DNA of 64,000 nucleotides, from positions 1-64,000 of the forward strand of contig NZ_BOOQ01000014.1 of the NCBI RefSeq assembly GCF_016863315.1, in the 5' to 3' direction. Positions 1-64,000 of this stretch are shown here, one piece after another. Every line of letters begins with the position of its first letter. Within the stretch, counting starts at the first letter, position 1. The notes below the pieces were generated by a model that was given only the letters and a program-made list of their open reading frames with translations, was not told where the DNA came from and did not search any database. The DNA comes from Planotetraspora silvatica. Its GTDB lineage: Bacteria > Actinomycetota > Actinomycetes > Streptosporangiales > Streptosporangiaceae. The position numbers and the translations under genes were made by a program.

Positions 1-9
1 GAACAACAC

Positions 10-29
10 ATTCGAACACTTGCACGAAT
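10..29. promoter_or_regulatory. Dyad ATTCG-N10-CGAAT, left copy
   Basis: ATTCG at 10-14 and CGAAT at 25-29 form an inverted repeat whose arm centres lie 15 bp apart. An identical-arm copy lies at 62949-62968. It could be a regulator site for a leftward gene off the window edge. Confidence 0.35.
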
Positions 30-285
30 CATTTCACGGAAGAGAATGGCCATCAATACATACCGGCAAGTAATTAGAGAATTCTTTCGTCATGAAAATT
101 CATTATTCGAGTAGTAAATGGGCCATTGAAATAAAAGGGACAATTGTCGGAAATGATCTGGTCGTCGTGGCGTCCCAGCAGCGGCTCAGCGGCGCGGGTA
201 CGCGTCAGGTATGCACCGGCTGCGCGACAGCCACGCGGCGGCTCAGTCGTGGCAGGCACCGACCACTGCTACGGTTTCGGGTGGC

Positions 286-294
286 GGAGGGAGG
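286..294 (+). promoter_or_regulatory. Ribosome binding site deciding the SNF2 start
   Basis: GGAGGGAGG ends 8 nt before GTG 303. It is the only strong Shine-Dalgarno sequence near the 5' end of this frame and favours GTG 303 over the in-frame ATG at 144. Confidence 0.7.
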
Positions 295-302
295 CAGCGA
301 CG

Positions 303-3300
303 GTGCTGGTGGTCCACGGAACATGGATCGGCGGCAGGCTGGCCCTCTGGGCGGAGGACGCATCGGGCGGGACACCACCCGCCAAGACCGCAAAGGCGTC
401 ATCCCTCAATACGCAGCCACCCGAGACGCCGCCCCTCAAGGCGCAGTCCTCCAAGACAGCGCCACACGAAACACAGCCACACGAAACGCAGCCACACGTA
501 ACACAGCCGCTCGAAACACAGCCGCTCGAAACACAGCCGCTCGAAACACAGCCGCTCGAAACACTGGCTTCAAAGGCACGGGCTCCCCAGACCCAGCCGG
601 CCGCAATACGGCCGTCCACGACACACGCACGGCAGGCTGAGACAGTCGGACCGCCTGCCACTGCCTCACGTACGGCCGTGCGTGCACATCCCTTCGCCGC
701 CGCCGCGGACGGGCTTTTCACCGAACTGCCGCTCTGGGGTGACGCCACGGCGACGGTCTGCGCCAAAGCGACCGCGGCCGAGCTGACCATGCTGCTGCCG
801 AGCTCCGCCAGGAGCCCGCTCCCATCCCCGGAGTCCGGGCTGAACGTCGGCGCCCGCCAGCCCAGGATCAGCCTGTGGCGTGTGCCCGCGCTGCTGGTCG
901 AGCCGGCCGCCGCGCTCGATCTGCTCGACGCGGTCGATGAGATCGCCCAGCTTCCCGCCGCCGCGTACGAACCGGGCGAGTCGCTCGACGGCGCGCCGAT
1001 TCCCGGTGCCTCGCTGCGCTACCTGGCCGTGGTCGCCGCGAACGTCCGCGACATGGTCCGCCGAGGCCGGATCCTGCCGCAGCTCGTCACCGAGGGGGAC
1101 GGCTACGCGGCACGCTGGCGGCCGGTGCTGACCGGGGCCGACGGGGTGCGCTTCAGGGAGCTGGCGGCCGCGATGCCTCCGGTCTGCCGGGCCGCCGGCG
1201 ACGAGTGGCCCTCCGCCCATGTGCTCGGCGAGGCCTTCGCCGGGCTCGCCGACTCCGCCGTACGGCAGGCCCTTCCCGAGCGCCTTCTCGGGGGGCATCG
1301 CCCGGGGACGCGAAGCCCGCTGCCGGACCGCTGGATCGTCGCGCTCACCGGCGATGACGGCGCCCTGCCCGGCGTGACCGCACTCCAGGCCGAGCAACTG
1401 TCCCGGCCACTCCAGACGTGGCTGAACCAGGCCCAGCGGGCGGACGGCCCCTTCCGCGTGTGCTTCCGGCTCGCGGAACCGGCAGAACCCCCGACGGAGC
1501 CGCCCGCAACAGAACCGTCCACAGCAGAGCCGCCCGCAACAGAACCGTCCACAGCAGAGCCGCCCGTGACCGAGCCGTCCACGACACCGGCGACGGAGCC
1601 GCCCGCGACCGAGGACGGCGAGCTCTGGCAGGTCGAGTTCGCCCTCCAGGGCTCGGACGACCCGAGCCTGTACCTGCCCGCGGAGCTCCTGTGGGCGGGC
1701 GAGACCGTACCGGGCCTCGTCGGACGCCCGGAGGAGACGCTGCTCGCGGGCCTCGGCAGGGCCGCCCGTCTCTATCCCAAGATCGACGAAGCCCTCGGCG
1801 GAACACGCCCGTCAGGGGTCCGGCTCGACATGGCGGGCGCCTTCTACTTCCTCCGCCACGCGGCTCCCCTCCTCCAGGCGGCGGGATTCGGGGTCCAGCT
1901 GCCCGCCTGGGCGGGGAAGTCGCGCCTGGGCCTCAAGATGACCACCAGGTCGCAGCGATCCGGGCCGGGGGCGGCCTCGGATCAGGGCTTCGGCCTCCAG
2001 CAGCTCGTGGACTTCCGGGTCGATCTGGCCATCGGCGACGAGACGATCACCGAGGAGCAGCTCGCCGAGCTCGCCCGGCTGAAGGTGCCGCTGGTCCGCG
2101 TGAGAGGACGCTGGGTCGAGCTGGACGACCGCCAGCTCGGCGCCGCCCTCAGGGCGGTCGAGCGGCGCCGTTCCGGCGAGATGACGGTCGCGGAGGTGAT
2201 CCGGGAGGTCGTCCACGGAGGCGAGGACGACCTGCCCATGGTCGTGGACGCCGACGGAATGCTCGGCGATCTGCTGTCCGGCGAGGCCGACCGCCGCCTG
2301 ACGCCGGTCGCCACACCCGCGGACTTCCACGGCAGTCTGCGTCCTTACCAGGAACGCGGCCTGTCCTGGCTCGCCTTCATGTCCGGCGTCGGGCTCGGCG
2401 CCGTCCTCGCCGACGACATGGGGCTCGGCAAGACCGCCCAGACGCTGTCCCTGCTGCTGGAGGAGCGGGCCGGCGGCGCCGAGCCTGCGCCGACGCTGCT
2501 GGTCTGCCCCATGTCCCTGCTGAGCAACTGGCAGAAGGAGGCCGCGAGGTTCGCCCCCTCCCTCGACGTCTACCTCCACCACGGCTCGTCCCGGTCGCGC
2601 GAGGAGGAGCTCGCCGAGCGGGTCGGCGGGGCCGACCTGGTCCTCACGACGTACGGCACGGCGCTGCGTGACCGGGAGGCGCTCGCCGGGCTCACCTGGG
2701 GCAGGATCGTCTGCGACGAGGCCCAGGCCATCAAGAACAGCGCCGCCAGGCAGGCCCAGGCCGTACGGTCCCTGCCCGCCAGGACGCGACTGGCGCTGAC
2801 CGGAACGCCGGTCGAGAACCACCTGGCGGAGCTCTGGTCGATCATGGAGTTCTGCAACCCGGGCCTGCTCGGGTCGGCCGCGGCGTTCCGGAGCCGCTAC
2901 CAGGAGCCGATCGAACGGCATGGCGACGAGGCCGCGACGGCCGCCCTCCGGCGGGCCACCGGGCCGTTCGTGTTGCGCCGCCTCAAGACCGACAAGACGA
3001 TCATCTCCGACCTGCCGGACAAGCTCGAGATGAAGATCTGGTGCACCCTCACGCCCGAGCAGGCGACCCTCTACCAGGCGGTCGTCGAGGACATGATGGG
3101 CAAGATCACCAGCTCCGAGGGAATCGAGCGCCGGGGAAACGTCCTGGCCACGATGACCAAGCTCAAGCAGGTCTGCAACCACCCGGCCCACCTGCTCAAG
3201 GACGGCTCCCGGCTGGCCGGCCGCTCGGGGAAGCTCGCCCGGCTGGAGGAGCTGGCCGAGGAGATCGTCGCCGAAGGCGACAAGGCCCTGGTCTTCACCC

Positions 3301-3761
3301 AGTACGCCGAGTTCGGCACGCTGCTCCAGCCGTACCTGGCGGCGCATCTGGACCGGCCGGTGCTCTGGCTGCACGGCGGGCTGCCGAAGGCCCGCCGCGA
3401 CGCGCTCGTCGAGCGGTTCCAGGAGGACGACGAGCCCATGGTCTTCCTGCTGTCGCTCAAGGCGGCGGGCACCGGGCTGAACCTGACCGCGGCCAACCAC
3501 GTCGTGCATGTGGACCGCTGGTGGAACCCCGCCGTGGAGGACCAGGCGACCGACCGGGCGTTCCGCATCGGGCAGACCAAGAACGTCCAGGTCAGGAAGT
3601 TCATCTGCGTGGGAACGCTGGAGGAGCGGATCGACGAGATGATCGAGCGCAAGAAGGCCCTGGCCGAGAGCGTCGTCGGCGCCGGCGAGGACTGGATCGC
3701 GAACCTGTCGACCGAGGAGCTGCGGGAGCTGTTCCGCCTGTCCCCCGAGGCGGTGAGCTGA
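303..3761 (+). CDS. SNF2/HepA-family DNA helicase (translocase)
   Basis: ATP-driven DNA translocase of superfamily 2, SNF2/Rad54 group, likely acting in repair or in clearing protein from DNA. The C-terminal half holds the motor: GLGKT (Walker A) near residue 707, DEAQ box near 805, LTGTPVEN, then GGLPKARR, AAGTGLNL and DRAFRIGQ in the second RecA lobe. The N-terminal half is the bacterial SNF2-associated region seen in actinomycete homologues. The 1152 residues are long for the group because of two low-complexity inserts, ETQPL repeats near residues 56-91 and EPS/EPP repeats near 393-437. GTG 303 was chosen for its Shine-Dalgarno sequence. The stop overlaps the start of the SWIM gene (TGATG), so the two are translationally coupled and probably work together. 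Confidence 0.93.
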   Translation: MLVVHGTWIGGRLALWAEDASGGTPPAKTAKASSLNTQPPETPPLKAQSSKTAPHETQPHETQPHVTQPLETQPLETQPLETQPLETLASKARAPQTQPAAIRPSTTHARQAETVGPPATASRTAVRAHPFAAAADGLFTELPLWGDATATVCAKATAAELTMLLPSSARSPLPSPESGLNVGARQPRISLWRVPALLVEPAAALDLLDAVDEIAQLPAAAYEPGESLDGAPIPGASLRYLAVVAANVRDMVRRGRILPQLVTEGDGYAARWRPVLTGADGVRFRELAAAMPPVCRAAGDEWPSAHVLGEAFAGLADSAVRQALPERLLGGHRPGTRSPLPDRWIVALTGDDGALPGVTALQAEQLSRPLQTWLNQAQRADGPFRVCFRLAEPAEPPTEPPATEPSTAEPPATEPSTAEPPVTEPSTTPATEPPATEDGELWQVEFALQGSDDPSLYLPAELLWAGETVPGLVGRPEETLLAGLGRAARLYPKIDEALGGTRPSGVRLDMAGAFYFLRHAAPLLQAAGFGVQLPAWAGKSRLGLKMTTRSQRSGPGAASDQGFGLQQLVDFRVDLAIGDETITEEQLAELARLKVPLVRVRGRWVELDDRQLGAALRAVERRRSGEMTVAEVIREVVHGGEDDLPMVVDADGMLGDLLSGEADRRLTPVATPADFHGSLRPYQERGLSWLAFMSGVGLGAVLADDMGLGKTAQTLSLLLEERAGGAEPAPTLLVCPMSLLSNWQKEAARFAPSLDVYLHHGSSRSREEELAERVGGADLVLTTYGTALRDREALAGLTWGRIVCDEAQAIKNSAARQAQAVRSLPARTRLALTGTPVENHLAELWSIMEFCNPGLLGSAAAFRSRYQEPIERHGDEAATAALRRATGPFVLRRLKTDKTIISDLPDKLEMKIWCTLTPEQATLYQAVVEDMMGKITSSEGIERRGNVLATMTKLKQVCNHPAHLLKDGSRLAGRSGKLARLEELAEEIVAEGDKALVFTQYAEFGTLLQPYLAAHLDRPVLWLHGGLPKARRDALVERFQEDDEPMVFLLSLKAAGTGLNLTAANHVVHVDRWWNPAVEDQATDRAFRIGQTKNVQVRKFICVGTLEERIDEMIERKKALAESVVGAGEDWIANLSTEELRELFRLSPEAVS
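465..575 (+). repeat. In-frame 15-bp tandem repeat (ETQPL units)
   Basis: A 15-bp unit, acacagccgctcgaa and variants, is repeated about seven times and encodes ETQPH/ETQPL. The last four units are identical. It lies inside the N-terminal region of the SNF2 gene and looks like recent slippage or unequal exchange in a linker. Confidence 0.8.
1485..1615 (+). repeat. In-frame repeat (EPPATEPST units)
   Basis: Units encoding TEPPATEPSTAEPP repeat inside the SNF2 gene. Two copies of about 30 bp (cgcccgcaacagaaccgtcc and following bases) are identical. This is a second low-complexity linker in the same protein. Confidence 0.75.
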
Positions 3762-4546
3762 TGGATTCACCCGAGCAGCCGCTCGAGGGCCTGCGAGCCC
3801 GCTCCAGGCGCGGGACCATGGGCGAGCGATGGTGGTCGCGGCGGTTCATCGACATCCTGGAGACCATCTGCGACAAGGGCCGGCTCAGCCGGGGACGCTC
3901 CTACGCCCGTTCCGGCCGGGTGCTCGAGCTCGGCATCGCTCCGGGCCACGTCGGGGCGCGCGTGCAGGGGTCGCGGCCCGCGCCGTACGACGTGGACGTC
4001 CGGATCACGGCCTACGGGGACGGCGAGTGGGAGGTCCTGACCGAGGCCCTCGCCGCACGCGCGCTGTACCGGGCCAAACTGCTCGCCGGGGAGATGCCGC
4101 CGGAGATCGAGGACGTGTTCGGCGACTGCGGCCTGCCGTTGTTCCCGGACGAGCAGGGCCTGGAGATGGAGTGCTCCTGCCCGGACTGGGGCTTCCCCTG
4201 CAAGCACCTGTCGGCGGTGTTGTATCTGCTCGCCGAGCGGTTCGACGACGACCCGTTCCTGGTGCTGGCCTGGCGCGGCATGCCGAAGGAGTCGCTGCTC
4301 GACGACCTCAGGGAGGTCACGGACGACGTGCCGTTCGCCGAGCGGCTGAGCTCCTTCTACGAGCCCGGCATGTCGCCGGCCCGGTTGCGGCACCAGCCGT
4401 CGCGGGCCTCCGCTCCCGCGGACATCCTGCTCCGCACGCTCGACCCGCCTCCGGTCAAGACGAGGCACATCCCCATCACCGACCTGCTGCGCCCGGCCTA
4501 CCGGCGGCTCACCGATCCACGAAGTCCCGGGGAACCATCACCCTGA
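3761..4546 (+). CDS. SWIM zinc-finger protein, SNF2 partner
   Basis: A 261-residue protein with a SWIM zinc finger, C138-S-C140 then C147-K-H149, a zinc-binding module found in DNA- or protein-binding proteins linked to helicases. The rest has no other recognised domain. Its ATG lies in the stop codon of the SNF2 gene (TGATG), and pairs of SNF2 and SWIM genes are common in bacteria, so it is probably a DNA- or complex-recognition subunit for the translocase. The last 38 bases overlap the convergent lipid kinase gene. The exact function is unknown. Confidence 0.88.
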   Translation: MDSPEQPLEGLRARSRRGTMGERWWSRRFIDILETICDKGRLSRGRSYARSGRVLELGIAPGHVGARVQGSRPAPYDVDVRITAYGDGEWEVLTEALAARALYRAKLLAGEMPPEIEDVFGDCGLPLFPDEQGLEMECSCPDWGFPCKHLSAVLYLLAERFDDDPFLVLAWRGMPKESLLDDLREVTDDVPFAERLSSFYEPGMSPARLRHQPSRASAPADILLRTLDPPPVKTRHIPITDLLRPAYRRLTDPRSPGEPSP

Positions 4547-5438
4547 CGCCGTTCGGAATCGTCTTGATCACCAGGGGGGTGCGCAGCCGCACCTCGCCGT
4601 CGATGTCGGCGGCCATCGGCGGATCGGTCTCCACGAGGATCTCGCTGCCGGTGACGAACGGGCCTCCGGCGAGGCTGCGCCACCGGCCGGTGGTGGCCCG
4701 GACGAGGGTCTCGCCGATCAGCCGCAGCCGCTTGCCGGACCCGAGCTGGTAGGCGACGAGCATGCGGTTGTCGATCCCGGCGTCCCTGGCGATCTGCCAG
4801 CCGCCGTGGAAGCGGCCGTTGGCGATGTTGAGCTGATGGGTGAGCAGTTCGTGCCGCCTGCCGTCCGCGGTGATGTAGGCGCGGAACGGCTGGTGCCCGG
4901 GGAGGATCCGCATCGCGGTCAGCGGGTAGGCGGACCGGCCCATGATGCGCTTGAGCCAGGGCCGGACGGTCCCGGCGACCTCGACGGAGACGCCGAAGCT
5001 GGCGAGGTTGGCGAACGGCCGGTCGCCGCACAGGCCGAGGTCGATGTCGGCCACCTTGCCCTCGGTCAGGACGCGTACCGCTCCCGGGAGGTCGAGCGGC
5101 AGGCCGAGGCTGCGGGCGAAGTTGTTGGTCGTGCCGAGAGGGAGGGCCCCGAGGGCGACGTCCCGGCCGGCGACGTGCCTGATCGTGCTGCTCAGCGTGC
5201 CGTCGCCGCCGCCGGCGATCAGCAGGTCGGGGTTCCCGGCGAGCGCGCGCTCGACGATGTCACGGAGCCGGGAGGGGTCCGTGATCGGATGCACGCCGGT
5301 GAGCCGGAAGTTCGCGGCCTCGATGAGGCGTAAGACCTCGGCGTAGTGACGCCGGCCTCTTCTGGACCTGGTGTTCACCACCAGCGCGGCCCGCCGGTGC
5401 TCGTGGATGGCCGCCGTGTGGTCCGCCTTGCTCCGCAT
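4509..5438 (-). CDS. Diacylglycerol kinase family lipid kinase
   Basis: A 309-residue member of the DAGK catalytic family (DgkB/YegS-like), which phosphorylates diacylglycerol or related lipids at the membrane face. VNTRSRRG near residues 21-28 and the nucleotide-binding GGGDGT at 76-81 are diagnostic; the C-terminal half is the beta-sandwich lipid-binding lobe. I chose ATG 5438 because TACGAT ends 6 nt upstream, a leaderless arrangement; GTG 5444 directly abuts that -10 hexamer and would add two residues. The 3' end overlaps the SWIM gene convergently. The lipid substrate cannot be deduced. Confidence 0.88.
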   Translation of the reverse strand: MRSKADHTAAIHEHRRAALVVNTRSRRGRRHYAEVLRLIEAANFRLTGVHPITDPSRLRDIVERALAGNPDLLIAGGGDGTLSSTIRHVAGRDVALGALPLGTTNNFARSLGLPLDLPGAVRVLTEGKVADIDLGLCGDRPFANLASFGVSVEVAGTVRPWLKRIMGRSAYPLTAMRILPGHQPFRAYITADGRRHELLTHQLNIANGRFHGGWQIARDAGIDNRMLVAYQLGSGKRLRLIGETLVRATTGRWRSLAGGPFVTGSEILVETDPPMAADIDGEVRLRTPLVIKTIPNGVRVMVPRDFVDR

Positions 5439-5444
5439 GATCAC

Positions 5445-5450
5445 ATCGTA
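5445..5450 (-). promoter_or_regulatory. -10 TACGAT, leaderless start of lipid kinase
   Basis: TACGAT ends 6 nt before ATG 5438, so transcription would begin at the A of the start codon. No convincing -35 is visible. Confidence 0.45.
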
Positions 5451-5478
5451 GGCAGATCCGGAGGGTGCCGCGCGGGGA

Positions 5479-5510
5479 GCGTGCCCGGCGGCGGGGGCCG
5501 CCGGGCACGC
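5479..5510 (-). terminator. Strong GC hairpin after the metalloprotease gene
   Basis: A perfect 14-bp inverted repeat (5479-5492 and 5497-5510) with a 4-nt loop, 55 nt downstream of the protease stop codon and upstream of the kinase promoter. There is no U tract, as is usual in actinomycetes. A transcription terminator is the simplest reading. Confidence 0.65.
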
Positions 5511-5564
5511 GTGACGCTGTTTCCTCTGTTACTTCTTCTGTTACTTCTGCAACTACTCGGGCTG

Positions 5565-8315
5565 CTACTTCTTCGGCGGCGTGACCTGGACGATCACACC
5601 GAGGTCGGCGGGCAGCGGGCTGACCAGCTTGATCTGTACGCCGAGCTGCTTGCCCTCGTCACCGGGGTTTCCGGAGCCGAGGATGCTGCCGATGTCCGCG
5701 CCGTAGTAGTCCTTCGCCGGAGAGCCGTCGGGGTTGACGACCCGGGTGGTGTACGCCTGGTTGTCCTTGGACGGCACGACCGTGGAGGCGTCGCGCATCC
5801 GGTAGAACAGCGAGCCGTTCCGGACCTCGATGCCGGGGTACCAGCCCTTGGCGTCGGTGAACGTCTTCACCGCGGGCAGCTTGCCGTACGAGGTGCAGTA
5901 CTGCGTGAACGGCGCGCCCTCGATGCACTCCTTGAACGGGTAGGTCCCGTCGAAGTTGAACGCCGCGTTGGAGGACTGCGGCCGCGAGGGCAGGTTCTTC
6001 AGCGCGGACGTGTCGATCGTGGCCGCCTCGCCCGTACGGCGGAGCGGCTCGAAGTGCGAGTCCACGAGGAGCAGTTCACCCTTCGGTCCCACCGACGGCA
6101 GGTCGAAGGAGGAGTCCACCACGTTGTTGTTCGCACGGGACGCGTCGCGGTACCAGACCAGCAGGCCGGGCGCGTTGTACTTGATCTTCTCGACCTTCCA
6201 GGCGCCGTCGCGCTGGTAGGTGGTGTCGTAGGCGTACGACAGGCCCTTGTCGAAGCCGTCGAGGTTCCGCCACTCGGCCAGGTAGTACTGGGCGGATTCG
6301 AGCTGGCCGGAGTGGGTCACGAACCCGGCGCCCGTGGTGTCGGTGAAGGTGCCCGTGGTGGCGGTCCACCCGTTGGCGCCGCTCTCGACGTCGTCGCTCC
6401 ACGCCGTCGCCGCGCCGTTGGTGAGCGAGAAGTCGTCGTTGAACCAGCCGCGCTCCTCGGCCGCCGCGTCCGTGGCGTAGCGCAGGCGGACCTGCACGGA
6501 CTTGCCGGCGTACGGGGCGAGGTCGGCGTAGAGCTGGGTCCAGCCGCCGCTCTCACCGGTGATGCCGTACTTCTTGCCGCCGTAGTCGACCAGGCGGTGG
6601 TTCGGGTCGGCGTAGTCGTCGCCGGTGGAGGCGAGGGTGCCGTCCTGGTGGTAGACCTTCTGCTCCGTCCAGGTCGTGCCGCCGTCGGCGGAGACCTCGA
6701 AGAAGCCGTAGTCCCAGTCCTGCTCGATGCCGTAGTCGGTCCACCAGCGGAACTTCTCGTCGGTGCCGGCGGGCACGCTCAGCGTGCGGGTCAGGCGGGT
6801 GTCCGCCCAGCTCTGGTCGCTGTTGGACCACCACAGGTTCGACCCGCTGTGCGGGGTGGACATGACGACGTGCTTGTCCGGGAGGTTGATCCGCAGACCG
6901 TCCTCTGTGCCCTTCGGCGTCCGGGAGGTCTGGCCGACCACCTGGAGGCTCTCCCGGTCACCCGGGTTGATGATCTTCGGGTTGGCCCAGCCGAGCACCC
7001 ACTTGTCCCAGATGCCCATGTGGGTCGGCAGCGACTGGAAGATCGGCCCGGAGTGCGAGCCGCTGGACATGAGGTCCCAGAAGTCGATGTCGGAGTCGCC
7101 TGTGCCCGAGGTGTCGTAGAGGTCGGGCAGGCCCAGGTCGTGGCCGTACTCGTGGGCGAAGACGCCGACGCCCGCGTCCTCCGGCTGGAGGATGTAGTTG
7201 GAGATCTTCACGCTCGTGCCGGGCACGGTGTAGCCGCCGGTCACGTCGCTGGAGTGCGCCCAGAGGGAGAACGTGCCCTCGGCGCCGCCGCCGCCGGACT
7301 TGTCCTCACCGGCGTGGATGAGCACCAGGTGGTCGATCACGCCGTCGGGCTCGTCGAAGTCGCCGTCACCGTCGGCGTCGGAGACGTCTTCCTTGTCGTA
7401 GTCCGCCCAGTTGAACGACGGGTTCTGCGCGGCCAGCGCGTTCACCGCGTCAATGGGGAGCTGAGCGGCTCCGCGCGGGTTGTCGGGGTGGCCGGCCATG
7501 TCCTGCGGGAAGGTGCCGCACTGGCCCGCGCCGTACCAGGCCTCGGAGTGGGGGACCTTGATCCAGCCGACCGCCTGGCCGGTGACCGTGTAGGCGCCCT
7601 TCGACAGCTCCTCGTACATGTTCTTCATCGTGGAGCCGGCGATGTCGATGCCCTTCTTGCCGTCCCTGGGGTCGGTCAAGTCGGGGCGGACCCGCTTGGT
7701 GATCCCCTTGGACGTGTAGAGCATGTCGTTGTAGTGGACCGTGTTGAAGTCGGAGACCCACATCGAGTTGTTGTCCTTGCCGCCGCCGGCCGCGGTGGCA
7801 GGGTTCTGGATCTTGTTGTGCAGCGGCCCGTTGAGCTTGGTGCCGGGGGGCTCGGTCACACAGTCGTTGACGTCGTCGATCGTCTTGGGGTGCGACCAGC
7901 CGGAGAAGTCGTCGTTCGCCGTGTCGTTGAACTCGACGAGCAGTGTGAGGAGTTCGGCCTTCTTGGTCGTCTTCGCCTTCTTGTAGATGAAGTCGAAGGG
8001 GTTCTTCCCGGTCCGCAGCGCCTGCTTCTCGTGCTTGGCCAGCACGCGCGCGGCCACCGGGTTGCCCATGGCGAACTTGTGGTCGATCTCCGTCGCCGTC
8101 TGGCCGGCCCGCTTGGCGGCCTTGGACGGCACCCTCTCGTCGATCGTGGTGACGTCGCCCTGCACGCGCGGAGGCGCGTAGTTGATGTAGTGATCCTTGG
8201 CCGAAGGCTGGTACGACGCGGTGGACTCAGCCGCTCCGGTGGTGGCAAGGCCCGCGGCCGCGAGCCCCAGCGCAGGAACGATGGCGGCTAAGCGCCGAAA
8301 TCTCTTGGACAACAA
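5565..8315 (-). CDS. Secreted M6-family metalloprotease (immune inhibitor A-like)
   Basis: A 917-residue exported zinc protease. The N-terminus (LSKRFRR, a hydrophobic AAIVPALGLAAAGLATT stretch, then an AES-type cleavage region) is a typical Sec signal peptide. The active site HEYGHDLGLPD begins at residue 388, fitting HExxHxxGxxD, followed by the DLMSSGS met-turn-like segment. Asp-rich DADGDGDFDEPDG suggests calcium binding, and the downstream beta-rich region resembles the InhA accessory domains. I chose TTG 8315, just before the signal peptide and behind GGGAAAGGG; the ATG at 8420 would place 35 odd residues before the signal sequence. It probably digests extracellular protein for nutrition. 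It stands alone, behind its own TTGACA promoter. Confidence 0.92.
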   Translation of the reverse strand: MLSKRFRRLAAIVPALGLAAAGLATTGAAESTASYQPSAKDHYINYAPPRVQGDVTTIDERVPSKAAKRAGQTATEIDHKFAMGNPVAARVLAKHEKQALRTGKNPFDFIYKKAKTTKKAELLTLLVEFNDTANDDFSGWSHPKTIDDVNDCVTEPPGTKLNGPLHNKIQNPATAAGGGKDNNSMWVSDFNTVHYNDMLYTSKGITKRVRPDLTDPRDGKKGIDIAGSTMKNMYEELSKGAYTVTGQAVGWIKVPHSEAWYGAGQCGTFPQDMAGHPDNPRGAAQLPIDAVNALAAQNPSFNWADYDKEDVSDADGDGDFDEPDGVIDHLVLIHAGEDKSGGGGAEGTFSLWAHSSDVTGGYTVPGTSVKISNYILQPEDAGVGVFAHEYGHDLGLPDLYDTSGTGDSDIDFWDLMSSGSHSGPIFQSLPTHMGIWDKWVLGWANPKIINPGDRESLQVVGQTSRTPKGTEDGLRINLPDKHVVMSTPHSGSNLWWSNSDQSWADTRLTRTLSVPAGTDEKFRWWTDYGIEQDWDYGFFEVSADGGTTWTEQKVYHQDGTLASTGDDYADPNHRLVDYGGKKYGITGESGGWTQLYADLAPYAGKSVQVRLRYATDAAAEERGWFNDDFSLTNGAATAWSDDVESGANGWTATTGTFTDTTGAGFVTHSGQLESAQYYLAEWRNLDGFDKGLSYAYDTTYQRDGAWKVEKIKYNAPGLLVWYRDASRANNNVVDSSFDLPSVGPKGELLLVDSHFEPLRRTGEAATIDTSALKNLPSRPQSSNAAFNFDGTYPFKECIEGAPFTQYCTSYGKLPAVKTFTDAKGWYPGIEVRNGSLFYRMRDASTVVPSKDNQAYTTRVVNPDGSPAKDYYGADIGSILGSGNPGDEGKQLGVQIKLVSPLPADLGVIVQVTPPKK

Positions 8316-8404
8316 GATCCCTTTCCCGCCCGGGGTTCTCCGGACGCCGTTCAGGGCACGCCGGATAGGCGCACTGGACGGACCATAAAGAGAAGGTAAA
8401 TTCG

Positions 8405-8433
8405 GGTAAAGAGCCTTCACCGAAGGTTGTCAA
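8405..8433 (-). promoter_or_regulatory. Promoter of metalloprotease gene with dyad in the spacer
   Basis: TTGACA (8433-8428) and TTTACC (8410-8405) are 17 nt apart. The spacer carries the inverted repeat CCTTC-N3-GAAGG (8414-8426), a possible operator. Confidence 0.5.
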
Positions 8434-8483
8434 ACCGTGATCTTTGGAGAAATGGGCGTTACCGCCGTTTTGTCGACCGGCCG

Positions 8484-8489
8484 TACAGT
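8484..8489 (+). promoter_or_regulatory. -10 TACAGT, leaderless start of FAD oxidase
   Basis: TACAGT ends 6 nt before GTG 8496, placing the expected transcript start on the start codon. No Shine-Dalgarno sequence is present. A good -35 is not evident. Confidence 0.45.
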
Positions 8490-8495
8490 CCAGAT

Positions 8496-9860
8496 GTGAA
8501 GGACCACAACGCCGACCCCGTAACCGACCTCGTCACCGGTCTCGTCGCCGCGCTGCCCGAGGGGCGGGTGCTGACCGACCCGGACGTCACCGAGTCGTAC
8601 GCGAGGGACCGCACGTTCGTCCCGCCGGGGAAGGCGCTCGGCGTCGTCCTCGCGCAGTCGCGTGACGACGTGGTCGCCACGCTGCGCTGGGCGAGTGAGC
8701 ACCGCGTGCCCGTGGTTCCGCGCGGGGCGGGAAGCGGCCTCGCCGGCGGGGCGACCGCCGTCGACGGATGCGTCATCCTGTCGCTGGCCAGGATGACGCG
8801 GATCCGCGAGCTGTCCCCGGCGGACGAGATCGCGGTCGTCGAACCCGGTGTGATCACCGCCGACCTCGACCGGGCCGCCCGGGAGCACGGGCTGATGTAC
8901 GCGCCCGACCCGTCTTCGTACGAGATCTCCACGATCGGCGGCAACCTGGCCACGAACGCGGGCGGCCTGCGCTGCGTGAAGTACGGCGTGACCCGCGACT
9001 CGACGCTGGGACTGGAGGTCGTCCTCGCGGACGGCAGGGTGCTCGACACCGGGCGGCGGACGGTGAAGGGCGTCACCGGATACGACCTGACGGGCCTGTT
9101 CGTCGGCTCGGAGGGAACGCTGGGTGTGATCACCGCGGCCACCTTGCGGCTGCGGCGCGCCCCCGTCCAGGTCGCCACCGTCGCCGCGGAGTTCACCTCG
9201 TTGCGGGACGCCGCCTCCGCCGTCTCGGCGATCATCGCGGCCGGCTGCCGGCCCTCGATGCTGGAACTGATGGACAGGACCACCCTGGAGGCCATCGACG
9301 CCTGGAAGAACATCGGCCTGGAGCCCGCGACGCGGGCCATGCTCATCGCCCAGGCCGAGGGCTCGCCGGACGAGATGGCCGCCCTGTGCGATTCCGCCTC
9401 GTTCGTCGCGGAGGCGTCGACGCCCGAGGAGGCCGCGGAACTGGTCGGCGTCCGGCGGCTCGCCTACGAGGCCAAGGAGCGCCTCGGGCAGTGCCTCGTC
9501 GAGGACGTGTGCGTGCCCCGCTCGCGACTGCCCGAGATGATCTCCGCGGTGGAGGAGGCCGCGAAGCGACACGGTGTGACCATCGCGACGGTGGCGCACG
9601 CCGGGGACGGCAACCTGCACCCCGTGTTCATCTTCGACCGAGGCCTGGCGGAGCCGCCGCCTGAGGTCTGGGCGGCGGCCGATGAGATCTTCCGCGGGGC
9701 GCTCGACCTGGGCGGGACGCTGACGGGCGAGCACGGCGTGGGCCTGATCAAGCGCCGGTGGCTCGGGCTGGAGATCGGGCCCGTCGCCGCCGAACTCCAC
9801 CTGGGGATCAAGCAGGTGTTCGACCCGCTGAACATCCTCAATCCGGGAAAGGCCATCTGA
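8496..9860 (+). CDS. FAD-linked oxidase, GlcD family
   Basis: A 454-residue VAO/PCMH-fold flavoenzyme of the glycolate oxidase GlcD / D-lactate dehydrogenase group, oxidising a 2-hydroxy acid to the 2-oxo acid. The FAD-binding part has PRGAGSGLAGG near residues 77-87, SYEISTIGGNLATNAGG and GLFVGSEGTLG; the C-terminal half has VAHAGDGNLHP (the metal- and substrate-binding His region) and the closing TGEHGVG and LNPGKA motifs. Starting at GTG 8496 gives the family's usual length and removes 23 unrelated residues. It lies 30 nt before the TetR gene, which has its own apparent -10, so co-transcription is possible but not required. The exact hydroxy acid is unknown. Confidence 0.9.
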   Translation: MKDHNADPVTDLVTGLVAALPEGRVLTDPDVTESYARDRTFVPPGKALGVVLAQSRDDVVATLRWASEHRVPVVPRGAGSGLAGGATAVDGCVILSLARMTRIRELSPADEIAVVEPGVITADLDRAAREHGLMYAPDPSSYEISTIGGNLATNAGGLRCVKYGVTRDSTLGLEVVLADGRVLDTGRRTVKGVTGYDLTGLFVGSEGTLGVITAATLRLRRAPVQVATVAAEFTSLRDAASAVSAIIAAGCRPSMLELMDRTTLEAIDAWKNIGLEPATRAMLIAQAEGSPDEMAALCDSASFVAEASTPEEAAELVGVRRLAYEAKERLGQCLVEDVCVPRSRLPEMISAVEEAAKRHGVTIATVAHAGDGNLHPVFIFDRGLAEPPPEVWAAADEIFRGALDLGGTLTGEHGVGLIKRRWLGLEIGPVAAELHLGIKQVFDPLNILNPGKAI

Positions 9861-9877
9861 ATCGGTCCAATCCCGGG

Positions 9878-9887
9878 TAAGGTACCT
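9878..9887 (+). promoter_or_regulatory. -10 TAAGGT with overlapping palindrome, leaderless TetR start
   Basis: TAAGGT (9878-9883) ends 7 nt before GTG 9891. The palindrome AGGTACCT (9880-9887) overlaps it and could be part of an autoregulatory operator. Confidence 0.4.
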
Positions 9888-9890
9888 GAC

Positions 9891-10517
9891 GTGATCGTCA
9901 AGTCCGAGCCGCCGATCACCGGGCGGGGCCGCCGTACGCGCACGGCCCTGGTCCGGGCGGGACGCGAGGCGTTCGAGGAGCATCCGTACGACAACGTGCG
10001 GGTGGACGACGTGTGCACACGGGCGGGCGTCTCGCACGGCACCTTCTACACCTACTTCGGTTCGAAGGAAGCCCTGTTCCGCGAGGTCGCGGAGGCGGTC
10101 GTCGGCGAGATGTTCGCGGCGAGCGTCGTCGGCCCGGCCGTCCCCGGCGATCCGTACGCCAGGGTCGAGGCCGCCAACCGGCTCTACCTGCGGGCGTGGG
10201 CGGGCAACTCGCGCCTGATGCGCATGCTGGAGCAGGCCGCGATGGACGACGAGAGCTTCCGCGGCCTGCTGCTGGAACTGCGCGAGATGTTCGTGCGGCG
10301 CGGCGCGGACGGCCTGCGGCGCCTCCAGGAGGAGGGGCTGGCCGACCCCGCGCTCGACCCGCGGCTGACGGCCGTCATGCTGGGCGGGATGGTCGAGCAC
10401 TTCGCCCACGTGTGGCTGGATCTCGGGGAATCGTGCGACGAGAAGACGGCGGTGGACATGTTGACGACGTTGTGGACCAGAGCGATCCGACTCGAGGAGG
10501 GGCAGGTCCCCCGATGA
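9891..10517 (+). CDS. TetR-family regulator of the atu-like operon
   Basis: A 208-residue repressor. The N-terminal helix-turn-helix reads TRAGVSHGTFYTYFGSKEAL, near residues 42-61; the C-terminal two-thirds is a variable ligand-binding helical domain. It is the first gene of an operon with acyl-CoA carboxylase, hydratase and AtuA-like genes, and its stop overlaps the next start (ATGA). It therefore probably represses its own operon and responds to an acyl-CoA intermediate. The start is GTG 9891, without a Shine-Dalgarno sequence, behind TAAGGT. Confidence 0.88.
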   Translation: MIVKSEPPITGRGRRTRTALVRAGREAFEEHPYDNVRVDDVCTRAGVSHGTFYTYFGSKEALFREVAEAVVGEMFAASVVGPAVPGDPYARVEAANRLYLRAWAGNSRLMRMLEQAAMDDESFRGLLLELREMFVRRGADGLRRLQEEGLADPALDPRLTAVMLGGMVEHFAHVWLDLGESCDEKTAVDMLTTLWTRAIRLEEGQVPR

Positions 10518-12109
10518 CCGTCGTCAGCAGCAGGCTGGACCCCTCCGGCCCCGAGTACGGCTCCCGCCGCGAGGCCATGCTGGCCAAGCTCGCCGACCTG
10601 GACGCCGAGCACGCCAAGGCGGTGGCCGGCGGCGGGCCGAAGTACGTCGAGCGGCACAGGGAGCGGGGCAAGCTGCTCGCGCGTGAGCGGATCGAGTTGC
10701 TCGTCGACCCCGACTCCCCCTTCCTGGAGTTGTCCCCCCTCGCGGCGTGGGGCTCCGACTTCCCCGTGGGCGCGAGCGTGGTGACCGGGATCGGCGTCAT
10801 CGAGGGCGTCGAGTGCGTGATCACCGCCAACGACCCGACCGTCCGCGGCGGCTCGTCCAATCCGTGGACCCTCCGCAAGACCCTGCGGGCCGCGGACATC
10901 GCGCTGCGGAACCGCATGCCGTTCGTCAACCTGGTGGAGTCGGGGGGAGCCGACCTTCCGACGCAGAAGGAGATCTTCATCCCCGGCGGCCGGATATTTC
11001 GTGATCTGACCAGGCTGTCGGCGGCCGGGATCCCCACCATCGCGCTGGTCTTCGGCAACTCCACGGCCGGCGGGGCCTACGTCCCCGGCATGAGCGACTA
11101 CGTCGTCATGGTCAGGGAGCAGGCCAAGGTCTTCCTGGGCGGGCCGCCCCTGGTGAAGATGGCTACCGGCGAGGAGTCCGACGACGAGTCGCTCGGCGGC
11201 GCGGAGATGCACGCGCGGACCTCCGGCCTGGCCGACTACCTCGCGGCCGACGAGCACGACGCCCTCCGCCTGGGCCGCCGGATCGTCAGGCGGCTCGACT
11301 GGCGCAAGGCCGGCCGGCTCCCCGGCCCCGCGGCCGAGCCGCTCCTCGACGAGGACGAGTTGCTGGGGATCGTCCCCGAGGATCTGAAGATCCCCTTCGA
11401 CCCGCGCGAGGTCATCGCCCGGGTGGTGGACGGCAGCGACTTCGACGAGTTCAAGCCGCTCTACGGCGCGAGCCTGGTGACCGGATGGGCGTCGGTGCAC
11501 GGGCACCCGGTCGGGATCCTCGCCAACGCGCGCGGCGTCCTGTTCGGCGAGGAGGCCGAGAAGGCGGCGCAGTTCATCCAGCTCGCGAACCAGTCGCGCA
11601 CCCCTCTGGTGTTCCTGCAGAACACGACGGGCTACATGGTCGGCAAGGACTACGAGCAGGGCGGCATCATCAAGCAGGGCGCGATGATGATCAACGCCGT
11701 GTCCAACTCGACCGTGCCGCACATCACGATCGTCATGGGGGCCTCCTACGGCGCGGGCAACTACGGGATGTGCGGGCGGGCCTACGACCCCCGGTTCCTG
11801 TTCTCGTGGCCGAGCGCCAAGTCGGCCGTCATGGGCCCGGCGCAGCTGGCCGGCGTCCTGTCGATCGTGGGCCGGGCCGCCGCGGAGGCGCGCGGCCAGG
11901 CCTACGACGAGGAGGCCGACGTGGCGATGCGGCAGATGGTGGAGGCGCAGATCGAGGCCGAGTCGCTGCCGTTCTTCCTGTCCGGCAGGCTCTACGACGA
12001 CGGCGTGATCGACCCCCGGGACACCAGGACCGTGCTCGGGATATGCCTGTCCGCGGTCGGCAACGCGCCCGCCGCCGAACCCGCCGGCTACGGCGTCTTC
12101 CGGATGTGA
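10514..12109 (+). CDS. Acyl-CoA carboxylase, carboxyltransferase (beta) subunit
   Basis: A 531-residue carboxyltransferase that moves CO2 from carboxybiotin to an acyl-CoA. It has the two crotonase-fold halves of the family: [16 protein letters not shown] with GGPPLVKMATGEE in the N-half and LVFLQNTTGYMVG with GASYGAGNYGMCGRAYDP in the C-half. It is closest in pattern to methylcrotonyl/geranyl-CoA carboxylase beta subunits, but the segment IFRDLTRLSAAGIP differs from the [14 protein letters not shown] of the second carboxylase at 34.2-35.7 kb, so the substrate probably differs. ATGA overlap with the TetR gene; the partner alpha subunit follows after 13 nt. Confidence 0.9.
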   Translation: MTVVSSRLDPSGPEYGSRREAMLAKLADLDAEHAKAVAGGGPKYVERHRERGKLLARERIELLVDPDSPFLELSPLAAWGSDFPVGASVVTGIGVIEGVECVITANDPTVRGGSSNPWTLRKTLRAADIALRNRMPFVNLVESGGADLPTQKEIFIPGGRIFRDLTRLSAAGIPTIALVFGNSTAGGAYVPGMSDYVVMVREQAKVFLGGPPLVKMATGEESDDESLGGAEMHARTSGLADYLAADEHDALRLGRRIVRRLDWRKAGRLPGPAAEPLLDEDELLGIVPEDLKIPFDPREVIARVVDGSDFDEFKPLYGASLVTGWASVHGHPVGILANARGVLFGEEAEKAAQFIQLANQSRTPLVFLQNTTGYMVGKDYEQGGIIKQGAMMINAVSNSTVPHITIVMGASYGAGNYGMCGRAYDPRFLFSWPSAKSAVMGPAQLAGVLSIVGRAAAEARGQAYDEEADVAMRQMVEAQIEAESLPFFLSGRLYDDGVIDPRDTRTVLGICLSAVGNAPAAEPAGYGVFRM

Positions 12110-12122
12110 AGGGGTGGTGGGG

Positions 12123-14273
12123 ATGATCCGGCGATTGCTGGTGGCCAACCGGGGAGAGATCGCTCGCCGGGTCTTCAGGACCTGCCGCGAGCTGGGCGTG
12201 GAGACGGTCGCCGTCTACTCCGACGCCGACGCGTCCGCGCCGCACGTGGCCGAGGCCGACCATGCCGTACGGCTCGGCGACCCGAGGGCGTACCTGGACC
12301 CGGGGCGGATCGTCGAGGCCGCCCGGCAGTCGGGGGCCGACGCGGTGCACCCCGGTTACGGCTTCCTGTCGGAGAACGCGCCGTTCGCCCAGGCCGTCCT
12401 GGACGCGGGCCTGACGTGGGTCGGGCCCGCTCCCGAGGCCATCGCCGCGATGGGGTCCAAGATCGAGGCGAAGGCGATGATGATCGAGGCCGGGGTCCCG
12501 GTGCTCGCCGGTGTGACCGTCACGCCTGACGAGCTTCCCGCGCTCGACCTCCCCCTGCTCGTGAAGGCCTCGGCGGGAGGCGGCGGCCGGGGCATGCGCG
12601 TCGTCCGCGACGCCGCCGAGCTGCCCGCCGCCGTCGAGTCGGCCCAGCGGGAGGCGCTGGCGGCGTTCGGGGACGGCACCGTGTTCGCCGAGCCGCTCCT
12701 CGAGGGCGCCCGGCACATCGAGGTGCAGATCCTCGCCGACTCCCACGGCACCGTCTGGGCGCTGGGCGAACGGGAGTGCTCGATCCAGCGCCGCCACCAG
12801 AAGGTCATCGAGGAGGCGCCCTCCCCCGCCGTCTCCCCCGAGCTGCGCAGGGAGCTGTGCGACACGGCCATCAGGGCGGCGAAGGCGATCGGCTACGTGG
12901 GAGCGGGAACGGTGGAGTTCCTGCTCGGGGAGAACGGCTTCTTCTTCCTGGAGATGAACACGCGACTCCAGGTCGAGCACCCGGTGACCGAGTGCGTCTA
13001 CGGGGTGGACCTCGTCAGGCTCCAGCTGGAGATCGCCGAGGGCGCCCAGCTGGCGGGGCTGCCGCCGAGCCCGGTGGGCCACGCCATCGAGGTGCGCCTG
13101 TACGCCGAGGACCCCGCGCGAGGCTGGCTCCCGCAGAGCGGCGTGCTGCGCCGCTTCGACGTCCCGGAGGTGGACGCCGAGTTCCGGCTGGGCGGAAGGC
13201 TCCGGCTCGACTCGGGGGTGGTGGCCGGAGACGAGGTCGGCGTCCACTACGACCCCATGCTCGCCAAGATCATCTCCTACGGCGAGACCCGCGCGGAGGC
13301 CGCCCGGAGGCTGGCGTCCGCGCTCGCCCGGACGAAGATCCACGGGCTCACGACGAACCGTGACCTGCTGGTCTCGGTCCTTCGGCATCCCGACTTCCTG
13401 TCGGGCGCCCTCGACACCGGCTTCCTCGACCGGAACGCGGTGACCGCCCCCCTCGCGGACGCGGCAGCCGTACGGATCTCGGGACTCGCCGCGGCGCTCG
13501 CGCAGGCCTCGGCCAACCGCGCCGCCGCCCGGGTGCTGGGCGGCCTGCCCAGCGGCTGGCGCAACGTCGTCTCCCGGCCCCAGAGCGCTGCCTTCCTGAC
13601 CGAGGGCGGCGAGACGGTCGAGATCGCCTACCGGTTCACCCGCGGCGGCCTCGCGGCGGAGGGCTTCGACGGCGTCACGCTGGTGTCCGCGGCCCCCGAC
13701 CGGGTGGTGCTCGAGTCGGGAGGCCTCCGGCACGCGTTCGACGTGGCCGCCTATCCGGGGCTCGTGCACGTCGACTCCCCCCTCGGTCCCGTACGGCTGG
13801 CACCGGTCGAGCGGCTGCCCGAGCCGGTCGAACAGGTCGTGCCCGGCTCGCTGCTGGCCCCCATGCCGGGGACGGTGCTGCGGGTCGAGGTCGAGCAGGG
13901 CGACACGGTGACGGCGGGCCAGCCGGTGATCGTGCTCGAGGCCATGAAGATGGAACATCAGATCGTGTCCTCGGCCTCCGGCACGTTGTCCGTCCTGAAC
14001 GTCGCGCCCGGCCGGCAGGTAGAAGCGGGAGCCGTACTCGCCGTGATCGAGGAAGCCGCGGAGCAGGTGCCCGCAGACCCCGTGCCCCCAGGCCCCGTGC
14101 CCGTAGACCCCGCATCCCCAGGCCCCGTGCTCCCCGACCCGGTGCCCGCGGAACCGGCGGCCGTGGGAGCTGTGGAAGCTGCGGGAACCGTGGAACCCGT
14201 GGGAGCTGCGGAACCCGTCGAACCCGCGCAGCCGGTGGAACCCCCGGTGGCCGAACCTGCCGGGGAGCAGTGA
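12123..14273 (+). CDS. Acyl-CoA carboxylase alpha subunit (biotin carboxylase + BCCP)
   Basis: A 716-residue subunit that carboxylates its own biotin. In order: the biotin carboxylase N-domain beginning RRLLVANRGEIARRVF, an ATP-grasp with ASAGGGGRGMRVV, the [14 protein letters not shown] signature, a middle domain, and the biotinyl domain with EAMKME (biotin Lys609). ATG 12123 is preceded by an AAGGGGTGG Shine-Dalgarno; GTG 12114 is the alternative. Odd: after the biotinyl domain ends near residue 642, a tail of about 75 Pro/Val/Glu/Ala-rich repeats follows, which the family does not normally have. The stop overlaps the hydratase start. Confidence 0.92.
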   Translation: MIRRLLVANRGEIARRVFRTCRELGVETVAVYSDADASAPHVAEADHAVRLGDPRAYLDPGRIVEAARQSGADAVHPGYGFLSENAPFAQAVLDAGLTWVGPAPEAIAAMGSKIEAKAMMIEAGVPVLAGVTVTPDELPALDLPLLVKASAGGGGRGMRVVRDAAELPAAVESAQREALAAFGDGTVFAEPLLEGARHIEVQILADSHGTVWALGERECSIQRRHQKVIEEAPSPAVSPELRRELCDTAIRAAKAIGYVGAGTVEFLLGENGFFFLEMNTRLQVEHPVTECVYGVDLVRLQLEIAEGAQLAGLPPSPVGHAIEVRLYAEDPARGWLPQSGVLRRFDVPEVDAEFRLGGRLRLDSGVVAGDEVGVHYDPMLAKIISYGETRAEAARRLASALARTKIHGLTTNRDLLVSVLRHPDFLSGALDTGFLDRNAVTAPLADAAAVRISGLAAALAQASANRAAARVLGGLPSGWRNVVSRPQSAAFLTEGGETVEIAYRFTRGGLAAEGFDGVTLVSAAPDRVVLESGGLRHAFDVAAYPGLVHVDSPLGPVRLAPVERLPEPVEQVVPGSLLAPMPGTVLRVEVEQGDTVTAGQPVIVLEAMKMEHQIVSSASGTLSVLNVAPGRQVEAGAVLAVIEEAAEQVPADPVPPGPVPVDPASPGPVLPDPVPAEPAAVGAVEAAGTVEPVGAAEPVEPAQPVEPPVAEPAGEQ
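14056..14270 (+). repeat. Low-complexity C-terminal repeat of the carboxylase alpha gene
   Basis: Repeated units encoding GPVP/DPVP/EPV, with 15- to 30-bp DNA repeats around ccaggccccgtgc. It forms a disordered tail beyond the biotinyl domain. Confidence 0.7.
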
Positions 14274-15052
14274 TGGAGCCCGTGATGGAGCCGCTCGTAC
14301 GCTGCGAGGAGGCGGGCGGCGTGGCCACGATCACCCTCGACTCGCCGCACAACCGCAACGCCCTGTCGTCCCGGCTTCTCCAGGAGTTGGACGACGCGCT
14401 GACGTGGGCGATCGCCGAGCCGGACGTGCGCGTCACGGTGCTGACGGGCGCCGGGCCCGTGTTCTGCTCCGGCGCCGACCTGAAGGAGCAGCGCGGCGCC
14501 GCGCCGGTCACCACGTCCTTCCCCGAGATCATGAGCCTGATCTGGGAGAGCCCCAAGCCGGTCGTCTGCCGGCTGAACGGCACGGCCCGCGCGGGCGGCC
14601 TCGGGCTCGTGGCCGCGTGCGACTTCGCCGTCGCGCCGGACACGGCGTCGTTCGCGTTCAGCGAGGTACGGCTGGGCGTGGTCCCGGCGATGATCTCGGT
14701 GACCACTCTGCGCAGGCTCGATCCGCGGGCCGCGGCGGAGTACTTCCTGACGGGCGAGGTCTTCGGCGCCACCCGTGCGGCCGAGATCGGCCTGCTGACG
14801 CGTGCCGTGCCGGAGGAGGATCTCGACGCCACGGTGGCGCACTACGCGGACATGTTGCTGCGCGGCGCGCCGGAGGCCCTGGCCATCACCAAGAGGCTCG
14901 TCCGGGAGGTGCCGGGGATGCCCGTCGACGAGGGGTTCCGCCAGATGGCCGAGTTGTCGGCCCGGCGTTTCACCTCGGAGGAGGGCCAGGAGGGCATCCG
15001 CGCGTTCATGGAGAAGCGGCCCGCCTCCTGGGTGCCGGACGGCCGGAGCTGA
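14273..15052 (+). CDS. Enoyl-CoA hydratase/isomerase family protein (AtuE/LiuC-like)
   Basis: A 259-residue crotonase-fold enzyme, expected to hydrate the glutaconyl-type CoA made by the upstream carboxylase. GAGPVFCSGADLKE (residues about 61-74) is the first oxyanion-hole segment and NGTARAGGLGLVAACDFAVA the second; LGVVPAMIS follows. The usual catalytic Glu positions should be checked by alignment. ATG 14273 sits in the previous stop codon; GTG 14270 is one codon upstream and ATG 14285 four codons downstream. Position and neighbours parallel AtuE or LiuC; the substrate is inferred only. Confidence 0.88.
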   Translation: MEPVMEPLVRCEEAGGVATITLDSPHNRNALSSRLLQELDDALTWAIAEPDVRVTVLTGAGPVFCSGADLKEQRGAAPVTTSFPEIMSLIWESPKPVVCRLNGTARAGGLGLVAACDFAVAPDTASFAFSEVRLGVVPAMISVTTLRRLDPRAAAEYFLTGEVFGATRAAEIGLLTRAVPEEDLDATVAHYADMLLRGAPEALAITKRLVREVPGMPVDEGFRQMAELSARRFTSEEGQEGIRAFMEKRPASWVPDGRS

Positions 15053-15059
15053 GCCGGAT

Positions 15060-16796
15060 ATGACTCTGCGCATCGCCAACTGCAGCGGCTTCTACGGCGA
15101 CCGCCTGTCGGCCGCGCGGGAGATGGTCGAGGGCGGCCCGATCGACGTGCTCACCGGCGACTGGCTGGCCGAGCTGACCATGATGATCCTCGCGGGCAAC
15201 CGGCTCAAGGGGCGTCCCGGCTACGCCCGCACCTTCCTCACGCAGATGGAGCAGGTCCTCGGCACCTGCCTCGACCGGGGCATCAAGGTCGTCTCGAACG
15301 CGGGCGGCCTCGACCCGCGGGCCTGCGCCGAGGCCGTGTCCGAGCTGGCCGGGCGTCTGGGCCTGCGGGCGTCGGTCGCCCACGTGACCGGCGACGACCT
15401 CATGCCGCTGCGCGGGCCGGTCGTCGACGCCGACACCGGCGAGACCCTCGCGGCCGCACCGATCACCGCGAACGCCTACCTCGGCGGCCGGCCCATCGCG
15501 GTGGCGCTGGAGCACGGCGCCGACGTCGTGGTGACCGGGCGCGTCACCGACGCCGCCCTGGTGACGGGCCCCGGGATGTGGTGGCACGGCTGGGAGCCCG
15601 GCGACCTCGACGCGCTGGCGGGATCGGTGGTCGCGGGGCACATCATCGAGTGCGGCTGCCAGGCGACCGGCGGCAACTACGCGTTCTTCGGCGAGGTGCC
15701 CGATCTGGCGCACTGCGGGTTCCCGATCGCGGAGTTGCGGGCCGACGGGTCCTGCGTGATCACCAAGCATCCCGGCACGGGCGGCCTGGTGTCGGTGGGC
15801 ACCGTCACGGCCCAGCTGCTCTACGAGATCGGCTCGCCGCGGTATCTCGGGCCGGACGCGACGGCCAGGTTCGACACGATCCGGCTGGAGCAGGAGGGCC
15901 CCGACCGCGTGCTCGTCTCCGGCGTGCGCGGGGAGGCCCCGCCCGCCACGCTGAAGGTCGCGGTCAACCACCTCGGCGGCTACCGCAACACGATGACGCT
16001 CGTGCTCACCGGGCTCGGCGTCGAGGACAAGGCGCGGGTCGCGCAGGAGGCCGTCTGGGCCCGCGTGCCCAGGGAGTCCTTCGACGAGGTCCACGTCGAG
16101 CTGACCCCGATGCTCCCGCCGGCCGGCGGCGCGGGCACCGCCCTGCTCCGCATCACGGTGATGGACGCCGACAAGGGGAAGGCAGGCCGGGCGTTCTCCT
16201 CGGCCGTGGTGGAGACCGGGCTGGCGGGGTATCCGGGTTTCTACGGCCTCACTCCCCCGGGCGACGCCTCGCCGTACGGCGTGTACACGCCGTCGTCCGT
16301 CGCCGCGGACGCCGTGCGGGCCGTGGTGACCGTGGACGGCACGCGGATCGAGGTCCCCCACGTGGCCGCGCCCGGGGACGAGGCGCCCGAGCCCGCGGGG
16401 CAGGAGGAGCCGGGCCGGGCCGGCGCGGGGGACGCGCCCGCCGGCGGCCCGGTGCGGCCGCTCGGGACGGTGGCCGGTGCCCGCTCCGGCGACAAGGGCG
16501 GCAACGCCAACCTGGGCGTCTGGGTCCGTACGGCCGAGCAGTACGCGTGGCTGAGCTCCTTCCTCACCGTGGACAGGCTCAGGGAGCTGCTGCCGGAGAC
16601 CGGCGACCTGCCGATCGAGCGGTTCGCGCTGCCGAACCTGCTCGCGCTCAACTTCGTCGTGCGGGGTCTGCTGGGGCGCGGCGTCGCGGCCAGTCCCCTG
16701 CTCGACGCCCAAGCGAAGGCGCTGGGTGAACGGCTGAGAGCGGTTGCTGTACCCATTCCCCCATTTATCGACGCCCCCAAAAACGACATTTCCTGA
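15060..16796 (+). CDS. AtuA-family (DUF1446) acyclic terpene utilisation-like protein
   Basis: A 578-residue protein with an N-terminal DUF1446/AtuA domain (RIANCSGFYGDRLSAA at the start, then LTGDWLAELTM, KVVSNAGGLDP, VVTGRVTDAALV, ECGCQATGGNY, ITKHPGTGGLVS) and a C-terminal AtuA-associated domain beginning near VRPLGTVAGARSGDKGGNAN. A Gly/Pro/Ala linker separates them. AtuA is needed for geraniol/citronellol growth in Pseudomonas, but its reaction is unknown. It is the last gene of the operon, 7 nt after the hydratase stop. Role: an accessory or uncharacterised step of branched or isoprenoid acyl-CoA breakdown (inference). Confidence 0.85.
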   Translation: MTLRIANCSGFYGDRLSAAREMVEGGPIDVLTGDWLAELTMMILAGNRLKGRPGYARTFLTQMEQVLGTCLDRGIKVVSNAGGLDPRACAEAVSELAGRLGLRASVAHVTGDDLMPLRGPVVDADTGETLAAAPITANAYLGGRPIAVALEHGADVVVTGRVTDAALVTGPGMWWHGWEPGDLDALAGSVVAGHIIECGCQATGGNYAFFGEVPDLAHCGFPIAELRADGSCVITKHPGTGGLVSVGTVTAQLLYEIGSPRYLGPDATARFDTIRLEQEGPDRVLVSGVRGEAPPATLKVAVNHLGGYRNTMTLVLTGLGVEDKARVAQEAVWARVPRESFDEVHVELTPMLPPAGGAGTALLRITVMDADKGKAGRAFSSAVVETGLAGYPGFYGLTPPGDASPYGVYTPSSVAADAVRAVVTVDGTRIEVPHVAAPGDEAPEPAGQEEPGRAGAGDAPAGGPVRPLGTVAGARSGDKGGNANLGVWVRTAEQYAWLSSFLTVDRLRELLPETGDLPIERFALPNLLALNFVVRGLLGRGVAASPLLDAQAKALGERLRAVAVPIPPFIDAPKNDIS

Positions 16797-16831
16797 AATA
16801 TGGGAGCAGGAGCAACGGGGCTCGTCCTACC

Positions 16832-16846
16832 ATTGCGCGCAATTGC
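16832..16846. promoter_or_regulatory. Palindromes ATTGCGCGCAAT and GCAATTGC
   Basis: A perfect 12-bp palindrome (16832-16843) overlaps the 8-bp palindrome GCAATTGC (16839-16846), 33-47 nt before the small gene at 16879. GCAATTGC recurs at 17222-17229 and 18092-18099 in the same cassette. Confidence 0.35.
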
Positions 16847-16878
16847 TCTTCTTGGCGCTCACATGCGGGGGTACTGCC

Positions 16879-17085
16879 ATGCGACTGCGGTTTCTCGGTT
16901 CCACCTCGGAGTCCGGGGCGTGTCCCTCGCTGTACGAGACCGACCGCGGCACGGTCGTCGTCCAGGGTCTCGAGCTGGTCGACCACGACGCCCGGGCCGA
17001 CCTGCTCCACGTACTCGACGGGGAGACGGCCGTCGAGGTCCCGCGCGAGCTCCTGGTCGAGATCGCCAGGCGCGTGCTCGGCTGA
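16879..17085 (+). CDS. Small protein of the XRE/DUF5753 cassette
   Basis: A 68-residue hypothetical protein (MRLRFLGSTSESGACPSLYE...). Similar 60-70 residue proteins with a leading K/R-L-x-F-L-G-S/K-T and a TDRGT-VVQG core commonly sit beside XRE-DUF5753 regulators in Streptomyces and relatives. It looks like a compact beta-rich fold with no export signal. The start ATG 16879 was chosen because the protein pattern begins there; the Shine-Dalgarno sequence is weak (GCGGGGG). The function is unknown; it is possibly a ligand or antagonist of the adjacent regulator. Confidence 0.75.
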   Translation: MRLRFLGSTSESGACPSLYETDRGTVVVQGLELVDHDARADLLHVLDGETAVEVPRELLVEIARRVLG

Positions 17086-17103
17086 TCACGGCGCTGATCA
17101 CCA

Positions 17104-17119
17104 ATAGGGACTTCCCTAT
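17104..17119. promoter_or_regulatory. Perfect inverted repeat upstream of the XRE gene
   Basis: ATAGGGA-CT-TCCCTAT, 7-bp arms with a 2-nt centre, directly upstream of the likely -35 region of the XRE gene (TACCTT at 17143-17148). Candidate autoregulatory operator. Confidence 0.5.
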
Positions 17120-17174
17120 GGCTTGATCCTCCGGGCCGGGGCTACCTTTGAGCGCACCACGGCCGGAGGTGGGA

Positions 17175-18086
17175 GTGAGCGGTTTCCAGCAGGCCCGCGT
17201 CGACCTGGGGGTCCATCTGCGGCAATTGCGCGAGGCCGCCCACCTGTCGGGAAAGGATCTGGCCGAACGGCTGGGGTGGCAGCCGTCCAAGGTCTCCCGC
17301 ATCGAGAACGCCCGGCAGACCGCCACGGAGGACGACGTGGTCGTCTGGGCTCAGGCAGTACAGGCCGGGCCCGAGACGTTCGACGGCCTGATCGAGCAGG
17401 CGGTCGGGCTGCAGGCCCACCAGGACACGTGGCGGCAGCGGCACAAGAGCGGGCTGGCCGCGCTCCAGGAGGACGTCAAGGACCTGGAGTCCCGCACCCG
17501 GCTGCTGCGCGCGTTCGAACCCGGCCTGGTGATCGGGCTTCTGCAGACCGCCGAGTACGCGAGGCACATCTTCAGCAAGGTCCGCCGCCTCTACGAGACG
17601 ACCGACGACGTCGACGCCGCGATCCGGGTCAGGATGCAGCGGCAGGAGATCCTCTACGACCCGGGCCGCCGGTTCCGCTTCGTCATGCCGGAGTCGGCGC
17701 TGCGTTATCGTCTGGCGCCGCTCGACGTGATGCGCGGCCAGCTCGACCGGCTGCTCGCGGTCACGACCCTCCCGAACGTCGAGTTCGGGATCATCCCGTT
17801 CGAGGCGCCGTTGCCGTCGGCGCTCGTCAACTCGTTCTACATCTACAACGACTCCACGGTGGGAGTGGCGACGAGGACCAAGGATCTGTTGCTGCGCGAC
17901 CCCGACGACGTGGCGTTCTACGCCCAGGCGTTCGAGGAGCTCTGCGAGGTGGCGTCGTTCCACGAGGCCGCCAGGGCCGTCATCGTCGGTGTCATCGACG
18001 AGGGCCTGGGGCAGCACCGCGAGCACGCCCGGGATCACGCCCGGGATCACAGCCGGGAGCGGATACGGGAACAATCACCGGGCTGA
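17175..18086 (+). CDS. XRE-family regulator with DUF5753 domain (WhiJ-like)
   Basis: A 303-residue DNA-binding protein: an N-terminal Cro/C1 helix-turn-helix (LREAAHLSGKDLAERLGW, then PSKVSRIENAR) and a C-terminal DUF5753 ligand-sensing region (LLRAFEPGLVIGLLQTAEYAR, RRFRFVMPESALRYR, FGIIPFEAPLP). Streptomyces WhiJ and relatives have this layout and affect development, usually with small partner genes as here. GTG 17175 was chosen for the GGAGGTGGGA just upstream; TTG 17148 is in frame but lies over the likely -10. The C-terminal tail carries the repeat HARDHARDHSRERIREQ. Both flanking genes encode small proteins on the same strand. Confidence 0.88.
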   Translation: MSGFQQARVDLGVHLRQLREAAHLSGKDLAERLGWQPSKVSRIENARQTATEDDVVVWAQAVQAGPETFDGLIEQAVGLQAHQDTWRQRHKSGLAALQEDVKDLESRTRLLRAFEPGLVIGLLQTAEYARHIFSKVRRLYETTDDVDAAIRVRMQRQEILYDPGRRFRFVMPESALRYRLAPLDVMRGQLDRLLAVTTLPNVEFGIIPFEAPLPSALVNSFYIYNDSTVGVATRTKDLLLRDPDDVAFYAQAFEELCEVASFHEAARAVIVGVIDEGLGQHREHARDHARDHSRERIREQSPG

Positions 18087-18156
18087 TCGTGGCAATTGCT
18101 TGATGGCCGCTCCCGGAGCGTGCAATCCTGTCCCTCTGAACGGGAGGTGACGGGCG

Positions 18157-18414
18157 ATGGTCGACACGGTTACCGGCATCGAGGAGTTCGCCGCCGCCGC
18201 TCGCCGGCACATCGACCTGTCGGTCCGGGTGATGGCCGGCACGCCTCCCCGGGTCGAGGTCCGCAACCGCTTCAGCGAGACGCTGCACGAGACGGTGACC
18301 TGCTCCGACGAGGGCGCCTTCGTCACCTCGTGGGCTTACCGGCTGGGGACGGTGGACGACGTTCCGGACGCCGCCGCCCGGCTGGCCTATCTCATGGCCG
18401 CCCTGCCCGCCTAG
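18157..18414 (+). CDS. Small partner protein of the XRE cassette
   Basis: An 85-residue hypothetical protein, soluble, without a clear domain. ATG 18157 is preceded by GGGAGGTGA. The 70-nt gap after the XRE gene holds GCAATTGC, the same 8-mer found upstream of the first small gene. The position corresponds to the DUF397-like partner of WhiJ-type cassettes, but I do not recognise DUF397 in the sequence. It ends 2 nt from the convergent glycosyltransferase gene. Confidence 0.75.
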   Translation: MVDTVTGIEEFAAAARRHIDLSVRVMAGTPPRVEVRNRFSETLHETVTCSDEGAFVTSWAYRLGTVDDVPDAAARLAYLMAALPA

Positions 18415-18416
18415 TC

Positions 18417-20363
18417 TCACCCGAGCCGGTAGAGCGTGCCGCCGGCCGGCCCGCCGTACTCCTGGGGGTTCACCGGGGTTCCGCTCCCCGTGACCCAGTC
18501 GGTGAGGTCGGCGCTCATGCCGGCCCCCCGGCCCCTTCCCGTGAGCCGCGGGCCGATCCTGTCGCCGACCAGGACGTATTTGAGCAGGCCCGCGGAGGCG
18601 TATTCCTTCAGCTTGTCGAGGGTCATCGCGGGATCGCGGCCGTTGAACCCTCCCATCGCGAGGACGGGCCTCCCCGTGGACAGGATGATCGACGAGGCGT
18701 TGCGCGCCTGGCCGACCGCCAGCAGCCAGGTGGCGTCGCCCTGGTTGCGCTCCAGATAGTCGATCATCTCGTCGGCGACGCTTCCGTTCCGCCTCGTCCA
18801 GGGGGTGAGAGCGCGCGACAGGACGCCCTCCTGCCGCGTGGCGCCCGGCCAGAACGCACGCCGGTTCGCCGGGCCGGCCGTCGGATCGCCTCCGCGCACC
18901 GAGACGGTCAGCGGAGTCAGGGCGTAGGAGGCCGGCCCGGCGAGACAGGCGAACAGTCCGGCGAGCGAGGTCGCCACGAGGAGCCGCCGCCTGCCGGGCC
19001 GTATGAGCAGGATCCGCCGCGCCACCATGACCAGGCCCACCACGGCGACCGCCGTCGCGGCCGCGACGGCCCAGGCCAGCCACGGCACGAAGTCGGGCGT
19101 ACGGCGGAGCACCACGAACGACCAGCCGCCGGTGAGGGCCACCCCCGCGGGCAGCACCCATCTCCAGGCGGGCGACTCGCGCAGGGCCTGCCAGAGCAGG
19201 ACGGCCCCGATGCCGGTCAGCGCCGAGACCGCCGGCGCCATCGCGGTCGTGTAGTAGGGGTGGAAGGTGCCGTGGGAGAAGCTGAAGACGACGAAGTGGA
19301 CCACGAGCCAGCCGCCCCACAGGACCAGCGCCGCCTGGACGGGCGAGCGGTGGTAGGCCAGAAGGAGGCCCGCCACGAGGGCGAGGGCCGCGAACGGCAG
19401 CAGCCAGGAGATCTGCCCGGCCATGGACTCGTTGAAGAGCCGCCCGGCGCCGGACGTCCCGCCCCAGCCGCCCGCGGAGACGTCCGGTGCGCCCGGTGCG
19501 CCCGGGAACCAGCCGGTCTCGCCGCCGCGGCCCACGATCCGGCCGATGCCGTTGTATCCGATGACGAGGTCCCAGACGCTGTTGTCCGTGCTGCCCCCGA
19601 TGTAGGGCCGGGAGGAGGCGGGCCACAGGTCGACCAGGACCATCCACCAGACGCTGGAGACCACCAGGACGGCCCCGGCCGTGAGCAGGTGCCGTACCCG
19701 CCGGGCCAGTCCGCCCGGGGCCACGTACAGGTACGCGAGGCAGAGCGCGGGCACCGCGAGGTAGGCCTGCAACATCTTGGCGTTGAACGCCAGTCCCGCG
19801 AAGGCGGCCGCCAGCAGGAGGGGCCGCAGGCGGCCCGTCCGCACCGCCTCCAGGCAGAACCACGCCGCCGTGACGAGCAGCAGCACGAGGATCGTGTCGG
19901 GGTTGTTGTCGCGCGTGATGGCCACGGTGATCGGCGTCAGCGTCATCACCAGAGCCGCGATCAGCGCAGCCACGCGGGCCTGGGCCCCGGTGAGCGAGCG
20001 CAGCACCGCCGAGTGGACCAGCGCGACCGAGACCACTCCGGCGACGGCCTGCGGCAGGAGCATGCTCCACGGGCCGAAGCCGAAGATCCGCGTGGACAGG
20101 CCCATCACCCACAGGGCGAGCGGCGGCTTGTCGACGGTGATGAACGACCCGGCGTCGAGCGCGCCGAAGAAGAACGCCTTCCAGCTCCGGGTCCCGGAGT
20201 AGACCGCAGCGGCGTAGTACTCGTTCGCGTAGCCGTTGCGGCCCAGCGCCCACGTGTAGAGCACCGCCGCGAGGGCGAGGACACCCCACAGGGCCGGCCG
20301 CGCCCAGCGTGTCGTCCCGGCCGTCCTGGTCGTCCCGGTCATCCCGGTCATGCGGGTCGTCAT
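18417..20363 (-). CDS. Membrane glycosyltransferase, GT39/ArnT-like
   Basis: A 648-residue polytopic membrane protein with about 11-13 predicted helices. The N-terminal loop has the family pattern NEYYAAAVYSGTRSWKAFFF then DKPPLALW, the acidic and Asp-Lys-Pro-Pro motifs of dolichyl/polyprenyl-phosphate-dependent transferases. It likely transfers a sugar from a polyprenyl-phosphate donor to a cell-envelope lipid, glycan or protein outside the membrane. The C-terminal soluble domain (GGFNGRDPAMTLDKLKEY) is shared by actinomycete homologues. ATG 20363 has GGAGGGG upstream. The N-terminus MTTRMTGMTGTTRTAGTTR is encoded by 9- to 12-bp DNA repeats. The acceptor is unknown. Confidence 0.87.
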   Translation of the reverse strand: MTTRMTGMTGTTRTAGTTRWARPALWGVLALAAVLYTWALGRNGYANEYYAAAVYSGTRSWKAFFFGALDAGSFITVDKPPLALWVMGLSTRIFGFGPWSMLLPQAVAGVVSVALVHSAVLRSLTGAQARVAALIAALVMTLTPITVAITRDNNPDTILVLLLVTAAWFCLEAVRTGRLRPLLLAAAFAGLAFNAKMLQAYLAVPALCLAYLYVAPGGLARRVRHLLTAGAVLVVSSVWWMVLVDLWPASSRPYIGGSTDNSVWDLVIGYNGIGRIVGRGGETGWFPGAPGAPDVSAGGWGGTSGAGRLFNESMAGQISWLLPFAALALVAGLLLAYHRSPVQAALVLWGGWLVVHFVVFSFSHGTFHPYYTTAMAPAVSALTGIGAVLLWQALRESPAWRWVLPAGVALTGGWSFVVLRRTPDFVPWLAWAVAAATAVAVVGLVMVARRILLIRPGRRRLLVATSLAGLFACLAGPASYALTPLTVSVRGGDPTAGPANRRAFWPGATRQEGVLSRALTPWTRRNGSVADEMIDYLERNQGDATWLLAVGQARNASSIILSTGRPVLAMGGFNGRDPAMTLDKLKEYASAGLLKYVLVGDRIGPRLTGRGRGAGMSADLTDWVTGSGTPVNPQEYGGPAGGTLYRLG

Positions 20364-20505
20364 CGTGTTCCCCTCCCGATGGGCCTGCGGGTGGCCCAGC
20401 GGCAAGTGTCACGACGACCGGACCGCCGCGGCGGGAGGCGACGCCGTCAGCAGGAAGAGTCCTTACGGGGATATGGGGTGAGATTCAGTCGAGAACAGGC
20501 GGCAA

Positions 20506-22026
20506 TCAGGTGAGAACGGCCATTGCCGCGTTGTGCCCGGGGATTCCACTCACGCCGCCGCCCCTGCGGGCTCCGGCGGCGCACAGCAGGACGCGTGGAT
20601 GCTGGGTCTCGACGCCCCAGGGCCCCTCGTCGGCCGACTCGGCGAACGGCCAGGACAGGTCGCGGTGGAAGATGTGGCCTCCGGGGAGCCCGGCGTCCCG
20701 CTCCAGATCGGCGGGCGTCTTGGCCTCCAGGCACGGCTCGCCGGAAGGGGTGCGGAGCAGGCAGTCCTCGATCGGCTCCGCGAGCACGGAGTCGACGGAC
20801 GCGATGGTCCGGCGCAACGCCTCGTGCCGCGCCCGCGGATCCTGGAAGAGCCGGGCGGGCATGTGCAGCCCGAACAGCGTCATCGTCTGCGCGCCCGACT
20901 CCCGCAGCGACTCCCCCAGGATCGACGGATCGGTGAGCGAGTGGCAGTAGACCTCGACGGGCGGCAGGTCGGGGATCCGGCCCGCGGCCGCCTGCGCGTA
21001 GGCGGCGGCGAGCTGGTCGCGGCTCTCGTTGATGTGGAAGGTACCGCTGAAGGCCTCCGCGGGGCCGACGGCGGGGTCCTTCAGGCGGGGCAGCCGCGAC
21101 AGCACCATGTTGACCTTGAGCTGGGCGCCTTCCGGCGTCTGGACGTGCTCCCCGAGGAGCCGGGCGAGCACGGCGGGCGGCAGGGCGGCCAGCACACGGC
21201 CGCCTGTGACCACGTGCTCGGCTCCGTCGGTGAAGGTGACCTCGCCGGTGTCCGGGTCGATCGCCAGCACCTCGGCGCCGGTGCGGATCTCCGCGCCCTC
21301 GCGGACGGCGATCTCGGCGAGTGAGGTGGTGACCGCGCCCATCCCGCCGACGGGGACGTTCCAGTCGCCGGTCCCGTCCCCGATGACGTGGTAAAGGAAG
21401 CAGCGGTTGGCCAGCAGGTCGGCGTCGGGGTCGGCGAAGGTGCCGATGAGGGCGTCGGTGAGGACCACCCCGCGGACGGTGTCGTCGGCGAACCGCTCGT
21501 CGACGACCGCGCCGATCGGGCGCTCGAACAGGTCACGCCAGGCCTCGTCGTCGCCGACGATGCCGCGCAGCGCCGTACGGTCCCGGAGCGGCTCCAGGAG
21601 GGTGGGGGCGACGCGCCCGGCCACGTGGGCCGTCATCCGGTAGAAGCGCCGCCACGCCTCGAGGTCCTCGGTTCCGCCCGTGACCGCGGCGAAGGAGGCG
21701 GCCGTACGGCCGGCGTCGCCGTTGTCGACGAGGAGCCCGGTGTCGCCGACCGGGGTGTAGGAGGCGAAGCGCCGGTGGCGCAGCTCCACCCCGAGCCCGA
21801 GGTCCTTGACGATCTTCGTCGGCAGCAGGCTGACCAGGTAGGAGTAGCGCGACAACCGCGCGTCGACGCCGGGGAAGGCCCGCGCGGAGACGGCGAGGCC
21901 GCCGACGTGCCCGAGCCGTTCGAGGACGAGCACCCGCCGGCCGGCCCTGGCCAGGTAGGCGGCGGCGACCAGGCCGTTGTGCCCGGCGCCGGCGATGACG
22001 ACGTCGTAGCGCGAGCTAGGCGACAT
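20506..22026 (-). CDS. FAD-dependent oxidoreductase, phytoene desaturase-like
   Basis: A 506-residue flavin amine oxidase/CrtI-type protein. YDVVIAGAGHNGLVAAAYLARAGRRVLVLE near the start is the Rossmann GxGxxG dinucleotide fold; ISGIPGHNAAMAVL at the C-terminus is the closing FAD contact. The related pyridine nucleotide-disulfide oxidoreductase domain-containing protein 2 group has the same length and motifs. No carotenoid genes are near, so a specific substrate is not claimed. ATG 22026 appears leaderless behind TATTGT (7 nt). Divergent from psuG across only 55 bp. Confidence 0.87.
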   Translation of the reverse strand: MSPSSRYDVVIAGAGHNGLVAAAYLARAGRRVLVLERLGHVGGLAVSARAFPGVDARLSRYSYLVSLLPTKIVKDLGLGVELRHRRFASYTPVGDTGLLVDNGDAGRTAASFAAVTGGTEDLEAWRRFYRMTAHVAGRVAPTLLEPLRDRTALRGIVGDDEAWRDLFERPIGAVVDERFADDTVRGVVLTDALIGTFADPDADLLANRCFLYHVIGDGTGDWNVPVGGMGAVTTSLAEIAVREGAEIRTGAEVLAIDPDTGEVTFTDGAEHVVTGGRVLAALPPAVLARLLGEHVQTPEGAQLKVNMVLSRLPRLKDPAVGPAEAFSGTFHINESRDQLAAAYAQAAAGRIPDLPPVEVYCHSLTDPSILGESLRESGAQTMTLFGLHMPARLFQDPRARHEALRRTIASVDSVLAEPIEDCLLRTPSGEPCLEAKTPADLERDAGLPGGHIFHRDLSWPFAESADEGPWGVETQHPRVLLCAAGARRGGGVSGIPGHNAAMAVLT

Positions 22027-22033
22027 GGCGGGC

Positions 22034-22057
22034 ACAATATCCCGAAGCGGACATATT
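22034..22057. promoter_or_regulatory. Bidirectional promoter region with dyad AATAT-N12-ATATT
   Basis: TATTGT (22039-22034, minus) precedes ATG 22026 by 7 nt. AATAT (22036-22040) and ATATT (22053-22057) form an inverted repeat between the divergent oxidoreductase and psuG genes. CATATT near 22052 may be the -10 for psuG. Confidence 0.35.
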
Positions 22058-22081
22058 CCGCCAACCCCACACAGGAGAGTC

Positions 22082-22987
22082 ATGCGCATAACCGATGAGG
22101 TCGCCGAGGCCATCGCCGAGGGCCGGCCTGTCGTGGCCCTGGAGTCCACCATCATCTCCCACGGGCTGCCCCAGCCCCGGAACCTGCAGGTCGCCGTCGA
22201 ACTCGAGGAGACCGTCCGCGAGGCGGGAGCCGTACCGGCCACGATCGCGGTCCTCGACGGCGTCCCGCGGATCGGCCTCGACAAGGAGGGCCTGGAGCGG
22301 ATCGCGACCGAGCCCGGCCTGCGCAAGCTCGGTTTCCGCGACCTCGCGCCGGCCGCCGCGCTGCGGCTCAGCGGTGCGACCACGGTGTCGGGGACGTCGT
22401 TCCTGGCGGCGCGTGCGGGCATCCGGGTCTTCGCCACCGGAGGTCTCGGCGGCGTCCACCGCGACTGGACCACCGTCCAGGACGAGTCGGCCGACCTCGA
22501 CACGCTGAGCCGTACGCGGATCACGGTCGTCTGCGCCGGCGTGAAGTCGATCCTCGACGTTCCCGCCACGCTGCAGCGGCTGGAGACCCGGCAGGTCACC
22601 GTCGTCGGTTACCAGACCGAGGAGTTCCCCGGCTTCTACCTGCACACCTCGGGCGAACCGGTCGACTGGCGGATCGAGACGCCGGCGGACGCCGCCGGGA
22701 TCATGCGGGCGCAGGACGCCCTCGGCGGCCCGGAGACGGCGCTGATCGTCGCCAACCCGGTGCCCGTCGCCGACCAGCTCGACCCGGCCCTGCACGACCG
22801 CGTGCTCGCCGAGGCGCTGGCCGCGGCCGACGCCCAGGGGGTCACCGGCCAGGCCATCACGCCGTTCCTGCTGGAGTACCTCGTGAACGGCACGGGCGGG
22901 GCGTCGCTGGAGGCCAACCTGGCCGCCGTCCGCGGCAACGCCGGCCTCGCGGGGCGGATCGCGGCCGCCTTCAGCCGGGAGGGCTAG
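22082..22987 (+). CDS. psuG: Pseudouridine-5'-phosphate glycosidase
   Basis: A 301-residue enzyme that splits pseudouridine 5'-phosphate reversibly into uracil and ribose 5-phosphate in the cytoplasm. Family patterns: VVALESTIISHGLPQPRNL near residues 17-35, AVLDGVPRIGL, GTTSVSGTS-like TTVSGTSFLAARAG, FATGGLGGVHR, and YQTEEFPGFY. The length matches E. coli PsuG. ATG 22082 has AGGAGAG upstream. The next gene, a PfkB kinase, overlaps its stop codon by one base, the usual psuG-psuK arrangement for recycling RNA-derived pseudouridine. Confidence 0.93.
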   Translation: MRITDEVAEAIAEGRPVVALESTIISHGLPQPRNLQVAVELEETVREAGAVPATIAVLDGVPRIGLDKEGLERIATEPGLRKLGFRDLAPAAALRLSGATTVSGTSFLAARAGIRVFATGGLGGVHRDWTTVQDESADLDTLSRTRITVVCAGVKSILDVPATLQRLETRQVTVVGYQTEEFPGFYLHTSGEPVDWRIETPADAAGIMRAQDALGGPETALIVANPVPVADQLDPALHDRVLAEALAAADAQGVTGQAITPFLLEYLVNGTGGASLEANLAAVRGNAGLAGRIAAAFSREG

Positions 22988-23925
22988 TGGAGGGCCTGCT
23001 CGTGATCGGCGACGTCGTCACCGATGTCGTGGCGCTGCACGAGCGGCCGCTCGCCACCGGCACGGACACGGCCGCCGACATCGTGCTGCGCCCGGGCGGC
23101 TCGGGGGCGAACACCGCCTCCTGGGCCGCCGTCCTCGGGGCGGACACCCGCTTCCTGGGACGGGCCGGCTACGACACCGGCGACTGGCACATCGCCGAAC
23201 TGGTCAAGGCGGGGGTCCGCCCGCACGTGCGGGTGGACCCCGACCGGCCGACCGCGATCGTGATCGCGATGGTCGACGCGACCGGTGAGCGGTCGATGCT
23301 CACCAACCGGGGCGCGGGCGGCCACATCTCCGTGGCCGACTGGGCGACCTCGTTGCTCGACGGCGTACGGCACCTGCACGTCTCGGGGTACACGCTGTTC
23401 GCCGAACCCGGCCTGGAGCTCGCGCGGCTCGCGATGCGCGAGGCGGCGCAGCGCGGTGTCACCGTGAGCGTGGATCCGGCGTCGACGGGTCCTCTGCGCG
23501 CCTTCGGCGTCGAGCGCTTCCTCAGCGAGACCTCACCCGCGGGGATCGTCATCCCCAACCTGGAGGAGGCACTCGTGCTCACCGGGCAGTCCGTCCCGGA
23601 GGCCGCGGCGGAGATCCTCAGCGCCCGGTACGGCACGGCGGTCGTGAAGCTGGGCTCCGGAGGCGCGCTTCTCGGGGTGGGCGGCCGGGTGGTCGACAGG
23701 GCGCCCGCGGCCGCCGCCGATCTCGTGGACTCGACCGGTGCGGGAGACGCCTTCGCGGCCGGGTTCCTGGCCGCGCTGCTCGCCGGAATCTCTCCGGCCG
23801 AGGCTCTGAAAAAAGGTTGTGAGGCGGGTGCGGCGGCGGTCTCCGAGGTGGGAGGCCGACCAGGCGCTGGGAACTTTACCCGATTGACACCAATTGCTCG
23901 CTTCCAGCGTAAGCTGCCTCAGTAG
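22987..23925 (+). CDS. psuK: PfkB-family kinase, probable pseudouridine kinase
   Basis: A 312-residue ribokinase-fold sugar kinase that would phosphorylate pseudouridine to feed PsuG. Visible signatures: the N-terminal GGSGANTASWAAVLGADTRFLG and the C-terminal DSTGAGDAFAAGFLAALL, with the catalytic Asp in GAGD. GTG 22987 overlaps the psuG stop. Substrate assignment rests on the psuG neighbour; other PfkB sugars cannot be excluded from sequence alone. Confidence 0.85.
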   Translation: MEGLLVIGDVVTDVVALHERPLATGTDTAADIVLRPGGSGANTASWAAVLGADTRFLGRAGYDTGDWHIAELVKAGVRPHVRVDPDRPTAIVIAMVDATGERSMLTNRGAGGHISVADWATSLLDGVRHLHVSGYTLFAEPGLELARLAMREAAQRGVTVSVDPASTGPLRAFGVERFLSETSPAGIVIPNLEEALVLTGQSVPEAAAEILSARYGTAVVKLGSGGALLGVGGRVVDRAPAAAADLVDSTGAGDAFAAGFLAALLAGISPAEALKKGCEAGAAAVSEVGGRPGAGNFTRLTPIARFQRKLPQ

Positions 23926-23962
23926 CAACACGCGTCACTCTCGGGAGGGTGCGGTCTAACAG

Positions 23963-25867
23963 ATGGACGCCGAGTCAACGATCTGCCTGAGCGATATGGT
24001 TCCCGCCTTGCGCTGGAGCCGTCCTCAGCAGGTGGCCGAAATTCTGGCCGATCCTCGCCTGCCTGGCGGCTGGTGGGCCTCCGTCGCGTTGAAGCGCGCT
24101 CTGGAGGCGACCGGTGTTGACTGGCTGTGCGAGCGGCTCGCCCGGCTGGCCGTGAGCCGCTGGGATCATCTGACCCTCACCGATCTGCTTCCGGCTCTCC
24201 AGGTCCATCCGGTGGACCTGGCCCTGCCGGGCTGGCCGGAGCCGGTTCAGGCCGCCGTCAAGGGTGCGGGCGGCTGGTTCCGCCTGCGCAGGCTGACCCC
24301 GCACGACCTCCAGTCGCCGTCGGCGCCGGCGGCGCCGGAGGCCGTGCTGGCGACGCTCTTCCGCGAGATCTTCAGCCATCCGCTGATCCACCCGGCGCCC
24401 GAGGCGGCGGTGCAGGCGGCTGTCCGGCCCTCCCTGCAGACCCCGGCTCAGGTCCCGGTTCAAACCCCCGCGCAGGCGCCTTCGCAGCAGCGGCGGCCGG
24501 AACCCAACGGATCCCTGGTGCCGGGCCCGCGTGCTCCGCTGGCCCCGGCCCAGCAGGCACCGATTCAGCAAGCGGTCCAGCAACCACCGATTCAGCAGGC
24601 ACCGGTCCAGCAGCCGCTCGCTCCGCAAGCACTCACTCAGCAGGCATCGGTTCAGCAGGCGCCGGTCCAGCAACCACCGGCCCAGCAAGCGGTCCAGCAG
24701 GCACCGGCCCCGGCGCCCTCTGCCCAGGCACAGCCGGTTCCCGCTCCCCCCGCACCGGTCGAGGCGCCCGCCCCCACGGCGGCGCTGTTGAGCCCGCCGC
24801 CCCTGCCCCCGTCGCTGGCGAGCGAGCACCCGATGGTGGGGGTCGTCGACGGGCTGTTCCGCGAGTGGGACCCGCTGGCCCGGGCCGTCGCGGTCCAGCG
24901 GCTGTTCGCGGCCGAGCCCGTCAGCCTCCGCACGCTCGCGCACGAGCTCAACGTCGACCGCGAGACGTTGTCGCAGGCCCAGCGCGCCGCCGAGGAGCGG
25001 GTGCTGCACTGGCTGCGCTCCCCCGACTCGACGGCGCTGACCGGCCATCTGTTCGGGCTGACCGAGTGGCTGGGCGCGGCCGCCACGCAGGACCAACTGA
25101 TCGCCGCCGACCCCTCCCACCCGATCGAGGTGCCCGCGTTGGGCACGCCGCTCTGGCGGGTCCTGGTCACGCTCATGCCCGACCGCCGTCTCCAGGACGG
25201 ATGGCTGGTGGTGGGCGACCTCGCCGGCCTGCGTGACAAGTCGCGGCAGATCCTGGCGGGCAGCCCCCCGGACGCCGACGTCGTCCAGGTGCTGGGCCAG
25301 CTCGGCATCCGGGCCCATTCGGCCAGGGCGTGGCTGGACTCGATTCCCCCGGCCTCCGACCCGCGCGCGTTCGCACCGCCCGCGCCGATGGAGCAGCCTC
25401 AGCCGCTACCCCGCCGTACACCGGGCGCGAACGGCCACCAGCTTCAGCGTGGCGGGGTTCCCATCCCGTCACAGGCGAACAACGGACCGGACGCGGCCAC
25501 CGCTCTGGCGGCGCTCAACGCGCTGACGGCCCAGCCTCCGCGGCCGCACCTCGTCCCCGGGCCGCGCGCCACCCCGAGCCCGGCCTCGGACCCGCGCCGC
25601 TGGCAGCGCATCGACGTGACGAGCGGCCATCTCCGGGGCGAGCCGGTGGCCGTTCCCGAGGGGTACGCCACCCAGCTGGGGATGCGGCCGGGCACCCTGC
25701 TGTCGGTCACCGGACCTGGGGACAACGCCGTCGTCCTGGTCTGGCGGGACAGGCAGCCGATGTTCGACTCGCTCCAGCCGGTGCTGATGCGGCTCAACGC
25801 GCGGCCGGGCGACGCGGTCTACGTCACCGTGGACGGCTACCGCCTGGACGCCCAGCTCACTTCGTGA
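23963..25867 (+). CDS. Uncharacterised Gln/Pro-rich protein with sigma-region-4-like HTH
   Basis: A 634-residue protein of unknown function. Residues 1-155 are a folded helical domain (LRWSRPQQVAEILADPRLPG at the start). Residues about 156-260 are a Gln/Pro/Ala-rich disordered repeat (QQAPVQQPP units). Residues about 287-353 hold VSLRTLAHELNVDRETLSQ, which resembles the region-4 helix-turn-helix of sigma-70 factors. A further helical domain follows, and residues about 548-634 form a small beta-rich C-terminal domain. No signal peptide or membrane segment. It follows psuK by 37 nt. A regulatory or polymerase-associated role is a guess. The 3' end overlaps the GNAT gene convergently by 11 bp. 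Confidence 0.7.
   Translation: MDAESTICLSDMVPALRWSRPQQVAEILADPRLPGGWWASVALKRALEATGVDWLCERLARLAVSRWDHLTLTDLLPALQVHPVDLALPGWPEPVQAAVKGAGGWFRLRRLTPHDLQSPSAPAAPEAVLATLFREIFSHPLIHPAPEAAVQAAVRPSLQTPAQVPVQTPAQAPSQQRRPEPNGSLVPGPRAPLAPAQQAPIQQAVQQPPIQQAPVQQPLAPQALTQQASVQQAPVQQPPAQQAVQQAPAPAPSAQAQPVPAPPAPVEAPAPTAALLSPPPLPPSLASEHPMVGVVDGLFREWDPLARAVAVQRLFAAEPVSLRTLAHELNVDRETLSQAQRAAEERVLHWLRSPDSTALTGHLFGLTEWLGAAATQDQLIAADPSHPIEVPALGTPLWRVLVTLMPDRRLQDGWLVVGDLAGLRDKSRQILAGSPPDADVVQVLGQLGIRAHSARAWLDSIPPASDPRAFAPPAPMEQPQPLPRRTPGANGHQLQRGGVPIPSQANNGPDAATALAALNALTAQPPRPHLVPGPRATPSPASDPRRWQRIDVTSGHLRGEPVAVPEGYATQLGMRPGTLLSVTGPGDNAVVLVWRDRQPMFDSLQPVLMRLNARPGDAVYVTVDGYRLDAQLTS
24430..24720 (+). repeat. Gln/Pro-rich coding repeat
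   Basis: Many imperfect 12- to 15-bp units around cagcaggcaccggtccagca encode QQAPVQ/QQPPIQ. Part of a disordered linker, not a CRISPR array. Confidence 0.75.
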
Positions 25868-26300
25868 CCGTCAGCATCTTCCGGTAGTAGGTCGCCGACA
25901 CCTCGAACCCGAGCGCGCCGTAGAACTCCGCGGCGCGCCGGGTCGCGAGGGCGACGTATCCGGCGTCGCGGGAGCGGGCCCAGGTCTCGAACTCCTCCAG
26001 CAGCATGCGGCCGATGCCGTGCCGCCGGTAGGCGCTCTCTAGCATCGCCTCCTCGACCCAGGCGACCCTTCCGTTGGCGAAGAGCGTCAGATGGGTGAAC
26101 CCCAGCAGGTAGCCCCGTACCGTCCCTTCGACGGTGGCCACGAGCAGCAGGGCGTCCTCGTTCTCCAGCAGTTGCGGGAACGCGTCGTCGAACGCCTGCC
26201 GCTCCGGCCGGAAGGTCAGCGCGAACTCACGGGCGAGCGCGAATATCTGGTCGGCATCGGTCTTCTCGGCCTGCCGAAGCTTGAGATCACCAGATGTCAT
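25857..26300 (-). CDS. GNAT-family N-acetyltransferase
   Basis: A 147-residue acetyl-CoA-dependent transferase. The central VEEAMLESAYRRHGIGRMLL contains the acetyl-CoA-binding R/Q-x-x-G-x-G/A pattern (RRHGIG), and the C-terminal RRAAEFYGALGFEVSATYY is the typical motif B. The target is unknown. ATG 26300 was chosen because TAGAGT ends 7 nt upstream, a leaderless arrangement; longer in-frame extensions show no homology. Convergent overlap with the Gln-rich gene. Confidence 0.88.
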   Translation of the reverse strand: MTSGDLKLRQAEKTDADQIFALAREFALTFRPERQAFDDAFPQLLENEDALLLVATVEGTVRGYLLGFTHLTLFANGRVAWVEEAMLESAYRRHGIGRMLLEEFETWARSRDAGYVALATRRAAEFYGALGFEVSATYYRKMLTVTK

Positions 26301-26307
26301 GAAAAGG

Positions 26308-26313
26308 ACTCTA
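26308..26313 (-). promoter_or_regulatory. -10 TAGAGT, leaderless GNAT start
   Basis: TAGAGT ends 7 nt before ATG 26300. No Shine-Dalgarno sequence is present. Confidence 0.4.
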
Positions 26314-26328
26314 AGCCACGGGCGGAAA

Positions 26329-26351
26329 ATGTCGGCACCGCCTGGCAGCCT
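26329..26351 (+). promoter_or_regulatory. Weak DNA-damage-type promoter before the AlkD-like gene
   Basis: ATGTCGGCA (26329-26337), 8 nt, CAGCCT (26346-26351), then 7 nt to GTG 26359. This resembles TTGTCRGTG-N8-TANNNT with mismatches at the first base, at two bases of the upstream block, and at the first base of the -10. Confidence 0.3.
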
Positions 26352-26358
26352 GTCGGCT

Positions 26359-27429
26359 GTGGCCGAACCATTGAAGGAAATGATCAACGTTGGGTCCGTG
26401 CGCCGGCTCGCCGACGGGGTGGCGGCGGCGTGGGCGCCGTTCCGGGGCGACGACTTCGTGTCCGCCGCCACGACCGGTCTCGGCGGACTGGAGTTGAAGG
26501 ACCGCGTCCGGCACGTCGCGCAGGCACTGGACGGCGCCCTTCCGCTGCCGTTTCCCGAGGCGGCCGCCGCGCTCCGGGAGGCGACGGCACGCGTCCGGCT
26601 GGACATGTGGAGCGGCTGGCCGGCGACCGACTACGTCGGCACGCGCGGCCTCGACCACCTGGACGAGGCGATGACCACTCTGGCGGCCCTCACCCCGTAC
26701 GCCACCGGCGAGTTCGCGGTCCGCCCCTTCCTCGACCGCCACCGGGACGACGCCCTGAAGATCTTGTACGGCTGGGCCGGGTCGGCGGACGAGCACCTGC
26801 GGCGACTCGCCTCGGAGGGGTCACGCCCGCGGCTGCCGTGGGGGTCACGGGTCCGCTGGCTGATGTCGCCGGGGCCCACCCTGCCCATCCTCGACCTGCT
26901 CCGCGACGATCCGAGCGAATACGTCCGGCGCTCGGTGGCCAACCACGTCAACGATCTCGCGAAGGATCACCCCGAGGTGGCGATCGACCTGCTGGGCCGC
27001 TGGCGGGCCGAGGGGGGCTCCCATGTCGAGCGGGTCGTCCGTCATGCCGTGCGCGGCCTGATCCGCTCCGGGCATCCGGAGGCGCTGTCGCTGATGGGCG
27101 CCGTCCCCGGCAGCGGGGCGGTCGAGTCGCTGGCCCTCGACGGCACCGAGGTGGCGGTGGGCGAGCGACTGCCGTTCACGGTCACGGTCCGCGCCGACTC
27201 CCCCGGCCCCGTGGTGCTCAAGTACGCCGTGCGCCGAGACGGTTCACGGAGGATCTTCCACCTCGGCGAGCGCGTCGCCACCGCTTCGGGGCAGCGCTTC
27301 ACGGTGACCAGATCCCATTCGTTCCGGCCGGTCACGACCAGGACCGAGCCTCCCGGTCCCCGCGTGCTCGAGATCGTCGTCAACGGCGCCGTCCGGGCGA
27401 GCGCCGGCTTCACCCTCGTCGAGGGCTAG
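26359..27429 (+). CDS. DNA alkylation repair protein, AlkD-like HEAT-repeat fold
   Basis: A 356-residue relative of the AlkD/AlkC DNA glycosylases, which remove alkylated bases by cradling DNA with HEAT-like helical repeats. The body is all-helical (FVSAATTGLGGLELKDRVRH, GTRGLDHLDEAMTTL, ILDLLRDDPSEYVRRSVANH, NDLAKDHPE), followed by an extra C-terminal beta-sandwich of about 100 residues (from near VAVGERLPFTVTVRAD). GTG 26359 matches the usual AEPLKE start; ATG 26329 is an alternative. The possible damage-type promoter fits the function. It ends 4 bp into the convergent membrane-protein gene. Confidence 0.82.
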   Translation: MAEPLKEMINVGSVRRLADGVAAAWAPFRGDDFVSAATTGLGGLELKDRVRHVAQALDGALPLPFPEAAAALREATARVRLDMWSGWPATDYVGTRGLDHLDEAMTTLAALTPYATGEFAVRPFLDRHRDDALKILYGWAGSADEHLRRLASEGSRPRLPWGSRVRWLMSPGPTLPILDLLRDDPSEYVRRSVANHVNDLAKDHPEVAIDLLGRWRAEGGSHVERVVRHAVRGLIRSGHPEALSLMGAVPGSGAVESLALDGTEVAVGERLPFTVTVRADSPGPVVLKYAVRRDGSRRIFHLGERVATASGQRFTVTRSHSFRPVTTRTEPPGPRVLEIVVNGAVRASAGFTLVEG

Positions 27430-27995
27430 TCGAAGTCGGTGCAGGTCGCGTACCAGTCGCCCATCAGGTGGTCGGCGGTGGAGACCGGGAGGTCCTTCAC
27501 CCGGCCGCCCGGCGCGTAGGCGAACCCGCACTGCGTCAGCATCCCGCCCGCGCCGTCCACGGCGAAGATCACAGCGCTCCCGGACCGCTGGACGCCACTG
27601 ATGGGAAGCACTCCGGCGAACCTGTCCACGGAAATGTAATCCTCGTTCGGAAGCGACTCGGCGTATTCGAGCAGTGCCGGTTCGGAGATGAGCAAGGCGG
27701 CGCGCGCCGGAACACCGATGATCACGAGGGCGGCGGTCAGGGCGCCGATGACGGGCGGCCAGGCGTTCAATCTGGCGGCCCGGGTGGCGGGTCCGACGAG
27801 CAGAATCAGCCACCACACTCCCGCGAACAACCAGGCCCCGAAAGCGGCCAGAACGCCGAGAAGATAACCATCCGGAGGGACGAAGGCGAGCAGCGTCAGC
27901 ACCGCCGCGAATGTCGCCGGGCCGGTGAACCACAACCACCGCCGTCGCACGGCTCCCGGGTCCGGCCGGGTCTCAGGCACCTCATTGATCGTCAC
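27426..27995 (-). CDS. Small membrane protein, unknown function
   Basis: A 189-residue protein with three likely transmembrane helices (FTGPATFAAVLTLLAFV, GVLAAFGAWLFAGVWWLILL, VIGALTAALVIIGV), then a C-terminal domain of about 90 residues, probably outside the cell. I recognise no domain. GTG 27995 appears leaderless: TAAGGT ends 6 nt upstream. It stands alone between convergent and divergent genes. Confidence 0.72.
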   Translation of the reverse strand: MTINEVPETRPDPGAVRRRWLWFTGPATFAAVLTLLAFVPPDGYLLGVLAAFGAWLFAGVWWLILLVGPATRAARLNAWPPVIGALTAALVIIGVPARAALLISEPALLEYAESLPNEDYISVDRFAGVLPISGVQRSGSAVIFAVDGAGGMLTQCGFAYAPGGRVKDLPVSTADHLMGDWYATCTDFD

Positions 27996-28001
27996 GGGCC
28001 G

Positions 28002-28007
28002 ACCTTA
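28002..28007 (-). promoter_or_regulatory. -10 TAAGGT, leaderless start of membrane protein
   Basis: TAAGGT ends 6 nt before GTG 27995, with no Shine-Dalgarno sequence. Confidence 0.4.
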
Positions 28008-28114
28008 GATCATCCGGAAACCCCCACGAGGATGAATTCGTCTAGCAGGCAAACGACCCATAACGGTCCCATCTGAAACACTCGTCCTGCGAGATGACAT
28101 CGAAGGAGGCCGGG

Positions 28115-28930
28115 ATGCGCATCGACCTTGACGGCATCGGCATCAATGTGACCGACACCGGGCAGGGCCCGGCGGTCCTGCTACTACACGGCTGGCCTGA
28201 CACCCATGACCTGTGGCGTCACCAGGTGGCCGCCCTCACGGCGGCCGGATACCGGACGATCGTCCCGGACCTTCGCGGGCTCGGCGACTCCGACAAGCCC
28301 GGCAGCGTCGAGGACTACCGGATGATGCGGCTGGTCGGCGACCAGGCGGCGCTACTGGATCATCTTCAGGTGCCGAAGGTTCACCTCGTCGCCCACGACT
28401 GGGGTGCGGCGATCGCGTGGGCCATGGCCGCGCTGATGCCCGAGCGCGTCGCCAGCCTCACCTGCATGTCGGTCGGCCATCCCACGGCGTTCGCCGCAGC
28501 GGGCTTGGCCCAGCGGCAGAAGTCCTGGTACATGCTGCTGTTCCAGTTCCCCGGGATCGCCGAGCGCTGGCTCTCCCAGGACGATTTCCGCAACCTCCGC
28601 GAGTGGGCGCACCACCCTGACCACGAGGCGGTGGTGGCCCGGCTGCGCGTTCCCGAGGCGTTGACTGCGAGCCTCGGCCTGTACCGCGCGAACGTGCCCC
28701 CGGAATCGCTGGTCGCCCCGCCCCCCGAACTGCCGCCGATCCAGGCTCCCACCATGGGTGTGTGGGGCACCGAGGACCTCGCGCTCGTCGAGGACGGCAT
28801 GACCGGCTCGGCGGCGTTCGTGGCCGGCCCGTGGCGCTATGAGCGGGTCGAAGGAGCCGGGCACTGGCTGCAACTGGACGCGCCCGACCGGGTCAACCGC
28901 CTCCTGCTCGACTTCCTGAACGGACAATGA
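28115..28930 (+). CDS. Alpha/beta hydrolase, epoxide hydrolase-like
   Basis: A 271-residue cytoplasmic hydrolase. LLHGWPDTHDLWRHQ is the HGXP oxyanion motif. AHDWGAAIAWAMA carries Asp as nucleophile (V-A-H-D-W-G), which points to the epoxide hydrolase/haloalkane dehalogenase branch rather than an esterase, and GAGHWLQLDAPD supplies the catalytic His. ATG 28115 has AGGAGG 5 nt upstream, preferred over ATG 28094. A single gene; the natural substrate is unknown. Confidence 0.88.
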   Translation: MRIDLDGIGINVTDTGQGPAVLLLHGWPDTHDLWRHQVAALTAAGYRTIVPDLRGLGDSDKPGSVEDYRMMRLVGDQAALLDHLQVPKVHLVAHDWGAAIAWAMAALMPERVASLTCMSVGHPTAFAAAGLAQRQKSWYMLLFQFPGIAERWLSQDDFRNLREWAHHPDHEAVVARLRVPEALTASLGLYRANVPPESLVAPPPELPPIQAPTMGVWGTEDLALVEDGMTGSAAFVAGPWRYERVEGAGHWLQLDAPDRVNRLLLDFLNGQ

Positions 28931-28970
28931 TCGGCGTGGGGAACAGCGCCTAGAGCGTGTAAATCAAATC

Positions 28971-29000
28971 TTGACGCCCGCTCGACGTAAAGGCTACGTT
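28971..29000 (+). promoter_or_regulatory. Promoter of HTH-DUF3887 gene, leaderless
   Basis: TTGACG (28971-28976) and TACGTT (28995-29000) are 18 nt apart; ATG 29008 follows 7 nt later. GTAAA (28987-28991) and TTTAC (28999-29003) form an inverted repeat across the -10, a possible autoregulatory site. Confidence 0.6.
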
Positions 29001-29007
29001 TACACGT

Positions 29008-29619
29008 ATGGACGAGCGGCTCGGTGAACTCGCCGAACAGGTGGCGCGAAGCGCCCGGCATCTGGCCGAGGTGGCGAAGCAAGAGTCGGGGGCACCCGGC
29101 GAGCTGGCCACCGTAAGGCTGGCGCAGCAGCTGGACGCGCTGTCGGGTGTGACGTTGCGGGTCTGCGTGGAGCGGGCCCGGGCAGCGGGCCACACCTGGC
29201 AGGAGCTCGGCGATCTCCTCGGAGTCAGCCGGCAGGCCGCGTTCCAGCGTTTCGGTAAACCCATCGACCCCCGAACGGGAGCACCCATGAGCAACACTGC
29301 ACAGACCGACGCGGCCGGCCGCGCCACCGCCCTGCTCGCCGACTGGACCGAAGGCCGGTACGAGCAGGTCGTCGCGGACTTCGACGCCACGATGAGCGCG
29401 GCCCTGTCCGCCACGGAGCTGGCGGCCGCCTGGGCACAGGTCGTCGGCACGGTCGGGACCCTGGAAAGGACCGACGAGCCGCTGGTCCGCGCCCAGGGCG
29501 ACCTGACCGTGGTGGACATCCCGCTGGAGTTCGAGGCCGGTGAGATGAAGGCCCGTGTCACCTTCAACGCGGACCGGACCGTCGGCGGCCTGTTCATCCT
29601 CAATCCCGACGTCCCCTGA
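29008..29619 (+). CDS. HTH protein with DUF3887-type domain
   Basis: A 203-residue two-domain protein. The N-terminal part has a helix-turn-helix ([20 protein letters not shown], about residues 54-73), and the C-terminal part, from about residue 100 ([20 protein letters not shown]), is a DUF3887-like alpha+beta fold also met in secreted or hydrolase-linked proteins. No signal peptide. Probably a transcription regulator with a sensing domain; the ligand is unknown. The start is leaderless behind a good TTGACG-TACGTT promoter. Confidence 0.8.
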
Positions 29620-29633
29620 TCTACCTCGTTGGC

Positions 29634-29649
29634 GCCGGCATGGGCCGGC
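29634..29649 (+). terminator. Possible terminator hairpin GCCGGC-ATGG-GCCGGC
   Basis: 6-bp stem, 4-nt loop, 14 nt after the stop codon of the HTH-DUF3887 gene. No U tract. Confidence 0.35.
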
Positions 29650-29766
29650 CGTGAAACCGCGAGTCGTTCCGTGGCGCACATACGACGCCGTCGTGATCAG
29701 CGGCCGATCGCTTGCCGGGTAAACATGAGGAAAGGTCCATATTCCGACCATGGAAGGGCCGTGGTC

Positions 29767-30207
29767 ATGACACTTCCCTGGAACGTCAAACGCCGGTTCA
29801 CCGAAGCGATCAACACGCACGACGTGCAGCGAGTGGTCGAGTTCTTCAGCCCGGACGCCGTCTTCGTCTCGCCGTCAGGCGTGGCGGAGGGACGCGAGCA
29901 GATCGCCTGGGTCTACGAGCAGTTCTTCAAGGGCTTCCCGGACTTTCGCCTGATCCCCTGGTATGAGGTCTTCGACTGCGATGAGCCCATGGTCGCGGAA
30001 TGGACGGTCACCGGCACCCACACGGGCCCCTTCCTTCTCCCCGACGGGCGCGTGATCGAAGCAACCGGCCGGCGCATCACCATCCGTGGTTCATGCGCCT
30101 CCTTCATCGAGAACGGCAAGATCACCACACACCGGGAGTACTTCGATCAGCTGGAGCTGTACACCCAGCTCGGCTTGTGCCTGACGGAGCCCAGCACCGT
30201 CTCCTAG
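29767..30207 (+). CDS. SnoaL-like (NTF2-fold) polyketide cyclase family protein
   Basis: A 146-residue NTF2-fold protein of the SnoaL/ester-cyclase group: NTHDVQRVVEFFSPDAVFVSP near the start, then KGFPDFRL, VAEWTVTGTHTGPFL, and NGKITTHREYFDQ. Members range from polyketide cyclases to unknown small hydrolases; there is no polyketide context here. ATG 29767 has GGAAGGG 7 nt upstream. Its stop overlaps the convergent acyl-CoA dehydrogenase gene by 4 bp. Confidence 0.8.
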   Translation: MTLPWNVKRRFTEAINTHDVQRVVEFFSPDAVFVSPSGVAEGREQIAWVYEQFFKGFPDFRLIPWYEVFDCDEPMVAEWTVTGTHTGPFLLPDGRVIEATGRRITIRGSCASFIENGKITTHREYFDQLELYTQLGLCLTEPSTVS

Positions 30208-31349
30208 GCACCCAGTCCGAGTTCGCGGGCGATGAGCATGCGCTGGACCTCGCTGGTGCCCTCGCCGATCTCGAGGATCTTGGCGTCACGGTAGAAGCGC
30301 CCGACCGGGAACTCGTTCATGAAGCCGTAGCCGCCGAAGATCTGGGTGGCGTCCCGCGCGTTGTCCATCGCCGCGTTCGACGAGACGAGCTTGGCGATCG
30401 CGGCCTCCTTCTTGAACGGCAGGCCGGCCAGCATCCGCTCGGCAGCGTGGTAGTAGGCGAGCCTGGCCGTGTGGACCCGCGCCTCCATGTCGGCGATCTT
30501 GAACTGGATGGCCTGGTAGCGGCCGATCGCGTTGCCGAAGGCCGTGCGTTCTCCGACGTACCTGACCGATTCGTCCACGCAGCCCTGCGCGAGGCCCACG
30601 GAGAGGGCGGCGATGGCGACGCGCCCCTCGTCCAGGGTCTGCAGGAACTGGGCGTACCCCCGGCCGCGCTCGCCGAGCAGGTTCTCCTCGGGCACCCGGC
30701 AGCCCGAGAAGGACAGCTCGCGGGTGTCGGAGGCGGACCAGCCGACCTTGGAGTACTTCTTGGACACCGTGAAGCCCGGCGTGCCGGAGGGCACGAGGAT
30801 GGTCGAGATCTCCGGCTTGGCACCGTTCCTGCCGGTGATCGCGGCCACGCCCACCACTCCGGTGATGTCCGTCCCCGAGTTGGTGATGAACGCCTTGGTC
30901 CCGTCGATCACCCATTCGCCCCCGTCGAGCACGGCGGTGGTCCGCATGCCCCCGGGGACGTCCGTTCCGCCGCCGGGCTCGGTCAGGCCGAAGGCCCCGA
31001 GCATCTCCCCCGAGGCCAGTTTGGGGAGCCAGTGTTCCTTCTGCTCGGCCGTACCGAACCGGAGAATCGGCATCGCGCCGAGCGAGACCGCCGCCTCCAG
31101 CGTGATCGCCACGGAGGAGTCGACCCTGGCGAGCTCCTCGAGCGCCAGGCAGAGGGCGAAGTAGTCGCCGCCCATGCCGCCGTACTCCTCGGGGACGGGC
31201 AGGCCGAACAGTCCCATCGCGCCCATCTTGCGGACGATGTCGTAGGGGAACTCGCACCGCTCGTAGTAGTCCCCGATGACGGGGGCGACCACCTCCCGGG
31301 CGAAGGCCTCGACCGTCTTGCGCAGCTCGATGTACTCGTCGCCCAGCAT
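30204..31349 (-). CDS. Acyl-CoA dehydrogenase of the liu-type operon
   Basis: A 381-residue FAD enzyme forming the 2,3-double bond of an acyl-CoA. GAFGLTEPGGGTDV and FITNSGTDITGV are FAD- and substrate-binding segments; RTAFGNAIGRYQAIQFKIADM and QIFGGYGFMNEFPV are family signatures. Near the C-terminus it reads EIGEGTSE with Glu363 at the position of the standard catalytic base. Known isovaleryl-CoA dehydrogenases have GAGTS there and take the base from another loop, so this enzyme may favour 2-methyl-branched or straight acyl-CoA. It is the last gene of the operon, abutting the HMG-CoA lyase stop without a gap. Confidence 0.9.
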   Translation of the reverse strand: MLGDEYIELRKTVEAFAREVVAPVIGDYYERCEFPYDIVRKMGAMGLFGLPVPEEYGGMGGDYFALCLALEELARVDSSVAITLEAAVSLGAMPILRFGTAEQKEHWLPKLASGEMLGAFGLTEPGGGTDVPGGMRTTAVLDGGEWVIDGTKAFITNSGTDITGVVGVAAITGRNGAKPEISTILVPSGTPGFTVSKKYSKVGWSASDTRELSFSGCRVPEENLLGERGRGYAQFLQTLDEGRVAIAALSVGLAQGCVDESVRYVGERTAFGNAIGRYQAIQFKIADMEARVHTARLAYYHAAERMLAGLPFKKEAAIAKLVSSNAAMDNARDATQIFGGYGFMNEFPVGRFYRDAKILEIGEGTSEVQRMLIARELGLGA

Positions 31350-32243
31350 CTAGATCTCCTTCGCGAGCGCCTGGACGACCCGGGACGGGCTCGGACGGCC
31401 GAGCTTCCCGGCGAGCCACAGGCTGGTTGCGGTCAGTGAACGGAGGTCGACCCCGGTCTCGATGCCGAGACCGTCGAGCATCCAGACCAGGTCCTCGGTC
31501 GCGAGGTTGCCGGTGGCGCTCTTGGCGTACGGGCAGCCGCCGATGCCGCCCGTCGAGGCGTCCACCGTGGTCACCCCCATGCGCAGCGCGGTGAGCGTGT
31601 TGGCCAGGGCCTGGCCGTAGGTGTCGTGGAAGTGGACCGCGAGCCGTTCGGGGCCGACGCCCTCGGCGCCGAACGCCTCCAGCAGCGCGGTGACGTGGGC
31701 GGGCGTGCCGACGCCGATCGTGTCGCCGAGTGACAGCTCATAACAGCCGAGGTCGAGCAGCCTCCGCCCCACCCGGACCACCTGAGCGGGCGCGACCTGG
31801 CCCTCCCACGGGTCGGCGAAACACATGGAGACGTACGCCCTGACGCGCAGGCCGTGTTCCAACGCCCGCGCGACCACCGGCTCGAACATCTCGAACTGGG
31901 AGTCCAGGGATCTGTTGAGGTTGCGCCGCGCGAAGGTCTCCGTCGCGCTGCCGAAGATCGCGATCTCGGTGACCCCGTGTTCCAGCGCCCGGTCCAGGCC
32001 CCGTTCGTTGGGCACCAGCACCGGGTAGCGCACGCCGGGGACGCGGCGCAGCCCGTCCAGGAGCTCGGCCGCGTCGGCCAGCTGCGGAACCCACGTGGGG
32101 TGGACGAAGCTGGTGGCCTCGATCGTGGTCAGGCCGGCGTCGGCCAGCCGGCCGATGAACTCCCGCTTCACCTCGACCGGTACGACGACGTCCTCGTTCT
32201 GGAGGCCGTCCCTGGGCCCGACCTCGTAGATCGTCACTCGCAT
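31350..32243 (-). CDS. Hydroxymethylglutaryl-CoA lyase
   Basis: A 297-residue TIM-barrel lyase that cleaves 3-hydroxy-3-methylglutaryl-CoA into acetoacetate and acetyl-CoA, the last step of leucine breakdown. [11 protein letters not shown] at the start binds the metal and acyl group, and [20 protein letters not shown] carries the catalytic Cys signature. The length fits the family. Its start overlaps the carboxylase alpha stop by 10 bp, within the liu-type operon. Direct neighbours supply its substrate pathway, although no methylglutaconyl-CoA hydratase gene is in this operon. Confidence 0.94.
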
Positions 32244-34156
32244 GCCGTCACCCTCGCCAGCACGGCGTCGAGCTCGACGGTCTGACCCGGCCGGGCGCGC
32301 AGCTCGGCGAGCACTCCGTCGAGTGGCGCGGTCACGGTGTGTTCCATCTTCATCGCCTCCACGATGAGCAGCGCCTGGCCCGCGGTCACCGGGTCGCCTT
32401 CGGCCGCCTTCACCACCAGCACGGTTCCGGGCATTGGACTGCGGACCACGCCGTCCGCGGCGTGGGCGCCACCGGGCCGGTCGCCCGGGTCGCCGGGCTG
32501 GTGCCGGGCGAACGGCCAGGCCCGGCCGTCCCTCCCGAGCCAGACGGTGTCGCGGTCGTCCGCGGTCACGTAGCGCCGGGTGGTGCCGGCCACGGTCACG
32601 GCCGCCTCCCCGGCCCCCAGCTCGATCCTGCCGCGCCCAAGTGAACGACCATTAACTTCGATCTCCGCGTCGTCCGCCGGCCCGCGCACCCTCGCGTACC
32701 GGTGGTCGGTCCAGGCGCGCTCCCCCAGCCGCCAGCCGTCCGCCACGTCCCACGGATCGCCCGTGGGGTCGCCGGCGGCGCGCGAGTGGAAGACGAGCGC
32801 GGCCGCCGCCAGTACCTCGTCGGGCACCGGACCTCCGGCGAGGTCGCCGAGGTGCCGCTCGACGAGGCCCGTGTCCAGGCGTCCCGCCACCACGTCGGGA
32901 TGGGTCAGCAGGGCCCGCAGGAAGGCGATGTTGGTGGTCACGCCGAGGATCGCGGTCGATGCCAAGGCCCGGTCCAGCGTCCTCAGGGCGTCCTTCCTGC
33001 CGGGGGCCCACGCCACGATCTTCGACAACATCGGGTCGTAGTCGCTGCCCACGGCCATCCCCTCGGCCAGCCCGGAGTCGACCCTGACGTCCGTGGGCTC
33101 GCGCAGGGCGAGCACGCGGCCTCCCGTGGGCAGGAAGTCGCGCGAGGGGTCCTCGGCGTAGACCCGCGCCTCGACGGCGTGGCCCTCCAGGCGGACGGCG
33201 TCCTGGCCGAACGGCAACGGCTCCCCCGCGGCGATCCTGAGCTGGAGTTCGACGAGGTCGAGGCCGGTCACCATCTCGGTCACCGGATGCTCGACCTGCA
33301 GCCGGGTGTTCATCTCCATGAAGAAGAACTCGAACGGCCCGGACCGTCCGGGGACGATGAACTCCACCGTGCCCGCTCCGACGTAACCGACCGACCTGGC
33401 GGCCTCGACCGCGGCGGCGCCCATCCGCTCCCGCGTCTCGGCGTCGAGCAGGGGGGACGGCGCCTCCTCGATGATCTTCTGATGGCGCCGCTGCAGGCTG
33501 CACTCGCGCTCGCCCAAGTGGACGGCGTGGCCGTGGGCGTCGGCCATGACCTGGATCTCGATGTGCCGGGGGGTCTCCACGTATCGCTCGACGAGCAGCG
33601 TGCCGTCCCCGAACGCGGCTGTCGCCGTACGCCGGGCGGATTCGACCGCGTCCGGAAGATCGGCCGCGGCCCTGACCAGCAGCATGCCCTTGCCCCCGCC
33701 ACCCGCGGAGGGCTTGATCAGCGCGGGGAAGCGGTCCCACTCGAGAAGATCGTCGTCCGGCTCCGCGGCACCGGGCACCACCGGCACCCCGGCCCGCGAG
33801 ACGGTCGCCTTGGCCTTGATCTTGTCGCCCATGGCCTCGATCGCGGCGGGCGGCGGGCCGACGAACACCAGGCCCGCCTCGGCGCACCGCCGCGCGAAGT
33901 CCGCGTTCTCGGCGAGGAACCCGTAACCGGGGTGCACCGCCTGCGCCCCCGTCGCGAGGGCGGCCTCGATGATCCCGTCCGCGTCGAGGTAACCCCGCGG
34001 GAGCCGTACGGCGAGGTCGGCCGCCCGGACGTGGGGGGCGTCGCGGTCGGCGTCGCCGTACACGGCGACGGAGCGGACGGCCATGGCCCGCAACGTCCGG
34101 ATGATCCGGACGGCGATCTCGCCGCGGTTGGCGATCAGCACGCTGTCGAACATCAT
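32234..34156 (-). CDS. Methylcrotonyl-CoA carboxylase-type alpha subunit
   Basis: A 640-residue biotin carboxylase with biotinyl domain: [15 protein letters not shown] at the start, [12 protein letters not shown] (ATP-grasp), [16 protein letters not shown], and EAMKMEHT with biotin Lys603 close to the C-terminus. Unlike the alpha subunit at 12.1 kb it ends soon after the biotinyl domain. It lies 4 nt after the beta subunit and upstream of HMG-CoA lyase, the standard leucine-degradation order, so 3-methylcrotonyl-CoA is the likely substrate. Confidence 0.93.
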
Positions 34157-34160
34157 GCGC

Positions 34161-35735
34161 TCACATCCGGAAGACGCCGTAGCCGACGGGGTCGAGCGGC
34201 GCGTTGGCGGCGGCGCCGAGCGCCAGGCCGAGGACGGTCCGGGTGTCCGCGGGGTCGATCACACCGTCGTCCCAGATCCTGGCCGTCGAGTAATAAGGGT
34301 TGCCCTGGTGCTCGTACTGCGCGCGGATCTCGTCCGCGTCGGCGTTCCCCACCGTGGACAGGACGGTGGCCGCCTGCTCGCCGCCCATGACGGAGATCCG
34401 GGCGTTCGGCCACATCCACAGGAACCTCGGCGAGTACGCCCGGCCCGCCATCGCGTAGTTGCCCGCGCCGAACGAGCCGCCGATGATCACGGTGAACTTC
34501 GGGACCCGCGCGCAGGCCACGGCGGTGACCATCTTCGCGCCGTGCTTGGCGATCCCCCCGGCCTCGTAGGCCCTGCCGACCATGAACCCGCTGATGTTCT
34601 GCAGGAAGACGAGCGGGATGCTGCGCCGGTCGCACAACTCGATGAAGTGCGCGCCCTTCAGCGCGGACTCGCTGAACAGGATGCCGTTGTTGGCGACGAT
34701 CCCCACCGGGTGGCCGTGGATCCGGGCGAAGCCGGTGACCAGGGTGGGACCGTACTCGGCCTTGAACTCCAGGAAGCGGCTGCCGTCGACGACGCGGGCG
34801 ATGACGTCCCGCACGTCGTAGGGCGTCCGGGTGTCCTGCGGGACGATCCCGTACAGCTCACGCGGATCGTGGGCCGGAGGCTCCCCGGGGGCGACCTCCC
34901 ACGGCGGGGCCGAACGCGGGCCGAGCGTGGCGACGATGTCCCTGACGATCTTCAGGGCGTGGGGATCGTCCTCGGCGAGGTGGTCGGTGACGCCGCTGAC
35001 GCGCGCGTGGACGTCGCCGCCGCCCAGTTCCTCGGCGGTGACGGTCTCGCCCGTGGCGGCCTTCACCAGCGGCGGGCCGCCGAGGAAGATCGTGCCCTGG
35101 CCGCGGACGATCACGGCCTCGTCGCTCATCGCGGGCACGTAGGCGCCTCCCGCCGTGCACGACCCGAGGACCGCGGCGATCTGCGGAATACCCCGCGCCG
35201 ACATCGTGGCCTGGTTGTAGAAGATCCGCCCGAAATGCTCCCGATCGGGGAAGACCTCGTCCTGCCTGGGGAGGAACGCCCCGCCCGAGTCGACCAGGTA
35301 GACGCAGGGCAGGTTGTTGTGCAGGGCCACCTCCTGCGCGCGGAGGTGCTTCTTGACGGTGACCGGGTAGTACGTCCCGCCCTTGACGGTGGCGTCGTTG
35401 GCCACGACCACGCACTCACGGCCGGAGATCCGCCCGATTCCCGTGATGATCCCCGCGGCGGGCGCCTGGTCGTCGTAGAGGCCGGTGGCGGCGAGCGGGG
35501 ACAACTCCAGGAACCGCGCGCCCGGGTCGAGCAGCGTGTCCACCCGGTCCCTCGGCAGCAGCTTGCCCCGCTGGACATGCCGCTCGCGGGACCGCTCGGG
35601 ACCGCCCAGGGCGGCCGCCGCCAGCCGGTCGCGCAGATCGGCGACGAGGCCCTCGTTCGCCTCCGCGTTCCGCTTGTACGGCTCGGCGCCCGGGTCGCAC
35701 GTGCTCTCCAGCACCGGCCAGGCACTCATGCTCAT
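34161..35735 (-). CDS. Methylcrotonyl-CoA carboxylase-type beta subunit
   Basis: A 524-residue carboxyltransferase. [38 protein letters not shown] and [12 protein letters not shown] match methylcrotonyl-CoA carboxylase beta subunits; in the C-half, [15 protein letters not shown] and [15 protein letters not shown]. It is the first gene of the operon. ATG 35735 lies 6 nt after TAACAT, a leaderless arrangement; ATG 35729 is two codons in. The promoter overlaps a palindrome shared with the divergent TetR gene. Confidence 0.93.
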
Positions 35736-35741
35736 GCTCGG

Positions 35742-35775
35742 ATGTTAGTCATCATTAACTGGCTTCGTCTACCAT
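35742..35775. promoter_or_regulatory. Divergent promoters and operator between carboxylase and TetR genes
   Basis: Minus strand: TAACAT (35747-35742), 6 nt before ATG 35735, with TAGACG 18 nt upstream. Plus strand: TACCAT (35770-35775), 8 nt before GTG 35784. The imperfect palindrome GTTAGTCATCATTAAC (about 35744-35759, 12 of 16 positions symmetric) lies across both, a likely TetR operator. Confidence 0.55.
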
Positions 35776-35783
35776 GGGGTGTC

Positions 35784-36362
35784 GTGACCACCGCACGAAT
35801 CCCTACCCGCAATCGGCGTGCCGAGATCCTCGGCGCGGCGGCCGCCCTGTTCGCGGCGCGGGGCTTCCACGGGGTGTCCATCGAGGACATCGGCTCGGCC
35901 GTGGGGATCTCCGGACCGGCGCTCTACCGCCATTTCAGCGGCAAGGACGCGCTGCTCCGTGAGATGTTGCTCGACATCAGCGAGCGGCTGCACGAACAGG
36001 GCGCCCGGCTCGCGACCGCGCCCCCGACGGCGGAGGCCGCGCTCGACGCGCTGCTGGGCGGCCACATCGAGTTCGCGCTCGGCAATCCCGAGCTCATCCG
36101 GGTCCACGAGCGGGAGCTCGACAACGTGCCGGAACCGGCCCGCCGGGCGATCCGGCGACTCCAGCGGCTCTACGTCGAGGAGTGGGTGACGGTCCTCAGC
36201 GAGCTGCACCCCTCCTGCGAGCCGGCCCGCCTGCGCGCCGCCACCCACGCGGTCTTCGGCCTGCTCAACTCGACACCCCGGAGCGCCGGAGAGCTCCCGC
36301 CCGAGGCGATGGCCGCCGTCCTGCACGAGATGGCGCGCGCCGCCTTCGCCGCCCTGCCCTGA
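35784..36362 (+). CDS. TetR-family regulator of the liu-type operon
   Basis: A 192-residue repressor with an N-terminal helix-turn-helix (IEDIGSAVGISGPALYRHFS, about residues 32-51) and a helical ligand domain. Divergently transcribed from the leucine-type operon across 48 bp, so it most probably represses that operon and itself, released by an acyl-CoA. GTG 35784 starts the conserved region. It ends 7 nt from the convergent E1 gene. Confidence 0.88.
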   Translation: MTTARIPTRNRRAEILGAAAALFAARGFHGVSIEDIGSAVGISGPALYRHFSGKDALLREMLLDISERLHEQGARLATAPPTAEAALDALLGGHIEFALGNPELIRVHERELDNVPEPARRAIRRLQRLYVEEWVTVLSELHPSCEPARLRAATHAVFGLLNSTPRSAGELPPEAMAAVLHEMARAAFAALP

Positions 36363-36369
36363 ACGGGCG

Positions 36370-38583
36370 TCAGGCGAGCATTTTGCGAGCCGCGTCCTCG
36401 ATGTCGGACTCCGAGAGGAGCACGGTGCCGGACGCGTCGCCCAGCGGGACGAAGCTGTCGCGCGAGGTCACCCGGGCGATCTTCCCGGTGAAGCCGTTGT
36501 CGATGAGCGCGGCGATCACGCTCTCGGAGACGCCGCCGCTGCGCCGGGTCTCGTCGGCGATCAGGACCTTCCCGGTGAGCTCCGCCGAGTGCATCAGGTC
36601 CTCGACGGGCAGGGGGGACAGCCAGCGCAGATCGAGGACCCGGCAGCCCTTCTCCTCGGCCGTGAGCTTCACGGCCGCCCGCAGACTCATCCGCACGCCG
36701 TTGCCGAACGTGACGATCGTGAGGTCGCGGCCGTCGCCGTACGAGCGCGCGCGGCCGATGGGCACATGGGTCTCGGTCCATCTGGCGGGCGGCGCGTACG
36801 ACGCGAGCCATCCGCCGTCGCCCTCGTCGAAGAGGTCGCGGGTGTGGTAGAGCGCGATCGGCTCCAGGAAGACGCAGACGCTCCCGTCGGCGCGGGCGGC
36901 GGCGAGGCAGGTGCGCAGCATGGCCGCCGCGTCGTCCGGCCGGGCCGGCGACGCGACGACGACGCCGGGGATGTCGCGCAGGGCGGCGATCGAGTTGTCG
37001 TTGTGGAAGTGCCCGCCGAAGCCCTTCTGGTAGGCGTAGGCGGCCACGCGGAGCACCATGGGGTTGCGGAACGCCCCCTGCGAGAAGAACTGCAGCGTGG
37101 CGGCCTCTCCCCGGATCTGGTCGAGCGCGTTGTGCAGGTAGGCCAGATATTGGACCTCGGGCACGGGCAGCAGGCCGGACAGCCCGGAGCCGAGCGCGAG
37201 GCCGAGGATCGCCTGCTCGTCCAGCAGCGTGTCGAAGACCCGCTCGGAGCCGAACTTCCGCAGCAGGCCGCGGGTCACGCCGTACACGCCGCCCTTTCTG
37301 GCGACGTCCTCGCCGAACACCATGACACCCGGATCCAGCGCCATCATGTCCGCGAGGGTCCTGTTGACGGACTGCGCGAGCGTGAGCTTGCCCTCCAGTT
37401 CGGGGAGCGTGCCGAACGTCCGGTCCCGCACCTCGGTGAGCGCGGCCCTGGCGATCTCGGCGGCGACGGCCTCGGGGTCGCGCGGGGCGAGCGGGGCCAT
37501 CACCTCCTCCGCGGTGGTGAGGCGGGGCCGGCGGGTGCACTCCATCGCCAGCTTGACGATGTGCTCCCGTTCGGCCTCGTAGCGGGCCAGCAACTCGTCG
37601 GGTTCGGCGAGGCCGCCCTCGACGAGCAGCCGGGCCGTGGCCACCAGGGGGTCGCGCTCCAGGTCGAGGGCGATCTCCTTGCGGGTGCGGTAGCCGATCT
37701 CCACGTCGGAGCCCGCGTGGCCCATCAGCCGGACGGTCCGCATGCGCAGGAAGGCGGGCGAACGGGTCGACCGCACGTGCTCGGCCGCCTCGCGAGCCTT
37801 GTCGTAGACGTCCGCCAGGTCGCAGCCGTCCGCGTCGAAGTACTCGAGCAGGGGGTGCCGGGCCTGCTCGATCCAGTCCGGGGGCGTCTTCACGCTGATG
37901 CCGAGGCCGTTGTCCTCACAGACGAACAGCACGGGGAGCTGGAGCCCGCGGAACCGGCTGTAGGCCGCGGTGTTGAACCCGCTGAGCGCGGAGGCGTGGT
38001 TGGCGGAGGCGTCACCGAAGCTGCAGACGGCGATGGCGTCCTGCGGCCACCCCGACGAGACGCCGAGGGTCCTGGCGCGCTCGATGGCGAAGCCGACGCC
38101 GACCGCGCGCGGGAGGTGGCTGGCGATCGTGGACGTCTGCGGGATCACCGCGAGGTCGTGGTGGCCGAACACCTTGTGCCGGCCGCCCGCGATCGGCTCC
38201 TCCACCGACGCGGCGAGGCCGAGGAGAACGTCGCGCAGTCCCTCCTCGGCCAGCCGCCCGGCCTGAGCGGAGCGGGTCAGGTAGAACGCGCCCGACCGGT
38301 AGTGCAGGAGCGCGGGGTCGGACACGCGGAGGGCCGCGGCCACGGCCGCGTTCCCCTCGTGCCCCGCCGACCCGATCGTGTAGAACCCCTCACCGCGCTC
38401 GCGCAGCACCCGCGCGGCGATGTCGAGGAGCCTGCTTGCCAGCTGCACCTCGAAAAGCTCGCGGCACCGCATGCCGATAAGGGTCGTTCCCGGTCGCACC
38501 GGCAGGCTCGGATCCCTGGGGGATCCCGGCGTCAGAGCACCGACGGCCTCGGCGAAATGAGTTTCCACAGCGTCCCGCACCAC
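36370..38583 (-). CDS. Fused alpha-beta E1 of branched-chain 2-oxoacid dehydrogenase
   Basis: A 737-residue thiamine-diphosphate enzyme joining the E1 alpha and beta chains in one protein. The alpha half has SFGDASANHASALSGFN (TPP-Mg motif, residues about 188-204) and HAGSDVEIGYRTRKEI; the beta half has VFGEDVARKGGVYGVTRGL and QYLAYLHNALDQIRGEAA. It decarboxylates branched 2-oxo acids and hands the acyl group to an E2 lipoyl protein. Neither E2 nor E3 is in the window. The adjoining liu-type operon would use the acyl-CoA product. The start is GTG 38583 behind CATAAT (7 nt); GTG 38580 also fits. Confidence 0.87.
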   Translation of the reverse strand: MVRDAVETHFAEAVGALTPGSPRDPSLPVRPGTTLIGMRCRELFEVQLASRLLDIAARVLRERGEGFYTIGSAGHEGNAAVAAALRVSDPALLHYRSGAFYLTRSAQAGRLAEEGLRDVLLGLAASVEEPIAGGRHKVFGHHDLAVIPQTSTIASHLPRAVGVGFAIERARTLGVSSGWPQDAIAVCSFGDASANHASALSGFNTAAYSRFRGLQLPVLFVCEDNGLGISVKTPPDWIEQARHPLLEYFDADGCDLADVYDKAREAAEHVRSTRSPAFLRMRTVRLMGHAGSDVEIGYRTRKEIALDLERDPLVATARLLVEGGLAEPDELLARYEAEREHIVKLAMECTRRPRLTTAEEVMAPLAPRDPEAVAAEIARAALTEVRDRTFGTLPELEGKLTLAQSVNRTLADMMALDPGVMVFGEDVARKGGVYGVTRGLLRKFGSERVFDTLLDEQAILGLALGSGLSGLLPVPEVQYLAYLHNALDQIRGEAATLQFFSQGAFRNPMVLRVAAYAYQKGFGGHFHNDNSIAALRDIPGVVVASPARPDDAAAMLRTCLAAARADGSVCVFLEPIALYHTRDLFDEGDGGWLASYAPPARWTETHVPIGRARSYGDGRDLTIVTFGNGVRMSLRAAVKLTAEEKGCRVLDLRWLSPLPVEDLMHSAELTGKVLIADETRRSGGVSESVIAALIDNGFTGKIARVTSRDSFVPLGDASGTVLLSESDIEDAARKMLA

Positions 38584-38590
38584 AAGCCCG

Positions 38591-38596
38591 ATTATG
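38591..38596 (-). promoter_or_regulatory. -10 CATAAT, leaderless E1 start
   Basis: CATAAT ends 7 nt before GTG 38583. No Shine-Dalgarno sequence is present. Confidence 0.45.
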
Positions 38597-38648
38597 TCGC
38601 AGGATGCACGCTCCGTCCCGCACAGTGATGAGTCCGTTCAGATCTCCT

Positions 38649-39503
38649 TCACTCCGCGCGCCTGAACTGGGTGATCGCCACACCGAGCAGGGCGACGCCG
38701 ATGGCGGCGACTAGGCCGATCTCCACGATGACGGGCAGCCGCCAGCCGAACCAGGTCACTCCGGGGTTGAGCATCGCGTTGACCTGTGCGGGCACGTCCA
38801 GCCGGCCGAACACCGCCTGCCGCATCGGGTCGACGGCGTAGGTCAGCGGGTTGACCGTGGTCAGGACGTGCAGCCACGAGGGCAGGTTGGCCAGGGGGAA
38901 CATGGCGCCCGACAGGAACATCATCGGCATGATGGCCATCTGCATGACCCCGAAGAACGACTGCATGTTGCGCATCCGGGCGGCGAGCAGCACGCCGAAG
39001 GCCGTGATCGAGAAGGCCGCGAGGAACATCTCCCCCAGCAGGGTGACGAGCAGGATCGGCGAGTACGGCACGCCGACGAGACCGGCGAGGGCGAGGATGA
39101 TGACGCCCTGCGCGGTGGCGACGACGGCGCCGCCGAGGCACTTGCCGATCACGATCGCGCCCCGGCTCACGGGTGCGACGAGCATCTCGCGCAGGAAGCC
39201 GAACTCGCGGTCCCAGACGATCGAGCCGGCGGAGAACATCGCCGTCATGATCACGGTCATCGAGATCATGCCCGGATACATGAACGTGCGGTAGTCGATG
39301 CCCGGGATCACCCCGCGCACCAGCGTGCCCAGCCCGGTTCCCATGACGAACAGCCACAGGATCGGCTGGATCAGCATCGTGATCATGCGGGTGCGGTCGT
39401 TCGCGAACCGCAGCAGCTCCCGGTGGAGCACCACCTTGATCGCACGGACGTCGTGCGAGCCGGTCCTCGGGATGACGCGCACCCCGACCACTTCGGCGGT
39501 CAT
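38649..39503 (-). CDS. ABC-2 type transporter permease (DrrB-like)
   Basis: A 284-residue membrane protein with six predicted helices (for example MLIQPILWLFVMGTGLG, MISMTVIMTAMFSAGSIVWD, VIILALAGLVGVPYSPILL). WDREFGFLREMLVAPVSR is the ABC-2 signature of daunorubicin-resistance type exporters. ATG 39503 has GAGGAAGGTGA upstream. It pairs with the ATPase 4 nt upstream and is the last gene of the PadR operon. Probably exports a drug or lipid-like compound; the substrate is unknown. Confidence 0.9.
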   Translation of the reverse strand: MTAEVVGVRVIPRTGSHDVRAIKVVLHRELLRFANDRTRMITMLIQPILWLFVMGTGLGTLVRGVIPGIDYRTFMYPGMISMTVIMTAMFSAGSIVWDREFGFLREMLVAPVSRGAIVIGKCLGGAVVATAQGVIILALAGLVGVPYSPILLVTLLGEMFLAAFSITAFGVLLAARMRNMQSFFGVMQMAIMPMMFLSGAMFPLANLPSWLHVLTTVNPLTYAVDPMRQAVFGRLDVPAQVNAMLNPGVTWFGWRLPVIVEIGLVAAIGVALLGVAITQFRRAE

Positions 39504-39507
39504 CGAT

Positions 39508-40479
39508 TCACCTTCCTCGAGCCATCGCACGCATCCACGCGTTGCCGTCGCCGGACTCGGCGTCGCGGATGGTGGAGCCGGTGTAGGACATGAAGACGTC
39601 GTCGAGCGACGGGCGGGACACGCTGACCGACCGGATCGGCAGCCCGAGATCGGCGAACAGTCGCGGCACGAACGACTCCCCGGACGCGACGGCGAAGGTC
39701 ACCTGGCCCTCGTGGACGGCGGCGTCGATGTCGAAGCGGTCCTTGAGCAGCGCGATCGTCTTGTCGTCGTCACCCGTCTGGAGCTGGACCCGGTCCTTGC
39801 CGATGCTCGCCTTGAGCGCCTCCGGAGAGTCGATCACCACGATCTCCCCGTGGTCGATGATCGCGATCCGGTCGCAGAACTCGGCTTCCTCCATGTAGTG
39901 CGTCGTCATGAAGATCGTGATGTCCTCAGTCAGGCGCAATTTGTTGATATATCCCCAGATGGCGGACCGGGTCTGCGGGTCGAGCCCCACAGTGGGCTCG
40001 TCGAGGAACAGCACACGCGGCGAGTGCAGCAGGCCGCGGGCGATCTCCAGCCGGCGCTTCATGCCGCCGGAGAAGGTCATGACCTTGCTGTCCTTGCGGT
40101 CCCACAGGGCGACCATCTCCATGACCTGCCTGAGCCGGTCGTCGAGCGCCGATCTGGGCACGCCGTACAGCTCGGCGTGGAAGCGCAGGTTCTGCTCGGC
40201 GGTGAGGTATCCGTCCAGCGTCGGGTCCTGGAAGACCAGCCCGATGTTCTGGCGGACCTGGTCGCGCTGGGTCACGACGTCGTGCCCGGCCACCGTCGCG
40301 GTGCCGCCCGTGGGGTTGATCAGCGTGCAGAGCATGCTGATCGTCGTCGTCTTGCCCGCGCCGTTCGGCCCGAGGAAGCCGAACACCTCGCCAGGGGCGA
40401 CCTCGAAGTCGACCCCCTTCACCGCCTCGACCTTTCCGTAGGTCTTCTTCAGGCCTTTCACGGCCACCGCGGCATCCAT
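39508..40479 (-). CDS. ABC transporter ATP-binding protein (DrrA-like)
   Basis: A 323-residue ATPase: Walker A GPNGAGKTT (residues 37-45), Q-loop GLVFQDPTLDG, signature FSGGMKRRLEIARGL, Walker B RVLFLDEPT, H-loop MTTHYMEEAE, and a C-terminal DUF4162-type extension ending SLDDVFMSYTG. It drives the ABC-2 permease encoded downstream. Its ATG overlaps the PadR stop codon (TGATG), so the three genes are coupled. Confidence 0.93.
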   Translation of the reverse strand: MDAAVAVKGLKKTYGKVEAVKGVDFEVAPGEVFGFLGPNGAGKTTTISMLCTLINPTGGTATVAGHDVVTQRDQVRQNIGLVFQDPTLDGYLTAEQNLRFHAELYGVPRSALDDRLRQVMEMVALWDRKDSKVMTFSGGMKRRLEIARGLLHSPRVLFLDEPTVGLDPQTRSAIWGYINKLRLTEDITIFMTTHYMEEAEFCDRIAIIDHGEIVVIDSPEALKASIGKDRVQLQTGDDDKTIALLKDRFDIDAAVHEGQVTFAVASGESFVPRLFADLGLPIRSVSVSRPSLDDVFMSYTGSTIRDAESGDGNAWMRAMARGR

Positions 40480-41027
40480 CACTCGCCCTCCGAAAGGATC
40501 CTGAACATCGCCTGACGGGTGCTCCGGAGAAGCTTTTTCGTCTCGGCGACCTGCCGGTCGTCCGCCACGTGCGTGAGGTGCACGAACGCCTCGCCGAGAT
40601 GGCCCCACAACAGGCGCAGCTCGTGGCGGTCCTCGGGGAGGCTGCGGGCCACGTCTGCCCACGGCTCGGCGCCCTCGTCCGCGTTGTCGCGGCCCTTGTC
40701 CGTCAGCCGATAGGTGCGGCTGCCGCCCGACTCCTCGCCCCGGACGAGGCCCTCGTCCTCCAGTTGCTGGAGCGCGGGGTAGACCGAACCGGGGCTCGGC
40801 CGCCATACGCCGCCGCTGCGCCGGGAGATCTCCTCGATCATCTGGTAGCCGTTGCGCGGCTCCTCGGTGAGGAGCCTGAGCAGGGCGATCCTGACGTCGC
40901 CGCGCCGTACCCGTGGCGCGAAATGCGGCGGCACGGGGGGTGCGGGGGGCATCGGCGGCAGCGGGGGAAGCCCGGGGTGCGGCGGGAACGGGGCGTTCAT
41001 CCAGTGCGGGTGCTCGTCTTCGTACAT
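40479..41027 (-). CDS. PadR-family repressor of the ABC exporter
   Basis: A 182-residue regulator. After a Pro-rich N-terminus (MNAPFPPHPGLPPLPPMPPA), the winged helix GDVRIALLRLLTEEPRNGYQ and PSPGSVYPALQQLEDEGLV matches PadR, and a C-terminal dimerisation helix follows. First gene of the exporter operon; ATG 41027 has GAGGAGTAGGAG upstream. Two related AT-rich palindromes lie in its promoter, so autorepression relieved by the exported compound is likely. Confidence 0.9.
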   Translation of the reverse strand: MYEDEHPHWMNAPFPPHPGLPPLPPMPPAPPVPPHFAPRVRRGDVRIALLRLLTEEPRNGYQMIEEISRRSGGVWRPSPGSVYPALQQLEDEGLVRGEESGGSRTYRLTDKGRDNADEGAEPWADVARSLPEDRHELRLLWGHLGEAFVHLTHVADDRQVAETKKLLRSTRQAMFRILSEGE

Positions 41028-41041
41028 CTCCTACTCCTCAA

Positions 41042-41086
41042 CTATCGAGATAGCGTAAAGATATATCTAGATAGTTGACAGAGCAA
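41042..41086 (-). promoter_or_regulatory. PadR promoter with two operator-like palindromes
   Basis: TTGCTC (41086-41081) and TATCTT (41063-41058) are 17 nt apart. Palindrome TATCTAGATA (41064-41073) sits in the spacer; CTATC-GA-GATAG (41042-41053) sits at the expected transcript start. Both carry AACTATC-N-AGATA in opposite orientation. Confidence 0.65.
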
Positions 41087-41107
41087 GGCACTTTTTACTG
41101 TGCCTTG
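41084..41107 (-). terminator. Hairpin after corA
   Basis: CAAGGCAC / GTGCCTTG, an 8-bp stem with an 8-nt loop, 6-29 nt past the corA stop codon. It also separates corA from the PadR promoter. Confidence 0.45.
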
Positions 41108-41112
41108 GGAGT

Positions 41113-42204
41113 TCAGAGCCAGTCGCGGCGTTTGAAGACGAAGTAGAGGGTCAGGCAGACGACGCCCATGAGCACGACGGCGAACGGGTAACCGACGACC
41201 CAGTGCAGTTCGGGCATGTGGTCGAAGTTCATGCCGTAGATGGTGCCGACCAGCGTCGGCGCGAACAGGATGGCCGCCCACGCCGAGATCTTCTTCACCT
41301 CGTCGCCCTGGGCGATGCTGGCGGCGGTGAGCTTGGTCATCTCCTCGTTCTGGGCCTGGCTGACCAGCGTCGAATTGACGATCAGGATGTCCTGGAGCAT
41401 CTGCCGGAACACCGACACCCGCTCGGTCACGGTGATGGCGTGGTCGGACACGTCACGGAGGTAGCTCTGCAGTTCCTCGTCCACGCCGTACTTGGGCGAG
41501 GCGGCGATGAACCCGTCGAGCATGCCCACCAGGGGGCTGGTCGCGCGCTGGAACTCGATGACCTCGCGGGACAGCGCGTAGATGCGCCGGGGCGCGGCCG
41601 GGTCCCCGCCGAAGACCTGGACCTCGATCTCGTCGATGTCGTTCTGCAGCCCGGCGACCACGGGCGCGTACCCGTCCACGACCGCGTCGAGGATCGCGTA
41701 CAGCACGGCCTGCGGACCCTGGCGCAGGAGGTCGGGGTTCGACTCCATCCGGCGGCGCACCCTCGACAGGTCGGGCGCCTCGCTGTGCCGTACGGTCAGG
41801 ACGAAGTCGGAGCCGATGAAGACGTGCAGCTCACCGAACTCGACCTTCTCCTCCTGGTCGAGGTAGCGCGCCGCCCTGAGCACCACGAAGAGGGTCTCTC
41901 CGTAGCGGTCGGCCTTGGGCCGCTGGTGGGCGACGATGGCGTCCTCGATCGCCAGCTCGTGCAGGCCGAACTCCTCGGAGGCCTTCACCAGCTCCGAGTC
42001 CTCCGGCCGGTAGAGGCCGATCCACGCCATCGCGCCGGGCCTGGACCGCAGCGCGGTGATCGCGGCGGCCAGCGACGGGGGCGAGTCCACCCGTCTGCCG
42101 CCGACGTAGATCGCGTTGTCGACCACGCTCTCCCGGGTCGCCGCCTGTTCGCCCGACCGGGGATCCATCGAATGCTCGGGGGAATTTTCCGCCTTCATTC
42201 GCAT
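41113..42204 (-). CDS. corA: CorA-family magnesium/cobalt transporter
   Basis: A 363-residue divalent cation channel of the inner membrane. A large N-terminal cytoplasmic alpha/beta domain precedes a long helix and two C-terminal transmembrane segments; the pore motif YGMNFDHMPEL follows TM1, and KRRDWL ends the protein with the usual basic tail. The start is taken as ATG 42204; ATG 42198 is two codons in, and no clear Shine-Dalgarno sequence is seen. Three 9-bp tandem repeats lie directly upstream and may affect expression. Confidence 0.9.
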   Translation of the reverse strand: MRMKAENSPEHSMDPRSGEQAATRESVVDNAIYVGGRRVDSPPSLAAAITALRSRPGAMAWIGLYRPEDSELVKASEEFGLHELAIEDAIVAHQRPKADRYGETLFVVLRAARYLDQEEKVEFGELHVFIGSDFVLTVRHSEAPDLSRVRRRMESNPDLLRQGPQAVLYAILDAVVDGYAPVVAGLQNDIDEIEVQVFGGDPAAPRRIYALSREVIEFQRATSPLVGMLDGFIAASPKYGVDEELQSYLRDVSDHAITVTERVSVFRQMLQDILIVNSTLVSQAQNEEMTKLTAASIAQGDEVKKISAWAAILFAPTLVGTIYGMNFDHMPELHWVVGYPFAVVLMGVVCLTLYFVFKRRDWL

Positions 42205-42205
42205 C

Positions 42206-42232
42206 AATCCACGTAATCCACGTATTCCACGC
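42206..42232 (-). repeat. Triple 9-bp tandem repeat next to the corA start
   Basis: AATCCACGT, AATCCACGT, ATTCCACGC in direct tandem, ending 1 nt before the corA start codon on the coding strand. Confidence 0.7.
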
Positions 42233-42301
42233 TCAGCCACACATAGACGGTAGAGCCTCGAACCCACGAAGTGCCCGGAGGCCGTACGATTCCCCGCGGA
42301 G

Positions 42302-43024
42302 GTGGCCCACCTGAACGCCCTCTGGAACGAGCTGACCGCGACACAGGTCGCGCCCCCGCTCTGGCTGATCGTCCTGTCCGGCTGCGTCGCGCTCGCGGTC
42401 ATCGCCTACCGGCCGTCGTGGCACGTCTCCCGCGGGCTGATCACGATCGCGCACGAGGGAGGCCACGCGCTGATGGCCGTGCTGACCCGGCGGAAGCTGC
42501 AGGGCATCCGGCTGCATTCGGACACCTCGGGCGTGACGCTCACCCGGGGCAACCCGAGAGGGGTCGGGATGGTGGCGACCGCGGCCGCGGGATACGTCGC
42601 CCCTTCGCTGCTCGGGTTCGGGGCCGCCTGGCTCGTCGCGGACGGCTACATCACGTTGCTCCTGTGGGCGGTGCTCCTGCTGCTCGCGTGCATGCTGTTC
42701 AAGATCAGGAACCTCTACGGCGCGGCGGCGTTGCTCGCCGTGGGCGGGGCCGTGTTCACTCTGTCGTGGTTCGCGCCCCCGACCGCCCAGGCCGTGTCGG
42801 CGTACGGAGCGGTCTGGTTCCTGCTGCTGGGCGGCATGCGCCCGATTCTCGAGCTGCAGAGCAAACGGCGCAGGGGGCGGGCGCCCGACTCCGACGCCGA
42901 CCAGCTCGCCCGGCTCACCCGCATTCCCGGCACCTTCTGGGTGTTGCTGTTCCTGCTCGTCTCCGCGGTCTCTCTCGTGACCGGCACCTATCTCCTCGCG
43001 GTCCGGTGGATCCCCGTCGCCTGA
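42302..43024 (+). CDS. M50-type membrane metalloprotease
   Basis: A 240-residue integral membrane protein with about six helices. IAHEGGHALMA (HEGGH, residues 51-55) on the second hydrophobic stretch is the zinc motif of the M50B group (site-2-protease-like), and SGVTLTRG with GYVAPSLLG resembles the family's second region. Such proteins cleave membrane-embedded substrates; no partner is visible. The start is uncertain: GTG 42302 overlaps the purine-rich GGAGGTGG, while TACGAT lies 11 nt upstream. Divergent from corA. Confidence 0.8.
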   Translation: MAHLNALWNELTATQVAPPLWLIVLSGCVALAVIAYRPSWHVSRGLITIAHEGGHALMAVLTRRKLQGIRLHSDTSGVTLTRGNPRGVGMVATAAAGYVAPSLLGFGAAWLVADGYITLLLWAVLLLLACMLFKIRNLYGAAALLAVGGAVFTLSWFAPPTAQAVSAYGAVWFLLLGGMRPILELQSKRRRGRAPDSDADQLARLTRIPGTFWVLLFLLVSAVSLVTGTYLLAVRWIPVA

Positions 43025-43033
43025 CGGCGTCCC

Positions 43034-46000
43034 TCACGCGAGCGTCGAGCCTGCCCTGCCCTTGACCACCCGCAGCTGAACGGGCACGCGGACGCGCAAC
43101 TCGGCGACGTGGCTGACGATGCCGACCGCCCGGCCGCCTTCGCGAAGGCCGTCGAGGATGTCGAGCACGTCGTCGAGCGTCTCCTCGTCGAGCGTGCCGA
43201 AGCCCTCGTCCACGAACAGGGTGCCGATCTCCGCGCCGCCCGCCTCGGCCGTCACGACGTCGGCCAGCCCCAGCGCGAGGGCGAGGGAGGTGATGAAGCT
43301 CTCCCCGCCGGACAGCGTGGCCGGGTCCCGGTCGACGCCGGTCCACGCGTCGAGGACGCGCAGGCCGAGCCCGCCGCCCGACCGGCCCCGGTCGCCCGCG
43401 GCCCGGCGGAGGTCGTGCTGGAGCAGGTAGCGCCCCGACGACATGTGCTCGAGCCGCTCGTTGGCGGCCTCGACCACCTGCCTGAGCCGCTCGCCGAGCA
43501 CGAACGACGACAGGCGCATGTGCCACTGGTTGTCGGCGGACGTCCCGCCCGCGAGCTCGGCGAGCCGGCGGGCGAGCCGGTGCCGCTCGGCGGCCGGACG
43601 GTAGCGGGCGAGGGCCTCGCCCAGCTCCCCCGCGAGGGCCGTGAGCCGGAACGCCGTCTCGCCGGCGAGATCCCTGGCCGAGGTGCGGGCGGCGTGCTCC
43701 CGGTCGGCCCGGTCATGCTCGCTCTCCAGGGTCACGAGGTCCGGCGCGGGTTCGGCCGCCGCGGCGACGAGCTCGGGATCGGCGAGCAGCCGGCCGACGG
43801 CCACCTGCTCACCGTCGAGGAACCTGAGGCGTTCGGCCATCGCCTCCAGATCGGCCGGCGCGCGCACCGCCGCCCCGGCGTGCTCGAGCCCGGCGAACCC
43901 CGCGTCGGTCGCGGCGTCGGCGGCCCGCTCGAGCGCCGCCCGGCGTTCGAGGTCCGCCGTGGCGGCGGCGCGGGCCGCCTCGCCGGCGTCCCCGAGGAGG
44001 GCGGCCTCGTCGACGAGTCGGTCGAGCCGGGCCGCGAGTGACGCGTCGCCACCTCGCGCGGCGTCCACCAGCGCGGCGAGCCTGCCTTCGTCCGCGGTCA
44101 GTTGCTCGTCACGTGCCCGGGTGTCCGCCGCCTCGATCGCGATCTCCTGGGCCTGGACCGTCAGATCCTCCAGCTCGGCCGCCAGCCGGGCGGCCCTGTC
44201 CGCCAGCTCGGGCTCCCGGCCCGCGACCTGCTCGGCGCGCCGCAGGCTACGCTCCGCCTCGTCGAGGTCGCCGCCGTCGCCGGCGAGGCGTTCCTTCTCC
44301 TCCAGCAACGCGCCGAGCACCGTCGTGGTCTCGGCGACGCGGCGGCCCGCCAGGGCCACCTGGTCACGGATCTCGGCGGCGAGCCGCGAGGACCACTCGG
44401 CGCACCTCTCCTCCGCCGCCTCGCGGGCCTGGCGGGCGATCTCGAAGGCGTCCTGGGCCGCCTGCTCGTCGTCGCCGCTCAACGCCCGGCCGGCGGCTTC
44501 GGCCGGCGCGGGGTGGTCGGCCGACCCGCACACCACGCACGGCTCCCCCTCGACGAGGGACGCCGCCAGCTCGGCGGCCATGCCCTCGATCCGGGCACGG
44601 CGCACCTCCTGCAGCCGGTCGCGCGCGGCCTGCGCCCCGTCCACCGCGACGCGCCTGGCATGCTCGGCCGCGTCGAGCTCGCGGGCCAGCCGCGCGGCGG
44701 CCGCCAGCGCCGGAACCCCCAGCTGGCGGGTCTGGGAGGCGGCGAGGATCTCCTTCTCGCTCTCCGTGAGAGCCGCGAGCTCGGCCTCCAGCACGCCGAT
44801 CCGCCGGGTCACCTCGGCGGCACGCGCCGCGGTGTCCCTGGCGGCCGCCAGGCCCGGGATGCCCGCCGCCGCCAGTCGCGCCTCGTCGAGGAGCCTGCCG
44901 GCCTCGCGCCGACCCTCGGGCAATGCGGCGAGCCGGACGGCGAGGACCGCCTCACGCTCCTCGAGAGTGGTGAGCCTGCGCCTGCCGGCGCCGAGATCGG
45001 CGCGCACCTGCCGCAGGCGGGTCTCCTCGGGGAGGAGTTGCCGCACACGGGCGACCTCGTCGAGGCGCTCCCGTTCCATGGCAGCCAGGCGCTCCTCACC
45101 GGGCGGCTCCTCCCCCGGCAGCGCCCGGCTCGTGGCGTCGGCGGCCAGCCGCCGGGCCTTGGCCGCGGTCTCGGCCCGCTGCTCCGCCAGGCGGATCAGC
45201 GGCAGCACCCGCGCGGCCCTGGCCGCGTCGTCGAGGATCGCCTGGATGTCCACCCGTTCCTCGGCGGCGCCGTCCAGTGCCTCACGTCTGGCGAGCGCGT
45301 CCGCGTGCCTGCGCCGGCGGTCGGCCAGCGCCCGGCCGCCGGCGAGCCGGTCCCGGGCGGAGCGCAGGCGGGCCTCGCTCACCGCCCATTCCCCGGCGGC
45401 GCGCTCGAAGGCGGCGGCGGCGAGGGCGACCACCGCCTCGGGCTCGTCCTCCGGGACGGGAAGCTCCGCGCCCGCCGCCCCGCGCATGCGGTCCACGACG
45501 GACTGGGCCCGCTGCCGGAGCTCCTGCTGATCGCGCCCGGTCCGCGTGCGGTGGTCGGCCAGCCACGCCTCGACGTCGGTGAAGATCTTGACGGAGAACA
45601 GCTTCTCGAGGAGCCTGCGGCGGTCGTCGCCGTCCGCCTGCAGGAATCGGGCGAAGTCACCCTGCGGCAACATGGCGACCTGCCAGAACTGCTCGGCGTT
45701 CATCCCGAGCAACTCGCCGATCAGGTGACCGGCCTCGTCGGCGCGGGTGCTCCGCCCGATCCACGTGCCGGTGAACTCCTCCACGAGGACCTTGGCCTTC
45801 TCTTCGACCAGACCCTCTCCCTTCAGCTTGGGCCGCATCCAGGCGGGCGACCGGGTGACACGCAGGCGCCGCCCCCGGATCGTCACCTCCAGCGTGACGA
45901 CGGGCCCCCGCCCGGGAGGTGCGTGGTCGCAGCGCAGACTGCGGGCGCTGTCCCGCCGGCCGGGCACCCGGCCGTACAGCGCGTAGCAGACCGCGTCGAG

Positions 46001-46132
46001 CACGGTCGTCTTGCCCGCGCCCGTCGCCCCGTGGATCAGGAAGAGCCCCGCCTCGCCGAGGGCGTCGAAGTCGACCTCCTCGGCCCCGGGGAAGGACCCG
46101 AACGCCTCCAGCACCAACCGGTGCAATCTCAC
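43034..46132 (-). CDS. sbcC: Exonuclease SbcC subunit (SMC-like ATPase)
   Basis: A 1032-residue Rad50-type ATPase of the SbcCD nuclease, which trims hairpins and protein-blocked DNA ends. Walker A GATGAGKTT at residues 35-43, a long coiled coil, a zinc hook CVVCGS near residue 530, a second coiled coil, then the ABC signature LSGGESF and Walker B TLFVDEGFGTLD. GTG 46132 overlaps the sbcD stop (GTGA); a much longer in-frame extension runs through sbcD and is not real. It shares the sbcD promoter, which carries a DNA-damage-type motif. Confidence 0.94.
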   Translation of the reverse strand: MRLHRLVLEAFGSFPGAEEVDFDALGEAGLFLIHGATGAGKTTVLDAVCYALYGRVPGRRDSARSLRCDHAPPGRGPVVTLEVTIRGRRLRVTRSPAWMRPKLKGEGLVEEKAKVLVEEFTGTWIGRSTRADEAGHLIGELLGMNAEQFWQVAMLPQGDFARFLQADGDDRRRLLEKLFSVKIFTDVEAWLADHRTRTGRDQQELRQRAQSVVDRMRGAAGAELPVPEDEPEAVVALAAAAFERAAGEWAVSEARLRSARDRLAGGRALADRRRRHADALARREALDGAAEERVDIQAILDDAARAARVLPLIRLAEQRAETAAKARRLAADATSRALPGEEPPGEERLAAMERERLDEVARVRQLLPEETRLRQVRADLGAGRRRLTTLEEREAVLAVRLAALPEGRREAGRLLDEARLAAAGIPGLAAARDTAARAAEVTRRIGVLEAELAALTESEKEILAASQTRQLGVPALAAAARLARELDAAEHARRVAVDGAQAARDRLQEVRRARIEGMAAELAASLVEGEPCVVCGSADHPAPAEAAGRALSGDDEQAAQDAFEIARQAREAAEERCAEWSSRLAAEIRDQVALAGRRVAETTTVLGALLEEKERLAGDGGDLDEAERSLRRAEQVAGREPELADRAARLAAELEDLTVQAQEIAIEAADTRARDEQLTADEGRLAALVDAARGGDASLAARLDRLVDEAALLGDAGEAARAAATADLERRAALERAADAATDAGFAGLEHAGAAVRAPADLEAMAERLRFLDGEQVAVGRLLADPELVAAAAEPAPDLVTLESEHDRADREHAARTSARDLAGETAFRLTALAGELGEALARYRPAAERHRLARRLAELAGGTSADNQWHMRLSSFVLGERLRQVVEAANERLEHMSSGRYLLQHDLRRAAGDRGRSGGGLGLRVLDAWTGVDRDPATLSGGESFITSLALALGLADVVTAEAGGAEIGTLFVDEGFGTLDEETLDDVLDILDGLREGGRAVGIVSHVAELRVRVPVQLRVVKGRAGSTLA

Positions 46133-47247
46133 AGGCTCTCCTTGATCCGGGAGGCCTCGACGGCCGCCCCGAGCAGGCGGATCTCCTCGTCGTCGGCCGG
46201 CTCGCCGCGGACCTCGCGGACGAAATCGGCCGCCACGTCGATCTCGGCGCGCCCCGCGACGCGGGGCGGCCGGGCGGGCGCGGCCACCGGGCCGTCGGGC
46301 TTGAAGGCGAGCGCCAGCGTATGCGGGAAGCGGCGCCGCAGGCGCTCCATGGCCTCGCGCGGACGGACCGGGTCGGTGAGGGTCACCTGGAGCCAGTGGT
46401 CCTCGCGGTCCGCGTGACGGGCATCGGTCAGCAGGTCGTCGAGACGGCCGCTCAGCGTGCCGACGGGCCGGGGAACGGGCGCGGGGACGAAGCCGACGCG
46501 GGCGTCCCCCGGCCCGCCGGCGTCGAGATCCACCAGCCAGGACCCCTTGCGCTGCCCCGCCTCGGAGAAGGAGTAGGCGATCGGGGACCCCGAGTAGCGG
46601 GCGGTCTCGCTCATCACCTGACGGCCGTGCAGATGGCCCAGCGCCACGTAGTCGGCGCCGGCGAAGGCGGCCAGCGGCACGTGGGACACCCCGCCGACGC
46701 TGATGTCCCGCTCGCTGTCGCTCGCCTCGCCGCCGGTGACGAACGCGTGGGCGAGCACGACCTTGCGCCGGCCGGACCTGTCGGCGCGGATCCGCTCCAT
46801 GGCGTGCGTGATCGCGGCCGTGTGGGTGCGCTCGGCCAGCTCCCAGGGGCCCCTGACCAGCTCGGGCTCCAGATAGGGGATGCCGTAGAAGGCCACGTCG
46901 CCGATGACGACGGGATCCCAGGCACGCGCCGGGTCGGTCCGCAGGTGCACCCGCTCCATGAGGCCGGCGCCGAAGCCGAGCCGTATGGAGGAGTCGTGGT
47001 TGCCGCTGATCAGCACCGTGTGCACACCCTCCGCCTTCAGCCGGGCGAGCGCCTCGTCGCAGAGGGCCACCGCGTCGACGGGCGGCAGCGCCCGATCGTA
47101 GACGTCGCCGGAGACCACCACGACGTCGACCCGCTCGGCCCTGACCGTCTCGACGAGGTGCTCCACGAAGGCGGCCTGGGCGCTCAGCAGGCTCTCCCGG
47201 TGGAACGACCGGCCGAGATGCCAGTCGGAAGTGTGCAGGACACGCAT
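46129..47247 (-). CDS. sbcD: Exonuclease SbcD subunit (Mre11-like nuclease)
   Basis: A 372-residue metallophosphoesterase and catalytic partner of SbcC. Motifs in order: TSDWHLG (Asp8, His10), VSGDVYDRA, ISGNHDS, LAHAFVTGG, and ALGHLHG, all metal ligands of the Mre11 family. ATG 47247 begins at the conserved MRVLHTSDWH; the transcript start would lie only about 2 nt upstream. The promoter TTGTCGGAG-N8-TAGCTT suggests damage-induced expression independent of LexA. Confidence 0.94.
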   Translation of the reverse strand: MRVLHTSDWHLGRSFHRESLLSAQAAFVEHLVETVRAERVDVVVVSGDVYDRALPPVDAVALCDEALARLKAEGVHTVLISGNHDSSIRLGFGAGLMERVHLRTDPARAWDPVVIGDVAFYGIPYLEPELVRGPWELAERTHTAAITHAMERIRADRSGRRKVVLAHAFVTGGEASDSERDISVGGVSHVPLAAFAGADYVALGHLHGRQVMSETARYSGSPIAYSFSEAGQRKGSWLVDLDAGGPGDARVGFVPAPVPRPVGTLSGRLDDLLTDARHADREDHWLQVTLTDPVRPREAMERLRRRFPHTLALAFKPDGPVAAPARPPRVAGRAEIDVAADFVREVRGEPADDEEIRLLGAAVEASRIKESL

Positions 47248-47255
47248 GTCGCAGG

Positions 47256-47278
47256 AAGCTAACAGGTCCCTCCGACAA
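47256..47278 (-). promoter_or_regulatory. DNA-damage (PafBC/RecA-NDp-type) promoter of sbcDC
   Basis: TTGTCGGAG (47278-47270), exactly 8 nt, TAGCTT (47261-47256). This fits TTGTCRGTG-N8-TANNNT with one mismatch in the upstream block. ATG 47247 follows 8 nt later. Confidence 0.7.
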
Positions 47279-47373
47279 ATGCGGCCCCACTGATCCCAAA
47301 TCCATCCGGGCCATGGAACGAGTAATGACTTAGCCTGGACTCGGTACAGGATGATCCACCGGGGAGCGGCCTC

Positions 47374-48876
47374 ATGAATGTCGGCCGGAGCACGCTGGGT
47401 TTCGCGGCGGGTGTGCTGTTGGTCGTGCTGGCGGCGATCGGCTACATGCTGTCTCCTCCGGCGTTCGATCCTCCACCCCTGACCGCCTCTCCAGAGTTCA
47501 GCAACCTGCCCGCCCAGCCGGCGTCGGAGACGCGTCCGGTCGCCGCCACGGCGCCGATCAGGACCGAGCACGTCAAGGTGGCCGCCAAGAACGAGACGCT
47601 GACGGCCACGATCAAGTCCCCCACGACGCCGGGCAGGCACCCGGCGATGGTGTTCGTCCAGGGCTCGGGATCGGGCAGCGGGTCGGAGTTCACCACCCAG
47701 TCGGAGTGGCTCGCCAAGGCGGGCGTCGTGACCCTCTCCTATGACAAGCGCACCGTGGGCTACAACTTCCGGCAGCGTGACTTCTCCCTGCTCGCGGACG
47801 ACGCGCTGCGCATGTTGCACACGCTGCTGCAACGGTCCGACGTCGATCCCGCCAAGGCCGGGTTATGGGGCGTCAGCGAAGGCGGCTGGGTGGTCCCGAT
47901 CGCCGCGGCCAGCAGAGACGTGGCGTACGTGGTCCTGGTGTCGTCGCCGAACGTCTCCCCCCTGCGGCAGGTCGCGTGGGCGCTGAACGAGCAGTTGCTG
48001 CGCCTGCACGCCCCCTCCGGCGTGCGTGACCTGCTGACCCGCGCGATGGGCGGCGTGGGCTTCGACTTCCTGCGCCACGACGGCGTCCCCGCGCTCCAGG
48101 GCATGAAGCAGCCGGTCCTCGCGCTGTACGGCACGACCGATCCCTCCATCCCCTTCGTGGAGAGCACGGAGACGCTGACCGGCGCGCTGCGGACGGCCGG
48201 GAACCCCGACTACACGATCCGCTTCCTCGCCGGCGCCGACCACGCCATGCGGATGACCGGCGGCCCCTTCGTCCCCGACTACCTGCCGACCCTGGCCAAC
48301 TGGATCAGGGACCTCCCCCGTACGGCCAAGCCGTCGGTGCCCATCGCGGGCGCGACTCCCGTGCAGCGGTTCGAGGCGAGCGACGTGCCCGCCGCCCCGT
48401 GGTACGGCGGCGTCACGATCCTCTGGCTGACCATCTGCCTGGCCGCCGTCGGCTACGTGGCGGCGCCGGTCACGGAGATGGTCGTGCGGATCCGGGGACG
48501 CGACACGCGGCTGCAGGCGCCGTTGGAGCCGGTGGTCGACATCTGGCCCGCGGTCCGGCGCCGGCTGCGGCGGATGGCCTGGACCGGTCTCGGAGAGCTC
48601 GCCGCAGTCCTCGCGTTCATCACGCTGATCGTGCTGTTCTCGGTCAACCAGGCGGGCGCGTGGCCCGCCGTACAGGCCGGATGGCTGGTCGTGCGGCTCC
48701 TGGCGGTCGTGATGCTCCTGCAGGAGGTCGCCGCGGCCGCGGCGGTGCTGAGCGGCCTGCGGGACGGCTGGGAGCCGACCCGCTGGCAGAAGAGCGTCCT
48801 GATCGGCGTCCTCGGCGGCACGGGACTGCTGCTGCTGACCGCCGCCTACTACGGGTTGTACGCCTTCCCCTGGTAG
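47374..48876 (+). CDS. Membrane-anchored alpha/beta hydrolase
   Basis: A 500-residue protein with an N-terminal signal anchor (FAAGVLLVVLAAIGYML), an extracytoplasmic alpha/beta hydrolase (FVQGSGSGSGSEF oxyanion region, nucleophile in GVSEGGW, acid near YGTTDPSIPF, His in GADHAM), then three to four C-terminal transmembrane helices. The combination of hydrolase and membrane tail is unusual; the substrate is unknown. ATG 47374 has GGGGAG upstream. The last 28 bp overlap the convergent hydrolase gene. Confidence 0.82.
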   Translation: MNVGRSTLGFAAGVLLVVLAAIGYMLSPPAFDPPPLTASPEFSNLPAQPASETRPVAATAPIRTEHVKVAAKNETLTATIKSPTTPGRHPAMVFVQGSGSGSGSEFTTQSEWLAKAGVVTLSYDKRTVGYNFRQRDFSLLADDALRMLHTLLQRSDVDPAKAGLWGVSEGGWVVPIAAASRDVAYVVLVSSPNVSPLRQVAWALNEQLLRLHAPSGVRDLLTRAMGGVGFDFLRHDGVPALQGMKQPVLALYGTTDPSIPFVESTETLTGALRTAGNPDYTIRFLAGADHAMRMTGGPFVPDYLPTLANWIRDLPRTAKPSVPIAGATPVQRFEASDVPAAPWYGGVTILWLTICLAAVGYVAAPVTEMVVRIRGRDTRLQAPLEPVVDIWPAVRRRLRRMAWTGLGELAAVLAFITLIVLFSVNQAGAWPAVQAGWLVVRLLAVVMLLQEVAAAAAVLSGLRDGWEPTRWQKSVLIGVLGGTGLLLLTAAYYGLYAFPW

Positions 48877-49799
48877 GCGTAGGCCGTCCACCGGTCGATC
48901 TCCGCGAACACCTGCTTGCGCACCGGCTCCGCCGACAACACGAGGTCGTGCATGCCGCCGGGCACGCGGACGCAGGTGACGTGCGGGCCGATCCGGGTGG
49001 ACCAGCGGGCGATCTGCTCGGTGTCGAGGACGATGTCCGCGCCGTGCGCCCCCGGCACGAAGTCGCGGGCCTTGAGGCTCTGCTCGGCGGCCAGCACGAG
49101 CACCGGCACGTCCACGCGCAGCCCGGCGTGGAGGCGCCGGTGCGCCCGCCTGATCGCCGCCAGCCACACGGCGTGGACGGAGAAGCCCTCGAGCGGCTTC
49201 CACGCGAGGTCGTAGTCCCACTCCCCCTGGTGGTCGCGGTGGAGGCTCGTGCCGTACGCGGTGGCCACGCCGAGCGGGAGCACCGTCTTCGGGGGCAGCT
49301 TGGCCAGGACGCCCCCGAGCGCGTCGGCGGCGCCCCTGACGAGAGCGGGCACGTTGAGGTCGAGGAACGGGCTGTTGAGGACGAGTGCGTCGACCAGTCC
49401 GCGGCCGCGCGTCCGGTCGGCCCACAGGACGGCGATCAGGCCGCCGGTCGAGTGCGCCATGATCGTCAGCTCGTCGCAGTCCTCCCTGACGATGCGGACG
49501 GCCTCGTCGATCTCGGGGAAGTAGTCGGTGACGCTGCCGACGAGGCCCCTGGTCTGGTGCGGCAGCAACGACCGTCCGTACTTCCGCAGGTCGAGGGCGT
49601 AGAAGCCGATCCCCTGGGAGACGAAGTGGTCGGCGACGTGCGTCTGGAAGAAGTAGTCGGTGAACCCGTGGAGGTAGAGGACGGCCCGGCGGGACCCCGG
49701 AACCGGCCGCCGGACGAGCGTCGCGACGACCTCCCCTTCGCTGTCGCGGCCCATGGGCAGGGTGATGGCCTCGTAATCGGGGCCAAGAATGTCGTCCAC
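48849..49799 (-). CDS. Alpha/beta hydrolase (lysophospholipase/S33-like)
   Basis: A 316-residue serine hydrolase: LYLHGFTDYFFQTH (oxyanion), MAHSTGG with nucleophilic Ser, and GGMHDLVLS supplying His. It resembles the serine aminopeptidase S33 / monoacylglycerol lipase group. I chose GTG 49799 because TTGTCC-N16-TACGAT ends 7 nt before it; ATG 49808 overlaps that -10 and is the alternative. No signal peptide. Function beyond lipid or ester hydrolysis is not deducible. Confidence 0.85.
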   Translation of the reverse strand: MDDILGPDYEAITLPMGRDSEGEVVATLVRRPVPGSRRAVLYLHGFTDYFFQTHVADHFVSQGIGFYALDLRKYGRSLLPHQTRGLVGSVTDYFPEIDEAVRIVREDCDELTIMAHSTGGLIAVLWADRTRGRGLVDALVLNSPFLDLNVPALVRGAADALGGVLAKLPPKTVLPLGVATAYGTSLHRDHQGEWDYDLAWKPLEGFSVHAVWLAAIRRAHRRLHAGLRVDVPVLVLAAEQSLKARDFVPGAHGADIVLDTEQIARWSTRIGPHVTCVRVPGGMHDLVLSAEPVRKQVFAEIDRWTAYAYQGKAYNP

Positions 49800-49806
49800 G
49801 GCGCAC

Positions 49807-49834
49807 ATCGTAAACGGCGTCGGTTAACGGACAA
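49807..49834 (-). promoter_or_regulatory. Promoter of S33-like hydrolase, leaderless
   Basis: TTGTCC (49834-49829), 16 nt, TACGAT (49812-49807), 7 nt to GTG 49799. The -35 to -10 spacing rules out the damage-type motif. Confidence 0.5.
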
Positions 49835-49942
49835 GAGGTGGTCAAGCGGAAGACCTCGCGGGCAGGGCCCGGGCAAACCGCGGGTCGCGACTCGCTAGGC
49901 GTCGTTCGCCCATCGGTACGTCCGGGGACAGACCGCTTCAAT

Positions 49943-51334
49943 GTGAAAATGCGTTCCTGGGGTGTGTCGTCGAGAAAAGCCGCCGCGCTGATCGGCTGGG
50001 TCGCGCTGTCGGCTCTCGTGCCGGGCGCCGCCCACCTCCACGCCGGCTGGCGGCGCACCGGGTTCGCCCTGCTCGGCGGTTACGTGACGCTCGCCGCCTG
50101 CCTCGTCGTGGTGTCGGCGGCTGCCGACGCCGGCACGGCGGGACGGGCGATCGCCTGGCTGATCCCGATCACCGTCGGCGCCCTGGTCGGCGCCGTCGCC
50201 TGGCTCTGCCTCGTGGTGCACTCGTTCGTGGTGCTCCGCCCGGGAACCCTGCCGCAGGGCGCGCAGGTGGTCACCGGCCTGGCCTCGGGCACGCTGGCCG
50301 TCCTGGTCGCCGTGCCGTTCACCGTCGTCGCCGAGTACGCGGCGATCTCGGAACGGACCATCGACACGGTCTTCACTGCGCCGGGGATCCCCGGTGAGCC
50401 CGTCAGGCCGGAGGACCCCTGGGCCGGCCGGAGCCGCGTCAACGTGCTCCTGCTCGGCGGAGACGGGGACACCACCCGCGTCGGGATCAGGACCGACAGC
50501 ATCAACGTGGCCAGCGTGGACGTCCGTACGGGGAAGACCGTGCTGCTGGGTCTGCCGCGCAACCTCGAGCACGTGCGCTTCCCGCCGGGCAGCCCCATGG
50601 CGGCGCGCTTCCCGACCGGGTTCCTCCTGCCGGAGTCGCGGCCCGGCTGGCGTGAGGACCTGCTGTATTCGGTGTGGCAGTACGCCGACGACCATCCCGA
50701 GCTCTTCGGCGGCCGCACGAACATGGGCCCCCAGGTGCTGAAGGAGACCATCGGTCACATCCTGGGCATCCGGATCGACTGGTACGCGATGGTCAACATC
50801 TGGGGCTTCGCCAAGATCATCGATGCCCTCGGCGGGCTGGTGCTCAGCGTCGACAGGGACATCACATACGGCACCTACGGCGAGGGCACGGTCGCCGCGG
50901 GGACCCGCCGGCTGAACGGCTCCGACACGCTCTGGTACGCCCGGTCGCGCACCGGCAGCGACGACTACGACCGCATGCACCGTCAGCGCTGCGTGTTCGG
51001 CGCGCTGCTCCAGCAGGCGGACCCGGCGGCCGTGCTCAGGCACTTCGGCCAGATGGCCGAGGCCACCGAGGAGATCATCAGCACCGACGTGCCCCGGCCC
51101 ATGCTGGAGCACCTGGTCCCGCTCGCCTGGAAGGTCAAGCAGGCCGGGGTGACGAGCCTGCAGTTCATGCCTCCGCTGATCAGCACGGTCACCCCCGACT
51201 GGGCGCGGATCCGGTCGCTCACCGCGCAGGCCCTGCGCGAGTCGGCCGCCCCCGTCCCCGCGCCGCACCGGCCCGTCGTCGCCGAGCCCGCACCGGCGTT
51301 CGCCGCCATCGGTGAGGGCTGCGCCGCGGTGTGA
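49943..51334 (+). CDS. LytR-CpsA-Psr (LCP) family cell-wall ligase
   Basis: A 463-residue membrane protein that likely joins teichoic acid or other glycopolymers to peptidoglycan. Four hydrophobic helices occupy the first 140 residues, more than the single anchor of most LCP proteins. The LCP domain follows: RVNVLLLGGDGDTTRVGIRTDSI, VLLGLPRNLEHV, then LGIRIDWYAMVNIWGF and DTLWYARSRTGSDDYDRMHRQ with the conserved Arg/Asp cluster. GTG 49943 or ATG 49949 both fit; there is no clear Shine-Dalgarno sequence. Confidence 0.87.
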   Translation: MKMRSWGVSSRKAAALIGWVALSALVPGAAHLHAGWRRTGFALLGGYVTLAACLVVVSAAADAGTAGRAIAWLIPITVGALVGAVAWLCLVVHSFVVLRPGTLPQGAQVVTGLASGTLAVLVAVPFTVVAEYAAISERTIDTVFTAPGIPGEPVRPEDPWAGRSRVNVLLLGGDGDTTRVGIRTDSINVASVDVRTGKTVLLGLPRNLEHVRFPPGSPMAARFPTGFLLPESRPGWREDLLYSVWQYADDHPELFGGRTNMGPQVLKETIGHILGIRIDWYAMVNIWGFAKIIDALGGLVLSVDRDITYGTYGEGTVAAGTRRLNGSDTLWYARSRTGSDDYDRMHRQRCVFGALLQQADPAAVLRHFGQMAEATEEIISTDVPRPMLEHLVPLAWKVKQAGVTSLQFMPPLISTVTPDWARIRSLTAQALRESAAPVPAPHRPVVAEPAPAFAAIGEGCAAV

Positions 51335-51351
51335 CGCCCCTGGCCGGTCCC

Positions 51352-52347
51352 TCAGACCCGGAAGGACTCCCTGGACAGGCGGCGGACCCTGGCCTCGTCG
51401 ACGGTGTGGCCGAGGCCCGGCTGGGTGAGGGGGACCGCGACGACGCCGCCGGAGGCGCCGACCGGGGGGACGACGACCTGGGCGCTCTGCGGCGGCTCGG
51501 CCACGGCGCTCGGAAGCGTGCACCCCGGCAGGCTGGCCACGGCCACCGTCGCCGCGCGGGCCAGTCCCACGCCGAGACCGCCCATGCAGACGATGTCCCA
51601 TCCCGCCGCCACCGCCCGGTCGTGCGCGGCGCGCACGGCGCCGAGCGAGCCGAACCGCGACGGGCGCAGCAGCAGCGCGCGACCGGCGTGCAGGCCGACC
51701 GCCTCGTCCAGCTCGGCCACCGAGTGGACCTCCACCGCGACCGGCGCGCTCACCCGGTCCTGCAACTCCGCGCTGGTCAGCAGGTCCGCGAACGGACGCT
51801 CGATGGCGGCCAGGTCGTAGGAGTCCAGCGCCTCGAGCTGGGAGATCTCGGTGTAGGCGCCGCGGCCGTCCACCGCGATGGCCAGCCCCGGATAGGCGGC
51901 CCTGACGGCGCGGACCGGCTCCACGTCCCAGCCGGGGTGGATGTCGATCGTCACGTGGGCGTAGCCCCCGCCGACGTGGCGGTTCACCCGGGCGACCATG
52001 CTTTCCAGCGAGCGGTCGGCCTGCACCCGCACGGTGGCGATCAGCGAGGTACGGGTCCCGCCGAGGGCGTGGAACACCGGGACTCCGCTCATCCGTCCCC
52101 ACAGGTCCCAGCAGGCCATGTCGCCGGCCGCCCCGCCGGGGATCTCCCCGAGCTCGGACGGATGCTCCCAGTCGACGCCGATCAGCGCGGGCAGGGACTT
52201 CTCGAGCGGGTTGTCGGGCGACGGCTGGACGATCTCACCCCAGCCGGCCATGCCGCCGTAGTCGGTGAACTTGACCAGGGCGCTCTCCGGACGCCTGCCG
52301 TACGGCAGGGTCATCCTGAAGATCTCGAGCTCCCGAACGCGCGGCAA
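51352..52347 (-). CDS. Enolase-superfamily protein (OSBS/MLE-like) lacking catalytic lysines
   Basis: A 331-residue protein with the full N-terminal capping domain and TIM barrel of the muconate-lactonising/o-succinylbenzoate synthase group; GYAHVTIDIHPGWDVEPVRA and DIVCMGGLGVGLARA align well by eye with known members. The active site is degraded: the KxK motif is T133-I-D135, the first metal Asp160 and Glu183 remain, the third ligand is Glu206, and the second catalytic Lys is Arg228. It is thus unlikely to perform standard proton abstraction. TTG 52347 has GGGGGA upstream. It ends the minus-strand run behind the MFS gene (38 nt gap). Confidence 0.82.
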   Translation of the reverse strand: MPRVRELEIFRMTLPYGRRPESALVKFTDYGGMAGWGEIVQPSPDNPLEKSLPALIGVDWEHPSELGEIPGGAAGDMACWDLWGRMSGVPVFHALGGTRTSLIATVRVQADRSLESMVARVNRHVGGGYAHVTIDIHPGWDVEPVRAVRAAYPGLAIAVDGRGAYTEISQLEALDSYDLAAIERPFADLLTSAELQDRVSAPVAVEVHSVAELDEAVGLHAGRALLLRPSRFGSLGAVRAAHDRAVAAGWDIVCMGGLGVGLARAATVAVASLPGCTLPSAVAEPPQSAQVVVPPVGASGGVVAVPLTQPGLGHTVDEARVRRLSRESFRV

Positions 52348-52385
52348 TGGAAATCCCCCTTGTTTCAGATCTCCATGGTGCCCGC

Positions 52386-53732
52386 TCAGCGAGCGTGGTC
52401 AAAACGCCCGGCGACGGCGGCACCCGTCCCCGCCATGACGACGAGCAGGCCGAAACACGCCAGATAGACGGCCGGTGTGCCGCCGAACCCCGCGAAAATC
52501 GCACCTGTGGCGGCGACGGCGACGATCGAGAACACGGACTCTCCGATGGCGAGGGACGCGGAGTTCCTGCCCTCCTCGCCGGGCGCGGACAACTCGAGGA
52601 CGAGGACGGACAACGTCGGGTAGACCAGGCCGACGCCGAGCCCGGCGAGGACCCATCCCGCGAACGCGGCGAGCACGGGGACACTCTCGAAGACGGCCAG
52701 AGCGGTGACCGCGATCCCGGCCGCGATCAGCGCCGTGCCCACGCGGAGGACGGTCGCCCTGCCGAACGACCCGCGCCCCTGGATCCACGAGCCGAGCGAC
52801 CAGGCCAGCGCGCCTCCGGTGAGGGCGATGCCCGCCTGAGCCGGGCTGAGCCCCCGCTCGGACGTCAGGGTGAGAGGGACGAAGACCTCGGTGGCGAAGA
52901 ACGCGCCGGCCGCGAGCCCGCGCAGGGCCACGACGGCCGGCAGGCCGCGCGCCGCCCGCAACGTCCCCGGCGGCAGCAGGCGGGGCAGCGCGAGAGCGAG
53001 GAGCACCAGGCCCACGATCGCCAGCGACGAACCGGGCCACGACGTGCCGCTGCCGTACTGGAGGAGGGCCGCGCCCACGGCGGCCACCGCGCCCCACACG
53101 AGGGCCGGCACGAAGTCCCGGTTCCCGTCCGCCCCGGCGGGCGGCGCGGTCCCCCGCGGCAGGCCGCGCCACAGGACGAGCGCCGCCGGAGCGGCGAGCA
53201 CCGGCACGCCCAGGAAGACCCACCGCCAGCTCAGCTGCTCGGCGACGATGCCGGTGATCGCGGGCCCGACCACCGAGGGCAGCACCCAGGCGGCGGCCAG
53301 CAGCGAGAAGACCCGGGGGTGCGCCTGGGCCGGATACACCTGGGCGACCAGGACGTAGAGCGCGACGTTGAACAGGCCGCCGCCGAGCCCTTGGATGAAC
53401 CGGCCCGCGAGGAAAACCTCCATCGTGGGTGCCGTCCCGGCGATGAGGAGGCCGCCCATGAAGGCGGCGACGCCGGTCCACAGAGGCGCACGCGGGCCCT
53501 TCGCGTCACTCCAGCGCCCGCCCACGACCGTCGCGATCACTCCCGCGGCCAGGCCGCCGCTGAAGGCCAGGCCGTACAGGTGGTAGCCGTCGAGCTCACG
53601 CCCGACGACGGGCATCGCCGTCGCCACGGCGAGGTACTCGAACGCGACCAGCGTGCTCAGCGCGATCATCCCGGCGCTCAGAGCGCGCAGGCGCGGGGAG
53701 AACACGGCGGACTCGGTCAACGTGGCGGACAT
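52386..53732 (-). CDS. MFS transporter
   Basis: A 448-residue permease of the drug:proton antiporter type with 12-14 helices. GGRWSDAKGPRAPLW between TM2 and TM3 is the MFS loop motif; FIQGLGGGLFNVALYVLVAQVYP follows. It lies 10 nt after the VWA gene, and TAAGGT (53745-53740) at that junction lies 7 nt before ATG 53732. It could thus be read with the cassette or from its own leaderless start. The substrate is unknown. Confidence 0.88.
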   Translation of the reverse strand: MSATLTESAVFSPRLRALSAGMIALSTLVAFEYLAVATAMPVVGRELDGYHLYGLAFSGGLAAGVIATVVGGRWSDAKGPRAPLWTGVAAFMGGLLIAGTAPTMEVFLAGRFIQGLGGGLFNVALYVLVAQVYPAQAHPRVFSLLAAAWVLPSVVGPAITGIVAEQLSWRWVFLGVPVLAAPAALVLWRGLPRGTAPPAGADGNRDFVPALVWGAVAAVGAALLQYGSGTSWPGSSLAIVGLVLLALALPRLLPPGTLRAARGLPAVVALRGLAAGAFFATEVFVPLTLTSERGLSPAQAGIALTGGALAWSLGSWIQGRGSFGRATVLRVGTALIAAGIAVTALAVFESVPVLAAFAGWVLAGLGVGLVYPTLSVLVLELSAPGEEGRNSASLAIGESVFSIVAVAATGAIFAGFGGTPAVYLACFGLLVVMAGTGAAVAGRFDHAR

Positions 53733-53739
53733 GGCATGG

Positions 53740-53745
53740 ACCTTA
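53740..53745 (-). promoter_or_regulatory. -10 TAAGGT, possible leaderless start of the MFS gene
   Basis: TAAGGT overlaps the VWA stop codon and ends 7 nt before ATG 53732. A possible internal promoter. Confidence 0.35.
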
Positions 53746-54861
53746 CGGGTGGCGGCCGGGGGCGGCCATCGGACGTTGGTCGTAGGACCGGCGCTCGATC
53801 GCCGCGGCCATCAGCTCGGGGAACGCGTCAGGTGTGCAGGCGAACGCCGGCACCCCCATCTGCGCGAGCGCCGCCGCGTTGTCGTGGTCGTACTGCGGCG
53901 TCCCCTCGTCGGACAGGGCGAGCAGGACGATGACCTGGACGCCGGCGTCGGTCATCGCGGCCACCCGGCGCAGCATCTCCTCACGCACGCCGCCCTCATA
54001 AAGGTCGCTGATCAGCAGGAAGATCGTGTCCGACGGCCGGGTGACGAGGCCCTGGCAGTAGGCGATCGCCCGGTTGATGTCGGTGCCGCCGCCGAGCTGG
54101 GTGCCGAAGAGCACCTCGACCGGATCGTGCAACTGATCGGTGAGGTCGACGACCGCGGTGTCGAAAACCACGAGCGAGGTCCGGAGCGACCGCATCGAGG
54201 CGAGGACGGCGCCGAAGACGCTCGCGTAGACCACGGAGGCGGCCATCGACCCGCTCTGGTCGATGCACAGGACGACCTCCCGCTGGACGGCCTGCTGCCT
54301 TCGGCCGTAGCCCACGAGCCGGGACGGCACCACCGTGTTCCGTTCGGGCAGGTAGTTCTTCAGGTTGGCCTTGATGGTGCGGTTCCAGTCGATGTCGGCC
54401 GCCCGCCTCGGCCGGTGGGTCCTGGCCGAGCGGTCCAGCGCACCGGTGACGGCGGCGCGGGTCCGCCGCTCGAGCCTGGCCTCCAGCTCGGCCACGACTT
54501 TCCTGACGACCGCCCGGGCGGACTCCCGCGCCTTGTCGGGCATCACCCGGTTGAGCGACAGGAGCGTCCCGACGAGATGCACGTCGGGCTCGACGGCCTC
54601 CAGCATCTCCGGTTCGAGGAGCAGGCGGGTCAGGTTGAGCCGCTCGATCGCGTCCTTCTGCATGACGTGGACGACGGTCGACGGGAAGTACTCCCTGATG
54701 TCCCCCAGCCATCTCGCCACCCGGGGCGCGGACGCGCCGAGACCTGCCCCCCGTTCGTAGAGCGCCGCGAGCGCGGCGTCCATGCCGGCGTCGGCGCCCT
54801 GCAGGGCGCCCTCAGCCGCGCCTCCGAGCACCAGCCTCCACCGGCGTGCCCGTTCGTCCAT
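53743..54861 (-). CDS. VWA-domain protein of the MoxR cassette
   Basis: A 372-residue protein. An N-terminal helical region (about 1-190) precedes a von Willebrand A domain with a complete MIDAS: LCIDQSGSMAAS (DxSGS at 201-205), GGGTDINRA, and LLISDLYEGG. VWA proteins of this type are clients or partners of MoxR ATPases and bind a target through a metal ion. ATG 54861 lies in the DUF5682 stop codon (TGATG). Last of the five tightly overlapping genes. The target is unknown. Confidence 0.9.
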   Translation of the reverse strand: MDERARRWRLVLGGAAEGALQGADAGMDAALAALYERGAGLGASAPRVARWLGDIREYFPSTVVHVMQKDAIERLNLTRLLLEPEMLEAVEPDVHLVGTLLSLNRVMPDKARESARAVVRKVVAELEARLERRTRAAVTGALDRSARTHRPRRAADIDWNRTIKANLKNYLPERNTVVPSRLVGYGRRQQAVQREVVLCIDQSGSMAASVVYASVFGAVLASMRSLRTSLVVFDTAVVDLTDQLHDPVEVLFGTQLGGGTDINRAIAYCQGLVTRPSDTIFLLISDLYEGGVREEMLRRVAAMTDAGVQVIVLLALSDEGTPQYDHDNAAALAQMGVPAFACTPDAFPELMAAAIERRSYDQRPMAAPGRHP

Positions 54862-57005
54862 CACGCTCTCCCCAGGATTTCCAGAACGGTCCGTACGGCT
54901 CCCGCGGCCTGCTCGTCGTCGATGCCGGACACCTCGTGGGCGGGAACGGGGGCGCCGGATCTGACGCGATCGCCGATCATGCGGCGCTCGGGCGCCGCGA
55001 AGGCCCCGAAGGTGCGCCTGAGCAGCGGAAGCACGTCGACGAACGCCTCCGCCGGCAGCCCCGTGAGCCAGCCGTCCACGATCGCGAGCAGCCTCGGGTC
55101 GTGGACCAGCAGCAGGCCTCCGCCCGACAGGAAGCCCTCCATCCACGCTGCCGCCCGCTCGGGCGGGTTGCCGGAGGACATCGCCCGTGCCATGCGGACG
55201 GAGACGTCGTCCACGCTCGCGTCGGCGTCGAAGAGGATGCGCACGATCCGGCCCTCGATGATCCCCGGCAGGCCGGTGCGCCGGGCCAGGTTCGCGAGCG
55301 TCGCCTGCCACAGGTCGCTCTCGAGCAGCCCCACCGCGCTGTGGACGCCGTCGATGAGGGCGACCATCTGCCGGGCCGAGTCGTCGTCGAGCCCGGTCAG
55401 AGCGGGCGCCAGGCCGGCGCAGATCCGCGCGAGCAGCGAGTCGGTGATCGCGGCCAGCCCGCCGCTCCCGCGGACGTCGCCGTAGCGCTGCGCCCGGACG
55501 AGCGCGGGAAGGGCCGCCATGAGATGGGACACCTGCCCGTCGAGCGCCGCCTTGTCCTTGATCGCCTGGAGGATGTCCGGCAGCGCGCCGGCCAGGTCGG
55601 CGAACAGGCACCGCTCGACCAGCGAGGTCAGATCGGCCAGGGACGTGCTCTCCTCCGCCGCGAGTTCCCTGGCCCGGGCGGCCGCCGCGCCGTCGACCGT
55701 GATTCCCAAGGGAGCGGCCTCGATGAGGGCGATGTCGAACTCGGGATGCCACTCCAGCGTCCACGACTCCTTGAAGGTGCCCTTCCCGCGGGTCTCCCGC
55801 GTGGTCCCCCACCGCACGCCGATCATGTTGAGCCGATGCAGCAGGCGGCTGCGCCCGAGGTCGAGCGGCTTGCGCAGGTCGAGGTCGTGCTCGCGCGGGA
55901 GAGCCTCGGGCTTGAGGCGCCACCGCCGCTGTTCCTCCCGCAGGTGCCGTTGAAGCGGGACCATCGGGGTCGAGCCCGGCACGCCGCCGAGCCGCTCCCC
56001 CACGACCATGCGGCGCTGGATGAGCTCCACGGGCAGGTCGTCGCCCTCGCACAACACGGCCCTGGCGGCCTCCGTCACCTCCGACAACCCCGCGAGAGGC
56101 CGGCCGCGGAGCCCGGCCAGGCCCTGCGCGAGCCGTACGGACTCGATCACGTGGGCGGAGGAGACCGGCAGGCCCTCCTCACGCAGGACCGCCGCGGCGC
56201 CGGCCAGCCAGCGCTCGACGGGACGGTCGGGAGCCGAGAACAGGTGGTCGTACCAGCCCGGCGAGGCGACGCCCGCGCCGTACCCGCTGCGCGCGGCGAG
56301 CCGCCCGTGCGTCCACGGCACCCAGGTCATGTCGACCTTGACCTTGGGGATGCCCCGTAGCAACCGCTCGTCCTCCGCCGCGGACGGCAGGTCGGTCAGC
56401 GCGGGGACGTGCCACGCGCCGCAGACGACGGCCACGGACCCGAACCCCTCCTTGAGCGCCTTGCGCAGAGCCCGGCGCATGGCGGCCTCGCGCAGCGCCT
56501 CGGTGCCGGACGGCTCGTGTCCCTCCCGGATGGCCGCCATCGCCTCGGCGACCGCGTGGAGGGTCCCGCTCTCCCCGCGATGCTCGACGACGTCGTCCCA
56601 CCAGCGTTCGGGATCGTCGTAACCCGCGGCCCGGGCGAGTTCCCCGATCGGGTCGAGCCGTACGGCCTCCTCCTCTTCGGGCAGGGCGAGGCTGTGCGCG
56701 GCGGGCAGGTCGCAGAAGCGCACCTCGACGCCCGCCTCGCGCGCGTAGGTGATCGCCTGCCATTCGGGTGAGAACACGGCGAACGGCCAGAAGGCGGCCC
56801 GTCCCTGCGCGTGCGCCAGGAGCGCGACCGGCGGTTCCATGCCGGGATCGCCCGCCAGCGCGATCAGCGGGTCGGCCTCCGGGGGGCCTTCGATGAGGAC
56901 GACGTCCGGCTTGAGCCGTTCGAGTTCGGCGCGAACCGCCTTCGCGGAGCCGGGGCCGTGGTGCCGGACGCCCAGGATCGACGGTGCGGCGACGTCAGCC
57001 CGCAT
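54861..57005 (-). CDS. DUF5682-family protein of the MoxR cassette
   Basis: A 714-residue protein. The first 210 residues hold VRHHGPGSAKAV (13-24), VVLIEGPPEAD (35-45) and GAWHVPAL (196-203). The spaced His, Glu and His recall the TraB/EreA/ChaN fold, so a metal-dependent hydrolase activity is plausible. The remaining 500 residues are mostly helical without a known domain. It overlaps the MoxR gene by 11 bp. DUF5682 proteins are found regularly beside MoxR and VWA genes; the reaction is unknown. Confidence 0.85.
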   Translation of the reverse strand: MRADVAAPSILGVRHHGPGSAKAVRAELERLKPDVVLIEGPPEADPLIALAGDPGMEPPVALLAHAQGRAAFWPFAVFSPEWQAITYAREAGVEVRFCDLPAAHSLALPEEEEAVRLDPIGELARAAGYDDPERWWDDVVEHRGESGTLHAVAEAMAAIREGHEPSGTEALREAAMRRALRKALKEGFGSVAVVCGAWHVPALTDLPSAAEDERLLRGIPKVKVDMTWVPWTHGRLAARSGYGAGVASPGWYDHLFSAPDRPVERWLAGAAAVLREEGLPVSSAHVIESVRLAQGLAGLRGRPLAGLSEVTEAARAVLCEGDDLPVELIQRRMVVGERLGGVPGSTPMVPLQRHLREEQRRWRLKPEALPREHDLDLRKPLDLGRSRLLHRLNMIGVRWGTTRETRGKGTFKESWTLEWHPEFDIALIEAAPLGITVDGAAAARARELAAEESTSLADLTSLVERCLFADLAGALPDILQAIKDKAALDGQVSHLMAALPALVRAQRYGDVRGSGGLAAITDSLLARICAGLAPALTGLDDDSARQMVALIDGVHSAVGLLESDLWQATLANLARRTGLPGIIEGRIVRILFDADASVDDVSVRMARAMSSGNPPERAAAWMEGFLSGGGLLLVHDPRLLAIVDGWLTGLPAEAFVDVLPLLRRTFGAFAAPERRMIGDRVRSGAPVPAHEVSGIDDEQAAGAVRTVLEILGRA

Positions 57006-58062
57006 CGCGGCAGGCCCGGTAGAAGTCGCGCCAGTCGTCGCGGTCGCGGACCACGGCCTCGAGGTACTCCTGCCAGACCACCCGGTCGGCCACCGGGTCC
57101 TGGATGACCGCGCCGACGATCCCGCCCGCGATGTCGGCGGGACGCAGCACGCCGTCGCCGAAGTGCGCCGCTAGGGCGATCCCGCTGGTCACCACCGAGA
57201 TCGCCTCGGCCGTGCTCAGGGTGCCGCTCGGCGACTTGACCTTGGTCCGCCCGTCCGACGTCACTCCGGCGCGGAGCTCGCGGAAGACCGTGACCACGCG
57301 GCGGATCTCCTCAATCCCGGCCGGGGTCTCGGGCAGTTCCAGCGAGCGGCCGAGCTGGGCCACCCGCCGGGACACGATCTCCACCTCCTCCTCCGCGCTC
57401 GCGGGGACGGGCAGCACGACGGTGTTGAAGCGCCTGCGCAGCGCGCTCGACAGGTCGTTGACCCCCCGGTCCCGGTCGTTGGCCGTGGCGATGACGTTGA
57501 ATCCCTTGGCCGCCTGGACCTCGTCGTTGAGCTCGGGGATGGGCAGCGTCTTCTCGGACAGGACCGTGATCAGCGCGTCCTGGACGTCGGAGGGCATCCG
57601 GGTGAGCTCCTCCACCCGGGCCAGCCGCCCCTCGGCCATCGCCCGCATCACCGGGCTCGGGGTCATCGCCTCGCGGGAGGGACCCTCCGACAGGAGACGG
57701 GCGTAGTTCCACCCGTAGCGGATCGCCTCCTCGGCCGTGCCCGCCGTCCCCTGCACGAGCAGGGTGGAGTCGCCGCTGACGGCCGCGGCCAGATGCTCGG
57801 AGAGCCAGGTCTTCGCGGTGCCGGGGACGCCCAGCAGGAGCAGCGCCCGGTCGGTCGCGAGAGTGGCCACCGCGACCTCGACGATCCGCCGCGGGCCGAT
57901 GTACTTGGGCGTGATCTGGTCGCCGTCCCCGAGGATGTAGGTGGTCACCGCCCACGGGGAGAGCCGCCAGCCGGGCGGGCGTGTGCGGTCGTCGCTCTTG
58001 GCGAGGATCGCCAGCTCCTCGGCGTACAGGTCTTCCGCGTGGGGACGCAGGACGGTGGTCAC
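56995..58062 (-). CDS. MoxR-type AAA+ ATPase
   Basis: A 355-residue ATPase: Walker A GVPGTAKT (78-85), Walker B region RVEELTRMPSDVQDALI (Glu-Glu in place of Asp-Glu), sensor 1 NVIATANDRD, arginine-finger segment LSSALRRRFN. MoxR ATPases remodel or activate partner complexes, usually through VWA proteins, and one is encoded two genes downstream. GTG 58062 has GAAGGAGC upstream and overlaps the DUF5691 stop (GTGA). It is the energy-using core of the cassette. Confidence 0.92.
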   Translation of the reverse strand: MTTVLRPHAEDLYAEELAILAKSDDRTRPPGWRLSPWAVTTYILGDGDQITPKYIGPRRIVEVAVATLATDRALLLLGVPGTAKTWLSEHLAAAVSGDSTLLVQGTAGTAEEAIRYGWNYARLLSEGPSREAMTPSPVMRAMAEGRLARVEELTRMPSDVQDALITVLSEKTLPIPELNDEVQAAKGFNVIATANDRDRGVNDLSSALRRRFNTVVLPVPASAEEEVEIVSRRVAQLGRSLELPETPAGIEEIRRVVTVFRELRAGVTSDGRTKVKSPSGTLSTAEAISVVTSGIALAAHFGDGVLRPADIAGGIVGAVIQDPVADRVVWQEYLEAVVRDRDDWRDFYRACRDAG

Positions 58063-59426
58063 GAAAGCTCCTTCGACATGTCATAACGGAACCGCAGGGT
58101 GACGGCCAGCTCGGCGATCTCCTGGACGTGGCCGTGCATCGCCGGGTCGAGCCGTTCGCCCGCCAGCCGGATCAGCTCGCCGGCGTTCCACGGCTGCGTC
58201 CCGGACGTCTCCACGATCTTCTTGAGTACGGCCTTGGCCAGCCGGGGGCCCCAAGGTCTGGCCACACCGCCCAGCATCATGATCATCTGTCCGTCGACGG
58301 GGTGGCGGACGACCAGTTCGGCGGCCCTCGCGGACTGCTCCTCCGGCGGCAGGACCGCCAGGAGGTCCGTCAGCGGCTCGACCTCGAACAGGGCGCGAGC
58401 CCACCGCGCGTCGTGCTGCAGGATCGCCGCCCGGGTCCAGCCCATGGCGACCTCCCGGGCCCAGTCGCCGACCTTCAGCTGGACGGCCCTTTCCGGAGGC
58501 AGCCCCAGATGACCGGCCCAGAAGGCCAGGGGCGTGCGGGCGACCACCTGCTGCAGCCACCAGCCGCGCTGCGCCGTACCAGCGGGGGGCCGGGGCCTGA
58601 CGCCGTCACGCTCCATCGTGCTGTCGCACGCCTTCGGCGGATCGGCGCGAAGCCCGCCGCCGTCCTTGACGAGGAACCTGGCGGCCCGTTCGGCCATCCG
58701 CAGCGCCAGCCGCGACTCGGGCAGGCGGGTGAGCAGGTCGGCGGCGGCCTGGCGCACCTCTCTCCTCCGGTCGTCGAGCGCCGCCTCCAGGAAGGGCTCG
58801 TCGTCCATGCCCAGGTCCTCCGAGAGGAGGAGCACGAACGCGGCCCGGTCTTCCGGCGTCTCCTTGTCCCAGCCCTGTTCCAGCAACTCCCGGGCCTGGG
58901 CGGGAGCGGCGGCGCGCAGCGCGGCCAGATAACCTCTACGGTCACCGCTGGTGCCGAACTCCCACAGATCGCCGGAGGGCATGTCCGCCGCCTCGGCCAG
59001 CAGGTAGCTCCATGAGGGGTTGAGCTCCGCGAGCCATCGCCCGCGGGCCCCGGTGAGGGCGCCCAGATGCGACCGGATCGACCGGTCGCGCGCGCCGAGG
59101 TCGAGCAGCCCGGGAATCAGGTGGGCGGGCACCCGCACGCCGATCACCGCCGCGGCCTCCAGCCACTCGGGCAACAGCCGCGCCTGCTCGCCTCCCAGCA
59201 TGCGGGCGAGCCGGTCACCGGCGGCGCGCGCGGCGAGCGGACGCGTCTCTTCCGCGGCGGGCGCGGGCGGGCGGCCCTCGCGCGTCCGCCGGCCGGCGCG
59301 TGCCCGCACCGCCTGCACGGCCGCCTGGTCCAACACCTCGCCGGGCGACGTGGAACGGCGGTCGGTGCCCACCAACGCCGTGGAGACCAGGTCCTCCCAC
59401 GTCACGTTCACAGCCGGTGTGTTCAC
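58059..59426 (-). CDS. DUF5691-family HEAT-like protein of the MoxR cassette
   Basis: A 455-residue helical protein beginning VNVTWEDLVSTALVGTDRRS, the pattern of DUF5691. The interior (EPFLEAALDDRRREVRQAAA, LLTRLPESRLALRM) suggests HEAT- or ARM-like repeats, a scaffold for protein or nucleic acid contacts. GTG 59426 overlaps the SWIM stop (GTGA) and the downstream end overlaps the MoxR start. No catalytic motif is visible. Confidence 0.85.
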   Translation of the reverse strand: MNTPAVNVTWEDLVSTALVGTDRRSTSPGEVLDQAAVQAVRARAGRRTREGRPPAPAAEETRPLAARAAGDRLARMLGGEQARLLPEWLEAAAVIGVRVPAHLIPGLLDLGARDRSIRSHLGALTGARGRWLAELNPSWSYLLAEAADMPSGDLWEFGTSGDRRGYLAALRAAAPAQARELLEQGWDKETPEDRAAFVLLLSEDLGMDDEPFLEAALDDRRREVRQAAADLLTRLPESRLALRMAERAARFLVKDGGGLRADPPKACDSTMERDGVRPRPPAGTAQRGWWLQQVVARTPLAFWAGHLGLPPERAVQLKVGDWAREVAMGWTRAAILQHDARWARALFEVEPLTDLLAVLPPEEQSARAAELVVRHPVDGQMIMMLGGVARPWGPRLAKAVLKKIVETSGTQPWNAGELIRLAGERLDPAMHGHVQEIAELAVTLRFRYDMSKELS

Positions 59427-60712
59427 AGCCGTACCACCTGGCCTTCCTCGTCCCATACCGTCAGCGGGCGTAACCCGCGCGGCGTCCATTCGGCGGCGAC
59501 CGTCACCGGCCGCCCGCCGGACACGGCCAGCAGCCGCCACGGCACGCCGGTCGACGGGTGCAACGGGAGCGCGTTCCCGCTCTCGTCGACGAGGCTCTCC
59601 GCGGAGGGGATCACGTCTCCCAGGACGACAGGCCAGGAATCGGCCCAAGGGTCGCCGGCCAGCACCTCGGCGATCCGGCCCGGGACCCGGGAGAGCTTCG
59701 TCCCGGCCGGGGGCCCGGCGGTCGCGGGGCCGTACCGCTCGGCGACGAGCGCGCGCACCGGGGACGCGCCGGGGTAGTAGGCCAGGTCGGCGTCGACGGT
59801 CGTGCCCGTGACGAGCGACGCGTCCAGTGCCTGGCCGATCGGCGCGAACGACAACACCAGCGCGGCCCTGCCCGTCGCCCTGCCCTGCAGCCAGATCCGG
59901 CGCGCGACCAGCCGGTCCTGCTCCTCGTCTCTGGCGCCGACCACGTCCCAGTCGTCTCTGATCCACGGCGACGCGAGCACGTCCTCCCGGGTGATCGGGA
60001 ACCCGACTCGCGACCGGACGGTCTCCACGAGGCCCGCGGGAAGCCCGTCCGCGCGGCGATACGCGACGGCCAGCAGATGAATCAGGGCGTATTCCTCCAG
60101 CAGGAGGCCGGGCCAGTCCTCCTCACGCAGCACGCGGGACAGCCGGGACACGGCGCCGGCGACTCCGGGGGCCTGCGCGTCGACGAGGCGCCTGCCGAGC
60201 TCGTCCCAGTCCGCGAGGCCGGTCTGCCGCGCTCCCGCGATCCCGTGCGCGATCTGGTCGGTCAGCCAGCGCTCCAGCTCGGACAGGCCGGCCGTGACCC
60301 TGCTCTCCCGCTGGGCGGAGCCGTTCGAGGGCCGGAACCCCTGCGCGGGCTCGCACTCGCGCTTGTCCTGCCGCTCTGCCCGGCTGCGCCGTTGCTCGAG
60401 CCATTCGGTCACCCATCCGGCGGGCGCGCCGCCGTCGGGCACCCCGCCCGACGCCCATAACAGCAGGAGCCCGAGCGCGTGCTTGCACGGGAACTTCCTG
60501 CTCGGGCAACTGCACTTGTAGGCCGGTTCGGAGAGGTCGACGCACGCCCGATACGGCGTGGCGCCGCTGCCCTTGCACTCTCCCCACACCACGTCGGGAA
60601 GAGCACCGCTGCCCGACCATTTCCCCGGCGCGCTGACACCGGCCGCCGCCTTCTGCGACGCCGCGTCAGGTGCGAGGGAGAGCACCTGATCTCGGCTCCA
60701 CCGTTCGGTCAC
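59423..60712 (-). CDS. SWIM zinc-finger protein, first gene of the MoxR cassette
   Basis: A 429-residue protein with the SWIM zinc site C67-S-C69 and C76-K-H78 (KCSCPSRKFPCKH), then a long mixed region without a known domain. SWIM fingers bind DNA or proteins, so this is the probable recognition component. GTG 60712 was chosen because TAATGT ends 7 nt upstream; GTG 60721 overlaps that hexamer. First gene of a 7-kb run with all junctions overlapping, behind a damage-type promoter. Confidence 0.9.
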   Translation of the reverse strand: MTERWSRDQVLSLAPDAASQKAAAGVSAPGKWSGSGALPDVVWGECKGSGATPYRACVDLSEPAYKCSCPSRKFPCKHALGLLLLWASGGVPDGGAPAGWVTEWLEQRRSRAERQDKRECEPAQGFRPSNGSAQRESRVTAGLSELERWLTDQIAHGIAGARQTGLADWDELGRRLVDAQAPGVAGAVSRLSRVLREEDWPGLLLEEYALIHLLAVAYRRADGLPAGLVETVRSRVGFPITREDVLASPWIRDDWDVVGARDEEQDRLVARRIWLQGRATGRAALVLSFAPIGQALDASLVTGTTVDADLAYYPGASPVRALVAERYGPATAGPPAGTKLSRVPGRIAEVLAGDPWADSWPVVLGDVIPSAESLVDESGNALPLHPSTGVPWRLLAVSGGRPVTVAAEWTPRGLRPLTVWDEEGQVVRL

Positions 60713-60719
60713 GCGCCGC

Positions 60720-60742
60720 ACATTAGCCACACCCGCCGACAA
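60720..60742 (-). promoter_or_regulatory. DNA-damage (PafBC/RecA-NDp-type) promoter of the SWIM-MoxR-VWA operon
   Basis: TTGTCGGCG (60742-60734), exactly 8 nt, TAATGT (60725-60720), then 7 nt to GTG 60712, so the transcript is probably leaderless. It matches TTGTCRGTG-N8-TANNNT except for one base of the upstream block. Confidence 0.7.
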
Positions 60743-60756
60743 ATCCCTTCGCCTCC

Positions 60757-61161
60757 TCACCCGGCGGCGATCACTTCTATCTCCACCAGCCAATCGCTGA
60801 CGAGCGTCTGCACGACGATGGCGGTGGTGGGGATGAGGCGCCCTCCGAGTCCCGCCACGCGAGCGGCCGCGTTCGCCTCCGCATAGGACGCGTCACGCAG
60901 GTAGCTGGTGAGCCTCACGACGTTGTCGACGGTCATGTCGGCCGACGCGAGGATGGCCGTGAGGTTGGACCAGATGAGGCCGAGCTGCTCGTCGAGCGTG
61001 GCGCCCGCCGCGCCTGTGGGGTCCAGTCCCATCGTTCCGGAGACGAACAGCAGCCGCTGCGCGCCGCGGACCTCCATCGCGTGCACGTAGTCGCCGGTCG
61101 GGGCATAGACCCCGGGCCCCGGGTCGCGAGGGAGGATTTCGAGCTGAGGATCGGCTGTCAT
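60757..61161 (-). CDS. RidA/YjgF-family protein
   Basis: A 134-residue member of the RidA family, which hydrolyse reactive enamine/imine intermediates or act in related catabolism. QRLLFVSGTMGLDPTG at the start and the closing VSDWLVEIEVIA fit. The arginine that defines true RidA deaminases is not obvious: the region reads LIPTTAIVVQTL, so this may be another subgroup. ATG 61161 has GGAAGGA upstream. It lies 37 nt after the HNH gene and 44 nt before the SWIM gene. Confidence 0.85.
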   Translation of the reverse strand: MTADPQLEILPRDPGPGVYAPTGDYVHAMEVRGAQRLLFVSGTMGLDPTGAAGATLDEQLGLIWSNLTAILASADMTVDNVVRLTSYLRDASYAEANAAARVAGLGGRLIPTTAIVVQTLVSDWLVEIEVIAAG

Positions 61162-61198
61162 GGGTTCGGGATCCTTCCAGGGGTTGATCACCAGTGGG

Positions 61199-62896
61199 TC
61201 ACGTGAGATAGGTGTCGCCGGTCCGCGCCGTCCACAGCAGTCGTCCCGGGCGGATCTGCCGGACGCGGACTCCGGGGACGGTGCCCTTGATGCGGTGGTG
61301 GCGACGGTGAAGCACGGCGAGGTTGCCATAGGCGGTGGGCCCGCCCTGATCGTAGGCACGGGTGTGGTCCACGTCGGCGGTCCAGGCCGAGTGGTTGCAT
61401 GACGGTGCCCTGCAGGTCCCGTCGCGGGCTCTGACCTTCAAGTCGAGCCGAGCCGAGGGCCGGTAGCCGGGCTCGGGCGGGGGGATCCTGTCGGCCTCCT
61501 CGACGGCTTTCTCAAGAGCACTACCAGGGGCGTCGTGATCGGGGCCTGCTCTGACGGCGATCTCCCCGTGCAGGATGATCTGGCCGTCCACGTCGCGGAC
61601 GGCGACCCAGCGGCGGGCGTCGCGGGCGAGGTCACGGGCCTGGGCGACCGTGACGAGCCCGAAACCCTGGAGTTCCCCGGGGAGGTCCGCGTCGCCCTTC
61701 ATCGAGGCGTACGGCACGGCCAGCCAGTGCGTGCGCCGTACCGGGACCTCACCGGCCCGGCCGACCACTTCGTCCAGCCGGGTCGGCCCCTCCGCGCGGA
61801 CGCCGGCGTCCGGAAGGCCTGCGGCACTCGGAGCGTCGGGCATCGGCTCGGAAGGCCACGGGACCTCCTCGTCATCCGGCGGCCGTTCGCCATCAGAGCC
61901 TCGCCCGCCCGGGCCGCCATCGGGGTCGCGGCCGAGAAGGAGGGCGTAGGCCGTGATCAGCCGCAACCGGGCCAGCGGACGGGCGTCGCCCGCCTCTTTG
62001 GCCGCGCGGGCCAGCGCGTCGACCCGGTCGGAGGCCGCGAGGGCCCACGCCACCGGGGAGCCCATCAGGGCCAGCGTCGCCGTGCCGTCCTCCTGGTTGC
62101 GCCACACCCGCACATGCGCCCGGTTCTCCGCCTCCCGCCGTTTACGCTCGGCCAGCTCGGGATCGGCCTGAAGTGCCAGCCGGTTCACCCGCGCGCGCAA
62201 CCGGGCCGAGGTCAACTCCCCGGCCACGCCGACCACCTCGGCCTGCACCGCCCGGGCCCGCTCCTCATCGAGCAGCGCGGTCCCCTGCACCAGGGCCAGG
62301 ACCTTCGGAACGTCCACCACCCCGGCGGCCAGCAACGCCCCCATCTCCGGGAAGCGCGAGCTCAGCGCCCGCCCCAGCGACACCAGGTGCGCCGCCGATC
62401 CGGAGGTGACCCGAAGCTTGGCCGCGATCTCCTCCACCACACACGCCTGATTCAGCTCCACGAGGTCCCGGCCGGCGTCCAGCGCCCGCCCGATCTCGTC
62501 ACGGACCGGCCGGCCGTGCAACTCCGCGGCCGCCATGACCTGCACCGCCTCCGCCCAGGAGGCCAGCCGGCGCGCGGCCGCCAGCACATCGAGCACATGC
62601 GCGTCCGGCAACGCGGGCAGGCGCGGGACGGCACGCTCCACGGCGGCCGCAGCCCGTCCGCCCGGGGCGACCCCCGCCACCTCCGCGAACGGCTCCACGC
62701 ACAACTGCGACCGCGGCGCGGTGCCGGCCGCCCGATCAGCCGCCTCGGCGACCGCGATCAACCACGCCGGAGCCGCGTCCAGCGGATCCTCAGGCCCCGT
62801 GGTGCGGTCCGGCCACTCGCCGAGCAGCTCCTCGTCCGCCCACCACGACACGTCCTCGGGCGGAACGACGGTCGTCGCCTGGCCCTCACCGCTCAT
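61199..62896 (-). CDS. HNH endonuclease with DUF222 (13E12-repeat-like)
   Basis: A 565-residue protein of the actinobacterial DUF222-HNH family. The N-terminal 300 residues are the helical DUF222 domain (SAAHLVSLGRALSSRFPEMG), a variable acidic and Gly-rich linker follows, and the C-terminal HNH fold reads CRAPSCN, DVDHTRAYDQGGPTAYGN, CxxC-less but with the HRRHHRIKG closing helix. Such genes are multicopy in actinomycetes, and their targets are unknown. ATG 62896 has GGGAGGTGG upstream. The promoter region contains the ATTCG-N10-CGAAT dyad. Confidence 0.9.
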   Translation of the reverse strand: MSGEGQATTVVPPEDVSWWADEELLGEWPDRTTGPEDPLDAAPAWLIAVAEAADRAAGTAPRSQLCVEPFAEVAGVAPGGRAAAAVERAVPRLPALPDAHVLDVLAAARRLASWAEAVQVMAAAELHGRPVRDEIGRALDAGRDLVELNQACVVEEIAAKLRVTSGSAAHLVSLGRALSSRFPEMGALLAAGVVDVPKVLALVQGTALLDEERARAVQAEVVGVAGELTSARLRARVNRLALQADPELAERKRREAENRAHVRVWRNQEDGTATLALMGSPVAWALAASDRVDALARAAKEAGDARPLARLRLITAYALLLGRDPDGGPGGRGSDGERPPDDEEVPWPSEPMPDAPSAAGLPDAGVRAEGPTRLDEVVGRAGEVPVRRTHWLAVPYASMKGDADLPGELQGFGLVTVAQARDLARDARRWVAVRDVDGQIILHGEIAVRAGPDHDAPGSALEKAVEEADRIPPPEPGYRPSARLDLKVRARDGTCRAPSCNHSAWTADVDHTRAYDQGGPTAYGNLAVLHRRHHRIKGTVPGVRVRQIRPGRLLWTARTGDTYLT

Positions 62897-62948
62897 CCCG
62901 CCACCTCCCGCCCCTCGCTCCTCAGCGACCTCAATGATGCATCACGTC

Positions 62949-62968
62949 ATTCGAATGTGCGAACGAAT
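62949..62968. promoter_or_regulatory. Dyad ATTCG-N10-CGAAT, right copy
   Basis: ATTCG (62949-62953) and CGAAT (62964-62968), 53 bp upstream of the HNH start codon. Same arms and spacing as at 10-29. The overlapping CATTCGAATG is itself a perfect 10-bp palindrome. Confidence 0.4.
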
Positions 62969-63101
62969 GAATCGACCATATCCACACAAATCCATCACTG
63001 ATTCGAAGATTTTTTCTAATCGCGACGATCATGCGCACCGCCACCCCGGTCGCACACGTCACCCCGCGGAAAGCAGGCGGAATTCCGTCGGAGCCGCGTG
63101 A

Positions 63102-63107
63102 CATACT
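63102..63107 (+). promoter_or_regulatory. -10 CATACT, leaderless start of the LAL regulator
   Basis: CATACT ends 6 nt before GTG 63114. No Shine-Dalgarno sequence. Confidence 0.4.
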
Positions 63108-63113
63108 CGCGAC

Positions 63114-64000
63114 GTGATGGCGAGAACGGGGCGAACGGCTCTGATCGGGCGCTCCGGGGAACTCGACCAGTTGACGGGTGTGCTCGACGCCGCCACTGAC
63201 GGGCTCGCGGGGGTCGCCCTCGTCGGCGGCGACGCGGGGATCGGCAAGACCCGGCTCATCGCCGAGTTGTGCGACCGCGCCCAGCAGCGGGGTTTCGTCT
63301 CGCTCGTCGGTCAGTGCGCCGAGCTCGGCGACGCCTTGCCGTACCTGCCGCTCGCGGACGCTCTCCGCGGAGCCATGGCCGAACCGGACGGCCCGGCCGG
63401 ACGGGCGATCGCGGCCAGACCCGTCCTGGAGCGCCTCCTGCCGGGAGGAGATCCCGGCTCCGCCGACGTGACGACGGGCGCCCTGGCGCAGCAGCGCCTG
63501 TTCGGCTCGGTTCTCGACATGCTCGCCGAGGTCGCCTCGGAGCGTCCTGTGCTCTTCGTGGTCGAGGACCTGCACTGGGCCGACCGTTCCACCCGCGACC
63601 TGCTCGTCTTCCTCACCCGCATGCTGCAGCGCGAGCGCGTCTGCCTGGTGGGGACCTACCGGAGCGACGACCTGCACCGGCGTCATCCCCTGCGCCCGGT
63701 CCTGGTCCAGCTCCAGCGGCTGCCGCTGGTCACGTCCGTCGAGCTGCGGCCGCTCGGCAACGACGCCATGGCCGAATACCTGGTCGCCCTCGACGAGACC
63801 GACATCCGCGTGATCGGCGGCGTGGTGGAACGAGCCGCCGGCAACCCGTTCTTCGCCGAGGAGCTGCTGGCCGCCTCGGCCGACCACACCCGTCTCCCCG
63901 GGACGCTGGCCGACCTGCTGCTCGCCCGCGTGGAGTCGCTGCCCGACACGGCGGGGCAGGTGCTCAGGGTCGCCGCCGTCGCCGGCCGCGGGGTCGACCA
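63114..64000 (+). CDS. LAL-type LuxR regulator, N-terminal ATPase part (truncated by window)
   Basis: An open frame running off the right edge; 295 codons are visible. It starts (V)MARTGRTALIGRSGELDQL, followed by Walker A GGDAGIGKTRLI (residues about 39-50), Walker B-like VLFVVEDLHWADRST, TYRSDDLHRRHPL and AGNPFFAEELLAA. This is the AAA/STAND-type domain of large ATP-binding LuxR regulators (MalT-like), which normally end in a LuxR helix-turn-helix outside this window. GTG 63114 and ATG 63117 are both possible. Divergent from the HNH gene. Not recorded as a fragment: the end lies beyond the sequence. Confidence 0.85.
   Translation, partial: MMARTGRTALIGRSGELDQLTGVLDAATDGLAGVALVGGDAGIGKTRLIAELCDRAQQRGFVSLVGQCAELGDALPYLPLADALRGAMAEPDGPAGRAIAARPVLERLLPGGDPGSADVTTGALAQQRLFGSVLDMLAEVASERPVLFVVEDLHWADRSTRDLLVFLTRMLQRERVCLVGTYRSDDLHRRHPLRPVLVQLQRLPLVTSVELRPLGNDAMAEYLVALDETDIRVIGGVVERAAGNPFFAEELLAASADHTRLPGTLADLLLARVESLPDTAGQVLRVAAVAGRGVD

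Follow-up and report, generated by a model that had tools for sequence, protein, structure and literature searches.

A conserved PafBC-type promoter in front of a SWIM-MoxR-VWA operon of Planotetraspora silvatica, a probable new member of the actinobacterial DNA-damage response

In mycobacteria, PafBC is activated by single-stranded DNA, and RNA polymerase with SigA then uses promoters that carry a -26 element (PMC11804915, accessible text). The variants given for Mycobacterium tuberculosis are TGTCGG, TGTCAG, and TGTCAC, followed after N10 by TANNNT (PMC8151990, accessible text). SiwR, a second mycobacterial WYL activator, also binds the -26 region, according to the accessible part of the literature on it. 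In the proteome of an M. smegmatis ΔpafBC strain, MoxR1, MoxR2, and the VWA protein MSMEG_5511 were lowered (PMC5656591, accessible text). For Streptomyces venezuelae, an initial search suggested a lack of conservation of the M. smegmatis motif, as stated in the available portion of a 2022 study (PMC9380542).

Here we describe a putative five-gene operon of P. silvatica that is preceded by a promoter of this type (Table 1). It lies in a window of 64,000 nucleotides, by which we mean the whole stretch of DNA that was analysed. We propose that the operon is very probably regulated by PafBC and induced by DNA damage. The case is made from sequence: the anatomy of the promoter and how well it is conserved, the second such promoter that came with the splitting of the operon, the sharing of the motif with repair genes, and the presence of PafBC.

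Table 1. Promoter elements and genes of the SWIM-MoxR-VWA operon and of the sbcD locus in the window.
Feature	Position	Strand	Details
-26 element of PafBC-type promoter, TTGTCGGCG	60734..60742	-	TGTC block conserved at 87 of 89 loci of the family
-10 element, TAATGT	60720..60725	-	Spacers: 8 nt to the -26 element, 7 nt to the start codon
SWIM zinc-finger protein, 429 aa	59423..60712	-	GTG start; first gene of the operon; Pfam SWIM, E 6.6e-06
DUF5691 protein	58059..59426	-	Pfam E 5.6e-133; start uncertain (GTG at 59426, 59411, or 59405)
MoxR-type AAA+ ATPase, 355 aa	56995..58062	-	Pfam AAA_5, E 3.8e-38
DUF5682 protein, 714 aa	54861..57005	-	Pfam E 1.4e-262
VWA (CoxE-like) protein, 372-373 aa	53743..54864	-	Pfam VWA_CoxE, E 1.4e-56
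Second PafBC-type site, TTGTCGGAG-N8-TAGCTT	47256..47278	-	8 nt before the sbcD ATG; internal control
sbcD	46129-47247	-	Own PafBC-type site

All five genes are on the minus strand and are tightly packed, with neighbouring ends that overlap or almost do so: the MoxR gene overlaps the DUF5691 gene by 4 nt, the DUF5682 gene overlaps the MoxR gene by 11 nt, and the VWA gene overlaps the DUF5682 gene by 1 or 4 nt. The SWIM protein contains an invariant CxCPSRKFPCKH block; in DUF5682, the invariant residues include HH, E, and H. A gene for an MFS transporter begins 10 bases past the VWA gene. Of 80 related loci, 10 yielded a relative of this transporter, one of them by a weak match, and many loci end shortly past the VWA gene. 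On the other side of the cassette, upstream, there is a DUF222 gene (61199-62896), which is without a PafBC-type site.

A sequence-only reading of this DNA had proposed that a SWIM-DUF5691-MoxR-DUF5682-VWA operon starts with TTGTCGGCG, then 8 nt, TAATGT, and a leaderless GTG, and that this arrangement fits the PafBC-dependent form TTGTCRGTG-N8-TANNNT. The make-up of the operon is borne out by Pfam, and the string is present as described (minus strand, 60742-60720). The GTG at 60712-60710, which is 7 nt past TAATGT, is the start of the 429-codon SWIM frame; judging from the distance between the -10 element and the start codon, the SWIM transcript is probably leaderless. As to the fit, TAATGT lies at the required 8 nt, and TTGTCGGCG matches the -26 form at 8 of 9 positions (the sole mismatch is C for T) and is exact for the published variant TGTCGG. 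The published degenerate motif (TGTCGG/TGTCAG/TGTCAC-N10-TANNNT) has two sites in the whole window, and these are in the promoters of the SWIM gene and of sbcD. Neither a sigma-70 -35/-10 promoter nor a terminator turned up when 53000-61500 was scanned for such patterns. We also considered control by SOS/LexA and rejected it. An SOS box has the form TCGAAC-N4-GTTCGA, and there is none from 51804 to the end of the window, with up to two mismatches allowed.

In isolation, the match in the SWIM promoter is unremarkable. The window contains 4 sites with at most two mismatches versus 1.16 expected, and 2 of 100 shuffles had as many. Because a single near-match is hardly more than chance and is little proof, we examined conservation across relatives.

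Within the family, we searched 150 genomes and found the SWIM protein in 108 of them. The comparison uses 89 loci with a placeable gene start and readable upstream DNA, the window included. Nineteen genomes were omitted (17 with a match that starts inside the gene, and 2, G024 and G143, with the gene split over contigs), and L035, a fragment of the L098 genome, was removed. The SWIM proteins of the family are 43 to 95% identical to the window's. TGTC-N12-TANNNT with a start codon 5-8 nt further on is present at 87 of the 89 loci, a count that shared ancestry inflates among close relatives, and at 0 of 89 in the opposite-strand control. The two exceptions, L062 and L088, have no site. The published degenerate motif is fitted by 68 of the 89 loci. 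Columns that were not used in picking the sites are also conserved: across 68 non-redundant loci, position 5 is G or A in 65 and position 8 is G in 52. In the same 68 loci, the columns upstream of the block mostly carry little information, so that the flanks diverge and the block stays.

Across the class, the SWIM protein was found in 92 of 394 genomes. For the wider comparison, the named loci are the best 80 of at least 518 confirmed ones, which is not a census, and 76 of these 80 are actinobacterial. Fifty-four of the 76 actinobacterial loci (best 80 of at least 518) have a score of 10 or more out of 12, and the full spread is 16 loci at 12, 25 at 11, 13 at 10, 17 at 9, 3 at 8, and 2 at 7. 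In dinucleotide shuffles, a score of 10 was reached in 16 of 3040 (0.5%) and a score of 9 in 6.6%. Each of the 22 of the 76 loci (best 80 of at least 518) that score 9 or less is singly within reach of chance. The 54 high scorers among the best 80 of at least 518 include all 23 loci with a split operon (see below), 14 of 23 from Streptosporangiaceae, Actinomadura, and Nocardiopsis, and 17 of 30 others. In family f18 (probably Streptomycetaceae), TTGTCAGTG-N8-TANNNT is exact at 18 of 19 loci, and the remaining locus has CTGTCAGTG; the start codon is 7 nt past the -10 element in all 19.

The relaxed pattern TGTC-N12-YANNNT is absent from 14 of the 76 actinobacterial loci (best 80 of at least 518), and 8 of these 14 are from Nocardia. 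All eight Nocardia loci (L209, L210, L211, L213, L220, L222, L239, and L244, again among the best 80 of at least 518) have an exact TTGTCGGTG but TA-N4-T as the -10 element, along with a longer leader before the start codon. The Nocardia promoter thus appears to be a lineage-specific form. On the opposite strand of the 76 loci (best 80 of at least 518), there was no match to TANNNT (0 of 76) and there were 24 matches of 76 when CANNNT or TANNNT was allowed, which is to be expected given the divergent MoxR-side sites of the Streptomycetaceae. One locus has lost the promoter of its SWIM gene (Thermoactinospora rubra, L192:7870-8003). The bases in front of the SWIM start there look like what we take to be the end of an IS605-type element; an insertion may have taken the promoter's place.

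Most of the best 80 of at least 518 loci preserve the order SWIM-DUF5691-MoxR-DUF5682-VWA, and so do three of the four non-actinobacterial ones among them; at the fourth (L237), the search recovered just the first three genes. None of these four cassettes (two cyanobacterial, one acidobacterial, and one chloroflexotan, among the best 80 of at least 518) has the site. We know of no PafBC in cyanobacteria, Acidobacteria, or Chloroflexota.

In 23 of the best 80 of at least 518 loci, all from Streptomycetaceae by title or by tree, the cassette is split into SWIM-DUF5691 and a divergent MoxR-DUF5682-VWA (some contigs end early). In a MoxR tree of the 77 rows that have a MoxR match of at least 330 codons and no stop, the 23 split loci are on one branch with support of 100/99, and it appears that the operon was broken once, on this branch. 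At all 23 of these loci (best 80 of at least 518), the MoxR half is preceded by TGTCAG, TGTCGG, or TGTCAC and then by CANNNT at the right distance, with a score of 11 at 19 loci, 10 at 3, and 9 at 1. The MoxR half was cut from the promoter and has its own site in 23 of 23 loci; a promoter of the same type was thus gained and kept. Where MoxR remains inside the operon, none of 54 loci (best 80 of at least 518) has a site in front of it, and the best score is 8. At L157, where the halves are separated by an unrelated gene, it is the MoxR gene that retains the site. Conservation upstream of orthologous cassettes was the point on which the sequence-only reading had staked its claim, and it is seen in 87 of 89 family loci, at 10 or more out of 12 in 54 of 76 named actinobacterial loci (best 80 of at least 518), and in the separate site of the MoxR half.

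We also noted two peculiarities around the split. The -10 element on the MoxR side is CANNNT and never TANNNT at the 23 loci (e.g., L238, L243, and L257; best 80 of at least 518), which suggests that it is weaker or differently used. And L225, which is titled Kitasatospora arboriphila, has an unsplit cassette whose MoxR groups tightly with the MoxR of Williamsia muralis; this reflects either horizontal transfer or a mislabelled or contaminated assembly.

The same motif occurs elsewhere in the P. silvatica genome. There are 16 instances of TTGTCNGNG-N8-TANNNT versus 4 of the reversed pattern. The genes behind the 16 sites are four repair genes (uvrA, uvrC, radA, and sbcD), the SWIM gene, a helicase gene, and 10 others (four DUF222-type genes and those for an IS605 transposase, a JAB protein, an isochorismatase, an alpha/beta hydrolase, RsfS, and a phosphoesterase). 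The promoters of uvrC and radA have the TTGTCGGCG variant and a GTG 7 nt past the -10 element, as in the SWIM gene, and the recA promoter is ATGTCGGCG-N8-TAGCTT. The gene that follows sbcD is sbcC-like (43034-46132). The four DUF222-type genes (L103, L105, L107, and L109, on contigs C7, C17, C27, and C32) stand directly after an exact TTGTCGGTG-N8-TANNNT, and this multi-copy family may be in the same regulon as the SWIM operon. (The label is from Pfam for L103 and L109, and from the first residues for L105 and L107, which are at contig ends.)

The regulator is present as well. P. silvatica encodes PafB and PafC as an overlapping tandem pair (G000:C40, that is, contig C40 of its genome), and the two proteins match the PafBC structures 7p5x, 9fnd, and 6sj9 with E values of 1e-56 to 1e-65. 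A match to PafC was found in 378 of the 394 genomes of the class and in all 92 genomes that have the cassette. This co-occurrence is compatible with control by PafBC but is weak evidence, given that almost every genome of the class has a PafC match.

In four Streptomyces-type genomes, TTGTCAGTG-N8-TANNNT occurs 76 times versus once for the reversed pattern. We read 30 of the 76 sites. In three genomes, one of them stands before recA, whose GTG is 7 nt past the -10 element (the fourth genome has a site at the same distance from recA); others precede genes for a DinG-type helicase, a RarA/MgsA ATPase, and a uracil-DNA glycosylase. Many of the 30 sites precede genes without a clear repair role. 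A recA promoter of the PafBC type was reportedly described in Streptomyces rimosus two decades ago. Exact sites in the Streptomyces-type genomes are also associated with a weak VWA match below the Pfam cut-off and with a WGR-domain protein that has beta-propeller repeats (L267 and L284). The abundance of the motif in these four genomes, and its place before recA, contrast with the statement about S. venezuelae in the available portion of PMC9380542.

What might the operon encode? Among proteins of solved structure, the sequence relatives of the MoxR protein are Midasin and NorQ (E 4.2e-10 for NorQ). Both are motors that act on protein complexes with VWA domains, and our best guess for the MoxR-VWA core is therefore a remodelling machine. 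For the VWA protein, a sequence search found no solved relative. The conserved HH, E, and H of the DUF5682 protein prompted the idea that it might be a TraB/TIKI-like metallohydrolase, which gained no support: there is no such Pfam match up to E 10 and no solved relative, and Foldseek matches to its model (pLDDT of 78, which is moderate) are mostly helical-repeat proteins with E values of 0.098 or worse. A known anti-phage system was rejected: PADLOC gave one partial match for the five proteins, of IetA to the ATPase (E 0.0027 over 31 residues).

Two functional suggestions of the sequence-only reading fared less well than its promoter. It had offered the SWIM protein as a possible DNA sensor. 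The model of this protein (pLDDT 89.7) has a beta-rich C-terminal half, and Foldseek does return DNA-binding folds (HIN-200 and RPA-type/OB domains), but among unrelated folds, with E values of 0.019 and worse and TM-scores below 0.4 among the 50 matches listed, so that the structural support is very weak. It had also called the cassette "ternary-type." In the published sense of MoxR-vWA conflict systems, this label does not hold, as the five proteins have no VMAP, iSTAND, or beta-propeller Pfam domain; the bpMoxR profile reaches 25.4 bits, below its cut-off of 27.

We infer induction by damage, dependence on PafBC, and a remodelling activity, which could fit together as follows. The five genes would form one operon with a PafBC-dependent promoter. 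Upon damage, single-stranded DNA would build up and be bound by PafBC, which would enable the housekeeping RNA polymerase to start from promoters that have a TTGTCRGTG-type -26 element instead of a -35 element. As PafBC is activated by single-stranded DNA (PMC11804915, accessible text), the operon should switch on as single-stranded DNA builds up, and it would be co-induced with recA, uvrA, uvrC, radA, and sbcD. The product would most likely be an AAA+ remodelling machine, with the MoxR ring acting through its VWA partner and with the SWIM, DUF5691, and DUF5682 proteins choosing or processing the substrate. We suggest tentatively that such a machine is guided to its substrate by nucleic acid. 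A more detailed version is speculative: a nucleic-acid-binding C-terminal domain of the SWIM protein might guide MoxR-VWA to proteins on damaged or single-stranded DNA, which DUF5682 and DUF5691 would help to strip or degrade. In the same speculative version, an old machine, with relatives in cyanobacteria, Chloroflexota, Acidobacteria, and E. coli, was put under PafBC, and this happened twice where the operon is split.

Could the promoter be something else? A TTGTC-TANNNT string might have arisen by chance and been kept by descent, with no regulatory role, and a single site with one mismatch is indeed within reach of chance in a 64-kb window. This is largely refuted by the divergence of the flanks around a block that stays, by the controls (0 of 89 on the opposite strand in the family, and 0 of 54 before in-operon MoxR genes among the best 80 of at least 518), and by the second site, which is found with the split-off MoxR half at all 23 loci (best 80 of at least 518); we find a chance match scarcely credible. 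A genuine and conserved promoter could instead respond to another WYL-type or general activator and to a signal other than DNA damage, such as oxidative stress. SiwR shows, in the accessible literature, that a second WYL activator can bind the -26 region, the P. silvatica genome has 18 WYL matches, and its set of sites includes non-repair genes. However, the element and spacing in front of the SWIM gene equal those of the recA, uvrC, radA, and sbcD promoters, and TGTCGG, TGTCAG, and TGTCAC are the variants published for PafBC (accessible text), which makes another activator quite improbable.

Other readings concern the role of the machine. It could be an anti-phage or conflict machine that uses PafBC as an alarm for infection or DNA degradation, rather than a factor in repair or remodelling. 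MoxR-vWA pairs are found in published conflict systems (PMC7159879, accessible text), and the single-stranded DNA to which PafBC responds in the accessible literature is presumably made by phages as well. But this seems unlikely given that PADLOC has no model for the five proteins save for the 31-residue IetA match, that the gene order is kept over long distances and the families mostly cluster in the MoxR tree, and that the third components of conflict systems were not found by Pfam. The MoxR relatives Midasin and NorQ, which work with VWA domains, and the CoxE-like VWA protein would also suit a chaperone of the NorQ-NorD type that matures the metal cofactor or complex of one enzyme needed after damage. 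No gene for a client enzyme was seen, in a survey of neighbours that covered, in relatives, the MFS gene alone, and we consider such a chaperone doubtful. We prefer a PafBC-regulated remodelling machine.

The operon is probably a new member of the actinobacterial DNA-damage response, and this would be the first biological context for a five-gene AAA+ cassette that includes families of unknown function. The cassette is found in four phyla among the best 80 of at least 518 loci; E. coli K-12 also has it, minus an intervening DUF5691 gene. The sequence-only reading knew of no description of a link between the cassette and DNA damage, and we likewise found none among the open-licence papers listed. 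In the same literature, we found no paper on DUF5682 or DUF5691 and no functional study of yehLMPQ.

How does the cassette compare with known systems? The MoxR-vWA ternary conflict systems have the MoxR and VWA core in common with it (PMC7159879, accessible text), but their third components were not found by Pfam in the five proteins, and the words SWIM, DUF5682, and DUF5691 are absent from the main text of that paper as available. NorQ-NorD and other MoxR-VWA pairs likewise combine a MoxR ATPase with a VWA partner, whereas here there are three extra partner proteins and no known client enzyme. The E. coli genes yehL-yehM-yehP-yehQ likewise encode MoxR, DUF5682, VWA_CoxE, and SWIM proteins in one row. 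However, there is no DUF5691 gene between yehL and yehQ, and the SWIM gene is last there and first here; the upstream stretch of yehL that was scanned has no CTG-N10-CAG. As for the PafBC regulon of mycobacteria, with its RecA-NDp promoters, the word SWIM is absent from the available main texts of PMC5656591, PMC8223512, and PMC8151990. There is no Mycobacterium among the best 80 of at least 518 named loci, which may be why the operon was missed in work on PafBC. The promoters themselves agree: the mycobacterial regulon has the same -26 element, spacing, and -10 element (PMC5656591 and PMC8151990, accessible text), and uvrA, uvrC, and recA, which are controlled by PafBC there, bear the motif here (PMC8223512, accessible text).
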